This document shows, piece after piece, positions 1-64,000 of a stretch of DNA of 64,000 bases. The stretch is from Gammaproteobacteria bacterium. Its GTDB lineage: Bacteria; Pseudomonadota; Gammaproteobacteria; Ga0077554; Ga007554. The notes beneath the pieces are model-generated. The model searched no databases. It had not been told where the DNA came from and saw nothing but the letters and a program-made list of their open reading frames with translations. The stretch lies in contig JAMPIW010000007.1 of assembly GCA_040183005.1 (NCBI GenBank), positions 1,496,188-1,560,187 of the forward strand. The letters run 5' to 3'. A program made the translations under genes and the position numbers. Position 1 is the first letter of the stretch, and every line of letters begins with the position of its first letter.

Positions 1-264
1 CAGCTCTTGCAAACGCTTATCGATAACGCCTACGGGGATATGCAGCGCATCGGCAATGTGCCCTTCCGCGTATTCCTTATCCTCGCGCACATCCAGCACA
101 ACAGCATCATCCTTGTTGATGTGGCGAATCGCGTCGGAGGGACTCACCTCCTTGAATCCCAGCATCCTGCGTTTTAACGTCTCGCTCACCAACAGTATTG
201 AGACAAACACCAGGGCAAACGACAATATCCAGTGATCAAGAATAAAACTACCGAGCTTTTCCAT
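1..264 (-). CDS. Rhodanese-domain membrane protein (partial, C-terminus outside window)
   Basis: The minus-strand frame starts at the ATG at 262-264 and runs off the left edge after about 88 residues. It begins MEKLGSF, has one hydrophobic N-terminal segment (about residues 6-26, WILSFALVFVSILLV) and then the start of a rhodanese fold with the typical 'AVVLDVRE..EYAEGHI' run. The catalytic-loop cysteine would lie beyond the window, so catalytic capacity cannot be judged. In gammaproteobacteria a membrane-anchored rhodanese protein (YibN type) commonly neighbours gpmI and envC, as here, although here it is transcribed divergently from gpmI with an ArsR gene between. Its sulfur acceptor is not known from sequence. 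Confidence 0.85.
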   Translation of the reverse strand, partial: MEKLGSFILDHWILSFALVFVSILLVSETLKRRMLGFKEVSPSDAIRHINKDDAVVLDVREDKEYAEGHIADALHIPVGVIDKRLQEL

Positions 265-312
265 GAGACCTGCAAAAAATAATTAGAGGGTAAAGCAGCT
301 ATTTAATTAAGG

Positions 313-648
313 TCAATAGCGCTTCTTTTTAGGCTGATGATCGCAAAACACCTCGCGCATCATGCTTACCAGACGCAGGGTGCGGACGTCCCCAACCCGG
401 TAAAAAACCCGGTTGGCGTCCTTGCGTGACACGAGTATTCCCTTGTCGCGCATAATGGCCAGGTGCTGGGAGATATTGCTTTGGGATGTGCCTACCGCCT
501 CCACCAGATCCTGAACGCTGATTTCCCGGTCGCCCAGTGTGCAGAGTATTTTCAGGCGCAAGGGATGGGATATCGCCTTAAGTGAACGCGATGCCTGCTC
601 GATATCCTCTTCATGAAGGATAAGCTGCCCGTTATCTACATTGCCCAT
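313..648 (-). CDS. ArsR-family winged-helix transcriptional regulator
   Basis: A 111-residue protein from the ATG at 646-648; a longer frame reaches 726, but its extra 26 residues do not look like an ArsR N-terminus. The body is a standard ArsR/SmtB winged helix: 'LKAISHPLRLKILCTLGD', then recognition helix 'SQSNISQHLAIMRDKGIL', then the wing with 'RKDANRVFYRV'. No CxC or other obvious metal-binding cysteine cluster is present in the recognition helix; one Cys lies early in the wHTH and one near the C-terminus (VFCDHQ). It could therefore sense something other than arsenic-type metals, possibly redox or sulfane sulfur given the rhodanese neighbour; that link is inference. It is transcribed in the same direction as the rhodanese gene, 48 bp upstream of it, so the two may form an operon. 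Confidence 0.85.
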   Translation of the reverse strand: MGNVDNGQLILHEEDIEQASRSLKAISHPLRLKILCTLGDREISVQDLVEAVGTSQSNISQHLAIMRDKGILVSRKDANRVFYRVGDVRTLRLVSMMREVFCDHQPKKKRY

Positions 649-792
649 AGCGCCCGCCAAGATGTGCAAACCCAGCCCCCTAAAGCAGACTCCAACATGT
701 GCCTTTACAAGCGAAACATTATACAATGATAGTCCGTTGAATAAGCAACAGACAAAACCTCCCTTACATTGCTTTTAAGTGAAGATATCTCC

Positions 793-2343
793 ATGCCATC
801 CATCAAAAACCGTCCCTTGGCCCTGATTATCCTTGATGGCTGGGGTTACAGTGAAAAAACCGAAGGTAACGCTATCCTCGGCGCGCGCAAACCGGTGTGG
901 GATCATTTATGGAACACTTACCCCCACACCCTGATACATGGCTCGGGCACGGCGGTCGGCCTGCCCGCCGACCAGATGGGCAACTCCGAGGTGGGCCATC
1001 TCAATCTTGGTGCGGGAAGAGTGGTCTATCAGGAACTGACCCGCATCGACCGCGCCATAAAAAGCGGCATGTTCTTCAGCAACCAGACCCTGACCCGCGC
1101 GGTTGATGATGCGGTTGCCGCCAACAAAGCCGTGCATATCCTTGGCCTGCTCTCTCCTGGCGGCGTCCACAGCCATGAAGAACATATTTATGCCATGATC
1201 AAGCTCGCCGTGGAGCGCGGCGCACAACGCGTTTACTTGCATGCCTTTCTCGACGGGCGCGATACCCCGCCGAAAAGCGCAGCTGCCTCCATCGCCGCCA
1301 TGGAAAATGTATTCACCCAAGTTGGGCGTGGCCGTTTTGCGTCCGTTATCGGACGCTATTACGCGATGGACCGCGACAAGCGCTGGCCTCGTGTCCAGGC
1401 CGCATATGACCTTATCACCCAAGGCAAAGCTTCCTACCAGGCGCCAGATGCCGCCGCCGCGCTGGAAATGGCCTATGCGCGCGGCGAAACCGACGAGTTC
1501 GCGCTGGCAACAGCCATTGTCCCCGCCGGTGAAAAATCCGTGTCCATTGAAGATGGCGACAGCGTAATTTTCATGAACTACCGCGCTGACCGGGTACGCC
1601 AACTCATGCAGGCCTTTATCGAGCCGGATTTCAATGGCTTCGAGCGCGATGCCACCCCACGCCTGGGCGCGATGGTCAGCCTCACCGAATACAAAAAGGA
1701 CTTCGCCATTCCGGTGGCCTTCCCTGCAGAGCGGCTGGAAAACGTGTTCGGCGCCTATATTTCCAGGCTCGGCCTGCATCAACTGCGTATCGCAGAAACC
1801 GAAAAATATGCCCATGTGACATTTTTCTTTAACGGCGGGGAGGAAAAACCCTTTCCCGGAGAAGACCGTATCCTTGTCCCCTCGCCTCAAGTGGCAACCT
1901 ACGATCTGCAACCGGAAATGAACGCATCGCAAGTCACGGACAAGCTGATCGAAGCCATTGAAAGCGGAAAGTATGATGTGGTTATCTGCAACTACGCCAA
2001 CCCAGACATGGTGGGGCACAGTGGCCGCATGGACGCCGCCGTTCAGGCCATCGAGGCGATAGACGCCTGCTTGGGGCGGCTGTACGACGCCATCAAGAAA
2101 GCGGGCGGCGAGATGCTGATTACTGCCGATCACGGCAATGCGGAGCAGATGTCCGACAAGAGCACAGGCCAGGCGCACACCGCACACACCAGCAACCCGG
2201 TGCCGTTCGTCTATGTCAGCCACCGCTCGGCAGTGGCCGCCTCCCGTGGCAGTCTGGCAGACGTGGCGCCCACCATGTTGTACCTGATGGACATCAACAA
2301 ACCCACTGAAATGAGCGGCACGACGCTGATGAAATTGATTTGA
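793..2343 (+). CDS. gpmI: 2,3-bisphosphoglycerate-independent phosphoglycerate mutase
   Basis: Interconverts 3- and 2-phosphoglycerate in glycolysis and gluconeogenesis in the cytoplasm, using a phosphoserine intermediate and two Mn ions. The 516-residue length matches the family. Visible signatures are the N-terminal metal motif 'LILDGWGY' type sequence (D15), the nucleophile Ser65 in [15 protein letters not shown], the '[11 protein letters not shown]' and '[12 protein letters not shown]' substrate segments, and the C-terminal metal motifs 'NPDMVGHSG', 'ITADHGNAE' and 'AHTSNPVPF'. The start MPSIKNRP at 793 is preferred over an upstream in-frame start at 769 because the family begins there. 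Its stop codon overlaps the TTG start of envC, implying translational coupling. Confidence 0.97.
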
Positions 2344-3641
2344 AGATTCGCGTCACGCTGGCATTGCTGCTCGCCGCAGGGGCGGGCGGCGAACACGCGG
2401 TAGCGGCAAATTCACCCGCCGAACCCACCAAAAAACACAGCAGTGCCGGTCCAAAAGCCAAGACCACCGAACTCAAAAAACTACGCGGCGAGATCCAAAA
2501 CCTGCGCTCCACGCTGGATTCGGCGCGCGGTGAGCAGGCGGCGTTGCGTTCACAGTTACGGGTCACCGAAATGGAGACCGGCAAGGTCAGTCGTTCGCTG
2601 AAAATGTTGCAACAGGAACTCCAACACCATACCAGTGACCTCCAGCAGTTGCGCTTACGTCAACAACAGCAACAGGCAAATCTCGCAGCACAGCGACTAG
2701 CCCTCGCCCAGCAGGTGCGCGCCAGTTACGCCATGGGCCACCAGGAGCTTTTGAAAATCCTCCTGAACCAGCAAGACCCTGCCGCCATGGGGCGTAGTCT
2801 TGTTTACTACAACTATTTCAATCGCACACGGGTGACGCATATTGAAAATGTCACCGTCAGCCTCCAAGAGCTGGAAAACCTGGAGCAATCCATCCAGACC
2901 AAGACTGAACAAGTGGCGCAAGCACAAACCAAGACCGAACAGGAAAAAAGACGCCTGGAAGAAAGCCGCCAGCAGCGCAGCAGCGTGCTCAGCAAACTCG
3001 GTGCGGACATTCAGAGCAAGGAGCAACAGTTGCAGCGCCTGCTGGAAGACGAACAGCAATTGAACCAGCTATTAAAAAGGCTGCAAGAAGCACAGCAGCG
3101 TGCAGCGGAGCAACGGCGGGCAAATGCCGCAAAACGTGCCAAACCAGACAAACCGCAAAGGCCATCTCAGCCGGACAAACCCAACGCTCCGGGCAAGCCT
3201 CTCACGCCACCGCCTGACGCACCAGAACCCATCATTGATGATAAATCGGTCTTCGCCAGCCTCCGGGGCAAGCTCCCCTGGCCTGCGCACGGCCCTATTG
3301 CTGCTCATTACGGAACTTCCCGCAAGCTGGGCACATCAAAGTGGCAGGGTGTGTTGATTGCCGCTGCGGAAGGCCAGGAAGTGCGGGCCATATCCAAGGG
3401 CCGGGTGGTATTTTCTGACTGGATGCGCGGTTTCGGCCTGCTGTTGATCATTGACCATGGCGATGGCTACATGAGCCTGTATGGGCAAAACCAGAACCTG
3501 CGTAAAAACACCGGCGACTGGGTGAATGGCGGGGACGTGATCGCCAGCGTGGGCGACAGCGGCGGACAGATGAACCCTGGCCTGTACTTTGAAATCCGGC
3601 GCGGCGGCGCGCCTATCAACCCTGCCCAGTGGTGCAGGTAG
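2340..3641 (+). CDS. envC: EnvC-like murein hydrolase activator (coiled coil + degenerate LytM)
   Basis: Periplasmic regulator of septal amidases (AmiA/AmiB type) in cell separation. The 433-residue protein has a short signal-like N-terminus ([17 protein letters not shown]), a long coiled coil (about residues 40-240, rich in Gln/Glu/Arg), a Pro/Lys-rich linker (about 255-300) and a C-terminal M23/LytM domain ending at 'NPAQWCR'. The zinc ligands of active LytM enzymes are missing: the usual HxxxD is absent and the H-x-H strand reads 'LYFEIR', so it is an activator and not an endopeptidase. Translation must begin at TTG 2340-2342, because no other suitable start precedes the signal; this TTG overlaps the gpmI TGA (TTGA). 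Confidence 0.9.
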
Positions 3642-3740
3642 GATTTACAAAGAGTTTATTTGCATCTTGACACTCGCAACTTGTATGCTGTTGGGATATG
3701 AGAAACCGACGGACATCGACACGCCATTTTGGAGCAATTC

Positions 3741-5111
3741 ATGAAGTTTAATACCCGTAATTTCTTAATTTTAACCCTGGGATTAGTGATGGGGATCAGC
3801 ATCAGCGTAGGACATAGCGTCTTCGCGGAACGCGAAAAACCCGTGACAGCCTCCCTGCCGCTCGATGAGCTGCGCACATTCACCGAAGTGCTGAACAAAA
3901 TCAAAACTGATTATGTCGAACCGGTAGACGACAAAACCCTGTTGCAGAATGCCATCCGTGGCATGTTGACCGGACTGGATCCACACTCCGCTTATCTGGA
4001 TGCTGATGCATTCAAGGACTTGCAGGTCAGCACGACGGGCGAATTTGGCGGACTGGGAATTGAGGTCGGCATGGAAGACGGCTTTATCAAAGTCATCTCC
4101 CCCATCGACGACACCCCTGCCCAGCAGGCAGGCATCCAGGCGGGCGACCTGATTATCCGCATCGACGACACCCCAGTAAAAGGGCTCACCCTGGGCGAAG
4201 CTGTTAACCGTATGCGTGGCAAACCTGGCACGGACATTACACTCACCGTAGCCCGTGAAGGCCAGGAAAAGCCACTGAAATTCACATTAAAGCGCGCAGT
4301 GATCAAGGTCAGCAGCGTCAAGGGCCGCACCTTGGAGCCTGGCTTTGGCTATATACGCATTTCCCAGTTCCAGTCCAACACTGGCGACAACCTGAATCAA
4401 TTCATCACCAAACTCAAGCAGGAAAACGGTGACAAGCTCAAGGGGTTGGTGCTGGATCTGCGCAACAACCCTGGCGGCGTGCTTAACGCCTCGGTGGCGG
4501 TCTCGGATGCCTTCCTGGAAAAGGGGCTGATCGTCTACACCGATGGACGGCTCAAGGATTCCCACCAGAAGTTCCAGGCCACCCCCGGCGACATCCTCAA
4601 GGGCGCACCGCTGGTGGTTCTCATTAATGGTGGTTCCGCCTCGGCCTCTGAAATCGTGGCTGGCGCACTGCAAGATCAAAAACGCGCCATCCTAATGGGC
4701 ACCAAGAGCTTTGGCAAAGGCTCCGTGCAAACCGTGGTGCCGATTGACAATAACGCGGCGCTAAAGCTGACAACGGCGCGTTACTACACACCTTCCGGGC
4801 GCTCTATCCAGGCCGAAGGCATTACACCAGACATTGCCCTTGAAAATGTCAAGGTATCAGCGGGTGAAAAACCCATCCTGGAACCTGTCAAGGAAGCCGA
4901 CCTATCCGGTCACCTGCAAAACGGCAACCGCAAGACAGGCGATGACTCCGGCACAAAACCGGCGGAGCCCACCGCGCCCGCCGACACCAAAGACATGAAG
5001 AAGAAAGATACCAAGAAAGAAACTGACAAACTGACCAGCAGTGACTATCAGTTATCCGAAGCATTGAATCTGCTCAAGGGATTGAGCATCATGCGGGAGC
5101 GTGGGCTGTAA
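3741..5111 (+). CDS. ctpA: C-terminal processing (tail-specific) protease, S41 family
   Basis: Periplasmic serine protease that trims or degrades substrates with exposed C-termini. From the ATG at 3741 the product is 456 residues; a GGAG ribosome site at 3731-3734 favours this start over the TTG at 3729. The order is N-terminal signal anchor (FLILTLGLVMGISISVGHSVFA), a helical domain with 'LDPHSAYLD', a PDZ domain (about 90-175, 'FGGLGIEVG...DLIIRID') and the S41 core (about 185-370) with Ser in GGSASASEI and Lys in SFGKGSVQT, the Ser-Lys dyad. The C-terminus is a Lys/Pro-rich tail. The gene follows envC by about 100 bp and ends at a strong terminator, so gpmI-envC-ctpA is a likely transcription unit with possible internal initiation before ctpA. 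Confidence 0.95.
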   Translation: MKFNTRNFLILTLGLVMGISISVGHSVFAEREKPVTASLPLDELRTFTEVLNKIKTDYVEPVDDKTLLQNAIRGMLTGLDPHSAYLDADAFKDLQVSTTGEFGGLGIEVGMEDGFIKVISPIDDTPAQQAGIQAGDLIIRIDDTPVKGLTLGEAVNRMRGKPGTDITLTVAREGQEKPLKFTLKRAVIKVSSVKGRTLEPGFGYIRISQFQSNTGDNLNQFITKLKQENGDKLKGLVLDLRNNPGGVLNASVAVSDAFLEKGLIVYTDGRLKDSHQKFQATPGDILKGAPLVVLINGGSASASEIVAGALQDQKRAILMGTKSFGKGSVQTVVPIDNNAALKLTTARYYTPSGRSIQAEGITPDIALENVKVSAGEKPILEPVKEADLSGHLQNGNRKTGDDSGTKPAEPTAPADTKDMKKKDTKKETDKLTSSDYQLSEALNLLKGLSIMRERGL

Positions 5112-5136
5112 TCCAGCCAACGGCTGCTAAAACATC

Positions 5137-5169
5137 GGGGCGCTGAAGGTATTCAGCGCCCCTTTTTTT
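5137..5169 (+). terminator. Rho-independent terminator of ctpA
   Basis: Perfect 11-bp stem GGGGCGCTGAA / TTCAGCGCCCC with a GGTA loop, followed directly by seven T residues; it lies 25 bp after the ctpA stop. Confidence 0.92.
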
Positions 5170-5193
5170 GCTCTAAAAATTTTTTATTTAAGT

Positions 5194-5380
5194 GATGTTA
5201 CGCACCCACCGTCCACGAAAAACACGAAAAATAGGGGGGAAATCTTGGCGCAAGAATGCGCTTGAAGAATACGCTTGGATTTGTCGGGCAACTTCGCTTG
5301 CTATCCGAAAGAGCGGCACGAACGGATTGTGCTGCGAAGCTTGTTCGTGCCTTTCGTGTTTTTTTGTGGACCACATCTTC
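5194..5380. repeat. Palindromic intergenic element, copy A
   Basis: Begins GATGTTACGCACC then GTCCACGAAAAACACGAA and ends TTCGTGCCTTTCGTG...GTGGACCACATC, so the arms are long inverted repeats of the type CCACGAAAAACACGAAAGGCACGAA. The core (ATCTTGGCGCAAGAATGCGC ... CTATCCGAAAGAGCGGC) recurs in inverted orientation in copy D at 40668-40855. Other copies are at 19012-19180 and 22896-23062. No convincing gene is inside. Confidence 0.85.
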
Positions 5381-6185
5381 CCGCCGTAATGGTGGCAATG
5401 TCGCTGGACGTGCGTAATATCAGGGCGCGCTCAAAAACCAAGTGCAACATTTTTAGGGGATAATGTTGCATGGGAAAAAACTACGATCAATTGAGTATTG
5501 AAGAGCGGGCAATGATACAAACGCAACTGGAGATGGGGGTCAAACCTGCCGCAATTGCCAAGTCCATAACCCGGTCAGCCTCTACCGTCTCACGTGAACT
5601 TCGGCGCAATGGCTGGAGCCGCCCGAAAACGCCTCGCGGCCCTGGACGACCGGCTGTGGCGGGAGGCTATCGTGCCGAGGCAGCCCACAAACGTGCGCAT
5701 GGCTGCACGATCAAGCCGCGTGTTGAGGGTCGCCTGCGACTGGGAACCACGCTGTGGGATTCAGTCATGCGCCACCTGAAAGCAGGCTACTCACCGGAGC
5801 AGATTGCTGGCACACTGGCGCTTGTGCATCCAGATACCCCTACCTTGCAGGTTTCCCATGAGACCATCTACACCGCCATCTACGCCATGCCGCGTGGCGA
5901 ACTGCGCACGGTAGTGATTGGCTGGTTGCGTTTCGGCCATGCCAAGCGCCGTCCCCGTGCGCGTGGCGAAGACCGGCGCGGACGGATCCCTGACATGGTC
6001 AGCATTCATGACCGTCCGCCTGAGATTGAAGAGCGGTTGATCCCGGGCCACTGGGAGGGTGACTTCATCAAGGGCGCGCATAATCGCTCATCTGTCGGTA
6101 CGCTGGTGGAACGGACCACGCTGTTCACGGTACTGGCAAAAATGGAAAATGCGACGTAAGCGTCCAGCCGCTCCACCTGTACAGT

Positions 6186-7700
6186 TCAGCCTGATGCCTG
6201 TACAGACCGCAACGGCAACAACTCATCAATGCGGCTGTTAGGCCAGGTCGGCAGTTTCTCCAGCGTATCCTTCAGCCAGGCAGCCGGCTCGATGCCGTTG
6301 AGTTTCGCCGTTGCGAACAGGCTCTGGATGGCGGCGGCGCGGCGGCCCGCGCGTTCACTGCCGGTGAACAGCCAATTCTTTTTACCAAGCGCAATAGGAC
6401 GGATAGCATTTTCCACCGGGTTGTTATCGATGGGGTAACGGCCATCCCCGAGGTAGCGCTTGATTGCATCCCAGCGTTTGAGGCTGTAATCGATGGCCTT
6501 GGCGGTGCCGCTACCCGTGGCGGTGGTGAGCCGTGTGCGCTGGAGCCAGGCATGGAATTCGTCCAGCTTCGGCTTGGCGTGTTGCTGGCGTAATGCCTGG
6601 CGATCCTCGATGCCCAGGGTCCTGCCCTGATCTTCGATGGCATAGAGCCCGGCAATGCGCTTCAATGCCTCGGCCGCGATCGGACTCTGATGGGCGGCAT
6701 GCAGATCGTAGAATTTCCGCCGCGCATGGGCCAGGCACGCCAGTTCCACCACGGCGTGGGCGAACAGGCCTTTGTAGCCGGCATAATCATCGACCATAAG
6801 GGCACCCTTCCAGCCTTGCAGGAAGTTCCTGGCATGTTTGCCGCGCCGGTCGGTCTGGTAGTCGAAGAGGACGAGGGGGTCTCCCTGTTCGAGATCGCAA
6901 CTTCGGTAGGCCCAGAGGAAGGCGCGTAGCGTTTTTCCCCGTCCGGGGTCGAGTTGCTGCACTGGGGTCTCGTCGGCGTGCAAGACGGTGCGCTGGCGGA
7001 GTCTCTCGGCCAGCCGGTCGGCCAGCGGCTGGAGTGCCACGCCAATGCGACCTACCCATTCGGCCAAGGTGGAGCGTGACAGGGTAACCCCACTGCGGGC
7101 CGCGATCTGCTCCAGCCGGTAGAGAGGCAGGTGATCCATGAATTTGCTGACCATCACCCAGGTGAGCAAGCCCGGCGCCGCCATGCCGCCGTCGATGACC
7201 GCCGGCGGAATCGGCGCCGCACTGACGGTCTCACAAGCACGGCAAGCATACTGCGGACGAATGTGGCGATGCACGAAGAAGCGGGCGGGCTCGACATCCA
7301 GTTGCTCGCTGATGTCTTCGCCGATCTTGACCAGATCCTTGCCGCACTGGCCGCAGGTGCACGATTCCGGCTCATGCCGGTGCTCGATGCGCGGGAGATG
7401 ATCCGGCAACGGCTGGCGACCGGCGCGTTCGCGCTTGGGTTGCCGGGTAGATGCCAGCTGTTCCACTTCGGCTTCCAGCGCGCTGGTGTCGGTATTCCAG
7501 CTTTCCTCGAACAGCTCGCGCTGCTCCAAGGAGAACTGTTCACTCTTGTTGGCAAAGCGAATGCGCTTGTAGTAGGCGAGCTCGAAGGTCAGGGCTTGGA
7601 TTTTGAGCGCATCTTTTTGGGTTCTTTCGAGCAGCTTGCCTATCCATTCCGCCAAGGCGGGATCGGGCTTGAATTGGGCGAGTTCGGCGGCTAAATCCAT
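6186..7700 (-). CDS. tnpC: IS66 family transposase TnpC
   Basis: The 504-residue product has the IS66 layout: an N-terminal leucine-rich coiled segment with 'YYKRIRFANKSEQFS', a zinc-finger-like region with 'CTCGQCGKDLV' and a later 'YACRACE', and the DDE core. The core includes 'HADETPVQQLDPG', 'DDYAGYKGLF' and 'IDNNPVENAIRPIALGKKNW'. The C-terminal segment ends 'TWPNSRIDELLPLR', also typical. It is the last gene of the tnpABC set and lies 80 bp downstream of tnpB. The gene is undamaged. Confidence 0.95.
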   Translation of the reverse strand: MDLAAELAQFKPDPALAEWIGKLLERTQKDALKIQALTFELAYYKRIRFANKSEQFSLEQRELFEESWNTDTSALEAEVEQLASTRQPKRERAGRQPLPDHLPRIEHRHEPESCTCGQCGKDLVKIGEDISEQLDVEPARFFVHRHIRPQYACRACETVSAAPIPPAVIDGGMAAPGLLTWVMVSKFMDHLPLYRLEQIAARSGVTLSRSTLAEWVGRIGVALQPLADRLAERLRQRTVLHADETPVQQLDPGRGKTLRAFLWAYRSCDLEQGDPLVLFDYQTDRRGKHARNFLQGWKGALMVDDYAGYKGLFAHAVVELACLAHARRKFYDLHAAHQSPIAAEALKRIAGLYAIEDQGRTLGIEDRQALRQQHAKPKLDEFHAWLQRTRLTTATGSGTAKAIDYSLKRWDAIKRYLGDGRYPIDNNPVENAIRPIALGKKNWLFTGSERAGRRAAAIQSLFATAKLNGIEPAAWLKDTLEKLPTWPNSRIDELLPLRSVQASG

Positions 7701-7780
7701 GCCTGTATTTTACCACTGGCATGCTCCGCAAGCCAGTAACGGCAAGGGTTTTAGGCTGTTTATTCACTAAAATAACGCGC

Positions 7781-8122
7781 TCACACTTGCCACTGTGACG
7801 GCGGTGGCGCCGAGAGTCTTTGCCAGTCGACACCGGCGGTCAGCCAGTCCCATTGTGCTGGCGTGAGGGCGAAGGTGGTGGCGTCCGATGTCGGCCAGAT
7901 AAAGTGACCACGATGCAGGCGACGCTGGCAGAGCCAGACGCCGGTGCCATCCCAGATCAGGAGCTTGAGGCGGTTCTGGCGTCGGTTGCGGAAGGCGTAG
8001 GCCGTGCCGTCGCAAGGGGACCGGCCGAGCGTGTTTTGTACCCGCTGGGAGAGGCCATCGATGCCGGCACGCATGTCGATCGGTTCGACCACCAGCCAGA
8101 CTTGGGTCGGTGCCGGGATCAT
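7781..8122 (-). CDS. tnpB: IS66 family accessory protein TnpB (Orf2)
   Basis: A 113-residue protein starting [20 protein letters not shown]; the typical IS66 Orf2 signature 'VWL...PIDMRAGIDGL' and 'RNRLKLLIWDGTGVWL' are present, with C-terminal 'ALTPAQWDWLTAGVDWQRL'. The ATG at 8122 overlaps the tnpA stop in an ATGA arrangement, so translation is probably coupled; a longer frame reaching 8152 is less likely. The protein is required for transposition in other IS66 elements, but its biochemical role is not established. Confidence 0.92.
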   Translation of the reverse strand: MIPAPTQVWLVVEPIDMRAGIDGLSQRVQNTLGRSPCDGTAYAFRNRRQNRLKLLIWDGTGVWLCQRRLHRGHFIWPTSDATTFALTPAQWDWLTAGVDWQRLSAPPPSQWQV

Positions 8123-8421
8123 GGCAGTTGCCGCAACAGGTCGGCCAGCCATGGAGCCCCGTCCGCCGGCAACTCGATTCTCCAGCCGCCCGGACTGTGG
8201 AGCCGTACGACGTTCCCCGTTACCGGTGCACCCACGCTGACCGGCACCAAGGTGAGGGATGACTTTGCCGATGCAACGGCTTCCCTCTCCTTGCGCCGCC
8301 AGCGATAAAACGCCTTCTCACCCAACCCTTGGTTCGCACAGTATTCACTCTGCGTCAGATCACTTCGACGCCAGGCTTCAAGATGCTCTCGCCAGAATTC
8401 CTGCCCATGCCTCTTCGCCAT
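8119..8421 (-). CDS. tnpA: IS66 family accessory protein TnpA (Orf1)
   Basis: A 100-residue protein, first gene of the IS66 set, starting [17 protein letters not shown]. It has a helix-turn-helix ('[25 protein letters not shown]') and a C-terminal segment '[25 protein letters not shown]', both typical of IS66 Orf1. Its stop overlaps the tnpB start. The likely role is DNA binding or regulation for transposition. Confidence 0.92.
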
Positions 8422-8890
8422 CTGGAGTCCCTCCGAAAAAGCAGCAAGAGTGCACGGGCTTCGCGGAAAACTACAGGTGGGACGGCTGGCCGCTTACAAT
8501 GCGACGGCTGAGGCGACGTTGACCGACTTCAGTCATGTGCTCAACCGCATTGATGCGCAAAAGCGCCTCTCGTTGACGTACGATCAAGGCAGGGAAATGG
8601 CGGCACACCAACGGCTGACAGAAACCACAGGGGTGAAAGTATATTTTGCCGATCCACACAGCCCCTGGCAGCGCGGCATCAACGAGAATACCAATGGTCT
8701 GTTGCGGCAGTACCTGCCCAAGGGGAGTGACTTGAGTGGTTTCACGCAGGAGGAGCTGGATGCGATTGCCTGGCAACTCAATACCCGACCACGCAAGTCA
8801 CTGGGCTTCAAATGCCCAGCCGAGTTGTTTACACCAGACTCTTTCGATTTCAGGCAGCATCACGCTGCGCTTTTTGCACTTGGTCATTGA

Positions 8891-8918
8891 AACCGCCCAG
8901 TTATTTAACTGGGCGGTT
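8891..8918 (-). terminator. Hairpin terminator after phoU
   Basis: A 10-bp perfect stem AACCGCCCAG / CTGGGCGGTT with an 8-base AT loop lies immediately 3' of phoU on the minus strand and immediately 3' of the IS30 transposase on the plus strand. The U-tract is short on both sides, so efficiency is uncertain. Confidence 0.65.
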
Positions 8919-8922
8919 TGGG

Positions 8923-9636
8923 TTAATTCCCTTCCCGAACTTCCTTCTCCATCTGCTCCAGACTGATGTGGCGCACATCCTTGCCCTTGACCAGATAAAT
9001 GACATATTCACAAATGTTGCGCGCATGATCGCCGATGCGTTCGAGTGCGCGCGCCGCCCAGATGACGTTGAGTACGCGAGTGATGGTGCGCGGGTCTTCC
9101 ATCATGAAGGTGATCATCTGGCGCATCACGCCTTCATATTCCTGGTCGATCTTGAGATCTTCCTGCGCCACGCGCACCGCCGCATCGGTATCCATGCGGG
9201 CATAGGCATCCAGCGCGTCATGCACCATCAGGCGCACATGCGTACCCAGCGCATGAATCTCCATATAATTGTTTTTCGGGCGCTCTTCGCCGGCCAGCCG
9301 CACCGCCATGCGCGCAATCTTTTCCGCCTCGTCGCCGATGCGCTCCAGATCGGTGATGGTCTTGATCACCGCCAGCACCAGTCGCAGATCCCCTGCAGCG
9401 GGCTGACGGCGGGCGATGATCTGATTGCACTCCTCGTCGATGCTCACCTCAAATTTATTGACCTTGTAATCGGCAACAATAATCGCCTCAGCCAAGGGCA
9501 CATTACCCTGCACCAGGGCGCTAATCGCCTGCTCGATCTGCTGCTCAACCAGGCCGCCCATTTGCAGCACGAGCGAGCGGATGTTCTCCAGCTCGACGTT
9601 GTACTGGCGGGAAATATGCGTATCCAAGGGTTCCAT
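8923..9636 (-). CDS. phoU: Phosphate transport system regulatory protein PhoU
   Basis: A 237-residue peripheral cytoplasmic protein that links PstSCAB transport activity to PhoR signalling, keeping PhoR in the phosphatase mode when phosphate is ample. It has the two three-helix PhoU repeats, each with the metal-binding 'ExxxD' pattern, seen in 'LERIGDEAEKIARMAVR' and 'ALERIGDHARNICEYVIY'. The start MEPLDTHISRQYN fits the family. It is the last gene of pstCAB-phoU, 20 bp after pstB. Confidence 0.97.
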   Translation of the reverse strand: MEPLDTHISRQYNVELENIRSLVLQMGGLVEQQIEQAISALVQGNVPLAEAIIVADYKVNKFEVSIDEECNQIIARRQPAAGDLRLVLAVIKTITDLERIGDEAEKIARMAVRLAGEERPKNNYMEIHALGTHVRLMVHDALDAYARMDTDAAVRVAQEDLKIDQEYEGVMRQMITFMMEDPRTITRVLNVIWAARALERIGDHARNICEYVIYLVKGKDVRHISLEQMEKEVREGN

Positions 9637-9656
9637 AGTGTTTCTCCAGTAGCCGG

Positions 9657-10436
9657 TCAGCCGTAGCGTCCGGTGATGTAGTCTTCTGTCTGTTTTTTGC
9701 TGGGGTTGGTAAAGATGCCGCCCGTCTCACCGAACTCCACCACCTCACCTAGGTGCATAAAGGCGGTATAGCTCGAAACGCGCGCCGCCTGCTGCATATT
9801 GTGTGTGACAATGAGAATGGTGACTTGTTCTTTCAGTTCGGCAATCAACTCTTCGATGCTGGCGGTGGCAATAGGATCGAGCGCCGAAGTGGGTTCGTCA
9901 AACAGTATGATTTCCGGATCCGTCGCCAGCGCGCGAGCGATACACAAGCGCTGCTGCTGACCGCCGGAGAGGTTGAAGGCCAGATTATTCAGGCGATCCT
10001 TGACCTCGTTCCACAATGCCGCGCCACGTAGCGCCTGCTCAACTTTCTCATCCAGTATCCTGCGCTTGCTGACCCCACGCACCCGCAGCCCGTAGGCCAC
10101 GTTTTCATAGATGGATTTAGGGAATGGATTGGGCTTCTGAAACACCATGCCGATCCGCATGCGCACTTCGATGGGGTCGATCTTTGGGTTGAGGATATTG
10201 ACCCCATCGGGGTATAGCCCGATCTCGCCTTCATAGCGGTTACCGGGATACAGATCGTGCATGCGGTTGAAACACCGCAGAAAGGTGGATTTTCCACATC
10301 CCGAGGGGCCAATCAACGCGGTAATCTGCTTGTCGGCAACCGGCAGGTTGATGCTCTTGAGCGCCTGATAATTTCCGTAATAGAAATTGAGGTCTTTAAC
10401 CTCGGCCTTGAGGGTGTCCATTGCTGTTTGCGGCAT
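9657..10436 (-). CDS. pstB: Phosphate ABC transporter ATP-binding protein PstB
   Basis: ATPase that drives high-affinity phosphate import through PstCA at the inner membrane. The 259-residue length is normal. Motifs: Walker A '[19 protein letters not shown]' , Q-loop '[17 protein letters not shown]', signature '[16 protein letters not shown]', Walker B '[14 protein letters not shown]' and H-loop '[13 protein letters not shown]'. It sits between pstA and phoU with short gaps, consistent with one transcript. Confidence 0.98.
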
Positions 10437-10449
10437 AAAATCTATGCTC

Positions 10450-11376
10450 CTACCACTTGATGCGTTTACGGAAATGATAACGGATGAATATCGCCAATGC
10501 GTTCATCAACAGGGTCATGACGATCAGCACCAGACCGGCAGCGGCAGCATTAACATGAAACGCTTCCTGCGGCCGGGATACCCAGTTAAACATCTGGATG
10601 GGCATCACGGTAAAGGCGGACGACAGCCATTCGAAGGAGACATAGGGAAATTCGCTCTTGATGGGCGAGTCGGGTAGAAAGGCGATATATGTCAGCGCGC
10701 CGATGGTGATGATGGGGGCGGTTTCGCCGATAGCGCGCGACAGGCCAATGATCACGCCGGTGAGTATGCCCGCCATGGAATACGGCACCACATGTTGCGA
10801 CACGGTTTGCCATTTGGTGGCGCCCAGAGCAAATGCTCCTTCACGGATGGTGCCGGGAATGGCGCGGATCGATTCCCTGGTCGCCACAATCACTACCGGC
10901 AAGATCAGGATGGCCAGGGTCAGCCCCGCCGCCACGATGCTTTGGCCAAGATCGAGCTGATAAACAAACAACCCCAGCGCAAGCAGGCCATAGATAATCG
11001 ATGGCACGCCGGCCAGATTGGTGACATTGATCTCGATGAGATCGGTTATCCAGTTCTTGGCGGCGTATTCTTCAAGATATACACCGGCGGCAATCCCCAA
11101 CGGCACGGCAGTGAGTGCCGTCACCAGCATGACGAGCGTGGTGCCGACCCAGGCCGACAGAATGCCTGCCTTATCCGCGTGGCGCGATGGGAACGAAGTA
11201 AAAAAATCCCACGAAAGACGCGGCACGCCCTCCATCGCCATACTGCCAATCAATGCGGCCAGGGTTACCACCCCGCCCAGCATCGAAAACAGGCCCACTA
11301 TCGCAAAAATGACATCCCAACGCTTGCGGCGGGCAATCATGGCCCGCATTACCTGAACACCTTTATCTGGCGCCAT
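10450..11376 (-). CDS. pstA: Phosphate ABC transporter permease PstA
   Basis: A 308-residue inner-membrane permease with about six transmembrane segments and the MetI-like EAA loop ('[34 protein letters not shown]'). It forms the channel with PstC. A conserved '[19 protein letters not shown]' segment matches PstA/PstC. Its ATG overlaps the pstC stop by one base (TAATG), indicating translational coupling, and pstB follows 13 bp later. Confidence 0.96.
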
Positions 11377-12287
11377 TAGTAAACCTCCCGGAAGCGTTTG
11401 CGCAAGAGATGGCCGGCTATATTAAAAAAGAGGGTCATTAGCAGCAGCACAAGACCGGCGGCAAAGATCGTCTGGTAGCCGAGGCTGCCATGGGGAAGAT
11501 CGCCGAGGCTCACCTGCACGATGTAGGTGGTGATGGTCGCCGCCGGCTCCATCGGGTTCCAGGTGAGATTGGGCTGCATACCAGCAGCTATTGCCACCAC
11601 CATGGTCTCGCCGATGGCACGGGAAATCCCCAGGATGTAGGCGGCGGCAATACCCGAGAAAGCAGCGGGAGTCACCACCCGCAAGGCCGTCTGAAAGCGC
11701 GTGGCGCCCATTGCATAGGAGCCTTCGCGGATGTGCATGGGCACGGCGCGCATGGCGTCCTCGCTGATTGAGCTGACATAGGGAATGATCATCACACCCA
11801 TCACCAGCCCCGCGCTGAGCATGTTAAAACCCGGCAGATCGGGGAAGAAATATTGCAGCAGCGGCGTGACAAACAGCAGCGCGAAAAAACCGTAGACCAC
11901 TGTGGGAATGCCATCCAGCAATTCGAGGACGGGCTTGATAATTTCACGGAGGCGGTGCGGCGCGAACTCACTCAAATAGATGGCAATGATGGTGCCCAGC
12001 GGTATGGCCACCGACAGCGCCACTGTGGCGGTGACCAGGGTACCTGAAACGAGCGGCATAATTCCATAGTGGGCGTCATCGAAAAGCGGCGTCCATTGGG
12101 TGTCCGTGAGGAAGTCCACGAGGGAGACATGCTCAAAAAAACCCAGCGACTCGCGCACCAGGATCACCACAATGGCAACCGTAATGGCCACCGAAGAGAA
12201 CGCGGCGAGAAACAGCAGGAATTCGATAAAACGTTCGCGCAGATGGCGCAAACGTCGATGGGCGAACCGGGATGCGTCAGGAGTCAC
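11376..12287 (-). CDS. pstC: Phosphate ABC transporter permease PstC
   Basis: A 303-residue permease partner of PstA with about six transmembrane segments; the EAA loop reads 'REGSYAMGATRFQTALRVVTPAAFSGIAAAYILG' and 'LLDGIPTVVYGFFALLFV' matches the family. The 'SLGFFEHVSLVDFLTDTQWTPLF' segment is typical of PstC. It follows pstS after a 143-bp gap that holds a hairpin and an additional Pho box, so pstCAB-phoU may be expressed both by read-through from pstS and from its own promoter. Confidence 0.96.
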   Translation of the reverse strand: MTPDASRFAHRRLRHLRERFIEFLLFLAAFSSVAITVAIVVILVRESLGFFEHVSLVDFLTDTQWTPLFDDAHYGIMPLVSGTLVTATVALSVAIPLGTIIAIYLSEFAPHRLREIIKPVLELLDGIPTVVYGFFALLFVTPLLQYFFPDLPGFNMLSAGLVMGVMIIPYVSSISEDAMRAVPMHIREGSYAMGATRFQTALRVVTPAAFSGIAAAYILGISRAIGETMVVAIAAGMQPNLTWNPMEPAATITTYIVQVSLGDLPHGSLGYQTIFAAGLVLLLMTLFFNIAGHLLRKRFREVY

Positions 12288-12340
12288 GGATGTCGATCTG
12301 TTATTTGGCTATCAATGGGAGTCAAGGGAAGGGGCATATT

Positions 12341-12369
12341 ATGACAGAATTATGACAATCAGATGACAG
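12341..12369 (-). promoter_or_regulatory. Pho box upstream of pstC (three direct repeats)
   Basis: On the minus strand the sequence shows CTGTCAT, TTGTCAT and CTGTCAT, each 11 bp apart, matching the PhoB-binding consensus CTGTCAT spaced one helical turn. It lies 54-82 bp upstream of the pstC start and downstream of the pstS terminator-like hairpin, so pstCAB-phoU probably has its own PhoB-dependent promoter. Confidence 0.85.
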
Positions 12370-12378
12370 GAAATAAAA

Positions 12379-12407
12379 AAGAGGGGCGCCCTGCTCGGCA
12401 CCCCTCT
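12379..12407 (-). terminator. Terminator/attenuator between pstS and pstC
   Basis: A 12-bp inverted repeat AAGAGGGGCGCC / GGCACCCCTCTT (one mismatch) with a 5-base loop and a following T-rich stretch on the minus strand (TTTTTTATTTCC). It lies 24 bp after the pstS stop, as in other Pst operons where the binding protein is made in excess of the permease. Confidence 0.85.
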
Positions 12408-12430
12408 TCGTTACGCTGCTCATCAAAAAA

Positions 12431-13432
12431 TTATTGCTTGGCTTCGCGCGCCAACAGATCTTCCACTTTCAACCCAACTTCGGTGTCACCGCCAAAAACC
12501 GTACCTAACTTGCGGTTTTTGAAGTGCGCCTCCGCCATGGCATAGGCCTTGGCAGGCAGCGTAATATACCCCACTTCTTTGGACAGCTTCCCGGCATTTT
12601 TCAGGTAAAACTCCACAAACTCCTTAACCTCTGGCTTGTCCATGGACTTGGAGCTAACGTAGATAAAGATAGGTCGGGACAATGGTTGATAAGTGCCGTC
12701 AATCACGGCCTTCTCGGAGGGCAACACCGGACCCTTGCCACCATCGATAGGCACTGCCTTCAGCTTCTTGGCATTTTCCGTGTAGTAGGCAAACCCGAAA
12801 TATGCCAGTCCGTTCTTGTCGCTTGATACGCCCTGCACCAGAACATTGTCATCCTCGCTCGCCGTGAAGTCACCGCGACTGGACTTGGCCTTGCCGACGG
12901 TAGCCTCGGTAAAGTAGTCAAACGTACCGGAATCAGAGCCAGGACCAAACAGTTTCAATGGTGCATCAGGCCATTCGGCACGCACCTGATTCCATTTGGT
13001 GACAGTACCCTGCGCGGCAGGTTCCCACATCTTCTTGAGATCCGCCACGGACAGGCTCTTCACCCAATCGTTCTTGGGATTGACCACTATCGTCAGGGCA
13101 TCATACGCCACCGGCAGCTCAACATACGAGATACCCGCCTGGCGGCAGGCCTCCATTTCCTTGGGCGCGATAGGGCGTGATGCGTCAGAAATATCCGTCT
13201 CGCCACGGCAAAACTTCTTGAAACCACCGCCGGTACCGGAGATGCCGACCGTGACATTCACCTTGCCCTTCTTCATACCCTGAAATTCTTCGGCGACCGC
13301 CTCAGTGATGGGGAAAACGGTGCTGGAACCATCAATCTTGATCACGGCCTCGGCTGCATTGGCGGAAAGGGATATCGCACCCAGCGCGCCCGCCACGAAA
13401 ACCATACTCTTCATCATCTTCGTTGTGCTCAT
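12431..13432 (-). CDS. pstS: Periplasmic phosphate-binding protein PstS
   Basis: A 333-residue phosphate-binding protein of the Pst transporter. A Sec signal peptide is clear (MKSMVFVAGALGAISLSANA, cleavage after the second Ala-rich stretch at about residue 26). The phosphate-binding segments 'KIDGSSTVFPITEAVAEEF', 'GISGTGGGFKKFCRGETDISDASR' and 'GPGSDSGTFDYF' are all present, with the canonical Ser/Asp/Arg ligands. It is downstream of a Pho box at 13494-13512, 62 bp from the start codon, and is followed by a hairpin. Confidence 0.97.
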   Translation of the reverse strand: MSTTKMMKSMVFVAGALGAISLSANAAEAVIKIDGSSTVFPITEAVAEEFQGMKKGKVNVTVGISGTGGGFKKFCRGETDISDASRPIAPKEMEACRQAGISYVELPVAYDALTIVVNPKNDWVKSLSVADLKKMWEPAAQGTVTKWNQVRAEWPDAPLKLFGPGSDSGTFDYFTEATVGKAKSSRGDFTASEDDNVLVQGVSSDKNGLAYFGFAYYTENAKKLKAVPIDGGKGPVLPSEKAVIDGTYQPLSRPIFIYVSSKSMDKPEVKEFVEFYLKNAGKLSKEVGYITLPAKAYAMAEAHFKNRKLGTVFGGDTEVGLKVEDLLAREAKQ

Positions 13433-13493
13433 AAGGGGAAAAACCTCCGTCAGGGGTGAGTCATTGGGTATGCAGATACTATCTCAGGTAAAT

Positions 13494-13512
13494 ATGACAT
13501 TTATATGACAAG
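13494..13512 (-). promoter_or_regulatory. Pho box upstream of pstS
   Basis: The minus strand reads CTTGTCATATAAATGTCAT: two TGTCAT half-sites 11 bp apart with an AT spacer, close to the PhoB consensus. It is positioned 62-80 bp before the pstS start and between phoR and pstS. Confidence 0.85.
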
Positions 13513-13535
13513 CACACAAAAAACCATGCTTTACA

Positions 13536-14840
13536 TTACTCATTTGTGACGCGCGCAATCAGATGCGGTGGAAAATGACATGTAAATGTGCTTCCCTTGC
13601 CCAGCTCGCTTTCAATGCTCAACTGGGCGTCATGGCGGTTCAGTGCGTGCTTGACGATAGCCAGCCCCAAGCCTGTGCCGCCACTCTCGCGCGAACGGGC
13701 CGCATCGATGCGATAAAAACGCTCCGTGAGCCGGGGAATGTGATCTGCGGCAATGCCAACCCCAGTATCGCGCACCTCAAGATGCGCACCCGCCGTGTCG
13801 GCGTACCAGCGGATATAAATATTCCCGCCCGGCGGCGTGTATTGCACCGCGTTGAAAACAAGATTGGAAAAGGCGCTACGCAGCTCTTCATCATTGCCCT
13901 GCAACCGCACGCGCGGGTCAGCTTCAAGATGGATCGCATGCCGCCGATCACCACTCAGTGCCACTGCCTCCTCGCATATCCCCGCCAATACACCCGGCAC
14001 AACCACCACATCCCGGGAATGAAGTCCCCGCTCCATTTCCAGGCGCGACAGCAACAACAAATCTTCGACAAGGTGCTGCATGCGTGAGGTTTGCTGCCGC
14101 ATCAGATGCAACGACCGTCCCCAGCGCCGCGCCCACTCATCTTCATCCTCGCTCATGGTCTCAAGAAACCCGCCGATCACTGTCAGCGGTGTACGAAGCT
14201 CATGAGACACATTGGCAATAAAATCACGCCGCACCTGCTCCAGCCGATAAATCGGCGTAATGTCGCGCCCCACCAGCAGCAGATGATCTTTGCCGTAGGG
14301 TACAACACGCACCGCCAGCATCACCTGCTCGTTGACCGGCGAGGGAAACTGCACTGTCATCGCATAATCACCTACCGCAAAAAACTCCGTGAAGACCGGG
14401 TGCCGCACCAGGTTCACGATGCGCCGGCCCCTGTCCAACGGCGCGCGCAACCCGAATAACTCCTCCGCCGCGTTATTCCACCACTCGATTTCACCCTGAG
14501 CGCCCAATACCGCTGTAGCGTCGGGCATGACTGCCGTGGCTTCCTGAAAGCGATTGAGCATCCTTACGATTCTGCGCCTACGCAAACGGTTACGTTGTTG
14601 CAGGCGATAGATGTTGTAAAACACCTCTTCCCAGACACCGTTTACCTCGGGAGGATGAAAGCGTTTACCTTCCTGGAACCAGCGCAACAGACGCATCAGA
14701 TTGAACAAATGCCAGCCCAGATAGCCAAGCACACCAAACAGCAAGAACAACGCCTCGTGGTCGGTGAGCAGGCCAAGAACCAGCATAACAAGCATTAGGC
14801 CCGCGACCCACCGTACTTCGCTTATCCAGGAATCAGACAA
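13536..14840 (-). CDS. phoR: Phosphate-regulon sensor histidine kinase PhoR
   Basis: A 434-residue membrane histidine kinase that phosphorylates PhoB under phosphate limitation. The N-terminus has two hydrophobic segments (about residues 10-40, 'VAGLMLVMLVLGLL' and 'ALFLLFGVLGYLGWHLF'), then a basic linker, a PAS domain (about 95-200), the H-box 'FIANVSHELRTPLTVIGGF' and the HATPase domain with N-box 'LRSAFSNLVFNAVQYTP', G1 'VRDTGVGIA' and G2 'GGTGLGLAIVKHALNRH'. The absence of a sizeable periplasmic domain is normal for PhoR. It follows phoB with a 124-bp gap. Confidence 0.97.
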   Translation of the reverse strand: MSDSWISEVRWVAGLMLVMLVLGLLTDHEALFLLFGVLGYLGWHLFNLMRLLRWFQEGKRFHPPEVNGVWEEVFYNIYRLQQRNRLRRRRIVRMLNRFQEATAVMPDATAVLGAQGEIEWWNNAAEELFGLRAPLDRGRRIVNLVRHPVFTEFFAVGDYAMTVQFPSPVNEQVMLAVRVVPYGKDHLLLVGRDITPIYRLEQVRRDFIANVSHELRTPLTVIGGFLETMSEDEDEWARRWGRSLHLMRQQTSRMQHLVEDLLLLSRLEMERGLHSRDVVVVPGVLAGICEEAVALSGDRRHAIHLEADPRVRLQGNDEELRSAFSNLVFNAVQYTPPGGNIYIRWYADTAGAHLEVRDTGVGIAADHIPRLTERFYRIDAARSRESGGTGLGLAIVKHALNRHDAQLSIESELGKGSTFTCHFPPHLIARVTNE

Positions 14841-14964
14841 AAATCAGGCCCTTTAGAAAATTACCGTATAGACTGCCCCATGGCTGGGAAAACAGAGGGA
14901 AAGAAGTTTACACGGAGAAAACGGGTATTCCGAATTTATTAGCGAAATGCGGCATATGAGGCGG

Positions 14965-15654
14965 TTACGTCCGCGCAGAAAAACGATAGCCCGTGCCTCG
15001 CACCGTCTGAATCAATCTGTCATGACCATCCGTCATCAGCGCCTTACGCAAACGCCGGATATGAACATCCACCGTACGCTCTTCGATATAGACATCGTTG
15101 CCCCACACCTTATCGAGCAACTGACTACGGCTGTAAACCCGCTCGGGGTGGCTCATAAAAAAGTGTAGCATGCGGAATTCCGTCGGCCCCAACTCGACAG
15201 CCCCGCCCCCCACCGTAACGCGATGGCTGCCCGGATCCAGCCATAATCCGCCAATCTCAAGCGGTTTATCGCTTACTTCGGGCGCGGCCCGGCGCAATAC
15301 CGCCTTGATGCGCGCCACCAGCTCACGGGGAGAAAAAGGTTTGGTGACATAATCATCCGCACCGACCTCGAACCCCTTTACCTTATCCATCTCCTCACTG
15401 CGAGCAGTGAGCATAATCACCGGAATCTGGCGGGTAGCTTCCTCTTTTTTGAGCCGCCGCGCAAAATCAACACCGCTTAATCCCGGCAACATCCAATCCA
15501 GCAGCACAAGATCTGGCGTATTTTCTGCAATCATTGCCTGCGCCCGCACGGCGTCCTCCGCCGCCACGATCAAAAATCCGGCACGCTCCAGCGCAAAAAC
15601 CACCATCTCGCGAATTGCCGACTCGTCTTCAACTACCAGAATTGTGTCTGCCAT
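14965..15654 (-). CDS. phoB: Phosphate-regulon response regulator PhoB
   Basis: A 229-residue OmpR-family regulator. The receiver has the acidic pocket (VEDESAI) and phospho-acceptor Asp in '[14 protein letters not shown]', the conserved Thr/Lys in 'MLTARSE' and '[15 protein letters not shown]', and a C-terminal winged helix ('[14 protein letters not shown]', '[19 protein letters not shown]', 'VRGTGYRF'). It activates the Pho boxes upstream of phoB itself, pstS and pstC. The three sites found here all fit this regulator. Confidence 0.98.
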
Positions 15655-15793
15655 ATGTAATATTTACGCCACCTGTATTCCACCAGTCGCTGCCTGCCAT
15701 GTCTAAAGGCCGAAAAGCCGTCACACACAGCCCCCCTGAAACATCCAATGGGCTCTATTCAACATCCCTTCAGGCAGTTATTACAATTGAAAT

Positions 15794-15813
15794 ATGTTAC
15801 AGCCATGTGACAG
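15794..15813 (-). promoter_or_regulatory. Pho box upstream of phoB
   Basis: Minus strand CTGTCACATGGCTGTAACAT: two half-sites CTGTCAC and CTGTAAC 11 bp apart, about 140 bp upstream of the phoB start. This supports autoregulation of phoBR. Confidence 0.7.
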
Positions 15814-16308
15814 GCAACACCAACCGGCAATTCTCTCTGCACCGATGGCGACCACATCATGCGGAACCGGGCCATGAACACTTCCTTGACGCATGACAAC
15901 TGTTTTGCTTTGAAACCGTGCAAAAAACGTCCAAATTCCGGCGGCGATTCACTTCACCAAGCACCTAAAGACAAGACACACTCACCTCTACCGAACCGAA
16001 AACCACCAAAAATAGTACACATCTTCATTTAAAATCAATATATTGAACATACAAAACAGATTCAACGCATCTCTTGCGCACAACCAACGGCTCTAATGGC
16101 ATAGCTTGTGCATCATGTTAAACGTGTCACACTCCCCCTCCTTGTGTGACACAAATGTATTAAACCTCCCACCTTAAAAGGGGTGCGCAAGCACCCCTTC
16201 TTTTTTATTTAGCGAAGACAGTTTTTCCGCGAAAATCACGAGAAAAAATTTCTGGTCATTTTGGACGCGCGCAACATCATCTGATAATGATCACACAGAA
16301 TCAAAGTC
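15814..16308. other. Gene-free AT-rich intergenic region between phoB and arfB
   Basis: About 500 bp with no convincing coding frame. It contains a Pho box at its left end (15794-15813), an AT-rich stretch near 15990-16060, and a hairpin plus intrinsic terminator on the plus strand at 16124-16207 that has no protein-coding gene in front of it (see the ncRNA entry). Confidence 0.6.
16123..16207 (+). ncRNA. Candidate small RNA 3' region with C-rich loop and terminator
   Basis: Two hairpins in series without an upstream gene on this strand. First, GTGTCACAC / GTGTGACAC (16124-16132 and 16144-16152) closes an 11-base loop containing CCCCCTCC, complementary to Shine-Dalgarno sequences. Then comes a single-stranded link containing CCTCCC, then AAGGGGTGC-GCAA-GCACCCCTT (16178-16199) followed by CTTTTTTATTT. 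A terminator with no gene before it plus anti-SD loops is what trans-acting small RNAs look like. The 5' end and promoter are not resolved. Alternatively the first palindrome is a regulator operator and the terminator is an orphan. Confidence 0.4.
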
Positions 16309-16728
16309 TCACTCATCAGAAACACCCCCTCGGTTACGCTTAGCCTCACCGCGGCGGCGCTTACCCTCCAGGCGGCGTTTTTTTGAGGCGAGCGTTGGTT
16401 TGGTTTTTTTGCGGAGTATAGGTTTTTCGGTGGCCTTCTGAATCAGCGCCACCAATCGCTCCAGCGCATCCTGGCGATTCTGTAATTGCGAACGGAAGCG
16501 CTGGGCGTCAATGATAATCACGCCCTCTGCGGTCATGCGCCTTCCGGCCAGCTTCTTCAGGCGTGCGCGGATGTCATCGCTCAACGCAGGAGAGTGCGCG
16601 GCATCGAAACGCAGCTGCACCGCTGTGGCGACCTTGTTGACATTCTGCCCGCCTGGCCCGGATGCGCGGATAAAGTGTTCTTCGATTTCGCTTTCGTCGA
16701 TGGCGATGGTGCGCGTGATATGGATCAT
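16309..16728 (-). CDS. arfB: Alternative ribosome-rescue factor ArfB (peptidyl-tRNA hydrolase)
   Basis: A 139-residue stop-codon-independent release factor that hydrolyses peptidyl-tRNA on stalled ribosomes. It has the GGQ catalytic motif in 'RASGPGGQNVNKVATAVQL' and a strongly basic C-terminal tail (KPTLASKKRRLEGKRRRGEAKRNRGG) that enters the empty mRNA channel in characterised ArfB. The start MIHITRTIAIDE at 16728 matches the family; the frame extends 24 residues further but without family similarity. It is downstream of the RES/Xre pair with 40 bp between. Confidence 0.95.
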   Translation of the reverse strand: MIHITRTIAIDESEIEEHFIRASGPGGQNVNKVATAVQLRFDAAHSPALSDDIRARLKKLAGRRMTAEGVIIIDAQRFRSQLQNRQDALERLVALIQKATEKPILRKKTKPTLASKKRRLEGKRRRGEAKRNRGGVSDE

Positions 16729-16768
16729 GTTGTTTAGGATGGCGTCGCCATTAAGCCGGAGGGAATTG

Positions 16769-17464
16769 CTACAGTGTAATCGTAAACCACGGCATACCAC
16801 GCTGCCTTTCGATCATAATCTCAGCCACTACCGGATTCATTGTATAGGTAAGATAACAAACATCAGATGGATGGGATAAAACTTCCGGTGTAAAAATCGT
16901 ACCATTCACTACATCACAACGGGCGGATTTGACTAGCAGGCCATTCTGGTTTTTCTGCTGGAGATAGGCACCCAGTTGTTGCGTGTAAACGTAATCATAT
17001 GTGGCGACAAGTTGCGGGTAATTTTTCTCCTTGCCACGCAAGTCGATCAGGATGGCATCGCACTGCACGTTAAAAACCCGCCGCTCCGCTATGATGACGG
17101 TATTTTCCTGAGCATAACTGTCCATGACAAAGCGATACCAATGGTATGACGACTCGTAAACTGTGGTTTCCACATCCAGCGAGCCGTACCATACGCCGTA
17201 GCGGGTGCCGTTACTAAAGCGTGTCTGCTGCCAGTTGTGTTTCAGGAAGGGATAGGTTATTACCGTACCGTAATCGAACGGCCGGGTGATCAGTGGCGCA
17301 TGGCTTTCGATAGCGTCCGCCGATTCGACGGCAATCGCCACACGCATATCTGCATCGCTCTCGGCGAGGTCATCAAAAATCGCCTGGGATTCGCGGATGC
17401 CTTTAATATTTCTGATGAGGTGCCGGTGGAAATCCACGGCTGCGGAAATCAGCTCACCATACAC
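16769..17464 (-). CDS. RES-domain toxin of a RES/Xre type II toxin-antitoxin pair
   Basis: A 231-residue protein with a RES-family core: 'NGTRYGVWYGSLDVETTVYESSYHW', 'CDAILIDLRGKEKNYPQLVATYDYVYTQQLG', and 'NGLLVKSARCDVVNGTIFTPEVL'. Characterised RES toxins (for example MbcT) deplete NAD; the family carries conserved Arg, Tyr, Glu and Ser residues, and Arg, Tyr and Glu candidates are present in 'TRYGVWYGS' and 'TTVYES'. Start is GTG overlapping the antitoxin stop by one base (TAGTG). No damage is visible, so the toxin is likely functional. Substrate and trigger are inferred from the family only. Confidence 0.88.
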   Translation of the reverse strand: MYGELISAAVDFHRHLIRNIKGIRESQAIFDDLAESDADMRVAIAVESADAIESHAPLITRPFDYGTVITYPFLKHNWQQTRFSNGTRYGVWYGSLDVETTVYESSYHWYRFVMDSYAQENTVIIAERRVFNVQCDAILIDLRGKEKNYPQLVATYDYVYTQQLGAYLQQKNQNGLLVKSARCDVVNGTIFTPEVLSHPSDVCYLTYTMNPVVAEIMIERQRGMPWFTITL

Positions 17465-17871
17465 TAGCGGCCACGCTCAAAATCAAGATACCTACGCACG
17501 GCGAGCAGCCCCTCATAGCCCTTGGTCATGATGGAAAGCGGCGTTTGGCCATCAAACCTGCGGTTAGGGGTGACGACCCAGCGGTATGCCAGATCACGAT
17601 TATGCGGAAACAGAATGCGCAGGGACTTGTGTATACCCAGCAGATGCCCCGCGCGCCCGATGAGGTCGGCATTATCAGCAAGCGGACTGCCCTTTTTATA
17701 ACGTGCCACGGTTGAACGTGAGTCGCTGGAAAGCCCGAGCAAGGCCGCTTGATCGCCGGTGTTGAGCCCCCAAAGCTCGAACAGTTTTACCACCATTTTG
17801 GACAGGCTCTCTCGGCCCTGTTTGCCGTGAATATCAGTCTTTCTTAGCGGAATCGGGATAATGGCATTCAT
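17464..17871 (-). CDS. Xre/MbcA/ParS-type antitoxin (DUF2384)
   Basis: A 135-residue protein upstream of and overlapping the RES toxin. It has an Xre-like N-terminal helical region ('LFELWGLNTGDQAALLGLSSDSRSTVARY') and the C-terminal antitoxin domain ('LIGRAGHLLGIHKSLRILFPHNRDLAYRWVVTPNRRFDGQTPLSIM'), the known Xre-MbcA-ParS toxin-binding pattern. It should neutralise the RES toxin and repress the operon, and a palindrome stands 24 bp upstream of its start (17895-17914). Confidence 0.9.
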   Translation of the reverse strand: MNAIIPIPLRKTDIHGKQGRESLSKMVVKLFELWGLNTGDQAALLGLSSDSRSTVARYKKGSPLADNADLIGRAGHLLGIHKSLRILFPHNRDLAYRWVVTPNRRFDGQTPLSIMTKGYEGLLAVRRYLDFERGR

Positions 17872-17894
17872 TGCCGCCCTCGGCCATGATTCAA

Positions 17895-17914
17895 ATGGTA
17901 CTGTTTTTGTACCA
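17895..17914. promoter_or_regulatory. Palindromic operator of the RES/Xre operon
   Basis: Perfect inverted repeat ATGGTAC-N6-GTACCAT, 24 bp upstream of the antitoxin start. The position and symmetry fit autorepression by the Xre antitoxin. Confidence 0.6.
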
Positions 17915-17931
17915 TAAGATACGGTCTGATG

Positions 17932-18933
17932 TCAAACATACCCTGGAAGCAGCTGCAACGGCGGCTCGTCCAGCGCCGCCATCTGCTCGCGCAATGCAAG
18001 AATCTGGTTCTGCCAGTAGTGCTGCGTATTGAACCAGGGGAAGGCCATCTTGAACGCTGGGTCTTCCCAGCGGCGGGCGAGCCAGCCGGAATAGTGGATG
18101 ACGCGCAGGCTGCGTAGCGCCTCCACCAGCCGCAACTCCGCGGGGTTGAAGTCATAAAATTCGCTGTAGCCGTCGATGACGTAAAGCAACTGGGCGTTCA
18201 TGGCGGCGCGGTCGCCAGACAGCAGCATCCAGAGGTCCTGTATCGCCGGACCCATGCGGCAGTCATCGAAATCCACGAAGTGCGGGCCGGCCTCTGTCCA
18301 GAGGATGTTGCCGGCATGGCAATCGCCGTGGAGGCGGATGTTGGTAATTCCGGCAGTTTGTGCGTAGCATTCGCGCACCCGCGCGAGCACATCCTCTGCC
18401 ACGCTGCGATAGCTCAATTCCAGATCGGGCGGGATGAAGCCATGCCCCATAAGAAAGTGAAAGGGCTCGTCACCGAAGCTCTCGATATTGAGCGTGGGAC
18501 GGTGAAGGAACGGCGTGATGGCGCCTATGGCATGGATGCGGCCAATGAAGCGGCCCATCCACTCCAGCGTGTCGGGATCATCCAGCTCGGGGGTGCGGCC
18601 CGCATGGCGCGGAAAGAGGGCGAAACGGAACCCCTCGAATTCATGCAGGGTATGACCAGCCTCATCGGCCAAGGGCGCGACTACTGGGATCTCGCGGTCG
18701 ACAAGCTCCAGGGTAAAGGCGTGCTCTTCGAGAATCGCCTCGTCTGACCATCGGTTGGGCCGATAAAACTTGGCGATAACCGGCGCGCCGTCCTCGATAC
18801 CGAGCTGGTAGACGCGGTTCTCGTAGCTGTTGAGCGCGAGCATGCGCCCATCACAGCGCAATCCGATGCTCTCGACGGCGTTGAGTAACCGGTCCGGGGT
18901 GAGATCCTGGTAGAGCAAATTGGAGTGCGGCAT
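17932..18933 (-). CDS. srkA: Stress response serine/threonine kinase SrkA (YihE/RdoA)
   Basis: A 333-residue choline-kinase-like protein kinase that in E. coli counters stress-induced killing downstream of the MazEF pathway. Characteristic motifs are 'LNSYENRVYQLGIEDGAPVIAKFYRPNRWSD' (nucleotide-binding Lys), 'RFALFPRHAGR', the catalytic loop 'IRLHGDCHAGNILW' (Asp-Asn pair) and 'HFVDFDDCRMGPAIQDLWM'. The length and ends fit SrkA. It stands alone on the minus strand between the toxin-antitoxin operon and a palindromic repeat element. Confidence 0.94.
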   Translation of the reverse strand: MPHSNLLYQDLTPDRLLNAVESIGLRCDGRMLALNSYENRVYQLGIEDGAPVIAKFYRPNRWSDEAILEEHAFTLELVDREIPVVAPLADEAGHTLHEFEGFRFALFPRHAGRTPELDDPDTLEWMGRFIGRIHAIGAITPFLHRPTLNIESFGDEPFHFLMGHGFIPPDLELSYRSVAEDVLARVRECYAQTAGITNIRLHGDCHAGNILWTEAGPHFVDFDDCRMGPAIQDLWMLLSGDRAAMNAQLLYVIDGYSEFYDFNPAELRLVEALRSLRVIHYSGWLARRWEDPAFKMAFPWFNTQHYWQNQILALREQMAALDEPPLQLLPGYV

Positions 18934-19011
18934 GGTTTTTCACCCTTTGAAACAGGGTATCTTACCACCACTCCGGCCCTCCCCCTCGCACAAAATAGGG
19001 ACTTCGATTTG

Positions 19012-19180
19012 TCCTGAAAAACCCGGTTATCCACGAAATTCACGAAAAAACACGAAAATATTCAAATACATATCGCGTATTACTCACCGCCCATCTGGTG
19101 ATCTGCTGAAGCAGCCCATGTTTTTGTTTTATTTCGTGAGTTTCGTGTCTTTTGTGGATAAAAAGAGGTTTTCAGGCTTA
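19012..19180. repeat. Palindromic intergenic element, copy B
   Basis: Diverged member of the CACGAAA family: left arm TTATCCACGAAATTCACGAA, right arm TTTCGTGAGTTTCGTGTC...TGTGGATAA. Its inner core is not related to that of copies A and D. The arms alone are conserved, as for a miniature or structured element. Confidence 0.8.
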
Positions 19181-19651
19181 TTATTTAACGTCGAGCAGTT
19201 CCACATCAAACACCAGCGTGGCATTCGGCGGGATCACGCCGCCCGCACCGCGTGCGCCATAGCCCATTTCAGGTGGAATAATCAAAGTGCGCTGACCGCC
19301 TGCTTTCATGCCTGCCACGCCTTGATCCCATCCCTTGATGACCTGCCCACCGCCCAGCAGAAAGTCGAATGGCTGACCACGATCGCGCGAGCTGTCAAAC
19401 TTGGCGCCATGGTTGTTGGGGGCCTTGGCGTCGTAAAGCCAGCCGGTGTAATGCACGATCACCAGCTTGTTGGGCACCGCCTCTTTTCCTGTGCCCACCT
19501 TGACGTCGGTTTTCACCAATTGGGTAATCTTCGCCGTTTCTGTCATCGCTGATTTTTCCTGTTTCGCTGTTTCGGCATATGCCACGCCATTCACACAACA
19601 ACCCACACCCAGAACGAGCAGAGTGGCGGCGAAGGTTCCTGGTTTTTTCAT
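19181..19651 (-). CDS. FKBP-type peptidyl-prolyl isomerase, periplasmic
   Basis: A 156-residue protein beginning [18 protein letters not shown] with a signal peptide and one Cys pair (GCCVNG) at the h-region end that could alternatively be a lipobox, though the spacing is not ideal. The FKBP domain spans about residues 45-156: '[11 protein letters not shown]', '[51 protein letters not shown]' and '[11 protein letters not shown]' contain the family's active-site Tyr, Phe, Trp and hydrophobic residues. It catalyses proline isomerisation in envelope proteins. The start at 19651 is chosen as it gives a signal peptide. Confidence 0.93.
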
Positions 19652-19704
19652 GTTGCAAGCTCCTGTTGGATTTTGGTTAAAAATACTGAGTGGCACGCAG
19701 ACCA

Positions 19705-20112
19705 CTAGTGCGTCGGATCCGGCTCTATTAATAATGCCCCTGTCAGAAGCGCAAGCGCCCTCGTCACAAGTATACCTTTCCCCTGTCCGCGGTGATCCAC
19801 CCGCAGGTTGCTCTCGGTGTCACCGCGCAGTAATTTGCGCCCTATCTGGATCTGGAAGACATACAGGATATAGAGGGACAACACCATAATGAAATGCATC
19901 CACACCAGAAAGGATGAGATATCTCCATGCAGAAACAGGCGGGTATACCAGTCACGATAGATATAGAGGTAGACGGGTATGCCCATATCAAACAACATGA
20001 CGAAGATCATAGTCGAGACGTGAAACTTGCGGTGCTGCGGCTTGAAAAAAGCGGCGAGCATGAGAAGGTAGGTCATCAAGACGACCGCCGCCATTATCAC
20101 TTTTTCCGTCAT
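19705..20112 (-). CDS. Uncharacterised four-helix membrane protein
   Basis: A 135-residue protein with about four hydrophobic segments: '[19 protein letters not shown]', '[21 protein letters not shown]', '[20 protein letters not shown]' and '[11 protein letters not shown]'. Histidines flank or sit inside the segments ([15 protein letters not shown]), reminiscent of DUF420-type small membrane proteins associated with copper or haem handling; that placement is tentative. No operon partner is obvious, since the FKBP gene is 53 bp downstream and the ankyrin gene 44 bp upstream in the same direction, so the three may be co-transcribed. Confidence 0.6.
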
Positions 20113-20156
20113 TGGTTATCCATTCTTGGCGCCTTCCAGATTATGTTTCACAAGCA

Positions 20157-22001
20157 TTATGCCCCCGCCGCTTTCAATATCTCCACGATCTTCGCGTACC
20201 CGTTCGTTTCCGCCTCCTTGAGGGCGCTGCTGCCGTTGCTGTTCATGGCGCTGACATCGGCCCCGGCTTTCAACAATATCTGCACAACCTCCGTATGGCC
20301 GGCTCGAGCGGCGAACATCAGGGCCGTGGTACCGGACACGCCAAACACGCTGCCGCCGGCACCAAGGTCGGCACCCTCCGATGCGTTAACATCGGCCTTG
20401 TTTTTCAGAAGAAGCTCTGCAACTTTGGATGAGCCGTTCGCCGCTGCAACCATGAGAGGGGTGAGCCCGGAAACGTCTTTGATATTTGGATCGGCCTTAT
20501 GTTCAAGGAGCGTTTGAGCAACCGCTGCATGGCTGCGCTCCACCGCCCAGAAGAGGGCGGTTTTCCCCATAAAGCCGCGCGCATCAATCCGCGCGCCTGC
20601 ATCCAGCAGAATCCGGGCGACATCGGCATGGCCGCTTTGCGCGGCCTTGATCAACACCGTGTTCCTGCCGATGGCGCTCATTGCGACGGTAAACGAACTG
20701 GTGCGGTTTTCTTGCTCCACTGCGTTGGGGTCCGCGCCTTTGCTTAACATCAAACGCATGATGTCGCCGCGCCCCAATTCGGCGGCGACAAACAGGGCGG
20801 TCTCATTCCGGTGGTTGGGGCGATTAATATCCGCATCGTGATCGAGCAGATAACGCACTGTCTCCGTGCGGGCATTACGCACGGCGATGATCAGCGCCGT
20901 ATCACCGCGCGAAGCGGCTTGGACTATCTCCTGATCGGCCAGCGAAACACTTGAGGCGGAGATAGCCCAGTCACGCAAGCCATCCGGCACGGCATTGACT
21001 TTGGCGCCATGCTCGACCAAACGCTGCACAACCGCCGTATGGCCAGCCAGCGCCGCGCCCAGCAAGGGGGTCACGCCAGCCCTGTTTTTGATATTTGCCC
21101 GTGCGCCTTCTTCAAATAATTGGCCTACCTTGTCGACATCGCCGTCCCTTGATGCCTTGATCAAGGCATCGTCCAGGGTTAGGCTGGTATAAGCCGACTC
21201 TTTGCGTGCACCGGCCTGTCTCAAGGTGTGGGCAATGTCCGCATATTGATTGCGTTCCGCAAGGCTCAACGCCGTGCCGCCATGGGCGTCTCTGAGATTG
21301 GGATCGGCCCCTTTGGCGAGCAGGGCATTGGTAATGTCGTGCCAAGGGCCATCGGCAGACATCAGGCCATGCCGTGCGGCGTACATCAGCGGTGTATAAC
21401 CGCTGTCGCCTGCCGAAAGCGCAAGCGTGTTCGCCACATTCGGGTCCGCCCCCGCCGCCAGCAGCATCTCCACCAACCTGATATTGCCGTATTGGACGGC
21501 AGGGAACAACGCGGTTTCCCCCCGGTTGTTTTTGGCGTTGACCTCCGCACCCGCATTGAGCAGGAGCTTGGTGATCGAGATATCACCTTTTGTAACAGCA
21601 CCCATAAGAGCGGTATGCCCCACGTTGGTGCTTGCCTTCACATCGGCGCCCGCCTTAAGCAGCATGTCAATGATCGCACCCTGGCCAGCAGTGGCGGCTG
21701 CAATCAATGCGGTGGTGCCGAACATATCCTTGGAGTTTACGTCCATGCCGCGCTCGAGCATATAGCGCACCACCTTGTCATGGCCGTAAGTTGCAGCCAG
21801 CACCAGGCGGTCCGGGCTTAAGGCATCGCCGGGGATGGGCGTTGGGGAAGGAACGGTTTGCTCCGACGCGGGAGCTGCGGCTGCAGGAGGGCTATCAACC
21901 GGTTCCGCAGCGTGCCCGACGGTAACAAGAGCAATGCCCACGCCGCAAAACAACAAACGGCATCCCTTCCCAAATGACACCGACACTCTATGCCGCTTCA
22001 T
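20157..22001 (-). CDS. Exported ankyrin-repeat protein
   Basis: A 614-residue protein starting MKRHRVSVSFGKGCRLLFCG with a Sec-like signal ending about 'GHAAEP'. The ribosome site GGGAGG lies 7 bases before this start, so it is preferred to a GTG five codons upstream. After a Pro/Ala-rich linker, the rest is a long solenoid of ankyrin repeats (about a dozen; examples 'GRTALMGAVTKGDISITKLLLNAG'-like units with the 'TALxxAAxxG...LLxxGADxN' consensus). Ankyrin repeats bind proteins and have no catalytic residues. The envelope partner is unknown. Periplasmic ankyrin proteins next to catalases occur elsewhere, but no such neighbour is seen here. Confidence 0.9.
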   Translation of the reverse strand: MKRHRVSVSFGKGCRLLFCGVGIALVTVGHAAEPVDSPPAAAAPASEQTVPSPTPIPGDALSPDRLVLAATYGHDKVVRYMLERGMDVNSKDMFGTTALIAAATAGQGAIIDMLLKAGADVKASTNVGHTALMGAVTKGDISITKLLLNAGAEVNAKNNRGETALFPAVQYGNIRLVEMLLAAGADPNVANTLALSAGDSGYTPLMYAARHGLMSADGPWHDITNALLAKGADPNLRDAHGGTALSLAERNQYADIAHTLRQAGARKESAYTSLTLDDALIKASRDGDVDKVGQLFEEGARANIKNRAGVTPLLGAALAGHTAVVQRLVEHGAKVNAVPDGLRDWAISASSVSLADQEIVQAASRGDTALIIAVRNARTETVRYLLDHDADINRPNHRNETALFVAAELGRGDIMRLMLSKGADPNAVEQENRTSSFTVAMSAIGRNTVLIKAAQSGHADVARILLDAGARIDARGFMGKTALFWAVERSHAAVAQTLLEHKADPNIKDVSGLTPLMVAAANGSSKVAELLLKNKADVNASEGADLGAGGSVFGVSGTTALMFAARAGHTEVVQILLKAGADVSAMNSNGSSALKEAETNGYAKIVEILKAAGA

Positions 22002-22166
22002 CGCCGTACCTCCCACCGTTGAATTTTTTATTTTTCTCTACATTCCACAACAAATACTAACCCGAAAAAACACCCGACCACGCAAGGTAATCCTATAACA
22101 CAGCAACAAACTCAACAATCAACATACTTGACATCGTTGCATTTGCCAAGCCGTTTATAGCCTGAA

Positions 22167-22874
22167 CTATACGCTCCTCCAGACACACGTCCCGCCGCTC
22201 GCCTTGTCGATAGCATCCAGCCGCCCCTCATGCGCAGCCCGCTCATCCGCTGTTGCCTGGATCACCTTCAAACGGGGTCGGGCCGGGTCAAGATGACGGA
22301 TCGCCTGACGTGACGCCTGCCTTGCGTCCAGCCCACTGTCCAGGGACAGGGTGGCCTGTCCACCAGTCATCGCCAGATAGACATCGGCCAGTATCTCAGC
22401 ATCCAGCAAGGCGCCGTGCAACTCACGCCGGCTGTTGTCGATGTGGTAGCGCTTGCACAACGCGTCCAGGTTGTTTTTCTGACCTGGGTGCAGCTTACGG
22501 GCCAACGCCAAGGTGTCTATGACGGCGCAATGATCAGCAACCGCACCGTGAGACTGCCCCAGCCAGACAAACTCGGCATTGATGAAGCCGATGTCAAAGG
22601 GGGCGTTATGGATGATCAGCTCCGCCCCTTTGATAAAATCGAGAAACTCGTCAGCCACATCGGTAAAGCGGGGCTTGTCGATGAGAAACTCATTGCTGAT
22701 GCCGTGCACGTCAAATGCCCCGGCATCGATCTCGCGGTCGGGCTGCAGGTATTGATGGTAGTGATTACCTGTAAGACGACGGTTGACCAGCTCCACGCAA
22801 CCGATTTCGATGATGCGGTGCCCCTGCGCGGGGTCCAGGCCAGTGGTTTCCGTATCCAGTATGATCTGCCGCAT
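22167..22874 (-). CDS. dnaQ: DNA polymerase III epsilon subunit (3'-5' proofreading exonuclease)
   Basis: A 235-residue proofreading subunit of the replicative polymerase. DEDDh exonuclease motifs are present: ExoI 'ILDTETTGLDP', ExoII 'IIHNAPFDIGFINAE', ExoIII with 'HGALLDAEILADVYLAM' (His and Asp). A flexible linker and short C-terminal tail, used to bind the alpha subunit in E. coli, follow from residue 185. It is near rnhA as in E. coli, although here both are on the same strand with a palindromic repeat between them. Polymerase alpha itself (dnaE) lies at 57.2 kb. Confidence 0.97.
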   Translation of the reverse strand: MRQIILDTETTGLDPAQGHRIIEIGCVELVNRRLTGNHYHQYLQPDREIDAGAFDVHGISNEFLIDKPRFTDVADEFLDFIKGAELIIHNAPFDIGFINAEFVWLGQSHGAVADHCAVIDTLALARKLHPGQKNNLDALCKRYHIDNSRRELHGALLDAEILADVYLAMTGGQATLSLDSGLDARQASRQAIRHLDPARPRLKVIQATADERAAHEGRLDAIDKASGGTCVWRSV

Positions 22875-22895
22875 TGGTATTTACCTTATTTCATT

Positions 22896-23062
22896 GATGT
22901 TATGCACCGTCCACGAAAAACACGAAAGGCACGAAAAATATTTACAACACAATCCGTTCGGTTGCTGGGGAGAATAGACAGGCTCGAGAAAGCCACCGTC
23001 CATCTCCCAATACACGCCAAACCCATTTTTTCGTGGCTTTCGTGTTTTTCGTGGATCACATC
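22896..23062. repeat. Palindromic intergenic element, copy C
   Basis: Left arm GATGTTATGCACCGTCCACG then AAAAACACGAAAGGCACGAA, right arm TTCGTGGCTTTCGTGTTTTTCGTGGA then TCACATC. It fills almost the whole gap between dnaQ and rnhA. The core is distinct from that of copy A. Confidence 0.85.
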
Positions 23063-23066
23063 TTCA

Positions 23067-23504
23067 TTATTTCATTTCATCAATAGCACGGTTGGCAAGC
23101 TGATCGGCCAGTTCATTTTCCACGTGCCCAGTATGTCCCCGCACCCAGTGCCAAGCAACATCGTGCCGTTGTGCCGCTGCTTCAAGACGCTGCCACAAAT
23201 CGGCGTTTTTGACGGGCTCTTTGGCGGCGGTTTTCCAGCCGCGCTTTTTCCAGTTCGCCAGCCATTCCGTGATCCCCTTTTTCACATATTGGGAATCGGT
23301 GGTCAAGCGGACTTCGCAGGGCTTCTTCAAGGACTCCAGCGCCACAATCGCTGCCATGAGTTCCATGCGATTATTAGTGGTGAATTTCTCGCCGCCATAG
23401 AGTGACTTCTCGCGCCCTTTATGACGCAACAGTGCACCCCACCCCCCAGGGCCGGGGTTGCCACGGCACGCTCCATCAGTATAAATCTCTACCACATCAG
23501 ACAC
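23067..23504 (-). CDS. rnhA: Ribonuclease HI
   Basis: A 145-residue endonuclease that cleaves RNA in RNA-DNA hybrids. It starts [22 protein letters not shown]. Active-site carboxylates: Asp in 'YTDGACRGN', Glu in '[10 protein letters not shown]', Asp in 'TTDSQYV' and Asp in 'ELADQLA', with the substrate-binding basic 'WKKRGWKT' and the His loop '[10 protein letters not shown]'. Its 3' end directly meets repeat copy C; its 5' end overlaps the stop region of the methyltransferase by 8 bp. Confidence 0.97.
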
Positions 23505-24270
23505 GTTTCATGCTCCTAGCGCAAGGTCTCGCAGGGACCGCCATCAGGCTGCGGCGGGGGCGCCAGCGCGGCTTGATCGGCGTCATGGTGGTTACCCGTT
23601 TTTTGGCCACCACCATGTAGGCCCCGCCCAAATGAGGCCACAACCGCGACCCTGCTTTTTCCATGAATAACAGCTTGCGCATCACCCCTTCCCGTTGCAA
23701 GGGGGGACGAAAAAAATATTGGCTCGTCAGAATGACATCAAACCCGAGCAAGGCCAGCCAATCCTTAATTCGCATCAACCCCAGAAAACGCCCACACCAG
23801 GGGGCCGCACCCTGGCGAGCCAACAGTCTCCGCCATATACCCCAAAAACTCCATGGATTAAATCCCAGCACCACCACATGCCCCTCCGGAATCAAAATGC
23901 GCTCCGTCTCGCGCAACACGCTGTGGGGATCAGGCTCAAATTCGAGGGTATGCGGCAAGACCACCACATCCACACTGTCTGTAGCGATAGGGAGCTCATC
24001 CGCGCAAGCGCGCAACACACTGGCTGGAGAGTCCCCCGCCACCGCATCGGCATCCAGCACTACCCGATGGGAGATGCGGCTGGACGCCAGCAGGTCTTCA
24101 TGGTGTATGCGCCCAACCTGCAGTAGGTGATAGCCAAACAGGTTTGGCAATACCTCATCCAGTTGCCCGCGTTCGGTTTCCAGCAGCAGATGGCCTATGC
24201 CATGGGCGTACCAGGCACGCAAGTCGCGGCGGAGTCCGGGGGGGGCTCTGTGATCAAACGTCGATTTCAT
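23497..24270 (-). CDS. SAM-dependent methyltransferase (YafS-like)
   Basis: A 257-residue class I methyltransferase-like protein in the position of E. coli yafS between rnhA and gloB. The first half shows 'FGYHLLQVG' (motif I position, with a degenerate glycine loop), '[23 protein letters not shown]' and '[25 protein letters not shown]', the Methyltransf_11 pattern used by the YafS/UbiE-like group. The last 30 residues are basic and unusual. Substrate is unknown. A 238-bp repeat element ends 6 bp upstream of the start codon, so transcription may begin inside that element. Confidence 0.8.
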
Positions 24271-24275
24271 ATCAT

Positions 24276-24513
24276 CCTAAAAACGGCAGTTGGACGGGGT
24301 GGAGTGTGCGGTTTTCGGGGTGCAGGGCAAGGCGCCAACGACGCGGAATGGTTGCTCCATTCTAAGGAGTTGCAACGCTGCCATGCGCACTGAAAATCGT
24401 GCAATCCACCCAGTAGCGGCCCCAACAAAACAGGTGAACCTGCAGGATATGATGAAATTCACTAAAAGCATATTGCCAACTGTCCAGAGTGGCGGTCAAC
24501 TGCCGTTTTTAGG
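24276..24513. mobile_element. MITE-like element, copy 1 (238 bp)
   Basis: Ends are perfect 17-bp inverted repeats CCTAAAAACGGCAGTTG / CAACTGCCGTTTTTAGG, flanked by a 5-bp target duplication ATCAT (24271-24275, 24514-24518). About 90% identical by eye to the copy at 35888-36123. No credible coding frame is inside. It looks like a non-autonomous transposon derivative mobilised in trans. Confidence 0.9.
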
Positions 24514-24647
24514 ATCATCACTCTGGTCCACAAGTTGCTAGCATAACGTGCTTTCCATCAGATGTGTCAGACTATAGACGTTGACCCTGCCGTTAATCCC
24601 TGAGAACATAAAATGTTTTGTTATTCCAACCTCATTGATCGCCACGC

Positions 24648-25433
24648 ATGATTACTGTACTCACTATTCCAGCCTTCACCGACAACTATATCTGGTTGAT
24701 TTGTAATGATGGCACCAAAAAAACCGGGCGCCAGGCCGTCATCGTGGATCCTGGCGACGCCGAACCCGTCATTGATACGTTAACCGAGCTGTCGATCACC
24801 CCCAGCGCCATCCTATTGACGCACCATCACAATGATCACATCGGGGGGGTACGCACCCTGGTGAAGCGCTACGCCATCCCCGTGTATGGCCCCGCGCTGG
24901 AGCGCATTCCTGAAATCACTCACCCGTTACGTGAAAACGATCACATTATACTTCAGGGGGATAAAGTAAAATTCATCATCATGGATGTTCCCGGCCACAC
25001 CGCCGGGCATATTGCCTATTACGGCCATGGCATGCTGTTTTGCGGCGATACAGTATTCGGTGCAGGTTGTGGACGATTGTTTGAAGGTACGGCGGCACAA
25101 ATGCACCAATCGTTAAAGAAAATCGCCGCGCTGCCGAAGAATACACTTGTATATTGCGCGCATGAATATACCCTTGCGAATCTGACGTTTGCAATGAAGG
25201 TGGAGCCGGAAAACGCGGATATCCGGTCGCGCCTGCTGGATGCCGAACGCTGCTGGGCGAATGGACACCCCACAGTACCGTCCACCCTGGAGCTTGAATT
25301 GCTCACCAATCCTTTTCTGCGCTGCCATGTTCCTGGCGTTATTGCGGCGGCGGAAAAATTCGCGGATAAACGGCTTGCCTCCGAGCAGGAGGTATTTGCC
25401 GTGGTACGTTACTGGAAAGATACGCTGGATTGA
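24648..25433 (+). CDS. gloB: Hydroxyacylglutathione hydrolase (glyoxalase II)
   Basis: A 261-residue metallo-beta-lactamase-fold enzyme that hydrolyses S-D-lactoylglutathione to lactate and glutathione in methylglyoxal detoxification. The Zn/Fe motif 'THHHNDHIGG' (about residues 59-68), the bridging 'PGHTAGHIAYY' and 'FCGDTVFGAGCGRLFEG' (Asp) are present, as is the C-terminal 'YCAHEYTLANL' His and the glutathione-binding 'RxR..NPFLRC' tail. It starts at ATG 24648 (MITVLTIPAF) and is read in the same direction as mltD, 149 bp away. Confidence 0.97.
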   Translation: MITVLTIPAFTDNYIWLICNDGTKKTGRQAVIVDPGDAEPVIDTLTELSITPSAILLTHHHNDHIGGVRTLVKRYAIPVYGPALERIPEITHPLRENDHIILQGDKVKFIIMDVPGHTAGHIAYYGHGMLFCGDTVFGAGCGRLFEGTAAQMHQSLKKIAALPKNTLVYCAHEYTLANLTFAMKVEPENADIRSRLLDAERCWANGHPTVPSTLELELLTNPFLRCHVPGVIAAAEKFADKRLASEQEVFAVVRYWKDTLD

Positions 25434-25582
25434 TCCACAATCATTGCCAATACAATATTTTCATGTATTTCATATGGTTGTATATTTTAAAAAGCATCAA
25501 CTTTAATGCCTTATGACTTCCAGGGTTACTTGGGATGTGTTTATAAGGTACAATTCCGGCTTGTAACCGGACTGGAGGAATT

Positions 25583-27547
25583 ATGGGCGCAGATAAAAGC
25601 CAGACGCGACGCTTGTTGAACTTGTGTTTGTCTAGCACAATCCTGCTCTACCTTGGCGGTTGCGCCATGCAGCAAAGCAAGGTGTCCGGCACAACCACAC
25701 ACCCGGCTGACCGCACACAGGCCCAGTCGCACCAAGGATCAGCCTTGACACCTGTCACCGCTCTCGAATCCGCTTTGGCACAACGCCCGGCGGGTGCAAG
25801 TGACGCATCATCAATCCGTAGCATTCCCGGCGAAGCGCTGCCCGACCTATGGGAGGGTGTTGCTACCCTCGCCGCACAACCCGACTTGGAGCCCGCTCCG
25901 GTAAGCATCACCAATGTTGCGCTCTCGGATAGCACCCTATTAGTCAATCAAAAATCCGGCTCTGAACAGGCCAAACGCCCTTCCACTGGACTACTAATAG
26001 GCGCGCCCAAGAAAAAATCGGACACGGATGCGCTCGTTCTAGCGACTGCGGCATCAACCGATCCGCGCGCAAGCATGGCAAGTCCTGCCAGCATAGGTGA
26101 CACCCCAAACAACCCGGACATGTGGAATCGCATCCGCACCCGCTTCAGCCTGCCTGACCGCGATCATCCTCGCGTTCAGTCCAGCAAAAACTGGTATGCC
26201 AGCCGTCAGGCTTATCTGGACAAGACCATCGGGCGCGCCACGCCCTATTTGCATTATATCGTGGAGGAAATCGAGCGGCGCGGCATGCCTTCGGAGCTCG
26301 CATTGCTGCCCATCGTCGAAAGCGCCTACCAACCACTTGCCAACTCCCACGCCAAGGCTGCGGGAATCTGGCAGTTTATCCCGTCTACGGCCAAAAACTA
26401 CGGCCTGAAATTGAACTGGTGGTATGACGGCCGCCGCGATATCCACGCCTCGACCCGCGCCGCGCTCGACTACTTGCAGAAACTTAACGCCGATTTCCAG
26501 GGTGACTGGCTGCTGGCGCTGGCCGCCTATAACGCAGGCGAAGGCGCCGTGATGCGCGCCGTCAACAAAAACGCCGCAGCGGGCAAACCCACTGATTTCT
26601 GGTCGCTACAGCTCCCGGTAGAAACGCAGGGCTACGTGCCTTGGCTGCTTGCGATCACTGACGTTGTCGCCGCACCGGAAAAATTCGGCGTCACGCTGAA
26701 ATCCGTGCCGAACCAACCTTATCTAACGTCCATCACCACTGAAAAGCAAATTGACCTGGCACTGGCTGCGGAATTGGCTGACGTCCCACTGGAAGAAGTC
26801 CACCGGCTTAACCCCGGCTTTAACCGCTGGGTCACTGATCCCGACGGGCCTCATCACCTGCTGCTGCCCATCGAAAAGGTGGCAACCTTCAAAACCAAGC
26901 TCGCCTCTCTGCCGACCGAGAAGCGCGTCACCTGGACACGCCACCATGTCCAGAAAAAACAGTCCCTTGACTATATAGCAAGTCTTTATGGAACTACCAC
27001 CACGCTGTTGCGCCAGATCAACAAACTGACCAGCGATATCGCACGCGCCAGCACCGACCTGCTCGTACCAGTGGCAACCAGCGATCTGGGCAGCTATGCT
27101 TTGCGCATTGCTCAAAATTCAATGCCGCCCCTACAGGTCTCTCAGAACACATCCAGCACGGATGAGGCTAAGACCAAGGCTGCATCGCACACCGTGGGCC
27201 GTGGCGACACTTTGTGGAAGGTCGCCCGCAAGTTTGGCGTAACCCCCCGAGAACTGGCCGTCTGGAACGATCTAACCCCAAAGTCGAGACTGAGCGCTGG
27301 ACAACGACTGGTAATACGTTCCGGAGCAGGTACCCCACAGCGCCTGACCCTCAGCCGCGCCTCATCATCCTTGGCCAAAGCAGACACCACCCTGCGCCGC
27401 ATCAGCTACAAGATACGCCCTGGCGATACGCTAACCCACATCGCCGACCGCTTTGATGTCACCCTCGCCGAGCTACGCAAGTGGAACACCCCCGCCAAGA
27501 TCAAGAGCATGAGACCGGGGCAAAAGCTGACCTTGGTACTTAATTAA
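25583..27547 (+). CDS. mltD: Membrane-bound lytic murein transglycosylase D with LysM repeats
   Basis: A 654-residue lipoprotein that cleaves murein glycan strands. The N-terminus has a lipobox 'LYLGGC' at about residue 28. A low-complexity Ser/Pro/Thr region (about 30-165) links to the SLT domain ('EEIERRGMPSELALLPIVESAYQPLANSHAKAAGIWQFIPSTAKNYGL', catalytic Glu in 'LLPIVESAY'), a DUF/LysM-like segment, then two LysM domains near residues 530-575 and 600-650 ('HTVGRGDTLWKVARKFGVTPRELAVWN', 'YKIRPGDTLTHIADRFDVTLAELRKWN'). The gene is upstream of a decayed locus and has no partner in the same direction. The usual E. coli neighbours gloB and rnhA are nearby. Confidence 0.95.
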   Translation: MGADKSQTRRLLNLCLSSTILLYLGGCAMQQSKVSGTTTHPADRTQAQSHQGSALTPVTALESALAQRPAGASDASSIRSIPGEALPDLWEGVATLAAQPDLEPAPVSITNVALSDSTLLVNQKSGSEQAKRPSTGLLIGAPKKKSDTDALVLATAASTDPRASMASPASIGDTPNNPDMWNRIRTRFSLPDRDHPRVQSSKNWYASRQAYLDKTIGRATPYLHYIVEEIERRGMPSELALLPIVESAYQPLANSHAKAAGIWQFIPSTAKNYGLKLNWWYDGRRDIHASTRAALDYLQKLNADFQGDWLLALAAYNAGEGAVMRAVNKNAAAGKPTDFWSLQLPVETQGYVPWLLAITDVVAAPEKFGVTLKSVPNQPYLTSITTEKQIDLALAAELADVPLEEVHRLNPGFNRWVTDPDGPHHLLLPIEKVATFKTKLASLPTEKRVTWTRHHVQKKQSLDYIASLYGTTTTLLRQINKLTSDIARASTDLLVPVATSDLGSYALRIAQNSMPPLQVSQNTSSTDEAKTKAASHTVGRGDTLWKVARKFGVTPRELAVWNDLTPKSRLSAGQRLVIRSGAGTPQRLTLSRASSSLAKADTTLRRISYKIRPGDTLTHIADRFDVTLAELRKWNTPAKIKSMRPGQKLTLVLN

Positions 27548-27597
27548 ATATCCTCAGGCAAAGCCGGAGACTTTAGTTTGTGAGCCGCTCAAAGCGG

Positions 27598-27729
27598 CTA
27601 TGTGGGGTCGCTAACGCGGCCCCGGCTCTCTCGTCGGCCAAACTCTTTGGCGATGTCATCGACCGGTGTAGTGCGATTGGATTCGCTGTCGGCGAGTCCG
27701 AGATCAATCTCGCGGCGCGTGACCACGCC
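27598..27729 (-). pseudogene. Remnant reading frame downstream of hsdR, antitoxin-like C-terminus
   Basis: A minus-strand frame ends at TAG 27598-27600 and encodes 'TRREIDLGLADSESNRTTPVDDIAKEFGRRES', the kind of helix-loop-helix tail seen at the ends of small antitoxins or addiction-module proteins ('GLADSE..R..PVDDI'). No start with a good ribosome site was seen and the frame has no obvious N-terminal half. It is proposed as a vestige left in the decayed restriction locus, and the assignment is weak. Confidence 0.3.
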
Positions 27730-27782
27730 ATCCCAGCAGCCTCTTAGATTTGACGTGCGCGTGTGAATTATACCCTTTGTGA

Positions 27783-30700
27783 CTAGCCCATCAGCTCACC
27801 AGCAATCATCTCGGCTTGCTTCAAAACCGTTTCTCTCGCCAATAACTGCATGTCGGGCGGGTAACCATACTGGCGCAGGGTACGTTTCACAATCACCTTT
27901 AGTTTGGCCTTCACGTTCTCCTTGATCGTCCAGTCGATAGAGGCATTTTCACGCACCTTTTGTGTCAGCACCACAGCCAACTCTCTCAACTGGTCCTTTT
28001 GCATCAGCTCTCGTGCGCTGTTGTTATTGGCCACGGCGGTGTAAAACGCGTATTCAAAATCGCTCAAGCCCATCTGCCTGGCTTCATCATCAGAGGCGAC
28101 GATTTCCTTGCTGATTTTGATCAGCTCCTCCATCACCTCAGCGGCAGTCAGAATTTTGTTGTGATATTTCTTGATGGCGTTTTCCAACATTTCCATCAAG
28201 GATTTGCTCTGCACTAGATTTTTCTTGGCGCGTGCCTTCAGTTCATCGTTAAGCAGTTTTTTCAGCACTTCCAGAGCTACATTTTTGTGTTCATAGCCTT
28301 TCAGATCGGCAAGGAACTCATCAGATAAGTTGGAAATATCCGGTTTCTTTATGCCCGCCGCGTCAAAGATATCAATCACCTGTTCCGACACCAGCGCTTT
28401 ATCAATCACTTGGCGAATGGTTGTTTCTATTTCTTCGTTACTGCGACCTTCTCCCGTACTGTCAAATTTGGCCAGACGGGCCTTCACCGCCTGAAAAAAA
28501 CCCACTTCATACATCACATCCAGTGCCTACTCATGCGGAACCGCAATGGCAAACGCCGGAGAGAGGGCAGTCACCTCGTTGATGTACCGTTTGCGACCAT
28601 CCTCCAGCCCAAGAATGTGATCCTCTGCTGCCAGAATAAGCGACAACTTCCGGGCCGTATCGGCCTCGAAATAGTCTTCATAGGCAAAGCCGTGATAGAG
28701 GGCGGAGACTACTTCCAGCTTTTCCAGCATCACGGCCACCGCCTGTTCCTGCGCCAGGGTAGGATCGCCCTTGCCGCCGGCATCGGAGTAGAAGGAGAGC
28801 GCCTCTTTGAGATCGGCGGCAATACCCAGATAATCCACCACCAGGCCGCCAGGCTTGTCTTTGTATACCCGATTCACCCGCGCAATCGCCTGCATCAGGT
28901 TGTGCCCCTTCATCGGCTTGTCGATGTATAGGGTGTGCATGCTCGGCGCATCAAATCCGGTCAGCCACATATCACGCACAATCACCAGCCTAAGCGGGTC
29001 TTCAGCGTCTTTCATGCGCTCGGCCAGCAGCTTGCGCTGCTCCTTGGTGGTGTGGTGCTTGGCGAGCAGCGGCCCATCACTGGATGAAGCCGTCATCACC
29101 ACCTTGAGACGCCATTGGTTAGCTCGCCAGTGTGCCACTCGGGCCTGATCCTGGTGATTTCTTCATACAGATCGGCAGCAATCCGCCGTGACATGCTTAC
29201 CACCATGCCCTTTCCGGAAAACACCTCCTGCCGTGCCTCGAAGTGGCTCACGATATCCTGGGCAATGTTCTTGATGCGCTGCTCCGCGCCAATCAGCGCC
29301 TCCATTTTGGTCCACCTGGACTTGGCTTTCTGCGTTTCGGTGAGATCATCAAGGTCCAGCTCTTCATCCAGCTCCGCAATCAGTTTTTTGCCTTCGTCGC
29401 TCAGGCCCACCTTTGCCAGACGGCTTTCGTAGAAAATCCGCACCGTAGCGCCATCTTCCACCGCCTGCGCTATATCGTAGATATCCACAAAGTTGCCGAA
29501 CACTGCCGGGGTGTTCGCATCGGTTTTTTCAATTGGTGTGCCGGTAAAGCCAAGATAAGTGGCATTGGGCAGCGCATCGCGCAGGTATTTGGCAAAGCCA
29601 TACACCACTTTTTTGCCAACCACCTCGCCGCTGGCGTTTTTCTCGTCCACGGTTCTTGCGTTGAAGCCGTATTGAGTTCGGTGAGCTTCGTCGACAATCA
29701 CCACGATATTGCCGCGGTCCGACAACTGCTCATACACATTGCCCGCATCGGGCTGGAATTTCTGGATAGTGGAAAAGATCACACCACCGGAAGCGACCTT
29801 CAGCAACTCCTTCAACTGTCCACAGTTTTCTGCCTGCACCGGCTCCTGTCGCAACAACTGCCCGGATGCAGCAAAGGTATCGAACAACTGGTCGTCCAGA
29901 TCATTGCGGTCGGTAATCACCAGCACCGTCGGGTTATCCAGTACCAGCACGATCTTGCCAGCGTAGAAGACCATGGAGAGCGACTTGCCCGAGCCCTGCG
30001 TGTGCCACACCACGCCGGCTTTCTTGTCACCCTTGGGTTGATTAGCCATAGCTGGCCGGGGTTTCGCCCGCGCGCAGGCCAGCGCCCATATCCGCCGCCC
30101 GCAGGGTCGAGGCTATCGCCGCGTTCACCGCATAGTACTGGTGATAGGCCGCCAGCTTCTTCACTGTGCTGATACTGATCACGCCAGTTTTCGGGTCTTC
30201 CCTCTTGCTCTTTTCAAACACAATGAAATGGCGCACCAGATCAAGCAGGGTGGCCTTGTTCAACATACCCTGAATCAAGGTTTCCAACTGGCTAACCAGA
30301 GGCGAGGCTTCCGCTTTACCATCGGCGCTTTTCCAGGCCATGAAACGCGACAAACCTGCCGACAGGGAACCGGCTTTGGCCTCCAGCCCATCGGAAATCA
30401 CCAAAAAGGCATTGGGGGTAAACAGGCTGGGAATGGTCTGCTTGTAGGTTTCTATCTGCTGATACGCCGCCTTGATGGTGGCATTTTCATCGGCAGCGTT
30501 TTTCAGCTCGATCACCACCAGCGGGATGCCGTTGACGAACAGCACCAGATCGGGCCGCTTGTTCTGGTGCTCCTGGCGATCAGAATGGCCGATCACCGTG
30601 AACTGGCTGGCCACCACAAACTCGTTGTTCTCCGGGTTGGCAAAGTCGATCAGCCACACCAGATCGCCGCGCTCATTGCCGTCTTGCTGGTAACTCACCT

Positions 30701-30992
30701 TCACCCCTTCAGTGAGCAGGCGATGAAAGGCCTCGTTATTAGCCTGCAAGTCGGGTGAATGAATGCGTCGCACCTCCTTGAGGGCGGTTTGCAACATCGA
30801 GAGCGGCAGCCCGGGGTTGATGCGCCGCAGGGTCTGCTCCAGGCGCCCGATCAGCAACACTTCGTCGTAATGGTTGCGCTCCGGGTTATCGCCATCGGGG
30901 GCAATGTCCGGTCCGTAGACATAGCTATAGCCCAGACGCTCAAGCAACTTGATGGCAAAGTCTTCGATGGCGGATTCAGTAAGTTTGCTCAA
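27783..30992 (-). pseudogene. hsdR: Type I restriction enzyme R subunit HsdR, disrupted
   Basis: Four collinear pieces: 30992-30042 (N-terminal nuclease domain, 'LIGRLEQTLRRIN', 'VLFVNGIPLVVIELKNAADENATIKAAYQQIETYK' with the PD-ExK-type core), 30049-29096 (helicase part 1 '[14 protein letters not shown]', '[13 protein letters not shown]', '[12 protein letters not shown]'), 29138-28527 (helicase part 2, '[25 protein letters not shown]', '[10 protein letters not shown]') and 28517-27783 (C-terminal EcoR124-like domain). The second piece is shifted by one base at both ends, and the third meets the fourth at an in-frame amber codon (28527-28529). Complete otherwise, so the decay is recent. It would have been the ATP-dependent translocase/nuclease of the HsdRMS complex. 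Confidence 0.93.
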
Positions 30993-31786
30993 AACTTTCC
31001 CCTTATGGCGCGTTACCCGGTACGGCCAGCATATTCATAATCAGGCGAATCAGGGTTTCTTTTTGCTTGGGGTCAGATTCCGCCACCAACAGCGTCAGTG
31101 CCGCCAGGCCGGTATCGTTGATCACCGCCTCCCCTTGCGCGTTCAGCAAACGGCCATTGCGATGCAAAAAATCCACAAACAAAAATGCCCCGCTACGCTT
31201 GTTGCCGTCAGAAAACGGGGGATTTTTCACCACAAAATACAACAGGTGCGCCGCCTTGCTTTCCACTGTCGGGTAGGCAGGCTCACCAAACACCGTCTGT
31301 TCGAGATTGCCCAGAATCGCCGCCAGCCCATCCCCTCGCGTCTGGGCGAACAGACTGGTCGCCTCTCCGCGCGCCAGCAGCGACTGCTTCAATGCCTGCA
31401 AGGCCGCCATGGCCTCCACTTCGCACGGCAGGTTGCCGCCCGCTTGTCCGCCGGGTTCGGCCAGCATTCCCTCATCGTAACGCTGAAGCCAGAGAAAGGT
31501 TTGCGTGTAGCGGCTGACAATCTCTACCAACCCGCTGCCCGCCTCTGCGCTCAATTCCGGCGAGCGTGCCGTCTTGCGGATCAAGGCCGGCGCCTGTTGC
31601 AACTCGGCGGCGTTTTGGTCGAAGAGGGTCTGGTTCAGCGTGTAGCCCTGCACCAGATGCTCGCGCAGGCGTTGGGTTGCCCAAATACGAAATTGCGTAC
31701 CCTTGATGGAATTGACCCGGTAACCTACCGATAAGACGGCATCCAGATTGAAATACTCGATTTCACGACTGACTTGCCTGCCGCCC

Positions 31787-31829
31787 TCGGTTTGAACTGT
31801 TGCAGTTTTTGCAACAGTTCAAACCGAGA
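31787..31829. repeat. Perfect 19-bp inverted repeat at the RhuM frameshift
   Basis: CTCGGTTTGAACTGTTGCA, 5-base spacer GTTTT, then TGCAACAGTTCAAACCGAG. It sits exactly where the RhuM/Fic frame breaks, and both arms copy the coding sequence for 'TVQTEGG'. This looks like a quasipalindrome (template-switch) mutation and not a terminator, because it is inside a gene. Confidence 0.85.
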
Positions 31830-31964
31830 CAGCTCGCCCGTGTCGAAGATACTCTTCAAGTGTCTTGAAATAACCGACTTGTCACGGTCAAACAGATCCG
31901 CCATCTGTTTCAGCGTCAGCCAGAGTATAGTGGACCCCACAGTCAAGACAATAATGCATCGAGT

Positions 31965-32864
31965 TTAAGAGGGTAACCTTTCACATGCAGCAGAACGGCG
32001 CTGCCCCGTTATTGCTTCTATTTTTGAGTGAGTTTTTTCTGTCTCACTGAATTTGTCTACAATGCTTGCACCGCCTCCGCTCGCTGTACGGTAAACCTCA
32101 TCAGGCGTAATGTAGTTCAATGATTGGTGTATTCTTTCTGTGTTATAAAACACAAAATATTCCGTCAATCCCAGCAGTAATTCAGGCATCGTGGTGTAGC
32201 CTTTCAGATACACATCTTCGTGTTTGACGCTACGCCAGAGCCGCTCCACAAAGATGTTATCCAGTGCCCGCCCACGTCCGTCCATGCTGATGGCAATACC
32301 GCGCGCCTTGAGGACGCCCGTAAAAGCTTCACTGGTAAACTGGCAGCCCTGATCGGTGTTGAATATCTCGGGGATGCCATAGGCCAGTAGCGCCTGCCCC
32401 AAACAATCCACACAGAACACGCTGTCGAGCGTGTTCGATAATCGCCATGCCAGCACTTTGCGTGAGTACCAGTCGATCACTGCCACCAAGTACACAAACC
32501 CCCGCGTCAGGCGGATATACGTAATGTCAGTACTCCACACCTGGTTGGGTCGTGTCACCACCACGCCTCTGAGCAGATACGGATAAACCTTGTGCTGCGG
32601 GTGCGGTCGGCCGGTGTTCGGCCCCGGCGCCATGCCTGCCAGTCCCAATAGTCCCATCAACCGTTGCACCCGCTTGCGATTGATATTGTGACCTAAACCT
32701 CGCAGGTAATGCCGCATCTTGCGGCTGCCGTAAAACGGATGCCGTGTGTATTCGGCATCAATCGCCGATAACAACGCTAATTCCTGTTCGCCCGGTTTCG
32801 CGGCCATTTGCGGCGCGTAGACGGTGGAACGGGCAATACCCGCCAGTTCACATTGCCGGGTCAA
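31965..32864 (-). CDS. IS3-family transposase OrfB (integrase core)
   Basis: A 299-residue DDE transposase half. Visible motifs are the HTH_21-type 'YTRHPFYGSRKMRHYLRGLGHNINRKRVQRLM', then the catalytic core 'WSTDITYIRLTRGFVYLVAVIDWYSRKVLAW', 'IFNTDQGCQFTSEAF' and 'WRSVKHEDVYLKGY' (D, D, E). In IS3 elements it is normally made as an OrfAB fusion by -1 frameshifting; the two frames here are separated by 31 bp, so a fusion needs a shift upstream of the visible OrfB start. Confidence 0.95.
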   Translation of the reverse strand: MTRQCELAGIARSTVYAPQMAAKPGEQELALLSAIDAEYTRHPFYGSRKMRHYLRGLGHNINRKRVQRLMGLLGLAGMAPGPNTGRPHPQHKVYPYLLRGVVVTRPNQVWSTDITYIRLTRGFVYLVAVIDWYSRKVLAWRLSNTLDSVFCVDCLGQALLAYGIPEIFNTDQGCQFTSEAFTGVLKARGIAISMDGRGRALDNIFVERLWRSVKHEDVYLKGYTTMPELLLGLTEYFVFYNTERIHQSLNYITPDEVYRTASGGGASIVDKFSETEKTHSKIEAITGQRRSAACERLPS

Positions 32865-32895
32865 CGTCAGTGGCTCGATGGCGCTGATCCATTGC

Positions 32896-33228
32896 TTACG
32901 CGCCGCTACTGGCTGATCCCGGACTTTTTTTGAGCCAGTCCAGCTCCATCTTCAACCGCCCGATCTCAGAGTAGAGTCGCTCAGGACTCGCCGAGGGGTC
33001 GGCAGGCTTCGGGCCGCGCTTGGCATCAAACAGGCTGGATGCCTGCTCCAGGAGATCTTTCTTCCATACCCCAACCTGGGTCGGATGAACCCCAAACTCC
33101 TGACCAATTTCGTTCGCTGTCTTGACCCCTCGGATCGCTTCAAGTGCAACCTTGGCCTTCAACTCACCACTAAAATTCTTCCGCTTCGTTTCACTCATGA
33201 CCTGCTCCTTTTTACAGCAGGCTACCAT
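32896..33228 (-). CDS. IS3-family transposase OrfA
   Basis: A 110-residue helix-turn-helix protein; from MSETKRKNFSGELKAKVALEAIRG the sequence is a standard Tnp_IS3 domain with 'TANEIGQEFGVHPTQVGVWKKDLLEQASSLF'. The true start is probably the Met at about 33198, since a few upstream residues look like leader. The C-terminal 'LYSEIGRLKMELDWLKKS' is the leucine zipper used for OrfA/OrfB assembly. Confidence 0.92.
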   Translation of the reverse strand: MVACCKKEQVMSETKRKNFSGELKAKVALEAIRGVKTANEIGQEFGVHPTQVGVWKKDLLEQASSLFDAKRGPKPADPSASPERLYSEIGRLKMELDWLKKSPGSASSGA

Positions 33229-33402
33229 CTTAATTTACTGTCCGAAAACTGGGGTCCACTATAGAGTGTCTCCTTCTCCAACCGGACCTCAACCTGCGTT
33301 CGACTGTCCCCGGCCTGATAAATGGCGATTTGTCCATTTGATTGACTCATGGCGTTTCTCCCTTATGGCTTGAAAGCGGCAGGTTCACGATCATGCTCAT
33401 GC

Positions 33403-33684
33403 TCATGCGGCCACCCTGACTTCGCCGCTCATCAATTTGGGCAGCAGGGTGTCGCGGAGTTTTTCGAGGGTGCGGATTTTGGATTGATTGATCTCTTTCT
33501 TATTCCACCATGATTTAACCATCACTGAAAATTCTGCAACCTTTTCTTGTGGTGGCAACTTAAAATCTGGTCGTTGCAGACCGTCAATCGCCAACATATT
33601 TACAGTTGAACCATTCGTCGCAGACGTAATTTTCCCTCTGACCACAGGTGTCATTAAAAGGTAGTAAAGAAACTGTGATGTTCG
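33403..33684 (-). pseudogene. hsdS: HsdS specificity subunit, C-terminal remnant
   Basis: The frame reads 'RTSQFLYYLL' then 'MTPVVRGKITSATNGSTVNMLAIDGLQRPDFKLPP' and ends 'SKIRTLEKLRDTLLPKLMSGEVRV', the C-terminal half-TRD and last conserved helix of type I S subunits. The first TRD and central conserved helix are missing. Upstream it is fused to the truncated hsdM by a deletion near 33684. Sequence recognition cannot survive this. Confidence 0.85.
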
Positions 33685-34509
33685 GCTTTCAGGTCTTTAT
33701 GGGCGTCGTTGAGGAAGAAGCCTTCGTTGTTAACTGTCGATGCCACGAATGGTGAGGCTCATCTTGGCTAGCCGCCAGGTGGTCTGGTTGCTCTCCTGCC
33801 CGTAGATGGAGATGTCGTTGACGCGGCCTTGGTGCTCTTCGACAAACTTTTCCGACTGTACGAACATGCCGCCCGAGCCGCAACAGGGATCGAACACCCG
33901 GCCTTTGTAGGGTTCAAGCATGGCGACCAGCAATTCAACAATGCTGCGCGGCGTGTAGAACTGGCCACCCTGTTTGCCCTCGGCCAGCGCGAATTCACCC
34001 AGGAAATACTCAAACACATGGCCCAGCACATCGGCGCTGCGGGCTTTGGCATCGCCCAGCGCGATATTGCCCACCAGATCAATCAATCCGCCCAGGCTGG
34101 TGGGATCGAGGTTTTGCCGCGCAAACACCTTGGGCAGCACGCCCTTGAGCGAGGGGTTTTCCTTTTCGATGGCATCCATCGCCGTATCGACAAAGGTGCC
34201 GACGCGGGGCTGCCTGGCCTTGGCCAGCAGAAAAGACCAGCGCGCCTCCGGCGGCACAAAGAAGACATTTTCTGCCTTGTATTCGTCTTTGTCTTCCGGG
34301 TCGGCACCGGCATACTCGCCTTCGCCTGCTTGCAGCTTGTTGAACATCTCCTCGAAAGAGTCGGAGATATATTTGAGGAAGATCAGCCCCAGCACCACAT
34401 GTTTGTATTCGGCGGCATCGATGTTCTTGCGCAGCTTGTCGGCGGCCTTCCAGAGTTGCTTTTCCAATGGCTCTTCTTTTATTTCTTTTGCTGCTTTAGC
34501 TCTGGCCAT
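33685..34509 (-). pseudogene. hsdM: Type I methyltransferase HsdM, truncated
   Basis: The first 259 residues are well preserved: the N-terminal HsdM domain ('[40 protein letters not shown]'), then the N6-Mtase region with SAM motif '[21 protein letters not shown]' and '[14 protein letters not shown]'. The frame stops at 33730; in another frame 'NNEGFFLNDAHKDLKA' continues the family sequence, so a small indel precedes a deletion that removes the catalytic NPPF motif and runs into hsdS. The product cannot methylate. Confidence 0.9.
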
Positions 34510-34656
34510 GGGTGTTTATGACTCCTTTGTCTGGCAATGGCTTGTGTGTAGGATTGACAGCGTATAATACATTCCATGGCGGCGTGAAGGTACATCCAAG
34601 CCTCACGCAAACAGATGCTTGTGTAGCTCGCTACACTACGATAACCAAGGGATCAA

Positions 34657-35886
34657 GTGAAAATCTATCAAGTCGGTGGCTCGGTGCGCGACAAACTGCT
34701 CGGCCTGCCCGTGCAGGACCGGGACTGGGTTGTTGTGGGCGCCACGCCGCAACAGATGCTGGATCAAGGCTTCAAGCAGGTGGGGCAGGATTTTCCGGTT
34801 TTTCTGCATTCGGGCACGCACGAGGAGTATGCCCTCGCCCGCACCGAGCGCAAGACTGGGCCGGGTTACAAGGGCTTTAGCGTGCATGCCGCGCCCGACG
34901 TCACCCTGGAAGATGATCTGGTGCGCCGCGACCTGACTATTAACGCCATGGCCGAAACCCCCGATGGCACGCTGATCGACCCCTACGGTGGTATCGAAGA
35001 TCTGCGCCAGCGGCGCTTGCGCCACGTCTCATCCGCCTTCGTCGAAGACCCGGTGCGCATCCTGCGTGTGGCACGGTTTGCCGCACGGCTTGCCCCGCTG
35101 GGCTTCCATGTTGCCGAGGAGACCAATGTCTTGATGCGCCAGATGGTGGAATCGGGCGAGGCCGATGCGCTGGTGCCGGAACGGGTATGGACGGAGCTGG
35201 TGCGCGCGCTGGGCGAGGCGCTACCCTCGCGTTTTTTCGAGACGCTGCGCGATTGCGGAGCATTGGCACGTTTGTTCCCCGATATCGACCGCCTGTTCGG
35301 CGTACCCCAGCCGCCCGAACACCACCCCGAGATCGACACCGGCGTGCATGTGATGCTGGTGCTGGATCAGGCCGCGCGCCTGTCTCCCGATACGCAGGTG
35401 CGCTTTGCAGCGCTGCTGCACGATCTTGGCAAGGGCACCACGCCACCCGAGGAATGGCCGCGCCATATCGGCCATGAGGCGCGCGGCGTGGATCTGGCGA
35501 AGGCCATGTGCAAGCACTGGCGCGTGCCTGGTGACTACCGCGATCTCGCCGTACTCACAGCAAAATACCATACTCACTGTCACCGCGCCGCCGAGCTGCG
35601 CCCATCCACCTTGCTTGACACCCTGCAAGCACTCGACGCCTTGCGCCGCCCGCAGCGTTTCGAGAGTTTTTTGCTGGCCTGCGAGGCGGACTTCCGGGGC
35701 CGTCCCGGCTATGAGGAAAAACCTTATCCGCAGGCCGACATCTTCCGCGCCGCCCTGCAGGCCTCGCAAACCGTAGATGCAAAGGCGCTGGTCGCGGAGG
35801 GCCTTGTGGGCGAAGCATTGGCCGAAAAACTGCGGCGCCAGCGCATCACGGCGATAGCCCACATCTCAAAAGTACAAGAGAATTAA
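34657..35886 (+). CDS. cca: CCA-adding tRNA nucleotidyltransferase
   Basis: A 409-residue enzyme that adds or repairs the 3' CCA of tRNAs without a template. The start is GTG at 34657 ([28 protein letters not shown]). The nucleotidyltransferase core has '[11 protein letters not shown]' and the catalytic 'DRDWVVVGA' (DxD), then '[10 protein letters not shown]' and '[17 protein letters not shown]', '[16 protein letters not shown]'. A C-terminal HD domain ('[23 protein letters not shown]') is present, as in the E. coli-type enzyme with phosphohydrolase activity. The MITE copy inserted right after the TAA stop. Confidence 0.97.
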
Positions 35887-35887
35887 A

Positions 35888-36123
35888 CCTAAAAACGGCA
35901 GTTGGACGGGGTGGAGTGCGCGGTTTTCGGGGTGCAGGGCAAGGCGCGACGACGCGGAATGGTTGTTCCATTCCAAGGAGTTGCAACGCTGCCATGCGCA
36001 CTGAAAACCGTGCAATCCACCCCGTAGCGGCCCCACCAAACAGGTGAACCTACAGGATATGATGAAACTTATTAAAAGCATATTGCTAGCCATCCAGAGT
36101 AGCGGTCAACTGCCGTTTTTAGG
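35888..36123. mobile_element. MITE-like element, copy 2 (236 bp)
   Basis: Same 17-bp inverted ends CCTAAAAACGGCAGTTG / CAACTGCCGTTTTTAGG as copy 1 and a 5-bp target duplication TTAAA (35883-35887, 36124-36128). It lies between cca and the ydcF-like gene, beginning one base after the cca stop. Not coding. Confidence 0.9.
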
Positions 36124-36130
36124 TTAAAGT

Positions 36131-36913
36131 ATGAGTATTCTGCTTACGCGCGCCGTCGAATCACTGGTGCTTCCGCCGGCCATTAATCTGTTACTGGGCG
36201 TGATGGGGCTTATCCTGCTGCGCAAGCACAAACGCGCGGCCGTCACCTTGTTGGCGTTGTCGATAGTGACCTTATATATTTTCAGCGCACCCTTCACTTC
36301 ACACTCGCTGATGCGCTCGCTGCAAATCTATCCTGCCCTCACCGCCGAAGATCTGCGTCATCCAAAAGCGCAGGCCATCGTTGTGCTCGGCGCAGGACGC
36401 AACTACGACGCGCCGGAATACGGCGGCGATACGGCGTCCAAACTCGCCCTGGAACGCCTGCGCTACGGTGCGCATCTGCACCGCCATACCGCACTGCCAG
36501 TGCTGGTTACCGGCGGCGCCCTGCATGGCGAGGCATCCTCCGAAGCACATATCATGAAAGATGTGATGGTCAACGACTTCCGCGTTCCGGTGCGTTGGAT
36601 TGAAGAGCGCAGCATCACAACCGCTGAAAACGCCGACTTCAGCCGCCCCATCCTTGCGCAGGCACACATCCAGCGTGTCTACCTCGTCACCCACGCCTGG
36701 CACATGCCACGTGCCGTGCAGGCCTTCCAGCAAGCGGGGATTAACATTATTCCCGCCCCCACTGGCTTTTCCACCCCTTGGCCGATTGAACGGGGCGTAT
36801 TCGCCTGGCTGCCTTCCGCCGACGCGCTGAAAACATCCAACTACGCGCTGCATGAACTCGGTGGGCGGCTGTGGTATGGACTGCGGGGATTAACTAATTT
36901 CATTTCACAATAA
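36131..36913 (+). CDS. YdcF/SanA-family (DUF218) envelope protein
   Basis: A 260-residue protein with two N-terminal hydrophobic segments ('LPPAINLLLGVMGLILL' and 'VTLLALSIVTLYIFSAPFTSH') followed by a DUF218 domain: 'AIVVLGAGRNYDAPEYG', 'RLRYGAHLHRHTALPVLVTGG', 'ERSITTAENADF' and 'YLVTHAWHMPRAVQAF'. DUF218 members such as ElyC and SanA act in peptidoglycan or envelope stability in E. coli; a catalytic activity is not established. Start at 36131 lies 8 bp after the MITE, whose right end may provide transcription signals. Confidence 0.88.
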   Translation: MSILLTRAVESLVLPPAINLLLGVMGLILLRKHKRAAVTLLALSIVTLYIFSAPFTSHSLMRSLQIYPALTAEDLRHPKAQAIVVLGAGRNYDAPEYGGDTASKLALERLRYGAHLHRHTALPVLVTGGALHGEASSEAHIMKDVMVNDFRVPVRWIEERSITTAENADFSRPILAQAHIQRVYLVTHAWHMPRAVQAFQQAGINIIPAPTGFSTPWPIERGVFAWLPSADALKTSNYALHELGGRLWYGLRGLTNFISQ

Positions 36914-36926
36914 AAAGTGAGATATC

Positions 36927-36977
36927 GTAGGGTGCGTTCCACGCACCGATGATAATGGTGCGTGGAACGCACCCTAC
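36927..36977. repeat. 21-bp perfect inverted repeat hairpin
   Basis: GTAGGGTGCGTTCCACGCACC and its exact complement (36957-36977) separated by a 9-base loop, 14 bp after the ydcF-like stop. The sequence type (GTAGGGTGCG) is a widespread bacterial intergenic palindrome. It may act as a terminator in either direction, but there is no U-tract. Confidence 0.8.
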
Positions 36978-37031
36978 AAAATTATTGTCGTTTTTAACGC
37001 AAATTTGAATAACAGCGGGGACAATAAAACG

Positions 37032-37065
37032 AACGGCCCCGGCTTATAGAAAAGCCGGGGCCGTT
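37032..37065 (-). terminator. Terminator of the small membrane-protein gene
   Basis: Perfect 14-bp stem AACGGCCCCGGCTT / AAGCCGGGGCCGTT with a 6-base loop and, on the minus strand, a T-rich run (CGTTTTATTGT). It lies 6 bp after the stop of the 45-residue gene. Confidence 0.85.
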
Positions 37066-37071
37066 CCTGAT

Positions 37072-37209
37072 CTACAAGCTCGCGTATGACGTGACAAACC
37101 TTGCGAAGGTCACCGCGACAACAAGGACTACCAGAATACCTGCGACGGTGGGAGCAATATCCTTCATGGGATAAAGATCCTTCACCTCCTTTTGTTTGCT
37201 TGGCTGCAT
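37072..37209 (-). CDS. Small single-helix membrane protein (45 aa)
   Basis: Starts ATG 37209 (MQPSKQKEVKDLYPMKDI) 7 bases after a GGGAGG ribosome site; a longer frame to 37266 lacks such a site. A single hydrophobic segment (about residues 20-40, TVAGILVVLVVAVTFARFV) predicts one transmembrane helix with a short charged N-terminus. It has its own strong terminator, so it is a stand-alone transcript, and is unlike either neighbour. Function unknown. Confidence 0.6.
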   Translation of the reverse strand: MQPSKQKEVKDLYPMKDIAPTVAGILVVLVVAVTFARFVTSYASL

Positions 37210-37490
37210 GACACATCCCTCCCAGATAAACACCATAACAGTGACTAACCCAGTTGCAAAATGCATCGGAACCTACCAAACCGCACTACCGGACTACAAA
37301 AGCTCCGCTGCACGAATCAGTCTATAGCAAAAAACTTGGGTATTCCAAGAGAAATATTTGAGAGCACGATTAATAGGATATTATATATATCTTATGAAAC
37401 AAGCCTTTATTTGCACATAAAATACATGGTTATTGTCGAAAATAATTTCATTTCCTGTTAAAAAATACGCGCGTTTCAATCCGAAATTTC

Positions 37491-40400
37491 CTATAAAGAC
37501 AGCAAAGCAGCATTCCCCCCAACCGCCGCTGTATTGGTGCTCACCACCCGCTCGGTGGCAAAGCGCAGCAAGGTGTGCGGGCCACCCGCCTTGGGCCCAG
37601 TGCCGGAGAGGCCTTCGCCGCCGAAGGGTTGCACGCCGACGACGGCACCAATCATGTTGCGGTTGACATAGATATTGCCGATGCGCGCGCGGCTTTGAAT
37701 CCGATGTATGGTTTCCTCGATGCGACTGTGGATACCCAGGGTAAGGCCATAACTAGTGAGGTTGATTGCGTCGATTAACTGATCAAGCTTGTCCGATGAA
37801 TAGCGAATGATATGCAGGCAGGGCCCGAATACTTCGCGCTCCAATCTCTCCAAGCGGTCTATTTCAAATACACGCGGGGCGAAGAAGGTGCCGTACTCCG
37901 TGTCAGGGGGCAAGTTTAGTTGATGGATAAGTTTGCCTTCACTTGCCGTGCGTTGCGCATGTTTTTCCAGTGCTTCCCTGGCAGACACATCTATCACCGG
38001 CCCAATATCCGTCTCAAGCAATGCAGGGTCGCCGATGCGTAACTCATCCATTGCGCCTTGCAACACAGAAAGCACACGCGAGGCAATCTCGTTTTGCAAA
38101 AATAATACGCGCAATGCGGAGCAGCGTTGCCCCGCGCTATTAAAGGAAGAGCGAATGACATCATTCACTACCTGCTCGACCAGCGCGGAGCTGTCCACAA
38201 TCATTGTATTCTGCCCGCCGGTTTCGGCAATGAACGGCACGATGGCGCCTGGGCGAGCGGCAAGCTCTTGATTGATGCTGCGCGCGGTTTCGCTAGAGCC
38301 GGTGAAGGCCACTCCGGCAATACGCGGATCGGCGATGAGTTTGCTACCTACTACATCGCCCTTGCCGGGCAACAGGTGCAGCACATCGACTGGCACGCCC
38401 GCCTCATGCAACAGGCGCACGGTGTGTGCGGCAATCAACGGGGTTTGGCTGGCGGGTTTGGCAATCACAACGTTGCCCGCGGCAAGCGCCGCGGTGATCT
38501 GACCGGTAAAGATCGCCAGCGGAAAATTCCACGGACTGATACAGGCAAACACACCGCGCCCATGCAGGCTGAGTTGATTGCGTTCGCCCGCCGGTCCAGG
38601 CAGCACTATCGGCGCGGCAAAGTCGCGCCGCGCAAGGCAGGCGTAGTAACGGCAATAGTCCACTGCCTCGCGCACTTCCGCGAGCGCATCCGAAATCGTC
38701 TTGCCGCCTTCGCGCACGCACAAGGCGATAAATTCCGCCTGGCGCTGTTCAAACAAGTCAGCCGCCCGCAACAGACATTCCGCACGCTTTTCCGCGGGCG
38801 TACTGTCCCAGCCATGAGCAGCATTCGAAGCACGCTGCAGCGCCTGCTCCACCATTTCAGTATCAGCCAGCACCACAGAACCCACTTGCCTGCGATTATC
38901 GTGCGGATCAACCACGCAGTGGGCTATGCCTGGGAGCATCTCACCGCCAACCATTGGTGCGGCAGACCAGTGACGCGCCAGCGGCTCGCACAACGCCTGT
39001 GACAGCCCTTCGATTTCCAGTGGATCAGCGAGATTGATACCATGCGCGTTGCGTCGTTCCGTACCATACAAATCAGCCGGCAATGGCAGACGCGGATGCG
39101 GTTTGATTTTTAAACTGTTTAACTCAATCACCGGGTCTGCAATCACCTGCTCGATCGGCGCCCGCTCATCCGCAATGCGGTTAACGAAAGAGGTATTTGC
39201 GCCATTCTCCAGCAGCCGCCGCACCAGGTAGGGAAGCAGATCCGTTTCATTACCCACTGGCGCATACACCCGGCATGCCACATTTAATTTGTCAGCCCCC
39301 ACCAACTCGCCGTACAAGGCTTCACCCATGCCATGCAGACGCTGGAATTCAAAATCGCGATCCTGCCCTGCCAGTTCGAGGATATACACCACAGTGTGCG
39401 CATTGTGCGTGGCGAATTGCGGATAAAAGGCATCACGCGCAGAGAGTAAGCGCTTGACACAAGCAAGATAAGAGACATCTGTGGCGGCCTTGCGGGTAAA
39501 TACCGGATAGCTCACCAATCCTTGCATCTGTGCGCGCTTGACCTCCGTATCCCAGTAGGCGCCCTTTACCAAGCGCAACGGGATGCGGCGCTTCTCGCAG
39601 CGCGCCAGGCTTGCCAACCAATCCAACACATAAGGCGCACGTTTCTGATAGCTCTGCACGGCAAGGCCAAACCCCTGCCAATCTCTCAACACTGGATGAC
39701 GAAACACCTCAGCGAAAATATCCAGGGACAACTCCAGCCTGTCCGCCTCTTCGGCATCGAGCGTCAACGCTATATTCGCCGCTTGAGCCTGTTGCACCAG
39801 CGCCAGCACCTTGGGCACAAGCTCACGCAACACACGCTGACGCTGTGAGAATTCATAACGCGGATGCAGGGCAGAGAGTTTTACAGAAATACTGGGAGCA
39901 CTGAAAATATCTGCATTTAGTGCAGAATCGGCAAGGCTTGCGATGGCGTGCGCATACGCAACGAAATAGCGCTCGGCATCATCCGCACACAGCGCCGCCT
40001 CGCCCAGCATATCGAAAGAATAACGGTAACGCTGATTTTCCGCCGACTGGCTGCGCCGCTGGGCCTCCTCTATCGTCGACGCCATAACGAATTGCTGTGC
40101 CATGACGTACATCGCCCGCTTCAACGCCAGACGCACCAGCGGCGTGCCACTCTTCGTCACCAGACGTTTCAGCGATACCATGATTCCATCGTCAGTCGCA
40201 GGTTCGAGCTTGACGATTTGACCTGTCAACATCAGCCCCCATGTGGAGGCGTTTACCAGCAACGAATGGCTTTGACCAATATGTGCATCCCAATGCCCCT
40301 GGGAAAGCTTGTCGTGGATCAGCCGATCCGCTGTGCCTGCATCAGGAATGCGCAGCAGTGCCTCCGCCAGACACATCAATAGCACGCCTTCCTCTGAGGA

Positions 40401-40619
40401 AAGATCGTATTCGCTCAAAAAGGCATCGAGCCCATGAGCAGATTTTGCCCGCACTGCGCCAACCAGTTGCGCTGCCCGCGCATGCACGCGAAGTTGCACC
40501 TCGCTGGGAAGCAGTGCTTCATGCAGCAAGGGTTCGACACAGAGGGTTTCGTCTGCGGAATAAGCAGTACGGATTGCGATGCGCAGGAGATCCAACGAGC
40601 AAGGAGTATTTTCAGCCAT
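37491..40619 (-). CDS. putA: Bifunctional proline dehydrogenase / P5C dehydrogenase PutA (short form)
   Basis: A 1042-residue enzyme converting proline to glutamate in two steps, FAD- then NAD-dependent, peripheral on the inner membrane. The PRODH barrel covers about residues 90-440 (including 'RLVKGAYWDTEVKRAQ' and 'FATHNAHTV'), and the P5CDH domain about 500-1000: 'ISPWNFPLAIFTGQITAALAAGNVVIAKPA', 'VAFTGSSETARSINQ', catalytic Glu in 'FIAETGGQNTMIVDSSA' and Cys in 'NSAGQRCSALRVL'. There is no N-terminal RHH repressor domain, unlike the 1320-residue E. coli PutA, so it does not autoregulate in that way. Isolated on the minus strand. Confidence 0.97.
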   Translation of the reverse strand: MAENTPCSLDLLRIAIRTAYSADETLCVEPLLHEALLPSEVQLRVHARAAQLVGAVRAKSAHGLDAFLSEYDLSSEEGVLLMCLAEALLRIPDAGTADRLIHDKLSQGHWDAHIGQSHSLLVNASTWGLMLTGQIVKLEPATDDGIMVSLKRLVTKSGTPLVRLALKRAMYVMAQQFVMASTIEEAQRRSQSAENQRYRYSFDMLGEAALCADDAERYFVAYAHAIASLADSALNADIFSAPSISVKLSALHPRYEFSQRQRVLRELVPKVLALVQQAQAANIALTLDAEEADRLELSLDIFAEVFRHPVLRDWQGFGLAVQSYQKRAPYVLDWLASLARCEKRRIPLRLVKGAYWDTEVKRAQMQGLVSYPVFTRKAATDVSYLACVKRLLSARDAFYPQFATHNAHTVVYILELAGQDRDFEFQRLHGMGEALYGELVGADKLNVACRVYAPVGNETDLLPYLVRRLLENGANTSFVNRIADERAPIEQVIADPVIELNSLKIKPHPRLPLPADLYGTERRNAHGINLADPLEIEGLSQALCEPLARHWSAAPMVGGEMLPGIAHCVVDPHDNRRQVGSVVLADTEMVEQALQRASNAAHGWDSTPAEKRAECLLRAADLFEQRQAEFIALCVREGGKTISDALAEVREAVDYCRYYACLARRDFAAPIVLPGPAGERNQLSLHGRGVFACISPWNFPLAIFTGQITAALAAGNVVIAKPASQTPLIAAHTVRLLHEAGVPVDVLHLLPGKGDVVGSKLIADPRIAGVAFTGSSETARSINQELAARPGAIVPFIAETGGQNTMIVDSSALVEQVVNDVIRSSFNSAGQRCSALRVLFLQNEIASRVLSVLQGAMDELRIGDPALLETDIGPVIDVSAREALEKHAQRTASEGKLIHQLNLPPDTEYGTFFAPRVFEIDRLERLEREVFGPCLHIIRYSSDKLDQLIDAINLTSYGLTLGIHSRIEETIHRIQSRARIGNIYVNRNMIGAVVGVQPFGGEGLSGTGPKAGGPHTLLRFATERVVSTNTAAVGGNAALLSL

Positions 40620-40667
40620 GCTTTACTATGCAACGATTCCTCCAGAGGATCAATTATGATTGCCTTG

Positions 40668-40855
40668 TGATGTTACGCACCGTCCACGAAAAAACACGAA
40701 AGGCACGAAAAAGCTTCACAGCACTGTCCGTTCGCGCCGCTCTTTCGGATAGCAAGCGAAGTTGACTGGTAAATCCAAGCGCATTCTTGCGCCAAGATCT
40801 CCTCCATTTTTCGTGCCTTTCGTGTTTTTCGTGGACAAAAAGCGGTTTTAAGGCT
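40668..40855. repeat. Palindromic intergenic element, copy D
   Basis: Left arm GATGTTACGCACCGTCCACG, right arm CGTGCCTTTCGTGTTTTTCG then TGGACAAAAAGCGG. The core contains the reverse complement of the copy A core (CTCTTTCGGATAGCAAGCGAAG). It lies just upstream of the sigma-54 promoter region. Confidence 0.88.
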
Positions 40856-41050
40856 AATAGACGTGGAGATCAGAGACACTCCACGAAGCTCCTTTCGCCG
40901 TTTCCCGCCAATTCTGCGGCCGCCCGAAATTCTTTTCGCTAAAGTTTATTCCCTCGCATCAGCTGCCATTTCTGTCTCTGACTGCAAATTACCCAGCTAT
41001 TCAATCAATTACAGATACCCGCAGTGCGGTCAGCAGAGTCCTCTCATTCC

Positions 41051-41065
41051 GGCACGCTCCTTGAT
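41051..41065 (+). promoter_or_regulatory. Sigma-54 (RpoN) promoter of the accessory gene block
   Basis: The sequence GGCACG-CTCC-TTGAT matches the -24/-12 consensus TGGCACG-N4-TTGC with the invariant GG and with TTG at the expected distance (one mismatch, A for C at -12). It is 50 bp upstream of the first gene's start at 41113 and points into the block. The only sigma-54 activator gene in the window closes the same block at 50799-52046. Confidence 0.75.
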
Positions 41066-41112
41066 AAAGATTAATCATGGCCGCCACACAAAACCTGATG
41101 GAGGAAAGCACC

Positions 41113-41763
41113 ATGTACCAAACAGAAAGCACATTTGAATTCAACCCGGAAGCGGAAAGTTTTGAAGCAGAACAATTCGAGTTCGGCCAGTCCGAATGGG
41201 CCGGCGAGAGCGGCGAGGTGTTCAACGAAGCGGAACTGATGGAACTGACGGCTGAGCTCATGGAAATCACCAGCGAGCAGGAGCTGAACTATTTCCTCGG
41301 CAAATTGGTCAAGCGGGCGGCCGGTGCCATCGGCAAGGTGGTCCGTTCGCCGGTAGGCCAGGCCATCGGCGGGGCACTCAAGGCTGCCGCCAAAAAGGCT
41401 CTGCCCATTGCCGGGGCTGCCTTGGGCGGCGTTGTGGGTGGACCGCTGGGCGCCCAGATCGGCAGCGGGCTTGCTCAGGCGGCGGGCGGCGCTCTGGGTC
41501 TGGAGGCCGAAGCCCTAAGCTACGAGGACCGGGAATATGAAGGCGGAAAGCAGTTCGTGCGCTTTGCGGGTGAAACCGTAAAGAACGCCGTCACCGCCCC
41601 CACCAGTCCTGATCCCAAAGCGGCGGCGCAAAGCGCAGCGGTGCGGGCTGCACAGTCCCTTGCACCAGGCTTGCTCAGCTCTGCTCAATCCGGACCCGCA
41701 AGTCGCGGAGCATCAGGTCGATGGGTACGGCGCGGACGCCACATCGTCATTCTCAATGCTTGA
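41113..41763 (+). CDS. Acidic glycine-zipper protein, paralog 1
   Basis: A 216-residue protein from the ATG at 41113, which has a GGAGGAAAG ribosome site. Order: a short aromatic/acidic N-terminus (FEFNPEAESFEAEQFEFGQS), an acidic helix 'ELMELTAELMEITSEQELNYFLGKLVKRA' (residues 40-68), a glycine-zipper hydrophobic segment ('SPVGQAIGGALKAAAKKALPIAGAALGGVVGGPLGAQIG', about 70-130), an Ala-rich region and a basic end 'GRWVRRGRHIVILNA'. No signal peptide or lipobox. It is paralogous to the next gene. Glycine zippers suggest self-association or membrane insertion; function unknown. First gene of the sigma-54 block. Confidence 0.7.
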   Translation: MYQTESTFEFNPEAESFEAEQFEFGQSEWAGESGEVFNEAELMELTAELMEITSEQELNYFLGKLVKRAAGAIGKVVRSPVGQAIGGALKAAAKKALPIAGAALGGVVGGPLGAQIGSGLAQAAGGALGLEAEALSYEDREYEGGKQFVRFAGETVKNAVTAPTSPDPKAAAQSAAVRAAQSLAPGLLSSAQSGPASRGASGRWVRRGRHIVILNA

Positions 41764-41781
41764 CTACCCAGGAGAGCCGCC

Positions 41782-42456
41782 ATGCATGACATCAACCGCA
41801 CCTTTATGGAATACAACCCGGAAGCGGAAAACTACGAATCCGAACAGTTCGAGTTCACAGAATCAGAATGGTCCGGTGAGAGTGGGGAAGTCTTCCACGA
41901 AAGCGAGCTGATGGAACTCGCTACCGAGCTATTGGAAGTCACCAACGAAGCGGAGCTGAACCACTTTCTAGGCAGCTTGATCCGCCGGGCTGGGAGCGCC
42001 CTCGGCCAGGTGGTGAAATCACCGGTCGGCCAAGCCTTGGGCGGCATCCTCAAAGGCGCTGCCCGACAGGCCTTGCCGATGGCGGGCAGCGCTCTGGGAG
42101 GCTACCTCGGAGGTTCCTCGGGGGCGCAAATCGGTGGCCAACTGGCCTCCGGCGCAGGACGGGTTTTCGGCTTGGAAACCGAAGGCCTGAGCCACGAAGA
42201 CGAGACCTACGAAGTGGCCAAGCAGTACGTGCGCTTCGCGGCAGACGCCGTGAAAAATGCCGCCACCGCACCCCCTGGCGATCCCAGAGCGGTAGCTCAA
42301 TCCGCGGCTACCCAAGCCGCGCAGCGCCATGCGCCGGGCCTGTTGCGCGGCACCGCTACACCTGCTCAAGCAGGAGGCGTGGCGCAGGGCATTGGGCGGG
42401 GCCGGACAGGCCGATGGGTACGCCGTGGCAACCGCATCATCCTGTACGGAGTATAA
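41782..42456 (+). CDS. Acidic glycine-zipper protein, paralog 2
   Basis: A 224-residue protein, 18 bp after paralog 1, with a GGAGAG ribosome site. It shares the whole architecture of paralog 1: N-terminal 'MEYNPEAENYESEQFEF', the helix 'ELMELATELLEVTNEAELNHFLG', the glycine zipper ('GSALGGYLGGSSGAQIGGQLASGAG'), a middle 'KQYVRFAADAVKNAATAPPGDP' region, and the basic end 'GRWVRRGNRIILYGV'. Roughly 60% of positions agree by eye. A tandem duplication within the operon is the simplest origin. No signal peptide. Confidence 0.7.
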   Translation: MHDINRTFMEYNPEAENYESEQFEFTESEWSGESGEVFHESELMELATELLEVTNEAELNHFLGSLIRRAGSALGQVVKSPVGQALGGILKGAARQALPMAGSALGGYLGGSSGAQIGGQLASGAGRVFGLETEGLSHEDETYEVAKQYVRFAADAVKNAATAPPGDPRAVAQSAATQAAQRHAPGLLRGTATPAQAGGVAQGIGRGRTGRWVRRGNRIILYGV

Positions 42457-42462
42457 GCTGCC

Positions 42463-43788
42463 ATGGCCGTCGCACCTTATGTCTCATGGATGCTGGCGCA
42501 GGAGGCGCGTGCCTTGCTGACGCGGTTGGGGCGGGTCAAGCCCTTCGCCCTGCAAGAACAGATGCTACCGGCTGCCAATCTGCTGCCCGAGGCACAAACC
42601 GCAATCGAGCGCTTCCTGGTGCATGGGCGATACGAGCTGGCCATCCAAATACAGGATTTTCTGCGCTGGTTGCAGGGACGCGAAGTGTGGCAAGCAGACA
42701 CCGAAGCCGCGCATCGTCGCTTCGTGTTTCTTAGGCTGCGATTCAACGCGGTGCTCAACCAGTTCGACCTGTTCAACGATGTGATCACCCAGCGCAGCGA
42801 GAATGAGACCGGCGTATGGCTGTCCGGACTGGACGTGGTGTCCGCCGATGCGCTGGCGCTCCCCGGCGGCTATTACCAGGCACCTCCCGTGATCTGCTAT
42901 CTGGATCGTGGCATCGGCGCGGCCATCCGGCGCGCCCGCACACGGCTGCCGGGCGGCGGCGAAAACCCGGTAGCAATCATCCGCGTGCCACGCGAGCGCA
43001 TGATCGGCAGCGGTATCGCCTCCTCGCTAATCCATGAGGTGGGGCATCAAGCGGCAGCTCTGCTCGATCTGGTGAACTCGCTGCGGCCGGTGTTGCGTGG
43101 GTTACAAGCCGGCGCGGGGCGTGCGGCTTTGGCCTGGCAACTATGGGAACGCTGGATATCAGAGGTCGTCGCCGATCTCTGGTCGGTGGCACGGGTTGGA
43201 GTCGCTTCCACTATGGGACTTATGGGGGTGGTCGGACTCCCCCGGCCCTTCGTGTTCCAGCTCAATCTCGACGATCCCCACCCCACACCCTGGGTCCGGG
43301 TCAAGCTGAGCTGTGCGCTGGGTCGCGCGTTCTATCCCCATCCCCAGTGGGACCGGCTGGCGGCGCTGTGGGACGCCTACTATCCCCTGGCTGGCCTGGA
43401 CGCGCGCCGGCAGGAGATCTTGGCTCTATTGCAGGAGCACATACCGGGATTCGTTTCCCTGCTGATCAACCACCGTCCCAAGGCGCTGCACGGGCGGTCT
43501 TTGGTGGAAGTGCTGGACGTGGCCGAACGCCAGCCGATGCGCCTTCAGAGTCTGTTTCGAGCCTGGCGCCGGCTCCCCGCCCAGATGTACCGGGCACCGC
43601 CGTCACTGGTGTTCGCCGTGCTAGGCCAGGCGCGGGCCGACGGGCAGCTGAATCCGGAGGATGAGAGCGAATTGCTCGGCAAGCTTCTTACCCACTGGGC
43701 CTTACGCAGCACGTTAGATGTTTCCGCCGCCTGCGCTCAGCGCCAGGCAACCCGATTACCGTTGCAACCTATTTTGAGCGTCCACTAA
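42463..43788 (+). CDS. HEVGH metallopeptidase-like protein
   Basis: A 441-residue protein. A gluzincin-type zinc motif HEVGH (residues 191-195, in SLIHEVGHQAAALLDL) is followed about 40 residues later by 'ISEVVADLWSVARVG', which offers the Glu of an ExxAD third-ligand motif. Other regions are predicted helical and do not resemble a named family to me. No signal peptide. Starts at ATG 42463, 7 bp after paralog 2, in the same operon. Likely a metalloprotease or a cryptic non-peptidase relative; substrate may be the neighbouring zipper proteins, which is only inference. Confidence 0.55.
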   Translation: MAVAPYVSWMLAQEARALLTRLGRVKPFALQEQMLPAANLLPEAQTAIERFLVHGRYELAIQIQDFLRWLQGREVWQADTEAAHRRFVFLRLRFNAVLNQFDLFNDVITQRSENETGVWLSGLDVVSADALALPGGYYQAPPVICYLDRGIGAAIRRARTRLPGGGENPVAIIRVPRERMIGSGIASSLIHEVGHQAAALLDLVNSLRPVLRGLQAGAGRAALAWQLWERWISEVVADLWSVARVGVASTMGLMGVVGLPRPFVFQLNLDDPHPTPWVRVKLSCALGRAFYPHPQWDRLAALWDAYYPLAGLDARRQEILALLQEHIPGFVSLLINHRPKALHGRSLVEVLDVAERQPMRLQSLFRAWRRLPAQMYRAPPSLVFAVLGQARADGQLNPEDESELLGKLLTHWALRSTLDVSAACAQRQATRLPLQPILSVH

Positions 43789-43798
43789 GGAGGATGAT

Positions 43799-43966
43799 AT
43801 GGGAACTGTAAAAAACACTCGACCGGGCAAGATCAACGTCTGCGTTACCGGCGGAGGAGCCGCGAAACGGCCGATCCGCAGAGCGCTAGTGAGCGTCTAT
43901 GCATGCTCGGGAGAAACTGGTGAGGCCCATGGCTCACCGAAACACTGGGCCCTGACTTGGAATTGA
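43799..43966 (+). pseudogene. N-terminal fragment of Cna-B-like protein, frameshifted from 44049-45842
   Basis: An AGGAGG ribosome site precedes ATG 43799 and 55 codons follow: 'PGKINVCVTGGGAAKRPIRRALVSVYACSGE' is typical of a Cna-B / carboxypeptidase-regulatory-like fold. The frame then ends at TGA 43964-43966 while a second frame from 43956 continues with 'DGCCTFDNVAPGGYEVHCESFNT', the remaining strands of the same domain. So one single-base event separates the start from the body of the gene. Sequencing error and real mutation are both possible. Confidence 0.55.
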
Positions 43967-44048
43967 CGGTTGCTGCACCTTCGACAACGTAGCGCCCGGA
44001 GGTTACGAGGTCCACTGCGAATCCTTCAACACGCTGACGCCGGTTACG

Positions 44049-45842
44049 GTGACGGTTGATTCCGGCTGTATACAAGACGTGTGTTTCAGAGACGCCATCG
44101 TAGCCCAGTTCACGCCGAAAATCGCACGAGATGATTGCACCCTCGAGAAATGTTCAAGAGGGGTGATTGGCAGGGCCATGTACCTCACCGCCGAGACCGG
44201 CCAGGTCGCGGCAGATCGCATCGCCGGGATCCTCTGGGATTCTTCAAAGCAGGGAACACTCGCATCCCTGGACGACCAGAATCGTGAAATGGTGCTCACC
44301 CCTAAGGAATCGGGCCGCTTCCTTATTGAAATGACCGTTGTGGGGCATCCATCCACCCAGCCTACTGTCCCTGATACCGGCGGAGAAGAGGGCGGCCCCG
44401 AGATGTCCACCGAGGACGAGGTACTCGTCGACGATGCCCCCGTCCAGACCATCGGCGGCAACATCGGGGTAGCCCTGCGCCGTTCGCAAACCAGCCCCAC
44501 CGACTCCCAAGCCCTGTGGGTAGCCATCCGCAACCGCACCAAGGCCATCTCCTTCAGCGGTAGCGGCTATAAGGACTTTATTGACCGCGTGCTATGCCAT
44601 CGCGATCGGGAGCAACCCCCGAGTACCCGATTGACGCGGCAGATCGAGGAACTGGGTGATCATGTCTATGGCACGGGCGCCTTTGACTTGCTCAAGACTG
44701 CCACGGAGGTATTCCTGCTGCTGGAATGCGGAGTGGCGATCAACCGCCGGGGGGCACACGAAGGACCCACCGACCCTGCGTTGTTCAACCCCACCGAAGA
44801 AGCGAGACGGCTGGGTCAAGTCATGTCGCTCGCCGACATCAAGGTCAAATTGACGGATTACCTGGGCCAAGGGCGTCTACCTTACATCGACCGTGTCATC
44901 AAGGCGGCTTTTCCCGGCCAGAGCGTCGGTAACGTGCACTGCGACGGCGTGCTCACTTCACGGGTGGATGGCCCCTGCCTGCTGGAGCTGATCTGGAACT
45001 ACTGGCACGAGGAAGGCATGCTGGTGCAGAGCATCAACGCCGTCAGCCGACGCTTCCAGAATCTGAGGGCGCCGGGCGAACGCGATCCTCTGGCGCACCT
45101 GGAAATCGATCCGCTGCGCCCCCTCAACAACCTGATGTGGGGTTATGTCGAAGATGAGCGAGATCGGTTGTCAGTCCGGCGCCGTGCCCTGGAGTACAAA
45201 CACCAATACGGGCTAAATCTATACGGCAAGGCGGTGTCTGATCTGCAAGCGTCGGACAACCGCTCCAAGTTCCTGGAAGGTTTCCATAACCTTCTGCACT
45301 TGTGCGCGATATTCTTCAAGGAGGATAACGACACTACCATCATCGCCGACGGCTACCCTCTACTCAATGCGCTCAAGGAAGTGCATCTGCTCTTGGCCCA
45401 AGGCGCTCACAATCAATTCGGCGATCTGCCCTGGATGGCGCGTGTCGAGATGCTGGTCCAGCAATGGCTCATGGCCCGCCCCGAGATGCGTGATTTCCTG
45501 CAGAGCCGGGCGATGGTGCCCTACAAAGAAGCCTGGATGCCCCAGGTGGACACCATGAAGACCCAGCAGGGATGGTCCGACATCACCGTCACCCACTTCC
45601 ACGATCTCGGCGTGTACGGCGAGCAGATCCTGCTGTCGATCCGCTGGCACAATTGGAATGACATCAATGATGAAGACGAGGCGAAGAACTGGGCGCGCTA
45701 CTTCCGGCCGGAGATCCAGGGCTATCTTCACGCCTACCGGGCCGTCACTGGTGTGGATCTGACGAATCCGGACACGGTGGACTACACCATGCCCTCGGTG
45801 CACCTGCGCAAGCGCCTGTCCATGCAGCAGCGCTCCCGCTGA
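44049..45842 (+). CDS. Large protein with Cna-B-like start, unknown body (597 aa from nearest GTG)
   Basis: The annotated frame begins at GTG 44049, but the same frame is open from 43956 and the natural start appears to be ATG 43799 in the other frame (see preceding entry). After the Cna-B-like end, an acidic segment 'EEGGPEMSTEDEVLVDDAP' follows. The remaining 450 residues are helix-rich and unfamiliar; recognisable landmarks are 'RQIEELGDHVYGTGAFDLLKTATEVFLLLECGVAI', 'DGPCLLELIWNYWHEEGML', 'NNLMWGYVEDERDRLSVRRRALEYKHQYGL' and a C-terminal 'TMPSVHLRKRLSMQQRSR'. No signal peptide, no catalytic motif recognised. Adjacent genes are in the same direction, 13 bp downstream. Confidence 0.6.
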   Translation: MTVDSGCIQDVCFRDAIVAQFTPKIARDDCTLEKCSRGVIGRAMYLTAETGQVAADRIAGILWDSSKQGTLASLDDQNREMVLTPKESGRFLIEMTVVGHPSTQPTVPDTGGEEGGPEMSTEDEVLVDDAPVQTIGGNIGVALRRSQTSPTDSQALWVAIRNRTKAISFSGSGYKDFIDRVLCHRDREQPPSTRLTRQIEELGDHVYGTGAFDLLKTATEVFLLLECGVAINRRGAHEGPTDPALFNPTEEARRLGQVMSLADIKVKLTDYLGQGRLPYIDRVIKAAFPGQSVGNVHCDGVLTSRVDGPCLLELIWNYWHEEGMLVQSINAVSRRFQNLRAPGERDPLAHLEIDPLRPLNNLMWGYVEDERDRLSVRRRALEYKHQYGLNLYGKAVSDLQASDNRSKFLEGFHNLLHLCAIFFKEDNDTTIIADGYPLLNALKEVHLLLAQGAHNQFGDLPWMARVEMLVQQWLMARPEMRDFLQSRAMVPYKEAWMPQVDTMKTQQGWSDITVTHFHDLGVYGEQILLSIRWHNWNDINDEDEAKNWARYFRPEIQGYLHAYRAVTGVDLTNPDTVDYTMPSVHLRKRLSMQQRSR

Positions 45843-45855
45843 GGAGTCGGCGACG

Positions 45856-46944
45856 ATGCTCGACTTCACCTCGGCTCTGTACCTGGGACTGCGGCATCCG
45901 AGTCGCTCGCTGCGACCCTGGGGGAGTCTGAGCACCGGCCGTCCGGCGGTGCTCGGTGCGCCCTCCGGCGCTGGGGGAGTGGCGGCGAAGCTGGCGGCAC
46001 TGATCGGTTGTGAAAGCGCCGTGCTACTGCCCTCCACGCTGCACCTGTTCTGGGACTTGTTCGGGCTGCTGGCGCAAGAGCGCATCGCCATCCATATGGA
46101 CAAAGGTGCTTATGCTATCTCCCGCTGGGGCGTGGAGCGGGCGGCAGCACGAGGAGTCCCAGTGCGCCAGTTCCGCCATCATGATCCAGAATCCCTATCC
46201 GCCTCGGTGCGGCGCGATGCCGCGCGGGGACTGCGTCCAGTGGTGGTGGCGGACGGATTCTGCCCCAGCTGCGGCAATCTCGCCCCTCTGCCCGATTATT
46301 TGGAGATCGCGCGGGATTACGACGGCCTCCTCGTATTGGACGACACCCAGACACTGGGTATCCAGGGCCATACGCCCAGTTGGGAGGCCCCCTACGGGTA
46401 TGGTGGCGGTGGATCGCTGCGCCGTTTCGGTATCTCTGGTGCAGACGTCTTGCTGGGAAGTTCCCTGGCCAAGAGCTTCGGTGTGCCCGTGGCGGTACTC
46501 GCCGGCAGCGCCCTTTGGCTGGAGCGCTTTGACAAACACAGCGCCACACCCACCCACTGCAGCCCCCCTTCGGCAGCGGTAATCCATGCCGCCGAGCAGG
46601 CGTTAGAGATCAACGCAAGCCACGGCGATGCACTGCGCCGAACGCTGGCGCAGCGGATAAACCAATTCCGTTCGCGCCTGCGCCAACGGGGGTTCTCTGC
46701 ACATGGCAAATTGTTTCCGCTGCAAACCCTGGCAGCGGTCGAAGGCGCCTCTGCTTCCGAACTGTATCGCCGCCTGCTAGATCGTGGTGTCCGCTCGGTG
46801 CTACTCCATGGTCACAGCAAAGGTGCCATCGGTTTCCTGATTACCGCCAGCCACCGCGCAGAGGACATCGACCGCGCTGTGGAACGGCTCGCCGCGAGCC
46901 TTAGTCGCGGCTTTCATCCATCGGCCATGCGCCAATTCCGATAG
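45856..46944 (+). CDS. PLP-dependent aminotransferase/oxoamine-synthase-like enzyme, divergent
   Basis: A 362-residue fold-type I protein. The PLP lysine is probably K206 in 'GSSLAKSFGVP', and the cofactor Asp in 'GLLVLDDTQTLGIQG' (residues 158-171). In 8-amino-7-oxononanoate and KBL-type enzymes this segment is DEAHxxG; here the His is replaced by Gln/Thr, so the reaction may differ. 'TAVLGAPSGAGGVAAKLAALIGCESAVLLPSTLHLFWDLFGLLA' is the N-terminal helix region. Close to the family's lower length. It is in the middle of the sigma-54 block with no biosynthetic partner, so it might modify an envelope molecule; that is inference. Confidence 0.72.
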   Translation: MLDFTSALYLGLRHPSRSLRPWGSLSTGRPAVLGAPSGAGGVAAKLAALIGCESAVLLPSTLHLFWDLFGLLAQERIAIHMDKGAYAISRWGVERAAARGVPVRQFRHHDPESLSASVRRDAARGLRPVVVADGFCPSCGNLAPLPDYLEIARDYDGLLVLDDTQTLGIQGHTPSWEAPYGYGGGGSLRRFGISGADVLLGSSLAKSFGVPVAVLAGSALWLERFDKHSATPTHCSPPSAAVIHAAEQALEINASHGDALRRTLAQRINQFRSRLRQRGFSAHGKLFPLQTLAAVEGASASELYRRLLDRGVRSVLLHGHSKGAIGFLITASHRAEDIDRAVERLAASLSRGFHPSAMRQFR

Positions 46945-46954
46945 GAGTTTCCTG

Positions 46955-47749
46955 ATGAACGCACTCGCTGAATTCGATTTCGAATCCCCCGCCACCTGCG
47001 CTTGCGGCTGCCGCGGCGATAGAGAACTGCATGAGGCCTTGGAGTCCGGATTGACGGGAGAAATCTGGCGCCAGCGAAGTTTTTCCCGTCGCCCCCCACC
47101 CCGCGTCGGCAGTGCGCAACCAGCGGCTCCGCGCCCACGGCCGAGGCCCGTCCCGCGCGGCCTGGGGCGGGTCTATCTCCGCGAGCCCTACCCCGTCGCC
47201 TATCCCTATGAGCCCGAACCCGGCCCGGGACCAAGCGAGGAGCCCGGCCCCGAATACAACCGCTGGGTACAGGACTGTCTGAACCGGATATTCGGTCTTA
47301 GTCTACCCGTTAATGGCATGCTGGACGTGGCATCGCGCAGCGCCATTCGCCGCCTGCAAAAACAGGAAGGATTACCGGTCAGCGGCATAGCCAGTCCAGC
47401 TACGGAAAAGGCGTTGCGACGCCTGTGCGGGGAAGGCGCAGAGCCCGCCGAGGGGGAATGGCTGGCGGGCGAACAAGGAGGAGTTCCCGGTGAGCAGACT
47501 GCCGGCAAGGTCGCGTGCCACGTTCAAGCAAGGCACCCTGACCAAGAAAGCACCGCCCCAGTATGTGAAGGATTTTTCCGGACCTGCTGCGGAGTGCGCA
47601 GCCGCCTTGAAGAGGGCCGGGAAAACCCGGGCCGAGGCACTCAGCATTATCAATGCCCAAATTGGCTCAGCGATTGCCATGCTTCGCAAAGCGGCAACCG
47701 ACCTCAAGCGCGGAAGCCGTTCATCCAAGACAAAAGACCTTTTCCATAA
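46955..47749 (+). CDS. Peptidoglycan-binding-domain protein with Pro-rich linker; C-terminal part out of frame
   Basis: Starts MNALAEFDFESPATCACGC, sharing the short aromatic/acidic N-terminal motif of the block. A Pro/Arg-rich linker (about 45-95) leads to a PG_binding_1-like domain (about 100-157: 'YNRWVQDCLNRIFGLSLPVNGMLDVASRSAIRRLQKQEGLPVSGIASPATEKALRRL'-type pattern, given here only as landmarks YNRW..QDCLNR and PATEKAL). After about residue 175 the frame reads through 260 bp that code for the next gene in another frame and looks non-natural there. A one-base indel may have lost its stop or split a PG-binding/peptidase fusion. No signal peptide. Confidence 0.6.
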   Translation: MNALAEFDFESPATCACGCRGDRELHEALESGLTGEIWRQRSFSRRPPPRVGSAQPAAPRPRPRPVPRGLGRVYLREPYPVAYPYEPEPGPGPSEEPGPEYNRWVQDCLNRIFGLSLPVNGMLDVASRSAIRRLQKQEGLPVSGIASPATEKALRRLCGEGAEPAEGEWLAGEQGGVPGEQTAGKVACHVQARHPDQESTAPVCEGFFRTCCGVRSRLEEGRENPGRGTQHYQCPNWLSDCHASQSGNRPQARKPFIQDKRPFP

Positions 47750-48230
47750 GATATTCAGAGTAAAGCCGGTGTTTGTGCCGACCTGGCTGAAACCCACGGC
47801 TGCGATAAAGGACCGGGGTGATGTAGTAGCAACCCGCTGTAAACGGGTGGCCGATCTGCTGGCGAGTGGCAAGTTCAAGTTCTTCTGCACGATCAACTCG
47901 ACCAATTGCCCGGACTGTTCGAACAGCTCGAGTGCCTGGGCCTGTTCGAGTTATGGAAATAACCGGGTTATTTGCTTGGGAAACGCTTTCTGGGACTTCA
48001 TGAAGGCCGGGGAAACCGACTCCTTGCTTGCAATCCTCATGCACGAGCCATTCCATATTTACTTTGGCAGTTATGTTACGGAACATCGGTCGGACGCTGA
48101 AAAGTTTGGGGGTATTTATTGCATCGTGCAGTTTGTCTTCGAAACGAATAGCCGTGCCGCACCCGCTTGGTCAAACAAACCTTGTACGGATATGGCGGTA
48201 AGAAAGGAAGTAGGCGGTTTCTTATCATGA
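47490..48230 (+). CDS. M35-like (aspzincin) metallopeptidase with HEPFH motif
   Basis: A 246-residue protein from GTG 47490, preceded by an AAGGAGG ribosome site. The zinc motif HEPFH (residues 185-189) stands in 'LLAILMHEPFHIYFGSYVTEHR', followed by 'SDAEKFGGIYCIVQFVFE' with Asp202 as candidate third ligand, the aspzincin layout of M35/lysine-specific endopeptidases. A Cys-rich loop precedes it ('FFCTINSTNCPDCSNSSSAWACSSYG'). No signal peptide. Its TGA overlaps the next start (ATGA). It overlaps the preceding frame by 260 bp, so the two may once have been one polypeptide. Confidence 0.65.
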   Translation: MSRLPARSRATFKQGTLTKKAPPQYVKDFSGPAAECAAALKRAGKTRAEALSIINAQIGSAIAMLRKAATDLKRGSRSSKTKDLFHKIFRVKPVFVPTWLKPTAAIKDRGDVVATRCKRVADLLASGKFKFFCTINSTNCPDCSNSSSAWACSSYGNNRVICLGNAFWDFMKAGETDSLLAILMHEPFHIYFGSYVTEHRSDAEKFGGIYCIVQFVFETNSRAAPAWSNKPCTDMAVRKEVGGFLS

Positions 48231-49801
48231 CATGGGAGTTTGCATTCAGTCCGGAGCCGTTCCCCTGGTTCCCGGAATCGACATGGGAGGGTGAGGCCAA
48301 CCGCAGCAGTCCCGACTATATCCGCTGGCTGCAGTCGTCCCTGAATCGGGTGATGGGCCTCCGCTTGGCGGTCGACGGCATCGAGGGGCCGGCCACCCGC
48401 AGCGCGGTCCGAAGCTTCCAACAGCAGCAGGGCTTGGCAGTGGATGGGATAGTCGGGCCGAATACCGAGGCGGCGCTCAAATCTGCCCTGAGTGGGGCTT
48501 CAATGAGCGCGATTACCAGCGCGAGTGTCCCTCAAGGCGAAGCATGCGAAGTATTGGATAATTTTGACTTTGATCGAGATCAACTCAAACCCGAACATCG
48601 TCCAAAGTTGGATACAATCTCGAGAAGAGTTATTAATAGCCAGATCTCTTCAGTTAGAATCATCGGTTACACGGATCCCATTGGCGATCGCGATTACAAC
48701 TTCCGCCTCGGAAAAAGGCGTGCAGAGCGGGTTGCCCTCGAATTGCGTCGCACAGTGGAACGAATGCAGCCAGGCAGCGGCGGGCAACTTGCTATAACCG
48801 TTGAGTCGAGCGGCGAGGTTGAGAAAATATCAAATAATCCCGCGCAGAATCGGCACGTACAAATATGTTTGCCGCCTATGACTGTACGGCCGGGGACCCC
48901 AGATGACACTGGTTTGCAACCGATACCGCAGCGATTTTGTTGCCTGCTTGCACCGCAGCAGGTCAATTCGCTTACTCAGAATGACAACATCGCTGATCCT
49001 CTTAACCTCGGTCAGCATGGCAGCTGGAATGAGGTTAACGGTATTATTTATTCAGGTAGAGCAGGGTTTCTTGATCTTGCCCACATCCGTGATAGCTGCG
49101 ACACAACAAAGTATATTTTCGATCAACTAGCACAAGGTGTGATGCCGCGCACGGTGCTCGTAAAACGCACGCGCGTGGGCATCTCTCCGGGAGTATTGGG
49201 CATCGCCATCGTGCACAAGCGCCCACTGCGACCGATCGACTTGGCGCGCGTGATCGCCTACGATGCGGGCCTTGGTCACGAGATCGCGACATACTACGAC
49301 ATGGGTATATTCGGGGTTGACGTTGGTGGACATAACTCATCCTTCTCTCCGGAAGACTTGTGCTCCAACTTCCTTGGCACCTTGCTCGCTGAACGAGCGA
49401 TTGCAGCCGGAGGTAACTTCAACCATGCTGCAACGGCAGAACTGAATACGCTGATCCGCGATCTTGACGGACAGATTCCGTCCGAGACCCTCAGGGCTTT
49501 CAATCTAATCAACGGTCACTGGGTATGGTTCTCTCGCACCAATTTTTACAGGTCCGTGACTCTTCCAGGTTACCTTAGGCGTCGCAACTTCACCAGCATG
49601 CCGTGGGTGGCCGGGCATCCCAGCGATAAACCGCCGCCGCCCTATGTCACCGCTCCCTTGCCCGACGTAGGATACATATATACCTACACGCACATGGAAG
49701 AACAGTCTACGCGTCGGTTGAATGTGCTTTTCCCACGTTACATTGCCCAGATAAAGCAGGATGCAGCGGCGAGATACGGGCCCAGATTCGACAGTCCATG
49801 A
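48227..49801 (+). CDS. Peptidoglycan-binding / OmpA-like / DUF4056 protein
   Basis: A 524-residue protein from ATG 48227 (MTWEFAFSPEPFPWFPE), which overlaps the previous stop. It contains a PG_binding_1 domain (residues 30-88, 'YIRWLQSSLNRVMGLRLAVDG' type), an OmpA C-terminal-like domain (about 108-216; 'VRIIGYTDPIGDRDYNFRLGKRRAERVALELR' with the murein-contacting Asp and Arg), and a DUF4056 domain (about 235-500; 'PQRFCCLL', 'NEVNGIIYSGRAGFLDLAHIRD', 'GHEIATYYD', 'SPEDLCSNFLGTLLAERAIAAGG', 'GHWVW'). Two murein-binding modules argue for an envelope location, yet there is no classical signal peptide. Probably anchors or senses peptidoglycan; activity of DUF4056 is unknown. Confidence 0.72.
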   Translation: MTWEFAFSPEPFPWFPESTWEGEANRSSPDYIRWLQSSLNRVMGLRLAVDGIEGPATRSAVRSFQQQQGLAVDGIVGPNTEAALKSALSGASMSAITSASVPQGEACEVLDNFDFDRDQLKPEHRPKLDTISRRVINSQISSVRIIGYTDPIGDRDYNFRLGKRRAERVALELRRTVERMQPGSGGQLAITVESSGEVEKISNNPAQNRHVQICLPPMTVRPGTPDDTGLQPIPQRFCCLLAPQQVNSLTQNDNIADPLNLGQHGSWNEVNGIIYSGRAGFLDLAHIRDSCDTTKYIFDQLAQGVMPRTVLVKRTRVGISPGVLGIAIVHKRPLRPIDLARVIAYDAGLGHEIATYYDMGIFGVDVGGHNSSFSPEDLCSNFLGTLLAERAIAAGGNFNHAATAELNTLIRDLDGQIPSETLRAFNLINGHWVWFSRTNFYRSVTLPGYLRRRNFTSMPWVAGHPSDKPPPPYVTAPLPDVGYIYTYTHMEEQSTRRLNVLFPRYIAQIKQDAAARYGPRFDSP

Positions 49802-49922
49802 TTGGGTCGAAATACTGAATACAAGATTCGGGAAGGATTGAACCGCCCGGCGAATCGGCCTCGAGGGCATCTGTCCTGCATGGTGCTGTATAACGCACCT
49901 TACGCTTGGTGAGGAAAATAAC

Positions 49923-50000
49923 ATGAAAAATGCATCCGGAGTAAAACCAAACAGGAATGGTGGGGCGTGGTGCGGCACTAACATCCGGACACGACTATGA
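49923..50000 (+). CDS. Possible 25-residue peptide upstream of the amidohydrolase
   Basis: A tiny frame begins at ATG 49923, 9 bases after GAGGA, and encodes MKNASGVKPNRNGGAWCGTN plus a short basic tail (IRTRL). Its stop overlaps the amidohydrolase ATG at 49997 (ATGA), so it could be a leader for coupling or a small secreted peptide with a central Gly-Gly-Ala-Trp-Cys. Coding capacity is plausible but unproven. Confidence 0.35.
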   Translation: MKNASGVKPNRNGGAWCGTNIRTRL

Positions 50001-50754
50001 TCATCGACTCCCACTGTCATGCCGGGGCCGGTTTCGGTCTCACCGACCCCTGGAGCGGCCGTCCTCTCTTGGAAAAATACCTGCGCCGTGCCGCGTCCGC
50101 CGGCATTACCCACACTGTATTATTCGCCAACTTTCACGAAGACTACGCGACCGCCAATCGGATAGTGGCCGGGATCGTCAATCAGAAGCCGGGGCGCTTC
50201 TTCGGCTTTATCTACCTGCATGCACAGCGAGACAAGGGCCGTATACGCGCGATGATCCAGACAGGTGTCGAGGAATATGGTTTCGTCGGCATTAAGGTAC
50301 ATCGGCACGATGCGCGCATTACCCGGGAGGTTTGCGAGGCGGCGCGAGAGTTCGCATTGCCAGTCCTGTACGACGTGGAAAACGAACTGCCAATCGTAGA
50401 CCGGCTCGCCGAGTATTACCCCGATGTACCATTCATCATCCCCCACCTGGCCAGCTTCACTGAGAACTGGCGATCGCAGACGGCGTTCCTGGACCAGCTT
50501 GAGTCGCATCCGAACATCTATGCGGATAGCTCGGGAGTACGTTTTTTTATCTTCTGGCACGGGCTGTAGAGCGTTGCGGGCCCCAAAAAATTCTATTTGG
50601 CTCGGACGGTCCGTGGCTACATCCCGCCGTAGAGTTGGCCAAGATTCGCGCGCTGCAACTGAGGCCAGAACAGGAGAGACTGATCCTCGCTGAAAACTTT
50701 TTGCGCTTGACTGGACAAACCGGCACGTGGGATGTTGAAGTACAAACCGCGTGA
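49997..50754 (+). pseudogene. Amidohydrolase-2-like metal-dependent hydrolase, frameshifted
   Basis: Starts ATG 49997 with the first metal-ligand motif 'MIIDSHCHAGAGFG'. The fold continues 'LRRAASAGITHTVLFANF', 'GRFFGFIYLHAQRDKGRI', 'VGIKVHRHDARI', 'PVLYDV', 'VPFIIPHLASF'. At 50542-50548 (seven Ts) the frame shifts and ends early at 50569; adding one T restores 'LLARAVERCGPQKILFGSDGPWLHPAVELAKIR', including the last Asp motif 'FGSDGPW', to TGA at 50752-50754. A 7T tract makes sequencing error or phase variation possible. Substrate unknown; other family members cleave aromatic carboxylates or lactones. Confidence 0.8.
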
Positions 50755-50798
50755 CCTTGCTTTTACAGGGCGTCATTTTTCTCGATGGCGTTAACCTT

Positions 50799-52046
50799 CT
50801 ATTCGCCGCGCTGCTCTCCGCATCTGCAACGTGCGGTCCGTGACCCCAAGGCGCGGCGGACAGCGAACTCAAAACCCTGATCGCGCCACTCACCTCCGTC
50901 CTCGCCGCAGGCCAGCAGGTCGTGCGGTGGCACACACCCAGCAGTGAGCAGCCTTCCTCCGGCATGACGGCACAGCATGCGCCCAACCACTTGTTTGAGC
51001 TCGCGAACATTGCCTGGGTATTCCCGTTTTAGCAGATATTCTTGTACCGGGGCATCCAGATCCAGAGGCGCTTCATCAGGAGCACTTTCCTCGAGAAAGC
51101 GGCGGACGAGTGGAAGAATATCCTCCCGCCGCTCGCGGAGAGGAACCAGCGTACAAACGAAACCAGCGAGACGAAAATACAAATCGGCGCGAAACTCTCC
51201 GCGCTGAACATGCGCCCACAGATCGCGGTTGGTGGCACATACCAAACGGAATGACGAGCGCTGCCAAGCGTTGCCCCCAACTCGCTTGAAGGCGTGCTCC
51301 TGAATGACACGCAGCAACTGCGTTTGTAGGTGCGACGGAAGTTCACCCACCTCGTCGAGAAACAAAGTCCCCCCGTCCGCAAGGGCAAAGGCGCCGTCAC
51401 GGGCGGATACTGCACCGGTGAAGGCGCCACGTTCGTGGCCGAAAAATTCGCTGCCTGACAGTTCCGGCACGATAGTGCTACAGTCCAAAATTATCAGATC
51501 CCTCTTGGCGGGACGGGCATCAAGGGCATGGACGAGCCTTGCTACCAGTTCTTTTCCAGTGCCGCTTTCCCCCTGTATCAGCACTGGGGCATCGGTATAG
51601 TGCGCCACTTCTGCCACTTGCCGCAGAGTCTGCTTCCATGCCTGGCTCTCCCCAACCAACATGTGGCGTACCGCAGTTGAGCTTATCAACCGGTTTACTT
51701 CTTCCCAGCGTTGCAAGCGTACTCTGATCTCTTGCGCCGCTTGGTTGGGCTCGTTACAACACAGCACGTCAGAAGCGCCAGCCCGCACCAGCTGCCTGGC
51801 TGTTTCCGCGGAAAGGGCTTCGAGGCAGCCTGCCAAGACATACTCGTTTCGATTGCGGCTCGCGTCCCGGACCACATCGCAGATGTCTCCGTCGATCTGG
51901 CGGAATAGCACTACACCAGGTCCGTGCGTCCCATACCGAGTGAAGATCTGCACGTCCACACCGTTAAGACGCAGACAATCGACGATGGCTTCGCTCACCC
52001 TCCCCTGACTCGCACCAACACTAAGAACCCACGCCTTGATATCCAT
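50799..52046 (-). CDS. Sigma-54-dependent transcriptional activator (NtrC-like)
   Basis: A 416-residue bacterial enhancer-binding protein. The ATG at 52046 follows GGGAGG and is preferred to an upstream frame. Residues 1-120 form a receiver-like domain that lacks the phospho-acceptor Asp pattern ('GASQGRVSEAIVDCLRLNGVDVQIF'). The AAA+ domain has Walker A 'GESGTGKE' (residues 159-166), sigma-54 contact loop 'GAFTGA' (207-212), Walker B 'GGTLFLDEVGE', and 'NVRELKQVVGRM'. The C-terminus reads 'FAVRRALGSRT' and ends oddly; inserting one G in a run of four restores a Fis-type helix 'ALGVTDRTLQMRR'. It should regulate the sigma-54 promoter at 41051. Confidence 0.85.
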   Translation of the reverse strand: MDIKAWVLSVGASQGRVSEAIVDCLRLNGVDVQIFTRYGTHGPGVVLFRQIDGDICDVVRDASRNRNEYVLAGCLEALSAETARQLVRAGASDVLCCNEPNQAAQEIRVRLQRWEEVNRLISSTAVRHMLVGESQAWKQTLRQVAEVAHYTDAPVLIQGESGTGKELVARLVHALDARPAKRDLIILDCSTIVPELSGSEFFGHERGAFTGAVSARDGAFALADGGTLFLDEVGELPSHLQTQLLRVIQEHAFKRVGGNAWQRSSFRLVCATNRDLWAHVQRGEFRADLYFRLAGFVCTLVPLRERREDILPLVRRFLEESAPDEAPLDLDAPVQEYLLKREYPGNVRELKQVVGRMLCRHAGGRLLTAGCVPPHDLLACGEDGGEWRDQGFEFAVRRALGSRTARCRCGEQRGE

Positions 52047-52235
52047 GGCATTCCTCCCTTCCCTATTGTCGAACCAAGTGGAAGTGGTTCGGATTTTCGT
52101 GCACATACCACGACTCCCGCCACCACCTCCCCGGGGAAACTACTACCTAGTTCATGGAAAGGTTGCCACCTTGTGGGAGCGTGGCGATGCGGTTTTTCTA
52201 TTGATACTCCTGGTCAGGTATTGCCGTCAATTTCG

Positions 52236-52284
52236 ATTTGCATTTGCATTTGCATTTGCATTTGCATTTGCATTTGCATTTGCA
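52236..52284. repeat. Hexanucleotide tandem repeat (ATTTGC)8
   Basis: Eight perfect units of ATTTGC (49 bp including a trailing A), about 190 bp upstream of the activator start and 47 bp before an ISL3-family element. Such repeats change length by slippage; here they could alter spacing of regulatory sites, not a reading frame, since they are outside genes. Confidence 0.9.
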
Positions 52285-52330
52285 CATCGATTCTCTTTTC
52301 AACAAAATTTACTATGCGTAAAATAATTAT

Positions 52331-53708
52331 GGGTCTTCGTGAAATCGAGTGGGTGAAATTTAACATGAAAACCTCCGCAAGCCTTGTGGCATCAGGCAAA
52401 ATGCATCCTGCACCTGTTGCAGAAAATGGGAGGTTTTTTCAATGGCTATTTCACGCAAACCCAAACGCATTCTCGACGCATATCGATTCCCCTGTTTTCG
52501 CCCGCTGGAAAAGATACGCGGCATCTTTGGCGACTCCAAAGCACGGATCATCACGCTCGTTCGGCGCTCAAAAAAACGGCCTGCAACAGTTGCGGCAGAA
52601 CGCGCTCTGGTTGGTACGACAAGAGGCTTCGACGAGTTCGCGACCTCTCCTGTGGCGACACACGTATCTATCTGGAAATCGAAATTCGACGGGTGCTTTG
52701 TCGGCACTGCGGGAAAGTGAAACGCGAACGACTCGACTTTCTCGCCGACAACCCACTCTATACAAAGCGATTTTCTTGGTATGTAGGCAGACGGTGTCGC
52801 GCCAGCACGGTGTCGGACATTGCCCGCGAATTGCTTCTGGACTGGCACACCGTCAAGGAACTGGACAAGCAATACATGACCGCGCAACTGGAACGCGCCG
52901 GAACGCCAGCACCCAAGGCCATTGGCATCGACGAAATATCGATTCGCAAAGGACATACCTATCGCATTGTAGTCAGCGACTTGATCCGTGGTCGTCCCAT
53001 CTGGTTTGGCGGTGCCGACCGTTCGGAGGACAGCATGCGACAGTTCTATGACTGGCTGGGAGAGAAGAAATCCAAAGGTATTTGTCTTGCAGTGATGGAT
53101 ATGTGGAAGCCCTTTCGTAACGTAACCAACGAACGCGCCCCGCAGGCGGCCATCCTGTTCGACAAATTCCACATCATGAGCCATCTCGGCGATGCTCTGG
53201 ATAAAGTCAGAAAGATGGAATATGCACGTCTTCAGGGCAAGGATAGGCGCTACATTAAGGGGCAGAAATACGTACTGCTTTCCAATCACGAAAATCTGAC
53301 ACTGGACGGCAGACGTTCTTTGAAGGCTTTGCTGGCAGCGAACAAACGGCTGAACACGGCGTACCTGCTGAAAGAGTCGTTTGGCCAGTTGTGGGATTAC
53401 AGGAGCGAAGCATGGGCGCGGCGTTTCTTCGAGAATTGGAAAACCAGCCTGAAGTGGCAGCGCCTGAAACCTTACGAGAAATTTGCCGAGATGATTGAGC
53501 GCCATTGGGATGGGATCGCAGCCTATTGCAAGCCAGAGAATAAAGTTTCACTCGGCTTTGTTGAGGGGCTCAACAATAAGATACGCGTCATCCAACGCCG
53601 TGCATATGGTCTGCGCGATGAAGAATATCTGCGACTAAAAATACTCACGTCTATGCTCCCGAGGCTCTAAAAAACATGAAATTTACCCACACGATCACGC
53701 GAAGAGCC
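52331..53708 (+). mobile_element. ISL3-family insertion sequence
   Basis: Inverted ends GGGTCTTCGTGAAATCGAGT at 52331 and GGCTCTTCGCGTGATCGTGT (reverse complement, ending at 53708) bracket one transposase. No matching 8-bp duplication was found (left ATAATTAT, right GTTAAAAA), so the flank may have rearranged after insertion. Confidence 0.85.
52384..53670 (+). CDS. ISL3-family transposase
   Basis: A 428-residue frame. The zinc-finger region 'CNSCGRTRSGWYDKRLRRVRDLSCGDTRIYLEIEIRRVLCRHCG' and DDE_Tnp_ISL3 core 'KAIGIDEISIRKGHTYRIVVSDLIRGRPIWFGG', 'MDMWKPFRNVTNERAPQAAILFDKFHIM' and 'GFVEGLNNKIRVIQRRAYG' are intact. The first about 60 residues are uncertain because another frame at 52442-52720 ('MAISRKPKRILDAYRF', also found at the start of related elements) overlaps; the start may involve a frameshift. 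It follows the left inverted end directly. Confidence 0.9.
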   Translation: MWHQAKCILHLLQKMGGFFNGYFTQTQTHSRRISIPLFSPAGKDTRHLWRLQSTDHHARSALKKTACNSCGRTRSGWYDKRLRRVRDLSCGDTRIYLEIEIRRVLCRHCGKVKRERLDFLADNPLYTKRFSWYVGRRCRASTVSDIARELLLDWHTVKELDKQYMTAQLERAGTPAPKAIGIDEISIRKGHTYRIVVSDLIRGRPIWFGGADRSEDSMRQFYDWLGEKKSKGICLAVMDMWKPFRNVTNERAPQAAILFDKFHIMSHLGDALDKVRKMEYARLQGKDRRYIKGQKYVLLSNHENLTLDGRRSLKALLAANKRLNTAYLLKESFGQLWDYRSEAWARRFFENWKTSLKWQRLKPYEKFAEMIERHWDGIAAYCKPENKVSLGFVEGLNNKIRVIQRRAYGLRDEEYLRLKILTSMLPRL

Positions 53709-53760
53709 GTTAAAAAAGGCAGGAGAAAAATATTCTGCCGTGCTTGGGATTGTTTCTGAG

Positions 53761-54182
53761 CGCGTAAAATAAACCTTACCCCATGATGCAAAAAAAATAT
53801 CGTTATGTCGCGCTATCGCCGTGCCAATACTGCGGGGGCTACTTATTTTTTTCACGGTGGTGACTTAAACATCGGGATCGACACTGTGGCAACGCCGTTA
53901 GTGGGAACACCAAATCCGTGATGAGACGGATTTTATACGGCATATGGATTACATCCATTGGCCGCTCCTGCGCCTGCGACATTCGTGTATCCATGCACAG
54001 CGCAACCCGGTCAAACATGGGTTATACCAATAGGTGGCGGAATGGCCGCATTCAACGTTTCACAGCCATGTTGCGCAAGGCGCCTATGCGCTTGATTGGG
54101 GTGGTGTCGAGGGTGAGATATGGGTTGGACATTTGGTGAATGATATGACGGCGTGGGCACTACGTGCCCACCCTGCTTGGCT
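53761..54182 (+). pseudogene. Degenerate copy of the RAYT (REP-associated transposase) gene
   Basis: From 53761 the sequence follows the region around the intact gene at 62488: the same leader (CGCGTAAAATAAACC, CCATGATGCAA), then 'SRYRRANTAGATYFF' and then a jump to the region coding 'DTVATPLVGTPNP'-like (equivalent of LWQRRYWEHQIRDEMDF) and the final 'ALDWGGV' stretch, with several frame changes. About 180 bp of the middle are deleted. Ends with a REP-like hairpin GTGGGCAC...GTGCCCAC near 54153-54175. Non-functional. Confidence 0.85.
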
Positions 54183-54290
54183 ACGTTTTACGGTGGCGTG
54201 AAATCAGACCACGCTTCTGGCGGCGCATCCTACCCCCTATGAACGCCGCACCAAACGCGAACGCACTAACTGGTAAGTGCATCCTCCATT

Positions 54291-55721
<1,431 letters not shown>

Positions 55722-55768
55722 GGTGTCCTCTGCGTTTCATCCAGTGATACTGTTTTGTAGGGATGTCG

Positions 55769-56197
55769 CTATACATCCACGACACATTGCGCAATCCATA
55801 CACCGCTCTCCTCCTGATGGACACGAAGTTCGGTATACGTTGCCCCTTTCACCTCGACGGCGGGTTTGTGCTTTGAGGTCTGTATTATCTCACCCCATGC
55901 CGTTGCATCCATGCGTGAGTTTTTGATGATGACCTCAAAGCGGCTAAAGAGCATTTTACGTGTTGCTATTTCGTAGATCAGCGCGTTAAGCCAGTCAACG
56001 AATAATAACTCGCCGTCCGGTGCCTGGCAGGAAATTGTTACCGCGATTTCAGGGGATATAAGTTGCGGGTCAGTTATCACTGCGATCAATGCAAGCGCAG
56101 CTTGTTCAAATGCGTTTTCTTTTGAGCTACCGATCCCGCGCACGCCAATGTCGGCCTGATGAGGAAAGTGTTCCCAACGATTTATGGTTGATTGCAT
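55769..56197 (-). CDS. Archease (RtcB-activating protein)
   Basis: A 142-residue protein starting MQSTINRWEHFPHQADIGVRG; an upstream frame of 17 residues lacks similarity. Archease helps RtcB turn over by promoting its guanylylation. The conserved Asp in 'HQADIGVRG', the 'LLFVDWLNALIYEIATRKMLFSRFEV' central segment and the C-terminal 'VKGATYTELRVHQEESGVWIAQCVVDV' match the family. It lies immediately upstream of rtcB on the same strand and presumably shares its transcript. Confidence 0.93.
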   Translation of the reverse strand: MQSTINRWEHFPHQADIGVRGIGSSKENAFEQAALALIAVITDPQLISPEIAVTISCQAPDGELLFVDWLNALIYEIATRKMLFSRFEVIIKNSRMDATAWGEIIQTSKHKPAVEVKGATYTELRVHQEESGVWIAQCVVDV

Positions 56198-56508
56198 ATG
56201 ATTTTCTTCCCAACCGTGCGAGATAATTATTTCCTCTTTTCTCAGCAATGTCTTTAATGATTTATGAAAGGCTATGCTTTAAATTGTGCGCCCAATAATA
56301 AACCGCTGGCAAGTTTGATTTTTATGGTCGGTTTTAGTGTTTTTAGGTGGGTTTTCTCTTTGGCATGGTGTTTTCTCGGATAAAACAGCCTGAATATGAA
56401 TTTCGGAAATATATATAACTATAAGTTTTTTTATGTATAATTATATTTGTGTATCGTTATAATGATTTCGTAATTAACCTTAAATGTTGATGTTAAGGAG
56501 TATGATGT
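56198..56508. other. AT-rich intergenic region between archease and the H1-like gene
   Basis: About 310 bp with no coding frame. It is the AT-richest part of the window (around 56390-56480). It holds the divergent promoters of archease-rtcB (minus) and the H1-like gene (plus). A TATAAT hexamer at 56458-56463 is a possible -10 for the latter, with a weak -35. AT-richness would also suit binding by the AT-hook protein encoded next door. Confidence 0.5.
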
Positions 56509-57000
56509 ATGCCAAGAGCCAAGAAAGAAATCTCACAGGATGGGGCAGAAAAACGACGGAGAGGCAGGCCGCTACGGGACAAAAATCCCTCTAGGGCTTT
56601 AGTCAACAAAAAGGGTTCCGTTAAAGAAAAATCGAGATCAGCTGGAGTAAAGGCTACGGTTGGAAGGCCGCCAGAGAAGACCAGAGCGGCGGTTGCAAAA
56701 GAAAGAGTCCAGCGACAACAACTGGCTCATAAAGAGAAACAGAAGGCCCTTAAAAAGAGAATTAAAGAGCTTACTTCCCAAATGGTCGCTATGGCAAAGG
56801 CGGCAAAGAAGGAGGCTAGGTCCTCGATGGCGCGCGAGCGGGTTTTGGCGAGGATGATTTCTGCGAAGGAAGAGGCTTTCAAAAAATTCGAGGCGAAGTG
56901 GGCGCGCCGTTATTTACCTCATGTGGCTGTAGAAAAGAAAATTGCCACAAAAAAGAAAGCTGTGGCAAAAAAGAAGGGCGCGCGAAGAAAGGCAGCTTAG
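56509..57000 (+). CDS. Lysine-rich AT-hook / histone H1-like DNA-binding protein
   Basis: A 163-residue, strongly basic protein. It has two AT-hook-like motifs ('RRRGRPLR' at about 16-23 and 'TVGRPPEK' at about 49-56), a central coiled helix ('RQQLAHKEKQKALKKRIKELTSQMVAMAKAAKKEA'), and a C-terminal lysine/alanine tail (KKKAVAKKKGARRKAA) of histone H1/AlgP type. Ribosome site AAGGAG lies 8 bases before the ATG. It ends at a strong terminator, and is upstream of dnaE. Nucleoid-associated; binding preference is predicted to be AT-rich minor groove. Confidence 0.75.
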   Translation: MPRAKKEISQDGAEKRRRGRPLRDKNPSRALVNKKGSVKEKSRSAGVKATVGRPPEKTRAAVAKERVQRQQLAHKEKQKALKKRIKELTSQMVAMAKAAKKEARSSMARERVLARMISAKEEAFKKFEAKWARRYLPHVAVEKKIATKKKAVAKKKGARRKAA

Positions 57001-57051
57001 TTTTCCCTCTTGCATTCTTGCGTGCTCTGAGCGCAAAGATGCCCTCATATG

Positions 57052-57089
57052 ACCGGCGGCCTACTCTATTGTAAGGCGCCGGTTTTTTT
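57052..57089 (+). terminator. Terminator of the H1-like gene
   Basis: Stem ACCGGCGGCCT / AGGCGCCGGT (one bulge), loop of 11 bases, then seven Ts. It lies 52 bp after the stop and before dnaE. Confidence 0.85.
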
Positions 57090-57196
57090 GTATGGGGGGA
57101 ATAGTTGTTTGTTATTATATGATCTTTCCCGCAATGGGCGGCTGTCGTCTTTCTTAGACCTTGCAAAGTGCACCTCGAACTCCGGAAACCTGACAA

Positions 57197-60100
57197 ATGA
57201 CCCCCGGCTTCGTCCACCTCCATCTCCATACTGAATATTCCCTGGTTGACAGTGTTGTGCGTGTCAAGCCACTGGTGAAGGCGTGCGCCGCTGCCGGTAT
57301 GCCGGCTTGCGCGGTGACGGACCAATCCAATCTGTTCGCCATGGTGAAATTTTATCGTGCAGCCCAGGCGGCAGGCGTGAAGCCGATCATCGGGGTGGAT
57401 GTGTGGCTGCACAATGAGGCGGATCATAATCAACCGTCGCGATTGGTGTTGCTGTGCCAGAACCGCGAGGGTTATCTCAACCTCACACGCCTGGTGTCGC
57501 GCAGCTATATCGAAGGCCAGCAGCGTGGCATCCCCATGCTCCGCAGGGAGTGGCTGGAGGGCGCGAGCGATGGGTTGATCGCCTTGTCCGGCGGGCGTGC
57601 CGGTGATGTAGGGCAAGCCCTGCTGGCGGGCAACCGGGGAGCAGCCGAGGTGCTGCTCAATGGCTGGAAGGCGCTGTTTCCCGAACGTTTCTACCTGGAA
57701 TTGCAACGCAGTGGACGCGAGCATGAAGAGGATTACCTGCACGACGCCGTCGGTCTGGCCCAGGCGCTCGACGTGCCGGTGGTGGCCACCAACGATGTGC
57801 GCTTCATCAAGCCTGAGGATTTTTACGCGCACGAGGCCAAGGTGTGCATCCATGAGGGGCGCGTGCTGGATGATCCGCGCCGCCCGCGCCTGTATTCCGA
57901 GCAGCAGTATTTGCGCAGCCCGCAGGAGATGGCCGAGCTGTTTGCCGATCTTCCCGAGGCGCTGGAAAATACCGTGGAGATCGCGCGCCGCTGCACCCTG
58001 GAGCTGACGCTCGGTAAAAACTTCCTGCCCGATTTCCCCGTGCCGGAAGGCATGACCATGGACGCCTATTTCCGCGAGTGCGCACGTGTCGGACTGGAAA
58101 AGCGCCTGGCTTTCCTGTTCGATACCCAGGCCCCCAAGTTTGCCCAACAGCGCGTTGAGTACGACGAACGACTGGCGCGCGAACTCGACGTGATTATCAG
58201 CATGGGCTTTGCCGGTTATTTTTTGATCGTGGCGGATTTTATACGTTGGGCCAAGGAGAATGATGTGCCGGTGGGGCCGGGGCGCGGTTCGGGCGCGGGG
58301 TCGCTGGTGGCCTATGCGCTGGAAATTACGGATCTTGATCCGCTCCGCTATGACCTGCTGTTCGAGCGTTTTCTAAACCCTGAGCGTGTCTCGCTGCCGG
58401 ATTTTGATATCGACTTCTGCATGGAGGGCCGCGACCGTGTCATCGAGTATGTGACGGAGCACTACGGGCGCGACCGCGTGTCGCAGATCATCACTTACGG
58501 TAGCATGGCGGCCAAGGCCGTGGTGCGCGACGTAGGGCGCGTGCTGGGGCATCCTTATGGCTTCGTCGATCAGATCGCCAAGCTGATCCCCTTCGAGCTG
58601 GGCATCACGCTCGACGATGCGCTGGAGAAAGAAGAGACGCTACGCCGCCGCTACGAACAGGAAGAGGACGTGCGTGGATTGATCGACCTGGCGCGCTCGC
58701 TGGAGGGATTGACGCGCAACGCCGGCAAGCATGCCGGAGGCGTGGTGATCGCACCCTCGGCGCTCACTGATTTCACGCCGCTCTACTGCGAGCAAGGCGC
58801 GGCGGGAACGGTAACGCAATTCGACAAGGACGATGTCGAGGCAGTGGGGCTGGTTAAATTCGACTTCCTGGGGTTGCGCACGCTCACCATCATCGACTGG
58901 GCGGTGAAGAACATCAACCGAGGACGCGCCGCGCGCGGCGAGGCGCTGCTGGATATCGTCCGCATCCCGCTGGATGACGCGCCGTCTTTCGCCCTGCTCA
59001 AGCGTTGCGCGACGACTGCGATCTTCCAGCTTGAATCGCGCGGCATGAAGGATCTCATCAAACGCCTGCAACCGGACTGTTTCGAAGACATCGTGGCTCT
59101 CGTGGCGTTGTTTCGCCCCGGCCCATTGCAGTCCGGCATGGTGGACGACTTTATCAACCGCAAACACAAGCGTACCAAGGTGGAATATCCGCACCCCGCG
59201 CTGGAGCCGATCCTCAAGCCTACCTATGGCGTGATCCTTTATCAGGAGCAGGTGATGCAGATCGCCCAGGTGCTGGCCGGATTCAGTCTGGGCGCCGCCG
59301 ACCTGCTGCGCCGCGCCATGGGCAAGAAAAAAGCTGAAGAAATGGCGCAGCAGCGCGCCATTTTTGTGGATGGCGCGAAGAACAACGGTGTAGATGAAAA
59401 GATCGCCGCCTACATCTTTGACCTGATGGAAAAGTTCGCAGGTTACGGTTTCAATAAATCCCACTCGGCCGCGTATGCCTTGTTGTCCTACCAGACCGCC
59501 TGGCTCAAGGCCCACTACCCGGCGGCCTTCATGGCGGCGGTGTTGTCCGCGGATATGGACAATACCGACAAGGTCGTAACGTTGATCGACGAATGCCGTG
59601 ACATGAAGCTGACCGTGCTGCCGCCGCACATCAACACCTGCGAATGTGCCTTCACCGTCAGCGATGACAACACGATCCTCTATGGCCTGGGCGCGGTCAA
59701 GGGTGCGGGCAGCGCGGCCATTGAGGGCATCATTGCCGCCCGCAAGCAGGCTCCGTTCCGCGACCTGTTCGATTTTTGTCAGCGTATCGACCTGCGCAAG
59801 GCCAACCGGCGCGTACTGGAGGCGCTGATTCGTGCGGGTGCGCTTGATGGGCTGGGGGCGGGCCGCGCCACGCTCATGGCCTCGCTCACCGCCGCTACGC
59901 AGTTGGCCGAACAGCATTCGCGTAACGATGCCGCAGGGCAGGAAGATCTGTTCGGTGTTTTCGCGGCGCCAGGCGGCGTGAGCGAGAGCGAGGCGCATGA
60001 AACGCGTTATGTCGAAACACCCGAATGGAATGAAGAACAGCGTCTCACCGGGGAAAAGGAAACCCTCGGGCTGTACCTTACCGGCCACCCTATCGTGCGT

Positions 60101-60670
60101 TACGAACACGAGCTGGCGCGTTTCATCAGCGCACGCATTGTCGATCTCAAGCCCGGCCGTGACCAGTCCGTTGTTATCGCTGGCCTGGTGGTGGCGATGC
60201 GCGCCATGATGAGCCGCAAGGGCGACCGCATGGCCTTCATCACCCTGGACGACCGCAGCGGACGCATCGAGCTGGCGGTGTTTCCCGAAAACTTCCGTCA
60301 ATACCGTAACCTCATCATCAAAGACAAGCTGCTAGTGGTGGAAGGCACCGTAAGCGTGGACGAGTATTCCGGAGGTTTCAAGATGAGTGCGGACAAGATT
60401 TTTGATATCGATCAAGCGCGCGAGGCCTATGCCAAGCGGTTAGTTATCGATGTCGAAGAGCGCCAGGCGAACAATGGCTTCGTCGGCGAGTTGGCGCAGC
60501 GGCTGGCGCCGTTCCGCGAGGGCGTGTGCCCGGTATGGATTGAATACCGCGCACACACCGCGCGCGCGCAGCTCGCCTTGGGCCAGGAATGGCGCGTTCA
60601 CCCCAGCGATGAACTATTGCATCGTCTACAGGAGTTGGCGGGAGAGGGCAGAGTGAGGGTGGTTTACTAG
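57197..60670 (+). CDS. dnaE: DNA polymerase III alpha subunit
   Basis: A 1157-residue replicative polymerase. The PHP domain opens it ('FVHLHLHTEYSLVDSVV', 'VTDQSNLFAMVKFYRAA'), then the C-family polymerase core with catalytic Asp residues in 'LPDFDIDFC' and around 'VKFDFLGLRTLTIIDW', the 'GPGRGSGAGSLVAYAL' nucleotide motif, the 'AGKHAGGVVIAP' and 'LFRPGPLQSGMV' segments, the helix-hairpin-helix region, an OB fold ('VVIAGLVVAMRAMMSRKGDRMAFITLDDRSG') and the C-terminal tau-binding part. Start MTPGFVHLHLH is the family start. Near the dnaQ gene only in the sense of being in the same window. Essential and undamaged. Confidence 0.98.
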   Translation: MTPGFVHLHLHTEYSLVDSVVRVKPLVKACAAAGMPACAVTDQSNLFAMVKFYRAAQAAGVKPIIGVDVWLHNEADHNQPSRLVLLCQNREGYLNLTRLVSRSYIEGQQRGIPMLRREWLEGASDGLIALSGGRAGDVGQALLAGNRGAAEVLLNGWKALFPERFYLELQRSGREHEEDYLHDAVGLAQALDVPVVATNDVRFIKPEDFYAHEAKVCIHEGRVLDDPRRPRLYSEQQYLRSPQEMAELFADLPEALENTVEIARRCTLELTLGKNFLPDFPVPEGMTMDAYFRECARVGLEKRLAFLFDTQAPKFAQQRVEYDERLARELDVIISMGFAGYFLIVADFIRWAKENDVPVGPGRGSGAGSLVAYALEITDLDPLRYDLLFERFLNPERVSLPDFDIDFCMEGRDRVIEYVTEHYGRDRVSQIITYGSMAAKAVVRDVGRVLGHPYGFVDQIAKLIPFELGITLDDALEKEETLRRRYEQEEDVRGLIDLARSLEGLTRNAGKHAGGVVIAPSALTDFTPLYCEQGAAGTVTQFDKDDVEAVGLVKFDFLGLRTLTIIDWAVKNINRGRAARGEALLDIVRIPLDDAPSFALLKRCATTAIFQLESRGMKDLIKRLQPDCFEDIVALVALFRPGPLQSGMVDDFINRKHKRTKVEYPHPALEPILKPTYGVILYQEQVMQIAQVLAGFSLGAADLLRRAMGKKKAEEMAQQRAIFVDGAKNNGVDEKIAAYIFDLMEKFAGYGFNKSHSAAYALLSYQTAWLKAHYPAAFMAAVLSADMDNTDKVVTLIDECRDMKLTVLPPHINTCECAFTVSDDNTILYGLGAVKGAGSAAIEGIIAARKQAPFRDLFDFCQRIDLRKANRRVLEALIRAGALDGLGAGRATLMASLTAATQLAEQHSRNDAAGQEDLFGVFAAPGGVSESEAHETRYVETPEWNEEQRLTGEKETLGLYLTGHPIVRYEHELARFISARIVDLKPGRDQSVVIAGLVVAMRAMMSRKGDRMAFITLDDRSGRIELAVFPENFRQYRNLIIKDKLLVVEGTVSVDEYSGGFKMSADKIFDIDQAREAYAKRLVIDVEERQANNGFVGELAQRLAPFREGVCPVWIEYRAHTARAQLALGQEWRVHPSDELLHRLQELAGEGRVRVVY

Positions 60671-60746
60671 GCTCTGTTGACGTTTGACAAGCACCGGGAA
60701 AACGAGCATCTTGCTGGATGAAATTGGACACGGACACGGTTAGATA

Positions 60747-61028
60747 ATGAGCGGCGTAACTGGAAAAATTATTATCAGGGGCGTTACCGAGGACGGCAGA
60801 AAGTTTCGTCCCAGTGATTGGGCCGAGCGCATCACCACTGCGGTTGGCAAAGTCGGCGCAGGCCGCCGCATCGAGTTTCATCCCAAGGTCAGCATGATCA
60901 CCATCGAGGGAATCAGTTGCGTGCTGGTAGACAAAAGCCTGGAACAGGACGAACCACTGGTGTTTGCTTTTCTGATGAACTTCGCCAAAAGCAACCACCT
61001 GCAAATTGAAGATTTCCAGCAGGGATAA
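60747..61028 (+). CDS. DUF3579 protein
   Basis: A 93-residue cytoplasmic protein 76 bp after dnaE. 'IIRGVTEDGRKFRPSDWAERI' and 'VSMITIEGISCVLVDKSLEQDEPLVFAFLMNFAKSNHL' fit DUF3579, a small family of beta- and gammaproteobacteria of unknown function. There is no catalytic motif. It may share the dnaE transcript, but the gap could hold its own promoter. Confidence 0.85.
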   Translation: MSGVTGKIIIRGVTEDGRKFRPSDWAERITTAVGKVGAGRRIEFHPKVSMITIEGISCVLVDKSLEQDEPLVFAFLMNFAKSNHLQIEDFQQG

Positions 61029-61214
61029 AATAGTCCTGTTGCGTAGTAGTCACGATCCGATCTGACAGCCCCCAAAGAAATTCTGAATCCCCGCCTGACA
61101 AAGTCCCCGCCCTCGCTTTTGCCGCCACCGCCGCTGGCGCCGTAGTTTTATTCCGGCAGTGGTCTATGTGCTTTGATGATGCTGGACGTTGGTTTTGCAC
61201 CAACCTTGGGTTGT

Positions 61215-61230
61215 TCGGCCATATGGCCGA
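61215..61230. promoter_or_regulatory. Palindromic operator of the second RES/Xre operon
   Basis: Perfect 16-bp palindrome TCGGCCATATGGCCGA, 37 bp before the antitoxin start; a half-site-like AATGGCC recurs at 61244-61250. It differs entirely from the operator of the first module. Position suits repression of the promoter. Confidence 0.55.
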
Positions 61231-61266
61231 TGCTATAAGGACTAATGGCCAAATGAGGTTTTTCAC

Positions 61267-61704
61267 ATGAGCTATGTATTACAGGGCATCACCAATCTCT
61301 TAGGTGGCCCCAAGACCCTGGGGCGGCCTGTACAAACTCACGCGGATTTGTTGGCGGTAGTCCGGGCAGGCTTCCCCTACATCGCGTTAGAACGGGTAAT
61401 AGATGCCATGGATTTGACCCGCGAGGAAATTGAAACTGTCCTCGCCCTGCCGACCCGCACATTGACCCGGCGCAAACAGGCCCAGCACCTGCAGGCGGCG
61501 GAATCCGACCGATTGATGCGCCTTGCGCGCGTGGCCGTACACGCAACTGCCGCCCTGGGAACCTCGGAGAAGGCCGCGCAGTGGCTGCATCGTCCAAATC
61601 GTGGCCTCGGCAACTGCTCCCCGTTATCCTTGCTCGATACTGACTTGGGAACCTCGCAGGTAGATGACGTGTTGACCCGCCTCGAACACGGCGTTGCCGG
61701 TTAA
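61267..61704 (+). CDS. Xre/MbcA/ParS-type antitoxin (DUF2384), second module
   Basis: A 145-residue protein with the Xre-like N-terminus ('RVIDAMDLTREEIETVLALPTRTLTRRKQAQHLQAAESDRLMRLARVA') and the C-terminal antitoxin domain ('ALGTSEKAAQWLHRPNRGLGNCSPLSLLDTDLGTSQVDDVLTRLEHG'). This class matches the PRX/RES antitoxins of large size. Its stop at 61702-61704 abuts the toxin ATG. As the toxin is frameshifted, this is now an orphan antitoxin. Confidence 0.9.
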   Translation: MSYVLQGITNLLGGPKTLGRPVQTHADLLAVVRAGFPYIALERVIDAMDLTREEIETVLALPTRTLTRRKQAQHLQAAESDRLMRLARVAVHATAALGTSEKAAQWLHRPNRGLGNCSPLSLLDTDLGTSQVDDVLTRLEHGVAG

Positions 61705-62173
61705 ATGCGCGTCTGGCGCTTAGTGAAGGCGGAATTCGTCAAGAATGCCTTCACCGGCGACGGCGCCCGTCTCGCTGGCGGCCGCTGGAACCCCAAGGGC
61801 GTACACGTCGTCGCTTGCCCTCGCCACTCTTGAACTCCTCGTCCATGCCGACTACGACCTGTTGCCCGACGATTTGATGTCCTTTGCGCTGGACATTCCC
61901 GATGACATTCCGGTGGAGCATGTGGCCATCGGCGATTTGCCGTCCAACTGGAAAGACTATCCGCCGCCCGATGCGTTACAAGAGATCGGCGCCATGTGGT
62001 TTGCACGGCGCGAGACCGCCGTGTTGGCGGTAGCCTCGGCGGTAATTTCAGAAGAGAACAACTTTTTATTGAATCCAGTTCATCCTGATTTTACGCGCAT
62101 CCGCTGGGCCGAACCGCAGCCATTTCAATTCGACTCACGGTTGCAGCCATCCAGAGCCACTCCCAGACCCTGA
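61705..62173 (+). pseudogene. RES-domain toxin, frameshifted
   Basis: Starts at ATG 61705 (MRVWRLVKAEFVKNAFTGDG) and reads RES residues 'ARLAGGRWNPKGVHVV'. The frame then fails at about 61800; in the frame from 61745 'AYTSSLALATLELLVHADYDLLPDDLMSFALDIPDDIPVE' continues and closes with 'NNFLLNPVHPDFTRIRWAEPQPFQFDSRL' to the TGA at 62171-62173. Family members read GVPVVYTSSSLALATLE, so a short deletion and frameshift removed the active-site tyrosine region. The arginine in 'GGRWNP' is retained. It would have been an NAD-consuming toxin. Confidence 0.88.
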
Positions 62174-62487
62174 CCGGGCTAATGGGGGCATGGCTTGCAT
62201 TAACCATATGTCTGTTGGCAATGGTGCCTCAAATAGGTGATATTGGATTGCAAGATCCGGTAGGGTGGGCACGTTTTTTGTGCCCACGCGGGATCAATGA
62301 TTACGACGTATGCCAATGGTTGATTTGATTTTTTTGTTGCTTCTTGGTCGTCCGGGGGGATCCAAACGGCGGGACGGGTACCTGATCACACGGCCGTGCC
62401 ATGATGTTGATGCATCACATGATGCGTGGACACGTCTCCTGTGCCCACGCGTAAAATAAACTTAACCCATGATGCAATAATGTCGTT
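62174..62487 (+). repeat. REP hairpins upstream of the RAYT gene
   Basis: Two hairpins: GTGGGCAC-N7-GTGCCCAC (62265-62287) and GCGTGGACAC-N7-GTGCCCACGC (62424-62450, one mismatch). A third of the same kind lies just after the RAYT gene at 63046-63068. They share the GTGGGCAC arm. The rest of the gap holds no coding frame I can support. Confidence 0.75.
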
Positions 62488-63036
62488 ATGTCACGCTATC
62501 GCCGGGCCAATACTGCGGGGGCCACCTATTTTTTTACGCTGGTGACGTATCGCCGCCAAGCGATTTTGTGCGATGCGCCTATACGCACGGCGTTGCGAGA
62601 CGCGATTGTTGCGGTGCGCGAACAACGGCCATTCAACATTGACGCATGGGTTCTGCTGCCTGATCATTTGCATTGTATCTGGACATTGCCACCGGACGAT
62701 ACTGACTTCCCGTTACGCTGGAGCATGATCAAACGGCGGGTAAGCGTGGCCTGTGCGGCGGCGTATAAGCGTCCCGATTGGCTTACCGCATCGAAACGGA
62801 AACACCGGGAATCGGCGCTGTGGCAACGCCGTTATTGGGAACACCAAATCCGTGATGAAATGGATTTTATACGGCATGTGGATTACATCCATTACAATCC
62901 GGTCAAACATGGGTTATGCCAACAGGTATCGGAATGGCCCCATTCAACATTTCACCGCCATGTCGCACAAGGTGCCTATGCGCTTGATTGGGGTGGTGTC
63001 GAGAGTGGGGTACGGGCTGGAACATTTGGTGAATGA
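62488..63036 (+). CDS. REP-associated tyrosine transposase (RAYT)
   Basis: A 182-residue HUH/Y1-type protein. It has the HLH of the HUH pair in 'LLPDHLHCIWTLP', the catalytic Tyr is likely in 'DYIHYNPVKHGL', and the family sequence 'WQRRYWEHQIRDEMDF' and 'WPHSTFHRHV' are present. Start MSRYRRANTAGATYFFTLVTYRRQ. RAYTs cut and join REP hairpin DNA; GTGGGCAC-type REP hairpins flank the gene on both sides. A damaged copy is at 53761-54182. Confidence 0.92.
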   Translation: MSRYRRANTAGATYFFTLVTYRRQAILCDAPIRTALRDAIVAVREQRPFNIDAWVLLPDHLHCIWTLPPDDTDFPLRWSMIKRRVSVACAAAYKRPDWLTASKRKHRESALWQRRYWEHQIRDEMDFIRHVDYIHYNPVKHGLCQQVSEWPHSTFHRHVAQGAYALDWGGVESGVRAGTFGE

Positions 63037-63078
63037 TATGGCTGCGTGGGCGCAAACCACGTGCCCACCCTACTTGGC

Positions 63079-63202
63079 TTTACCCAGGCCGACCCGTATA
63101 TCCAAAACCTCACCAACCTGCAAGACCTCAACCGCTACGCCTATGTCAACAACAACCCGCTGAAGTATACTGATCCGACCGGGTATAAGAAGTTTTGGAG
63201 TA
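63079..63202 (+). pseudogene. RHS-repeat core remnant
   Basis: A short frame reads '[38 protein letters not shown]', the classic RHS core ending ([17 protein letters not shown]), with nothing of the repeats before it. It begins just after a REP hairpin and is cut on the right by the IS66-family element. It records a lost RHS gene. Confidence 0.8.
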
Positions 63203-63203
63203 A

Positions 63204-64000
63204 CTACTCACCCCCGATTAAGTTGACCTCACCCGCGAGAGCCATTTGAATCGCAAGAAGAGGATTATGCCCCTTGTTGGCCATGGTTTGCAGATAGCTT
63301 GATATTCGGCAATAAGCCTGAGCATAAATCTCTGAGCGGAAACAGCCTGAGACCTTTTGCTTCACCTTGGACATTCTCAAATCACGCTCGGCCCGATTAT
63401 TGGTGAAGGAGACATGCGGGTTTTTGGCGAACAGCAGGACGGATGCCTCATGTTTTTGCAATCGCTCCAGCAGATTGTGCGCATCTGACTTGGCGAGTTT
63501 GCCGCGTTTGCCGCTGGGCTTTTGGGGAATAGGTGGAAGCTCTTTTTCGCCACGGGTGAGAATCGTGCGGTAGCGCTTTTGCAACCGCGCCAGCGCTTCA
63601 TCGGTCAATCTCTTTTCCGTGCTTCTGGAGACGGTGGCGCAGCTCTCCTGTAAAAGGCGTTTCATGTGGCGCGCCCAGGCGTAGTCATTGGCGTCAACAA
63701 TGAACGTCAATTCGCGCAGCAGATGCGAGCCGCACAGGCCGTGAGAGCAGTGATCATAGGACAAGTAGGATGACCAACAGTCATGGATAATGGCGCCACC
63801 GTAGCGCGGAATAATATCAATCGACGAAATCGCTGCCGTGCCCCGTTTTCGATGTAAAAACTTGAGGGTGATCTCCCCTGCGGAGTACACGTGTATCCAG
63901 TGGTTTTGCTTATCCACCCGCAAGGAGGTCTCATCCACATGCATAGAGGGTGCTTTCAGCAGCTGTGCGGTGGCGTGCTGCTCCCACCGCTCCAAGGCAC
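63204..64000 (-). CDS. IS66-family transposase, partial (continues past the window)
   Basis: The minus-strand frame enters from the right edge and ends at 63204. It shows IS66 core motifs '[20 protein letters not shown]', '[13 protein letters not shown]' and '[33 protein letters not shown]'. About 264 residues of the C-terminal core are visible; the zinc-finger N-terminus is outside. It is a different IS66 lineage from the copy at 6156-8497, by motif differences such as DETSLR versus DETPVQ. Confidence 0.88.

Follow-up and report, generated by a model that had tools for sequence, protein, structure and literature searches.

Tandem glycine-zipper proteins at the head of a conserved gene cassette with variable cargo and a sigma-54 activator

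The glycine-zipper pair and its C-terminal tag

What could be the role of two adjacent genes whose products combine an acidic leader, a Gly/Ala-rich zipper and a short basic end, and do these genes act with their neighbours? An earlier note on this DNA read them as a self-assembling or pore-like protein activated by removal of the leader, and pointed to two metallopeptidase-like genes in the same block. Here the pair (GZ1 and GZ2) is considered both in the window, that is, the whole stretch of 64,000 nucleotides analysed (Table 1), and among related loci in other genomes.

The tandem paralogs are present as that note described them: both open reading frames are intact, and the proteins are 63% identical. 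The layout ascribed to them holds as well. In both proteins the leader (residues 1 to 60-61) has a net charge of -17, Gly and Ala make up 42-48% of the zipper segment of about 65 residues, and the last 20 residues carry charges of +5 and +6. The GZ2 zipper segment contains 8 GxxxG motifs compared to 3.9 in composition-matched shuffles (p = 0.009), and the GZ1 segment contains 6 compared to 3.5 (p = 0.08), the latter being a weak enrichment. A stronger argument than these counts is the conservation of the zipper glycines: in the pattern GxxxGxxxGxxxGxxxG, Gly 102, 106, 114 and 118 are conserved in 95-100% of 84 homologs, and Gly 110 in 73%. Zipper hydropathy is moderate: the maxima over a 19-residue span average 1.13, and 0 of 84 homologs reach 1.8. 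A simple pore is hence less likely.

Structure prediction agreed with the proposed layout in part: the leader is modelled as disordered and residues 211-222 as a C-terminal hairpin (pLDDT about 89), with confidently predicted helices at 40-71, 81-97 and 138-183, whereas the zipper itself is modelled with low confidence (pLDDT about 50). Fold searches with the model in PDB and among viral structures gave nothing convincing (best Z 4.7). Low complexity seems to explain the sequence matches of GZ to designed helical repeats and HslV. Neither window protein matched the Pfam glycine-zipper families; a Pfam search of 84 family members yielded one match to Gly-zipper_Omp (E = 0.008) and two to TrAA12. 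In Paraburkholderia phymatum (L017) the leader is an expanded tandem GEYQ repeat, and thus the leader length varies by short repeats.

The conserved basic end claimed earlier is well separated from the background: the C-terminal tag GRWVRRG-x-x-I was observed in 122 of 142 family ORFs and in 3 of 716 background ORFs, and W212 and G216 of the tail are present in all GZ homologs (84/84). The DNA pattern of the tag has exactly two matches in the genome of the window, one each in GZ1 and GZ2; elsewhere, there is one match in the carrier genome G246 and two each in G433 and G435.

A recent tandem duplication of GZ1 and GZ2 is ruled out by the maximum-likelihood tree of 84 GZ proteins, as each is placed with its own orthologs. 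The window GZ1 forms a group with the GZ1 proteins of Methylococcaceae, Thiocapsa and Cellvibrio (support 100/98), as does the window GZ2 with the GZ2 proteins of these taxa (support 100/99). Of the earlier claim of adjacent duplicates in a fixed order, the conserved order is retained and local duplication is not: according to the tree, the two are older paralogs, duplicated earlier and since inherited together. A third, Cys-containing GZ class (N-terminal CxC..C), encoded in the cargo region, forms a separate cluster in this tree. Its members start with MHxxxCxCxxC in L028 (15749-16441), L034 (15810-16484), L063 (15439-16086) and other loci; in several of the upstream GZ proteins, CPxCG is found in the linker that leads to the C-terminal tag. 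These Cys motifs are possible metal-binding knuckles.

Table 1. Features of the cassette in the window
Feature	Position	Strand	Description
Sigma-54 (-24/-12) promoter-like site	41050..41065	+	CGGCACG-CTCC-TTGAT; upstream of GZ1
GZ1	41113..41763	+	216 aa, ATG at 41113; acidic leader, glycine-zipper helical domain, C-terminal GRWVRRGRHIVIL tag
GZ2	41782..42456	+	224 aa, ATG at 41782; GZ1 paralog, same layout, C-terminal GRWVRRGNRIILYGV
HEVGH protein	42463..43788	+	Putative gluzincin-type metallopeptidase, 441 aa; begins 6 bases past GZ2
CnaB-plus-helical core protein	43811..45842	+	Open frame 44049-45842, 597 aa; N-terminal part in other frame, 43811-43903
BioF/alpha-oxoamine-synthase-like PLP enzyme	45856..46944	+	362 aa; Aminotran_1_2 E=1e-15
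Cargo with PG_binding_1	46955..47746	+	Acidic leader, Pro/Arg linker, PG_binding_1 E=4e-9
Cargo, M35-like HEPFH metalloendopeptidase	47490..48230	+	Aspzincin_M35 E=0.0016, below cutoff
Cargo with PG_binding and OmpA-like domains	48227..49801	+	Leader (MTWEFAFSPEPF)
Amidohydrolase (PF04909 family)	49997..50715	+	Open frame 49997-50569; rest in other frame from about 50533
Sigma-54 activator (NtrC/NifA-type AAA+)	50799..52106	-	Convergent with the cassette; last residues in other frame

The cassette around the pair

The zipper genes head a cassette in which one to three GZ genes are followed by the genes for the HEVGH protein, the CnaB-plus-helical protein, the BioF-like PLP enzyme, variable cargo, the amidohydrolase and the convergent sigma-54 activator. 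Homologs of the HEVGH protein were found in at least 243 genome loci by a search with the HEVGH alignment, and 80 of the 243 loci were kept for analysis; a genome scan with GZ2 as the single query protein gave no loci. Direct comparison of the well-covered loci (n = 64) demonstrated extensive synteny. The HEVGH gene, the CnaB-helical gene and one to three GZ genes ahead of HEVGH are present in all of them (64/64), the PLP enzyme in 61, the activator in 59 and the amidohydrolase in 57, with HEVGH, CnaB-helical, PLP, amidohydrolase and activator genes all present and in order in 52. In each of the 60 cases scored, the activator is encoded on the opposite strand.

The HEVGH loci are spread over several phyla (Pseudomonadota, Nitrospirota, Myxococcota, Verrucomicrobiota and Acidobacteriota, together with records labelled Planctomycetes and Chloroflexi). 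The carriers include many soil and water bacteria, among them nitrifiers, methanotrophs, rhizobia, relatives of Massilia and Janthinobacterium, and myxobacteria. GZ and HEVGH co-occur, being found in the identical 4 of 398 sampled genomes of the phylum. Distant GZ matches in L021-L025 (E 1e-3 to 1e-6; 0.004) turned out on inspection to be unrelated or antisense ORFs. The cassette is absent from three genomes of its own genus and from four others of the family, and thus is accessory. No relatives were found in viral contigs and phage records, hence a phage origin is not supported.

The GZ, HEVGH and helical families have no match in Pfam, NCBIfam, PADLOC, PHROGs and PDB, and a description of the cassette was not found in the open-access literature searched. 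A divergent subtype is located on a plasmid of Paraburkholderia sp. PGU19 (L106, 7561-9957 and 15152-15703). It comprises an acidic-leader helical protein, an HEVSH protein with 24% identity to HEVGH and a related amidohydrolase (52%), while the CnaB-helical and PLP proteins have no match there. This subtype suggests a larger superfamily of such cassettes.

In the HEVGH protein, H191, E192, G194, H195, E234 and D238 are invariant among 37 homologs. The HExxH motif followed by a conserved downstream acidic ligand is that of gluzincin-type zinc metallopeptidases, and points to a putative member of this type; sequence searches of Pfam, NCBIfam, PADLOC and PDB gave no match for the protein. The relatives of the CnaB-helical protein are about 700 aa long. 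Its N-terminus has a predicted CnaB fold (CnaB2, Z 10.2, rmsd 1.6, 89 residues), followed by about 440 residues that are mainly helical and include strongly conserved positions; the list of fold matches was filled by the CnaB part, so that the helical part is barely covered. The PLP enzyme belongs to the BioF/CqsA superfamily, with bioF-family matches below all curated cut-offs, and the SLAK lysine motif is present in the members inspected. The amidohydrolase is 66-69% identical, in two frames, to its relative from L027, which matches Amidohydro_2. An M20-family peptidase gene with neither leader nor tag adjoins the amidohydrolase in about 13 loci (for example, L028 16410-17985, L036 17230-18678, L060 17268-18746, L093 16629-18152).

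Sec-like N-termini are nearly absent. By a simple hydropathy rule, which recognises four signal-peptide proteins of the window, they were observed in 0 of 84 GZ, 1 of 37 HEVGH, 3 of 50 CnaB-helical and 1 of 52 cargo proteins.

In the window GZ1, GZ2 and HEVGH are intact, while four other parts of the cassette each align with relatives in two frames: the CnaB-helical gene, the leading cargo gene, the amidohydrolase gene and the last part of the activator. The frame-shift regions are 43811-44060, 47430-47530, 50530-50720 and 50790-50860; the amidohydrolase gene contains homopolymers of 7 T at 50542 and 6 A at 50585. From the reading frames, this copy may be decaying or may contain sequencing errors, and the two are indistinguishable since an HsdR-like gene elsewhere in the window looks split too. 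This type I restriction gene (27783-30992, minus strand) is apparently divided over four overlapping ORFs, and an HsdM-like gene (33730-34509) seems shortened near an IS3-type transposase (31965-32864).

Variable cargo and sigma-54 control

The variable cargo genes are situated between the PLP enzyme and the amidohydrolase. Among 52 representatives the cargo domains are PG_binding_1 (24), Amidase_2 (7), GIY-YIG (5), OmpA (4), M74 (3), trypsin (3) and glucosaminidase (2), with single cases of M23, M15, CHAP, SLT, papain (C1) and M35. With cargo-region ORFs labelled GZ or M20 excluded, 22 of 78 cargo ORFs had the leader motif F[EN]xxPF within their first 150 residues, as did 2 of 763 background ORFs; these counts are descriptive and carry no test, as the motif was picked after viewing the same sequences. 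The GZ leaders contain the related words FNPE or YNPE. In 36 of the 64 well-covered loci, the GZ domain is found again among the cargo genes, sometimes within cargo proteins (L036, L042), and the C-terminal tag also closes non-GZ cargo of the GIY-YIG type (L027, L031). This recurrence and the tag on cargo are the main evidence that GZ and cargo follow one route.

Both metallopeptidase-like genes mentioned in the earlier note, HEVGH and HEPFH, are in the block, but only HEVGH has a fixed place in it. The HEPFH protein is 67% identical to M35-containing cargo of L056, and its ORF is, from the alignment, probably the C-terminal part of the preceding cargo gene in another frame. It was matched in only a handful of 86 other loci. 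It is therefore unlikely to be a maturation peptidase, and the suggestion that it removes the leader gives way to its description as optional M35-type cargo.

Within the 300 bases that precede GZ1, no sequence scores better as a sigma-54 site than the one in Table 1 (p = 0.01, Markov shuffles). Near-consensus sites TGGCACG-N4-TTGCT were observed upstream of the first GZ gene in 40 of 72 loci at p<=0.05, where 3.6 are expected by chance, and in 32 of 72 at p<=0.01, where 0.7 are expected; related loci are not independent in these counts. Together with the dedicated activator, these sites suggest one tightly controlled operon. The wider cassette, the tag on cargo proteins and the sigma-54 control had all been missed in the earlier note.

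Possible functions and known systems

Several uses of such a cassette are compared here. We tentatively favour, while stopping short of calling it probable, an accessory sigma-54-controlled system of antagonism or lysis, in which the zippers would assemble at or cross membranes and bring lytic cargo, with HEVGH as the maturation peptidase. GZ1 and GZ2, the leading structural genes, would encode subunits that have no enzyme activity and serve as carriers or in translocation. The acidic leader would hold the basic zipper protein soluble inside the producer, and the leader and the C-terminal hairpin tag would label it for the machinery of the cassette, including the HEVGH protein as a putative maturation peptidase for both GZ and cargo. 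The mature zipper domains might associate at membranes by analogy with the zipper of Tde1 and help peptidoglycan-cutting, proteolytic or GIY-YIG cargo to reach the target envelope; the most likely use would be antagonism or lysis of neighbouring bacteria. The synteny, the tags, the promoter sites, the motifs and the cargo are observed; the cleavage, the membrane action and the target are steps that we infer.

This antagonistic role is favoured by the conserved order, the co-occurrence of GZ and HEVGH, the envelope-attacking cargo, the shared leader and tag, the sigma-54 promoters with their activator, the invariance of HExGH...E, the Tde1 precedent and the accessory spread across phyla. Against it, there are no transporter and almost no Sec signals for exit, and no recurrent immunity gene was seen among ORFs of at least 80 aa. 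The moderate hydropathy of the zipper, its low-confidence model and the lack of a GZ fold match also weaken it; it is not apparent what a toxin system would need the PLP enzyme and the amidohydrolase for, and with several shifted frames this copy may be decaying.

Two zipper-based systems provide the closest comparison. In the Cdz system of Caulobacter, the glycine-zipper bacteriocins CdzC/CdzD (84-86 aa) kill on contact, are exported by an adjacent type I system and are accompanied by a small membrane immunity protein; their zipper has been proposed to aggregate and insert in membranes (PMC5380434). The cassette likewise has two tandem glycine-zipper proteins with a leader and an accessory distribution. 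Unlike Cdz, GZ1 and GZ2 have 216 and 224 aa, an extra helical domain and a conserved hairpin tag, and the cassette includes a zincin-like protein and lytic cargo with no adjacent transporter. No type I secretion family recurs in the cassette loci, there is no ABC-transporter domain in the cassette of the window, and no recurrent small or immunity gene was seen among the clustered ORFs (>=80 aa). Given the protein size and the transporter, the cassette is not a member of the Cdz family. In Agrobacterium, the GxxxG repeats of the T6SS effector Tde1 are required for membrane permeabilisation and for its entry into prey, and Tde1 also depends on the T6SS and the adaptor Tap1 (PMC10240207); it is thus a direct precedent for a zipper that carries an enzyme into prey. 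GxxxG repeats on an effector-bearing protein are shared, the cassette zippers being also fused to lytic or GIY-YIG cargo; however, the cassette occurs also in genomes without T6SS.

In polymorphic toxin and effector systems, a constant routing part is combined with exchangeable effector domains (PMC3482391). The same combination is seen in the cassette, whereas the leader is different, no recurrent immunity gene was seen, and there are its own sigma-54 regulator and metabolic enzymes. The core families are new to the libraries searched, while the general idea of a constant routing part with exchangeable effectors is already known. A further step, which we regard as rather doubtful, would be a self-contained export or delivery system of a new type: GZ, HEVGH and the CnaB-helical protein would form the machine, recognise the FExxPF-like leader and the GRWxRxG hairpin tag, and release the lytic cargo without Sec, T6SS or contractile particles.

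In a role that involves no killing, namely assembly at the surface or envelope, GZ and the CnaB-helical protein would build a surface, matrix or cyst-coat structure, and the tagged hydrolases would remodel the own wall for building or release. CnaB-type domains are typical in surface stalks and pilins, the PG_binding and OmpA domains would provide wall anchoring, no immunity genes stood out, and the conserved tag suggests a fixed assembly rather than diversifying toxins. On the other hand, the core proteins are almost devoid of Sec signals, the GIY-YIG, trypsin, papain and M35 cargo fits wall remodelling poorly, and the cargo differs from species to species. We consider this role somewhat unlikely.

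It is unlikely that the GZ proteins are ordinary soluble helical accessory proteins, that is, scaffolds in a metabolic or signalling operon whose zipper packs a small bundle. The confidently predicted helices outside the zipper and its moderate hydropathy would fit, as would the two metabolic enzymes, the sigma-54 activator and the fact that the PLP enzyme weakly resembles autoinducer synthases. But tagged lytic cargo and GZ domains fused into cargo are hard to reconcile with metabolism, and the PLP enzyme is missing from three loci.

A RiPP-like or microcin-like pathway seems distinctly unlikely. Here GZ would be the precursor, its leader would recruit enzymes, and the basic hairpin would be the released peptide; HEVGH would remove the leader, and the tailoring would fall to the PLP enzyme and the amidohydrolase. 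Such a pathway would account for the acidic leader with a basic hairpin tail of 16-20 residues, the adjoining peptidase-like gene and the two metabolic enzymes in most loci. However, the tail hardly varies between phyla and is also found at the end of large cargo enzymes, the precursors would exceed 200 aa and contain a folded helical domain, there is no transporter, and 3 of 64 loci lack the PLP enzyme.

Extracellular contractile injection systems have environmental hosts and loci with varied toxin-like domains (PMC8213781). The cassette resembles them in both respects, but sheath and tube genes are absent from the genome of the window (neither the contractile sheath PF04984 nor the tube PF06841) and none recurs in the cassette. 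VipA was found in 11 of 21 carrier genomes and was absent from 10, including one complete genome (G246); 6 of these 10 also lacked the tube family, although those assemblies may be drafts. In the genome of the window, the T6SS sheath gene VipA is located at C7:451273-451728, about 1 Mb from the cassette. In terms of gene content, the cassette is independent of T6SS and contractile particles. It is therefore very unlikely that the leader is a loading signal which makes the GZ proteins and cargo substrates of an injection machine encoded at another site in the genome, be it a T6SS or an extracellular contractile system: the T6SS of this genome and the zipper N-termini known in T6SS effectors would agree with it, but the VipA-less carriers, the missing contractile sheath and tube and the absence of VgrG/PAAR among the cargo domains do not.

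If the antagonistic role proposed above is true, it would add an effector system that is sorted by a leader and a tag and needs no known secretion machine. Even if it fails, the fixed order, the sigma-54 promoter and the two short tags make the cassette directly testable in culturable Nitrosomonas, Janthinobacterium and Massilia.
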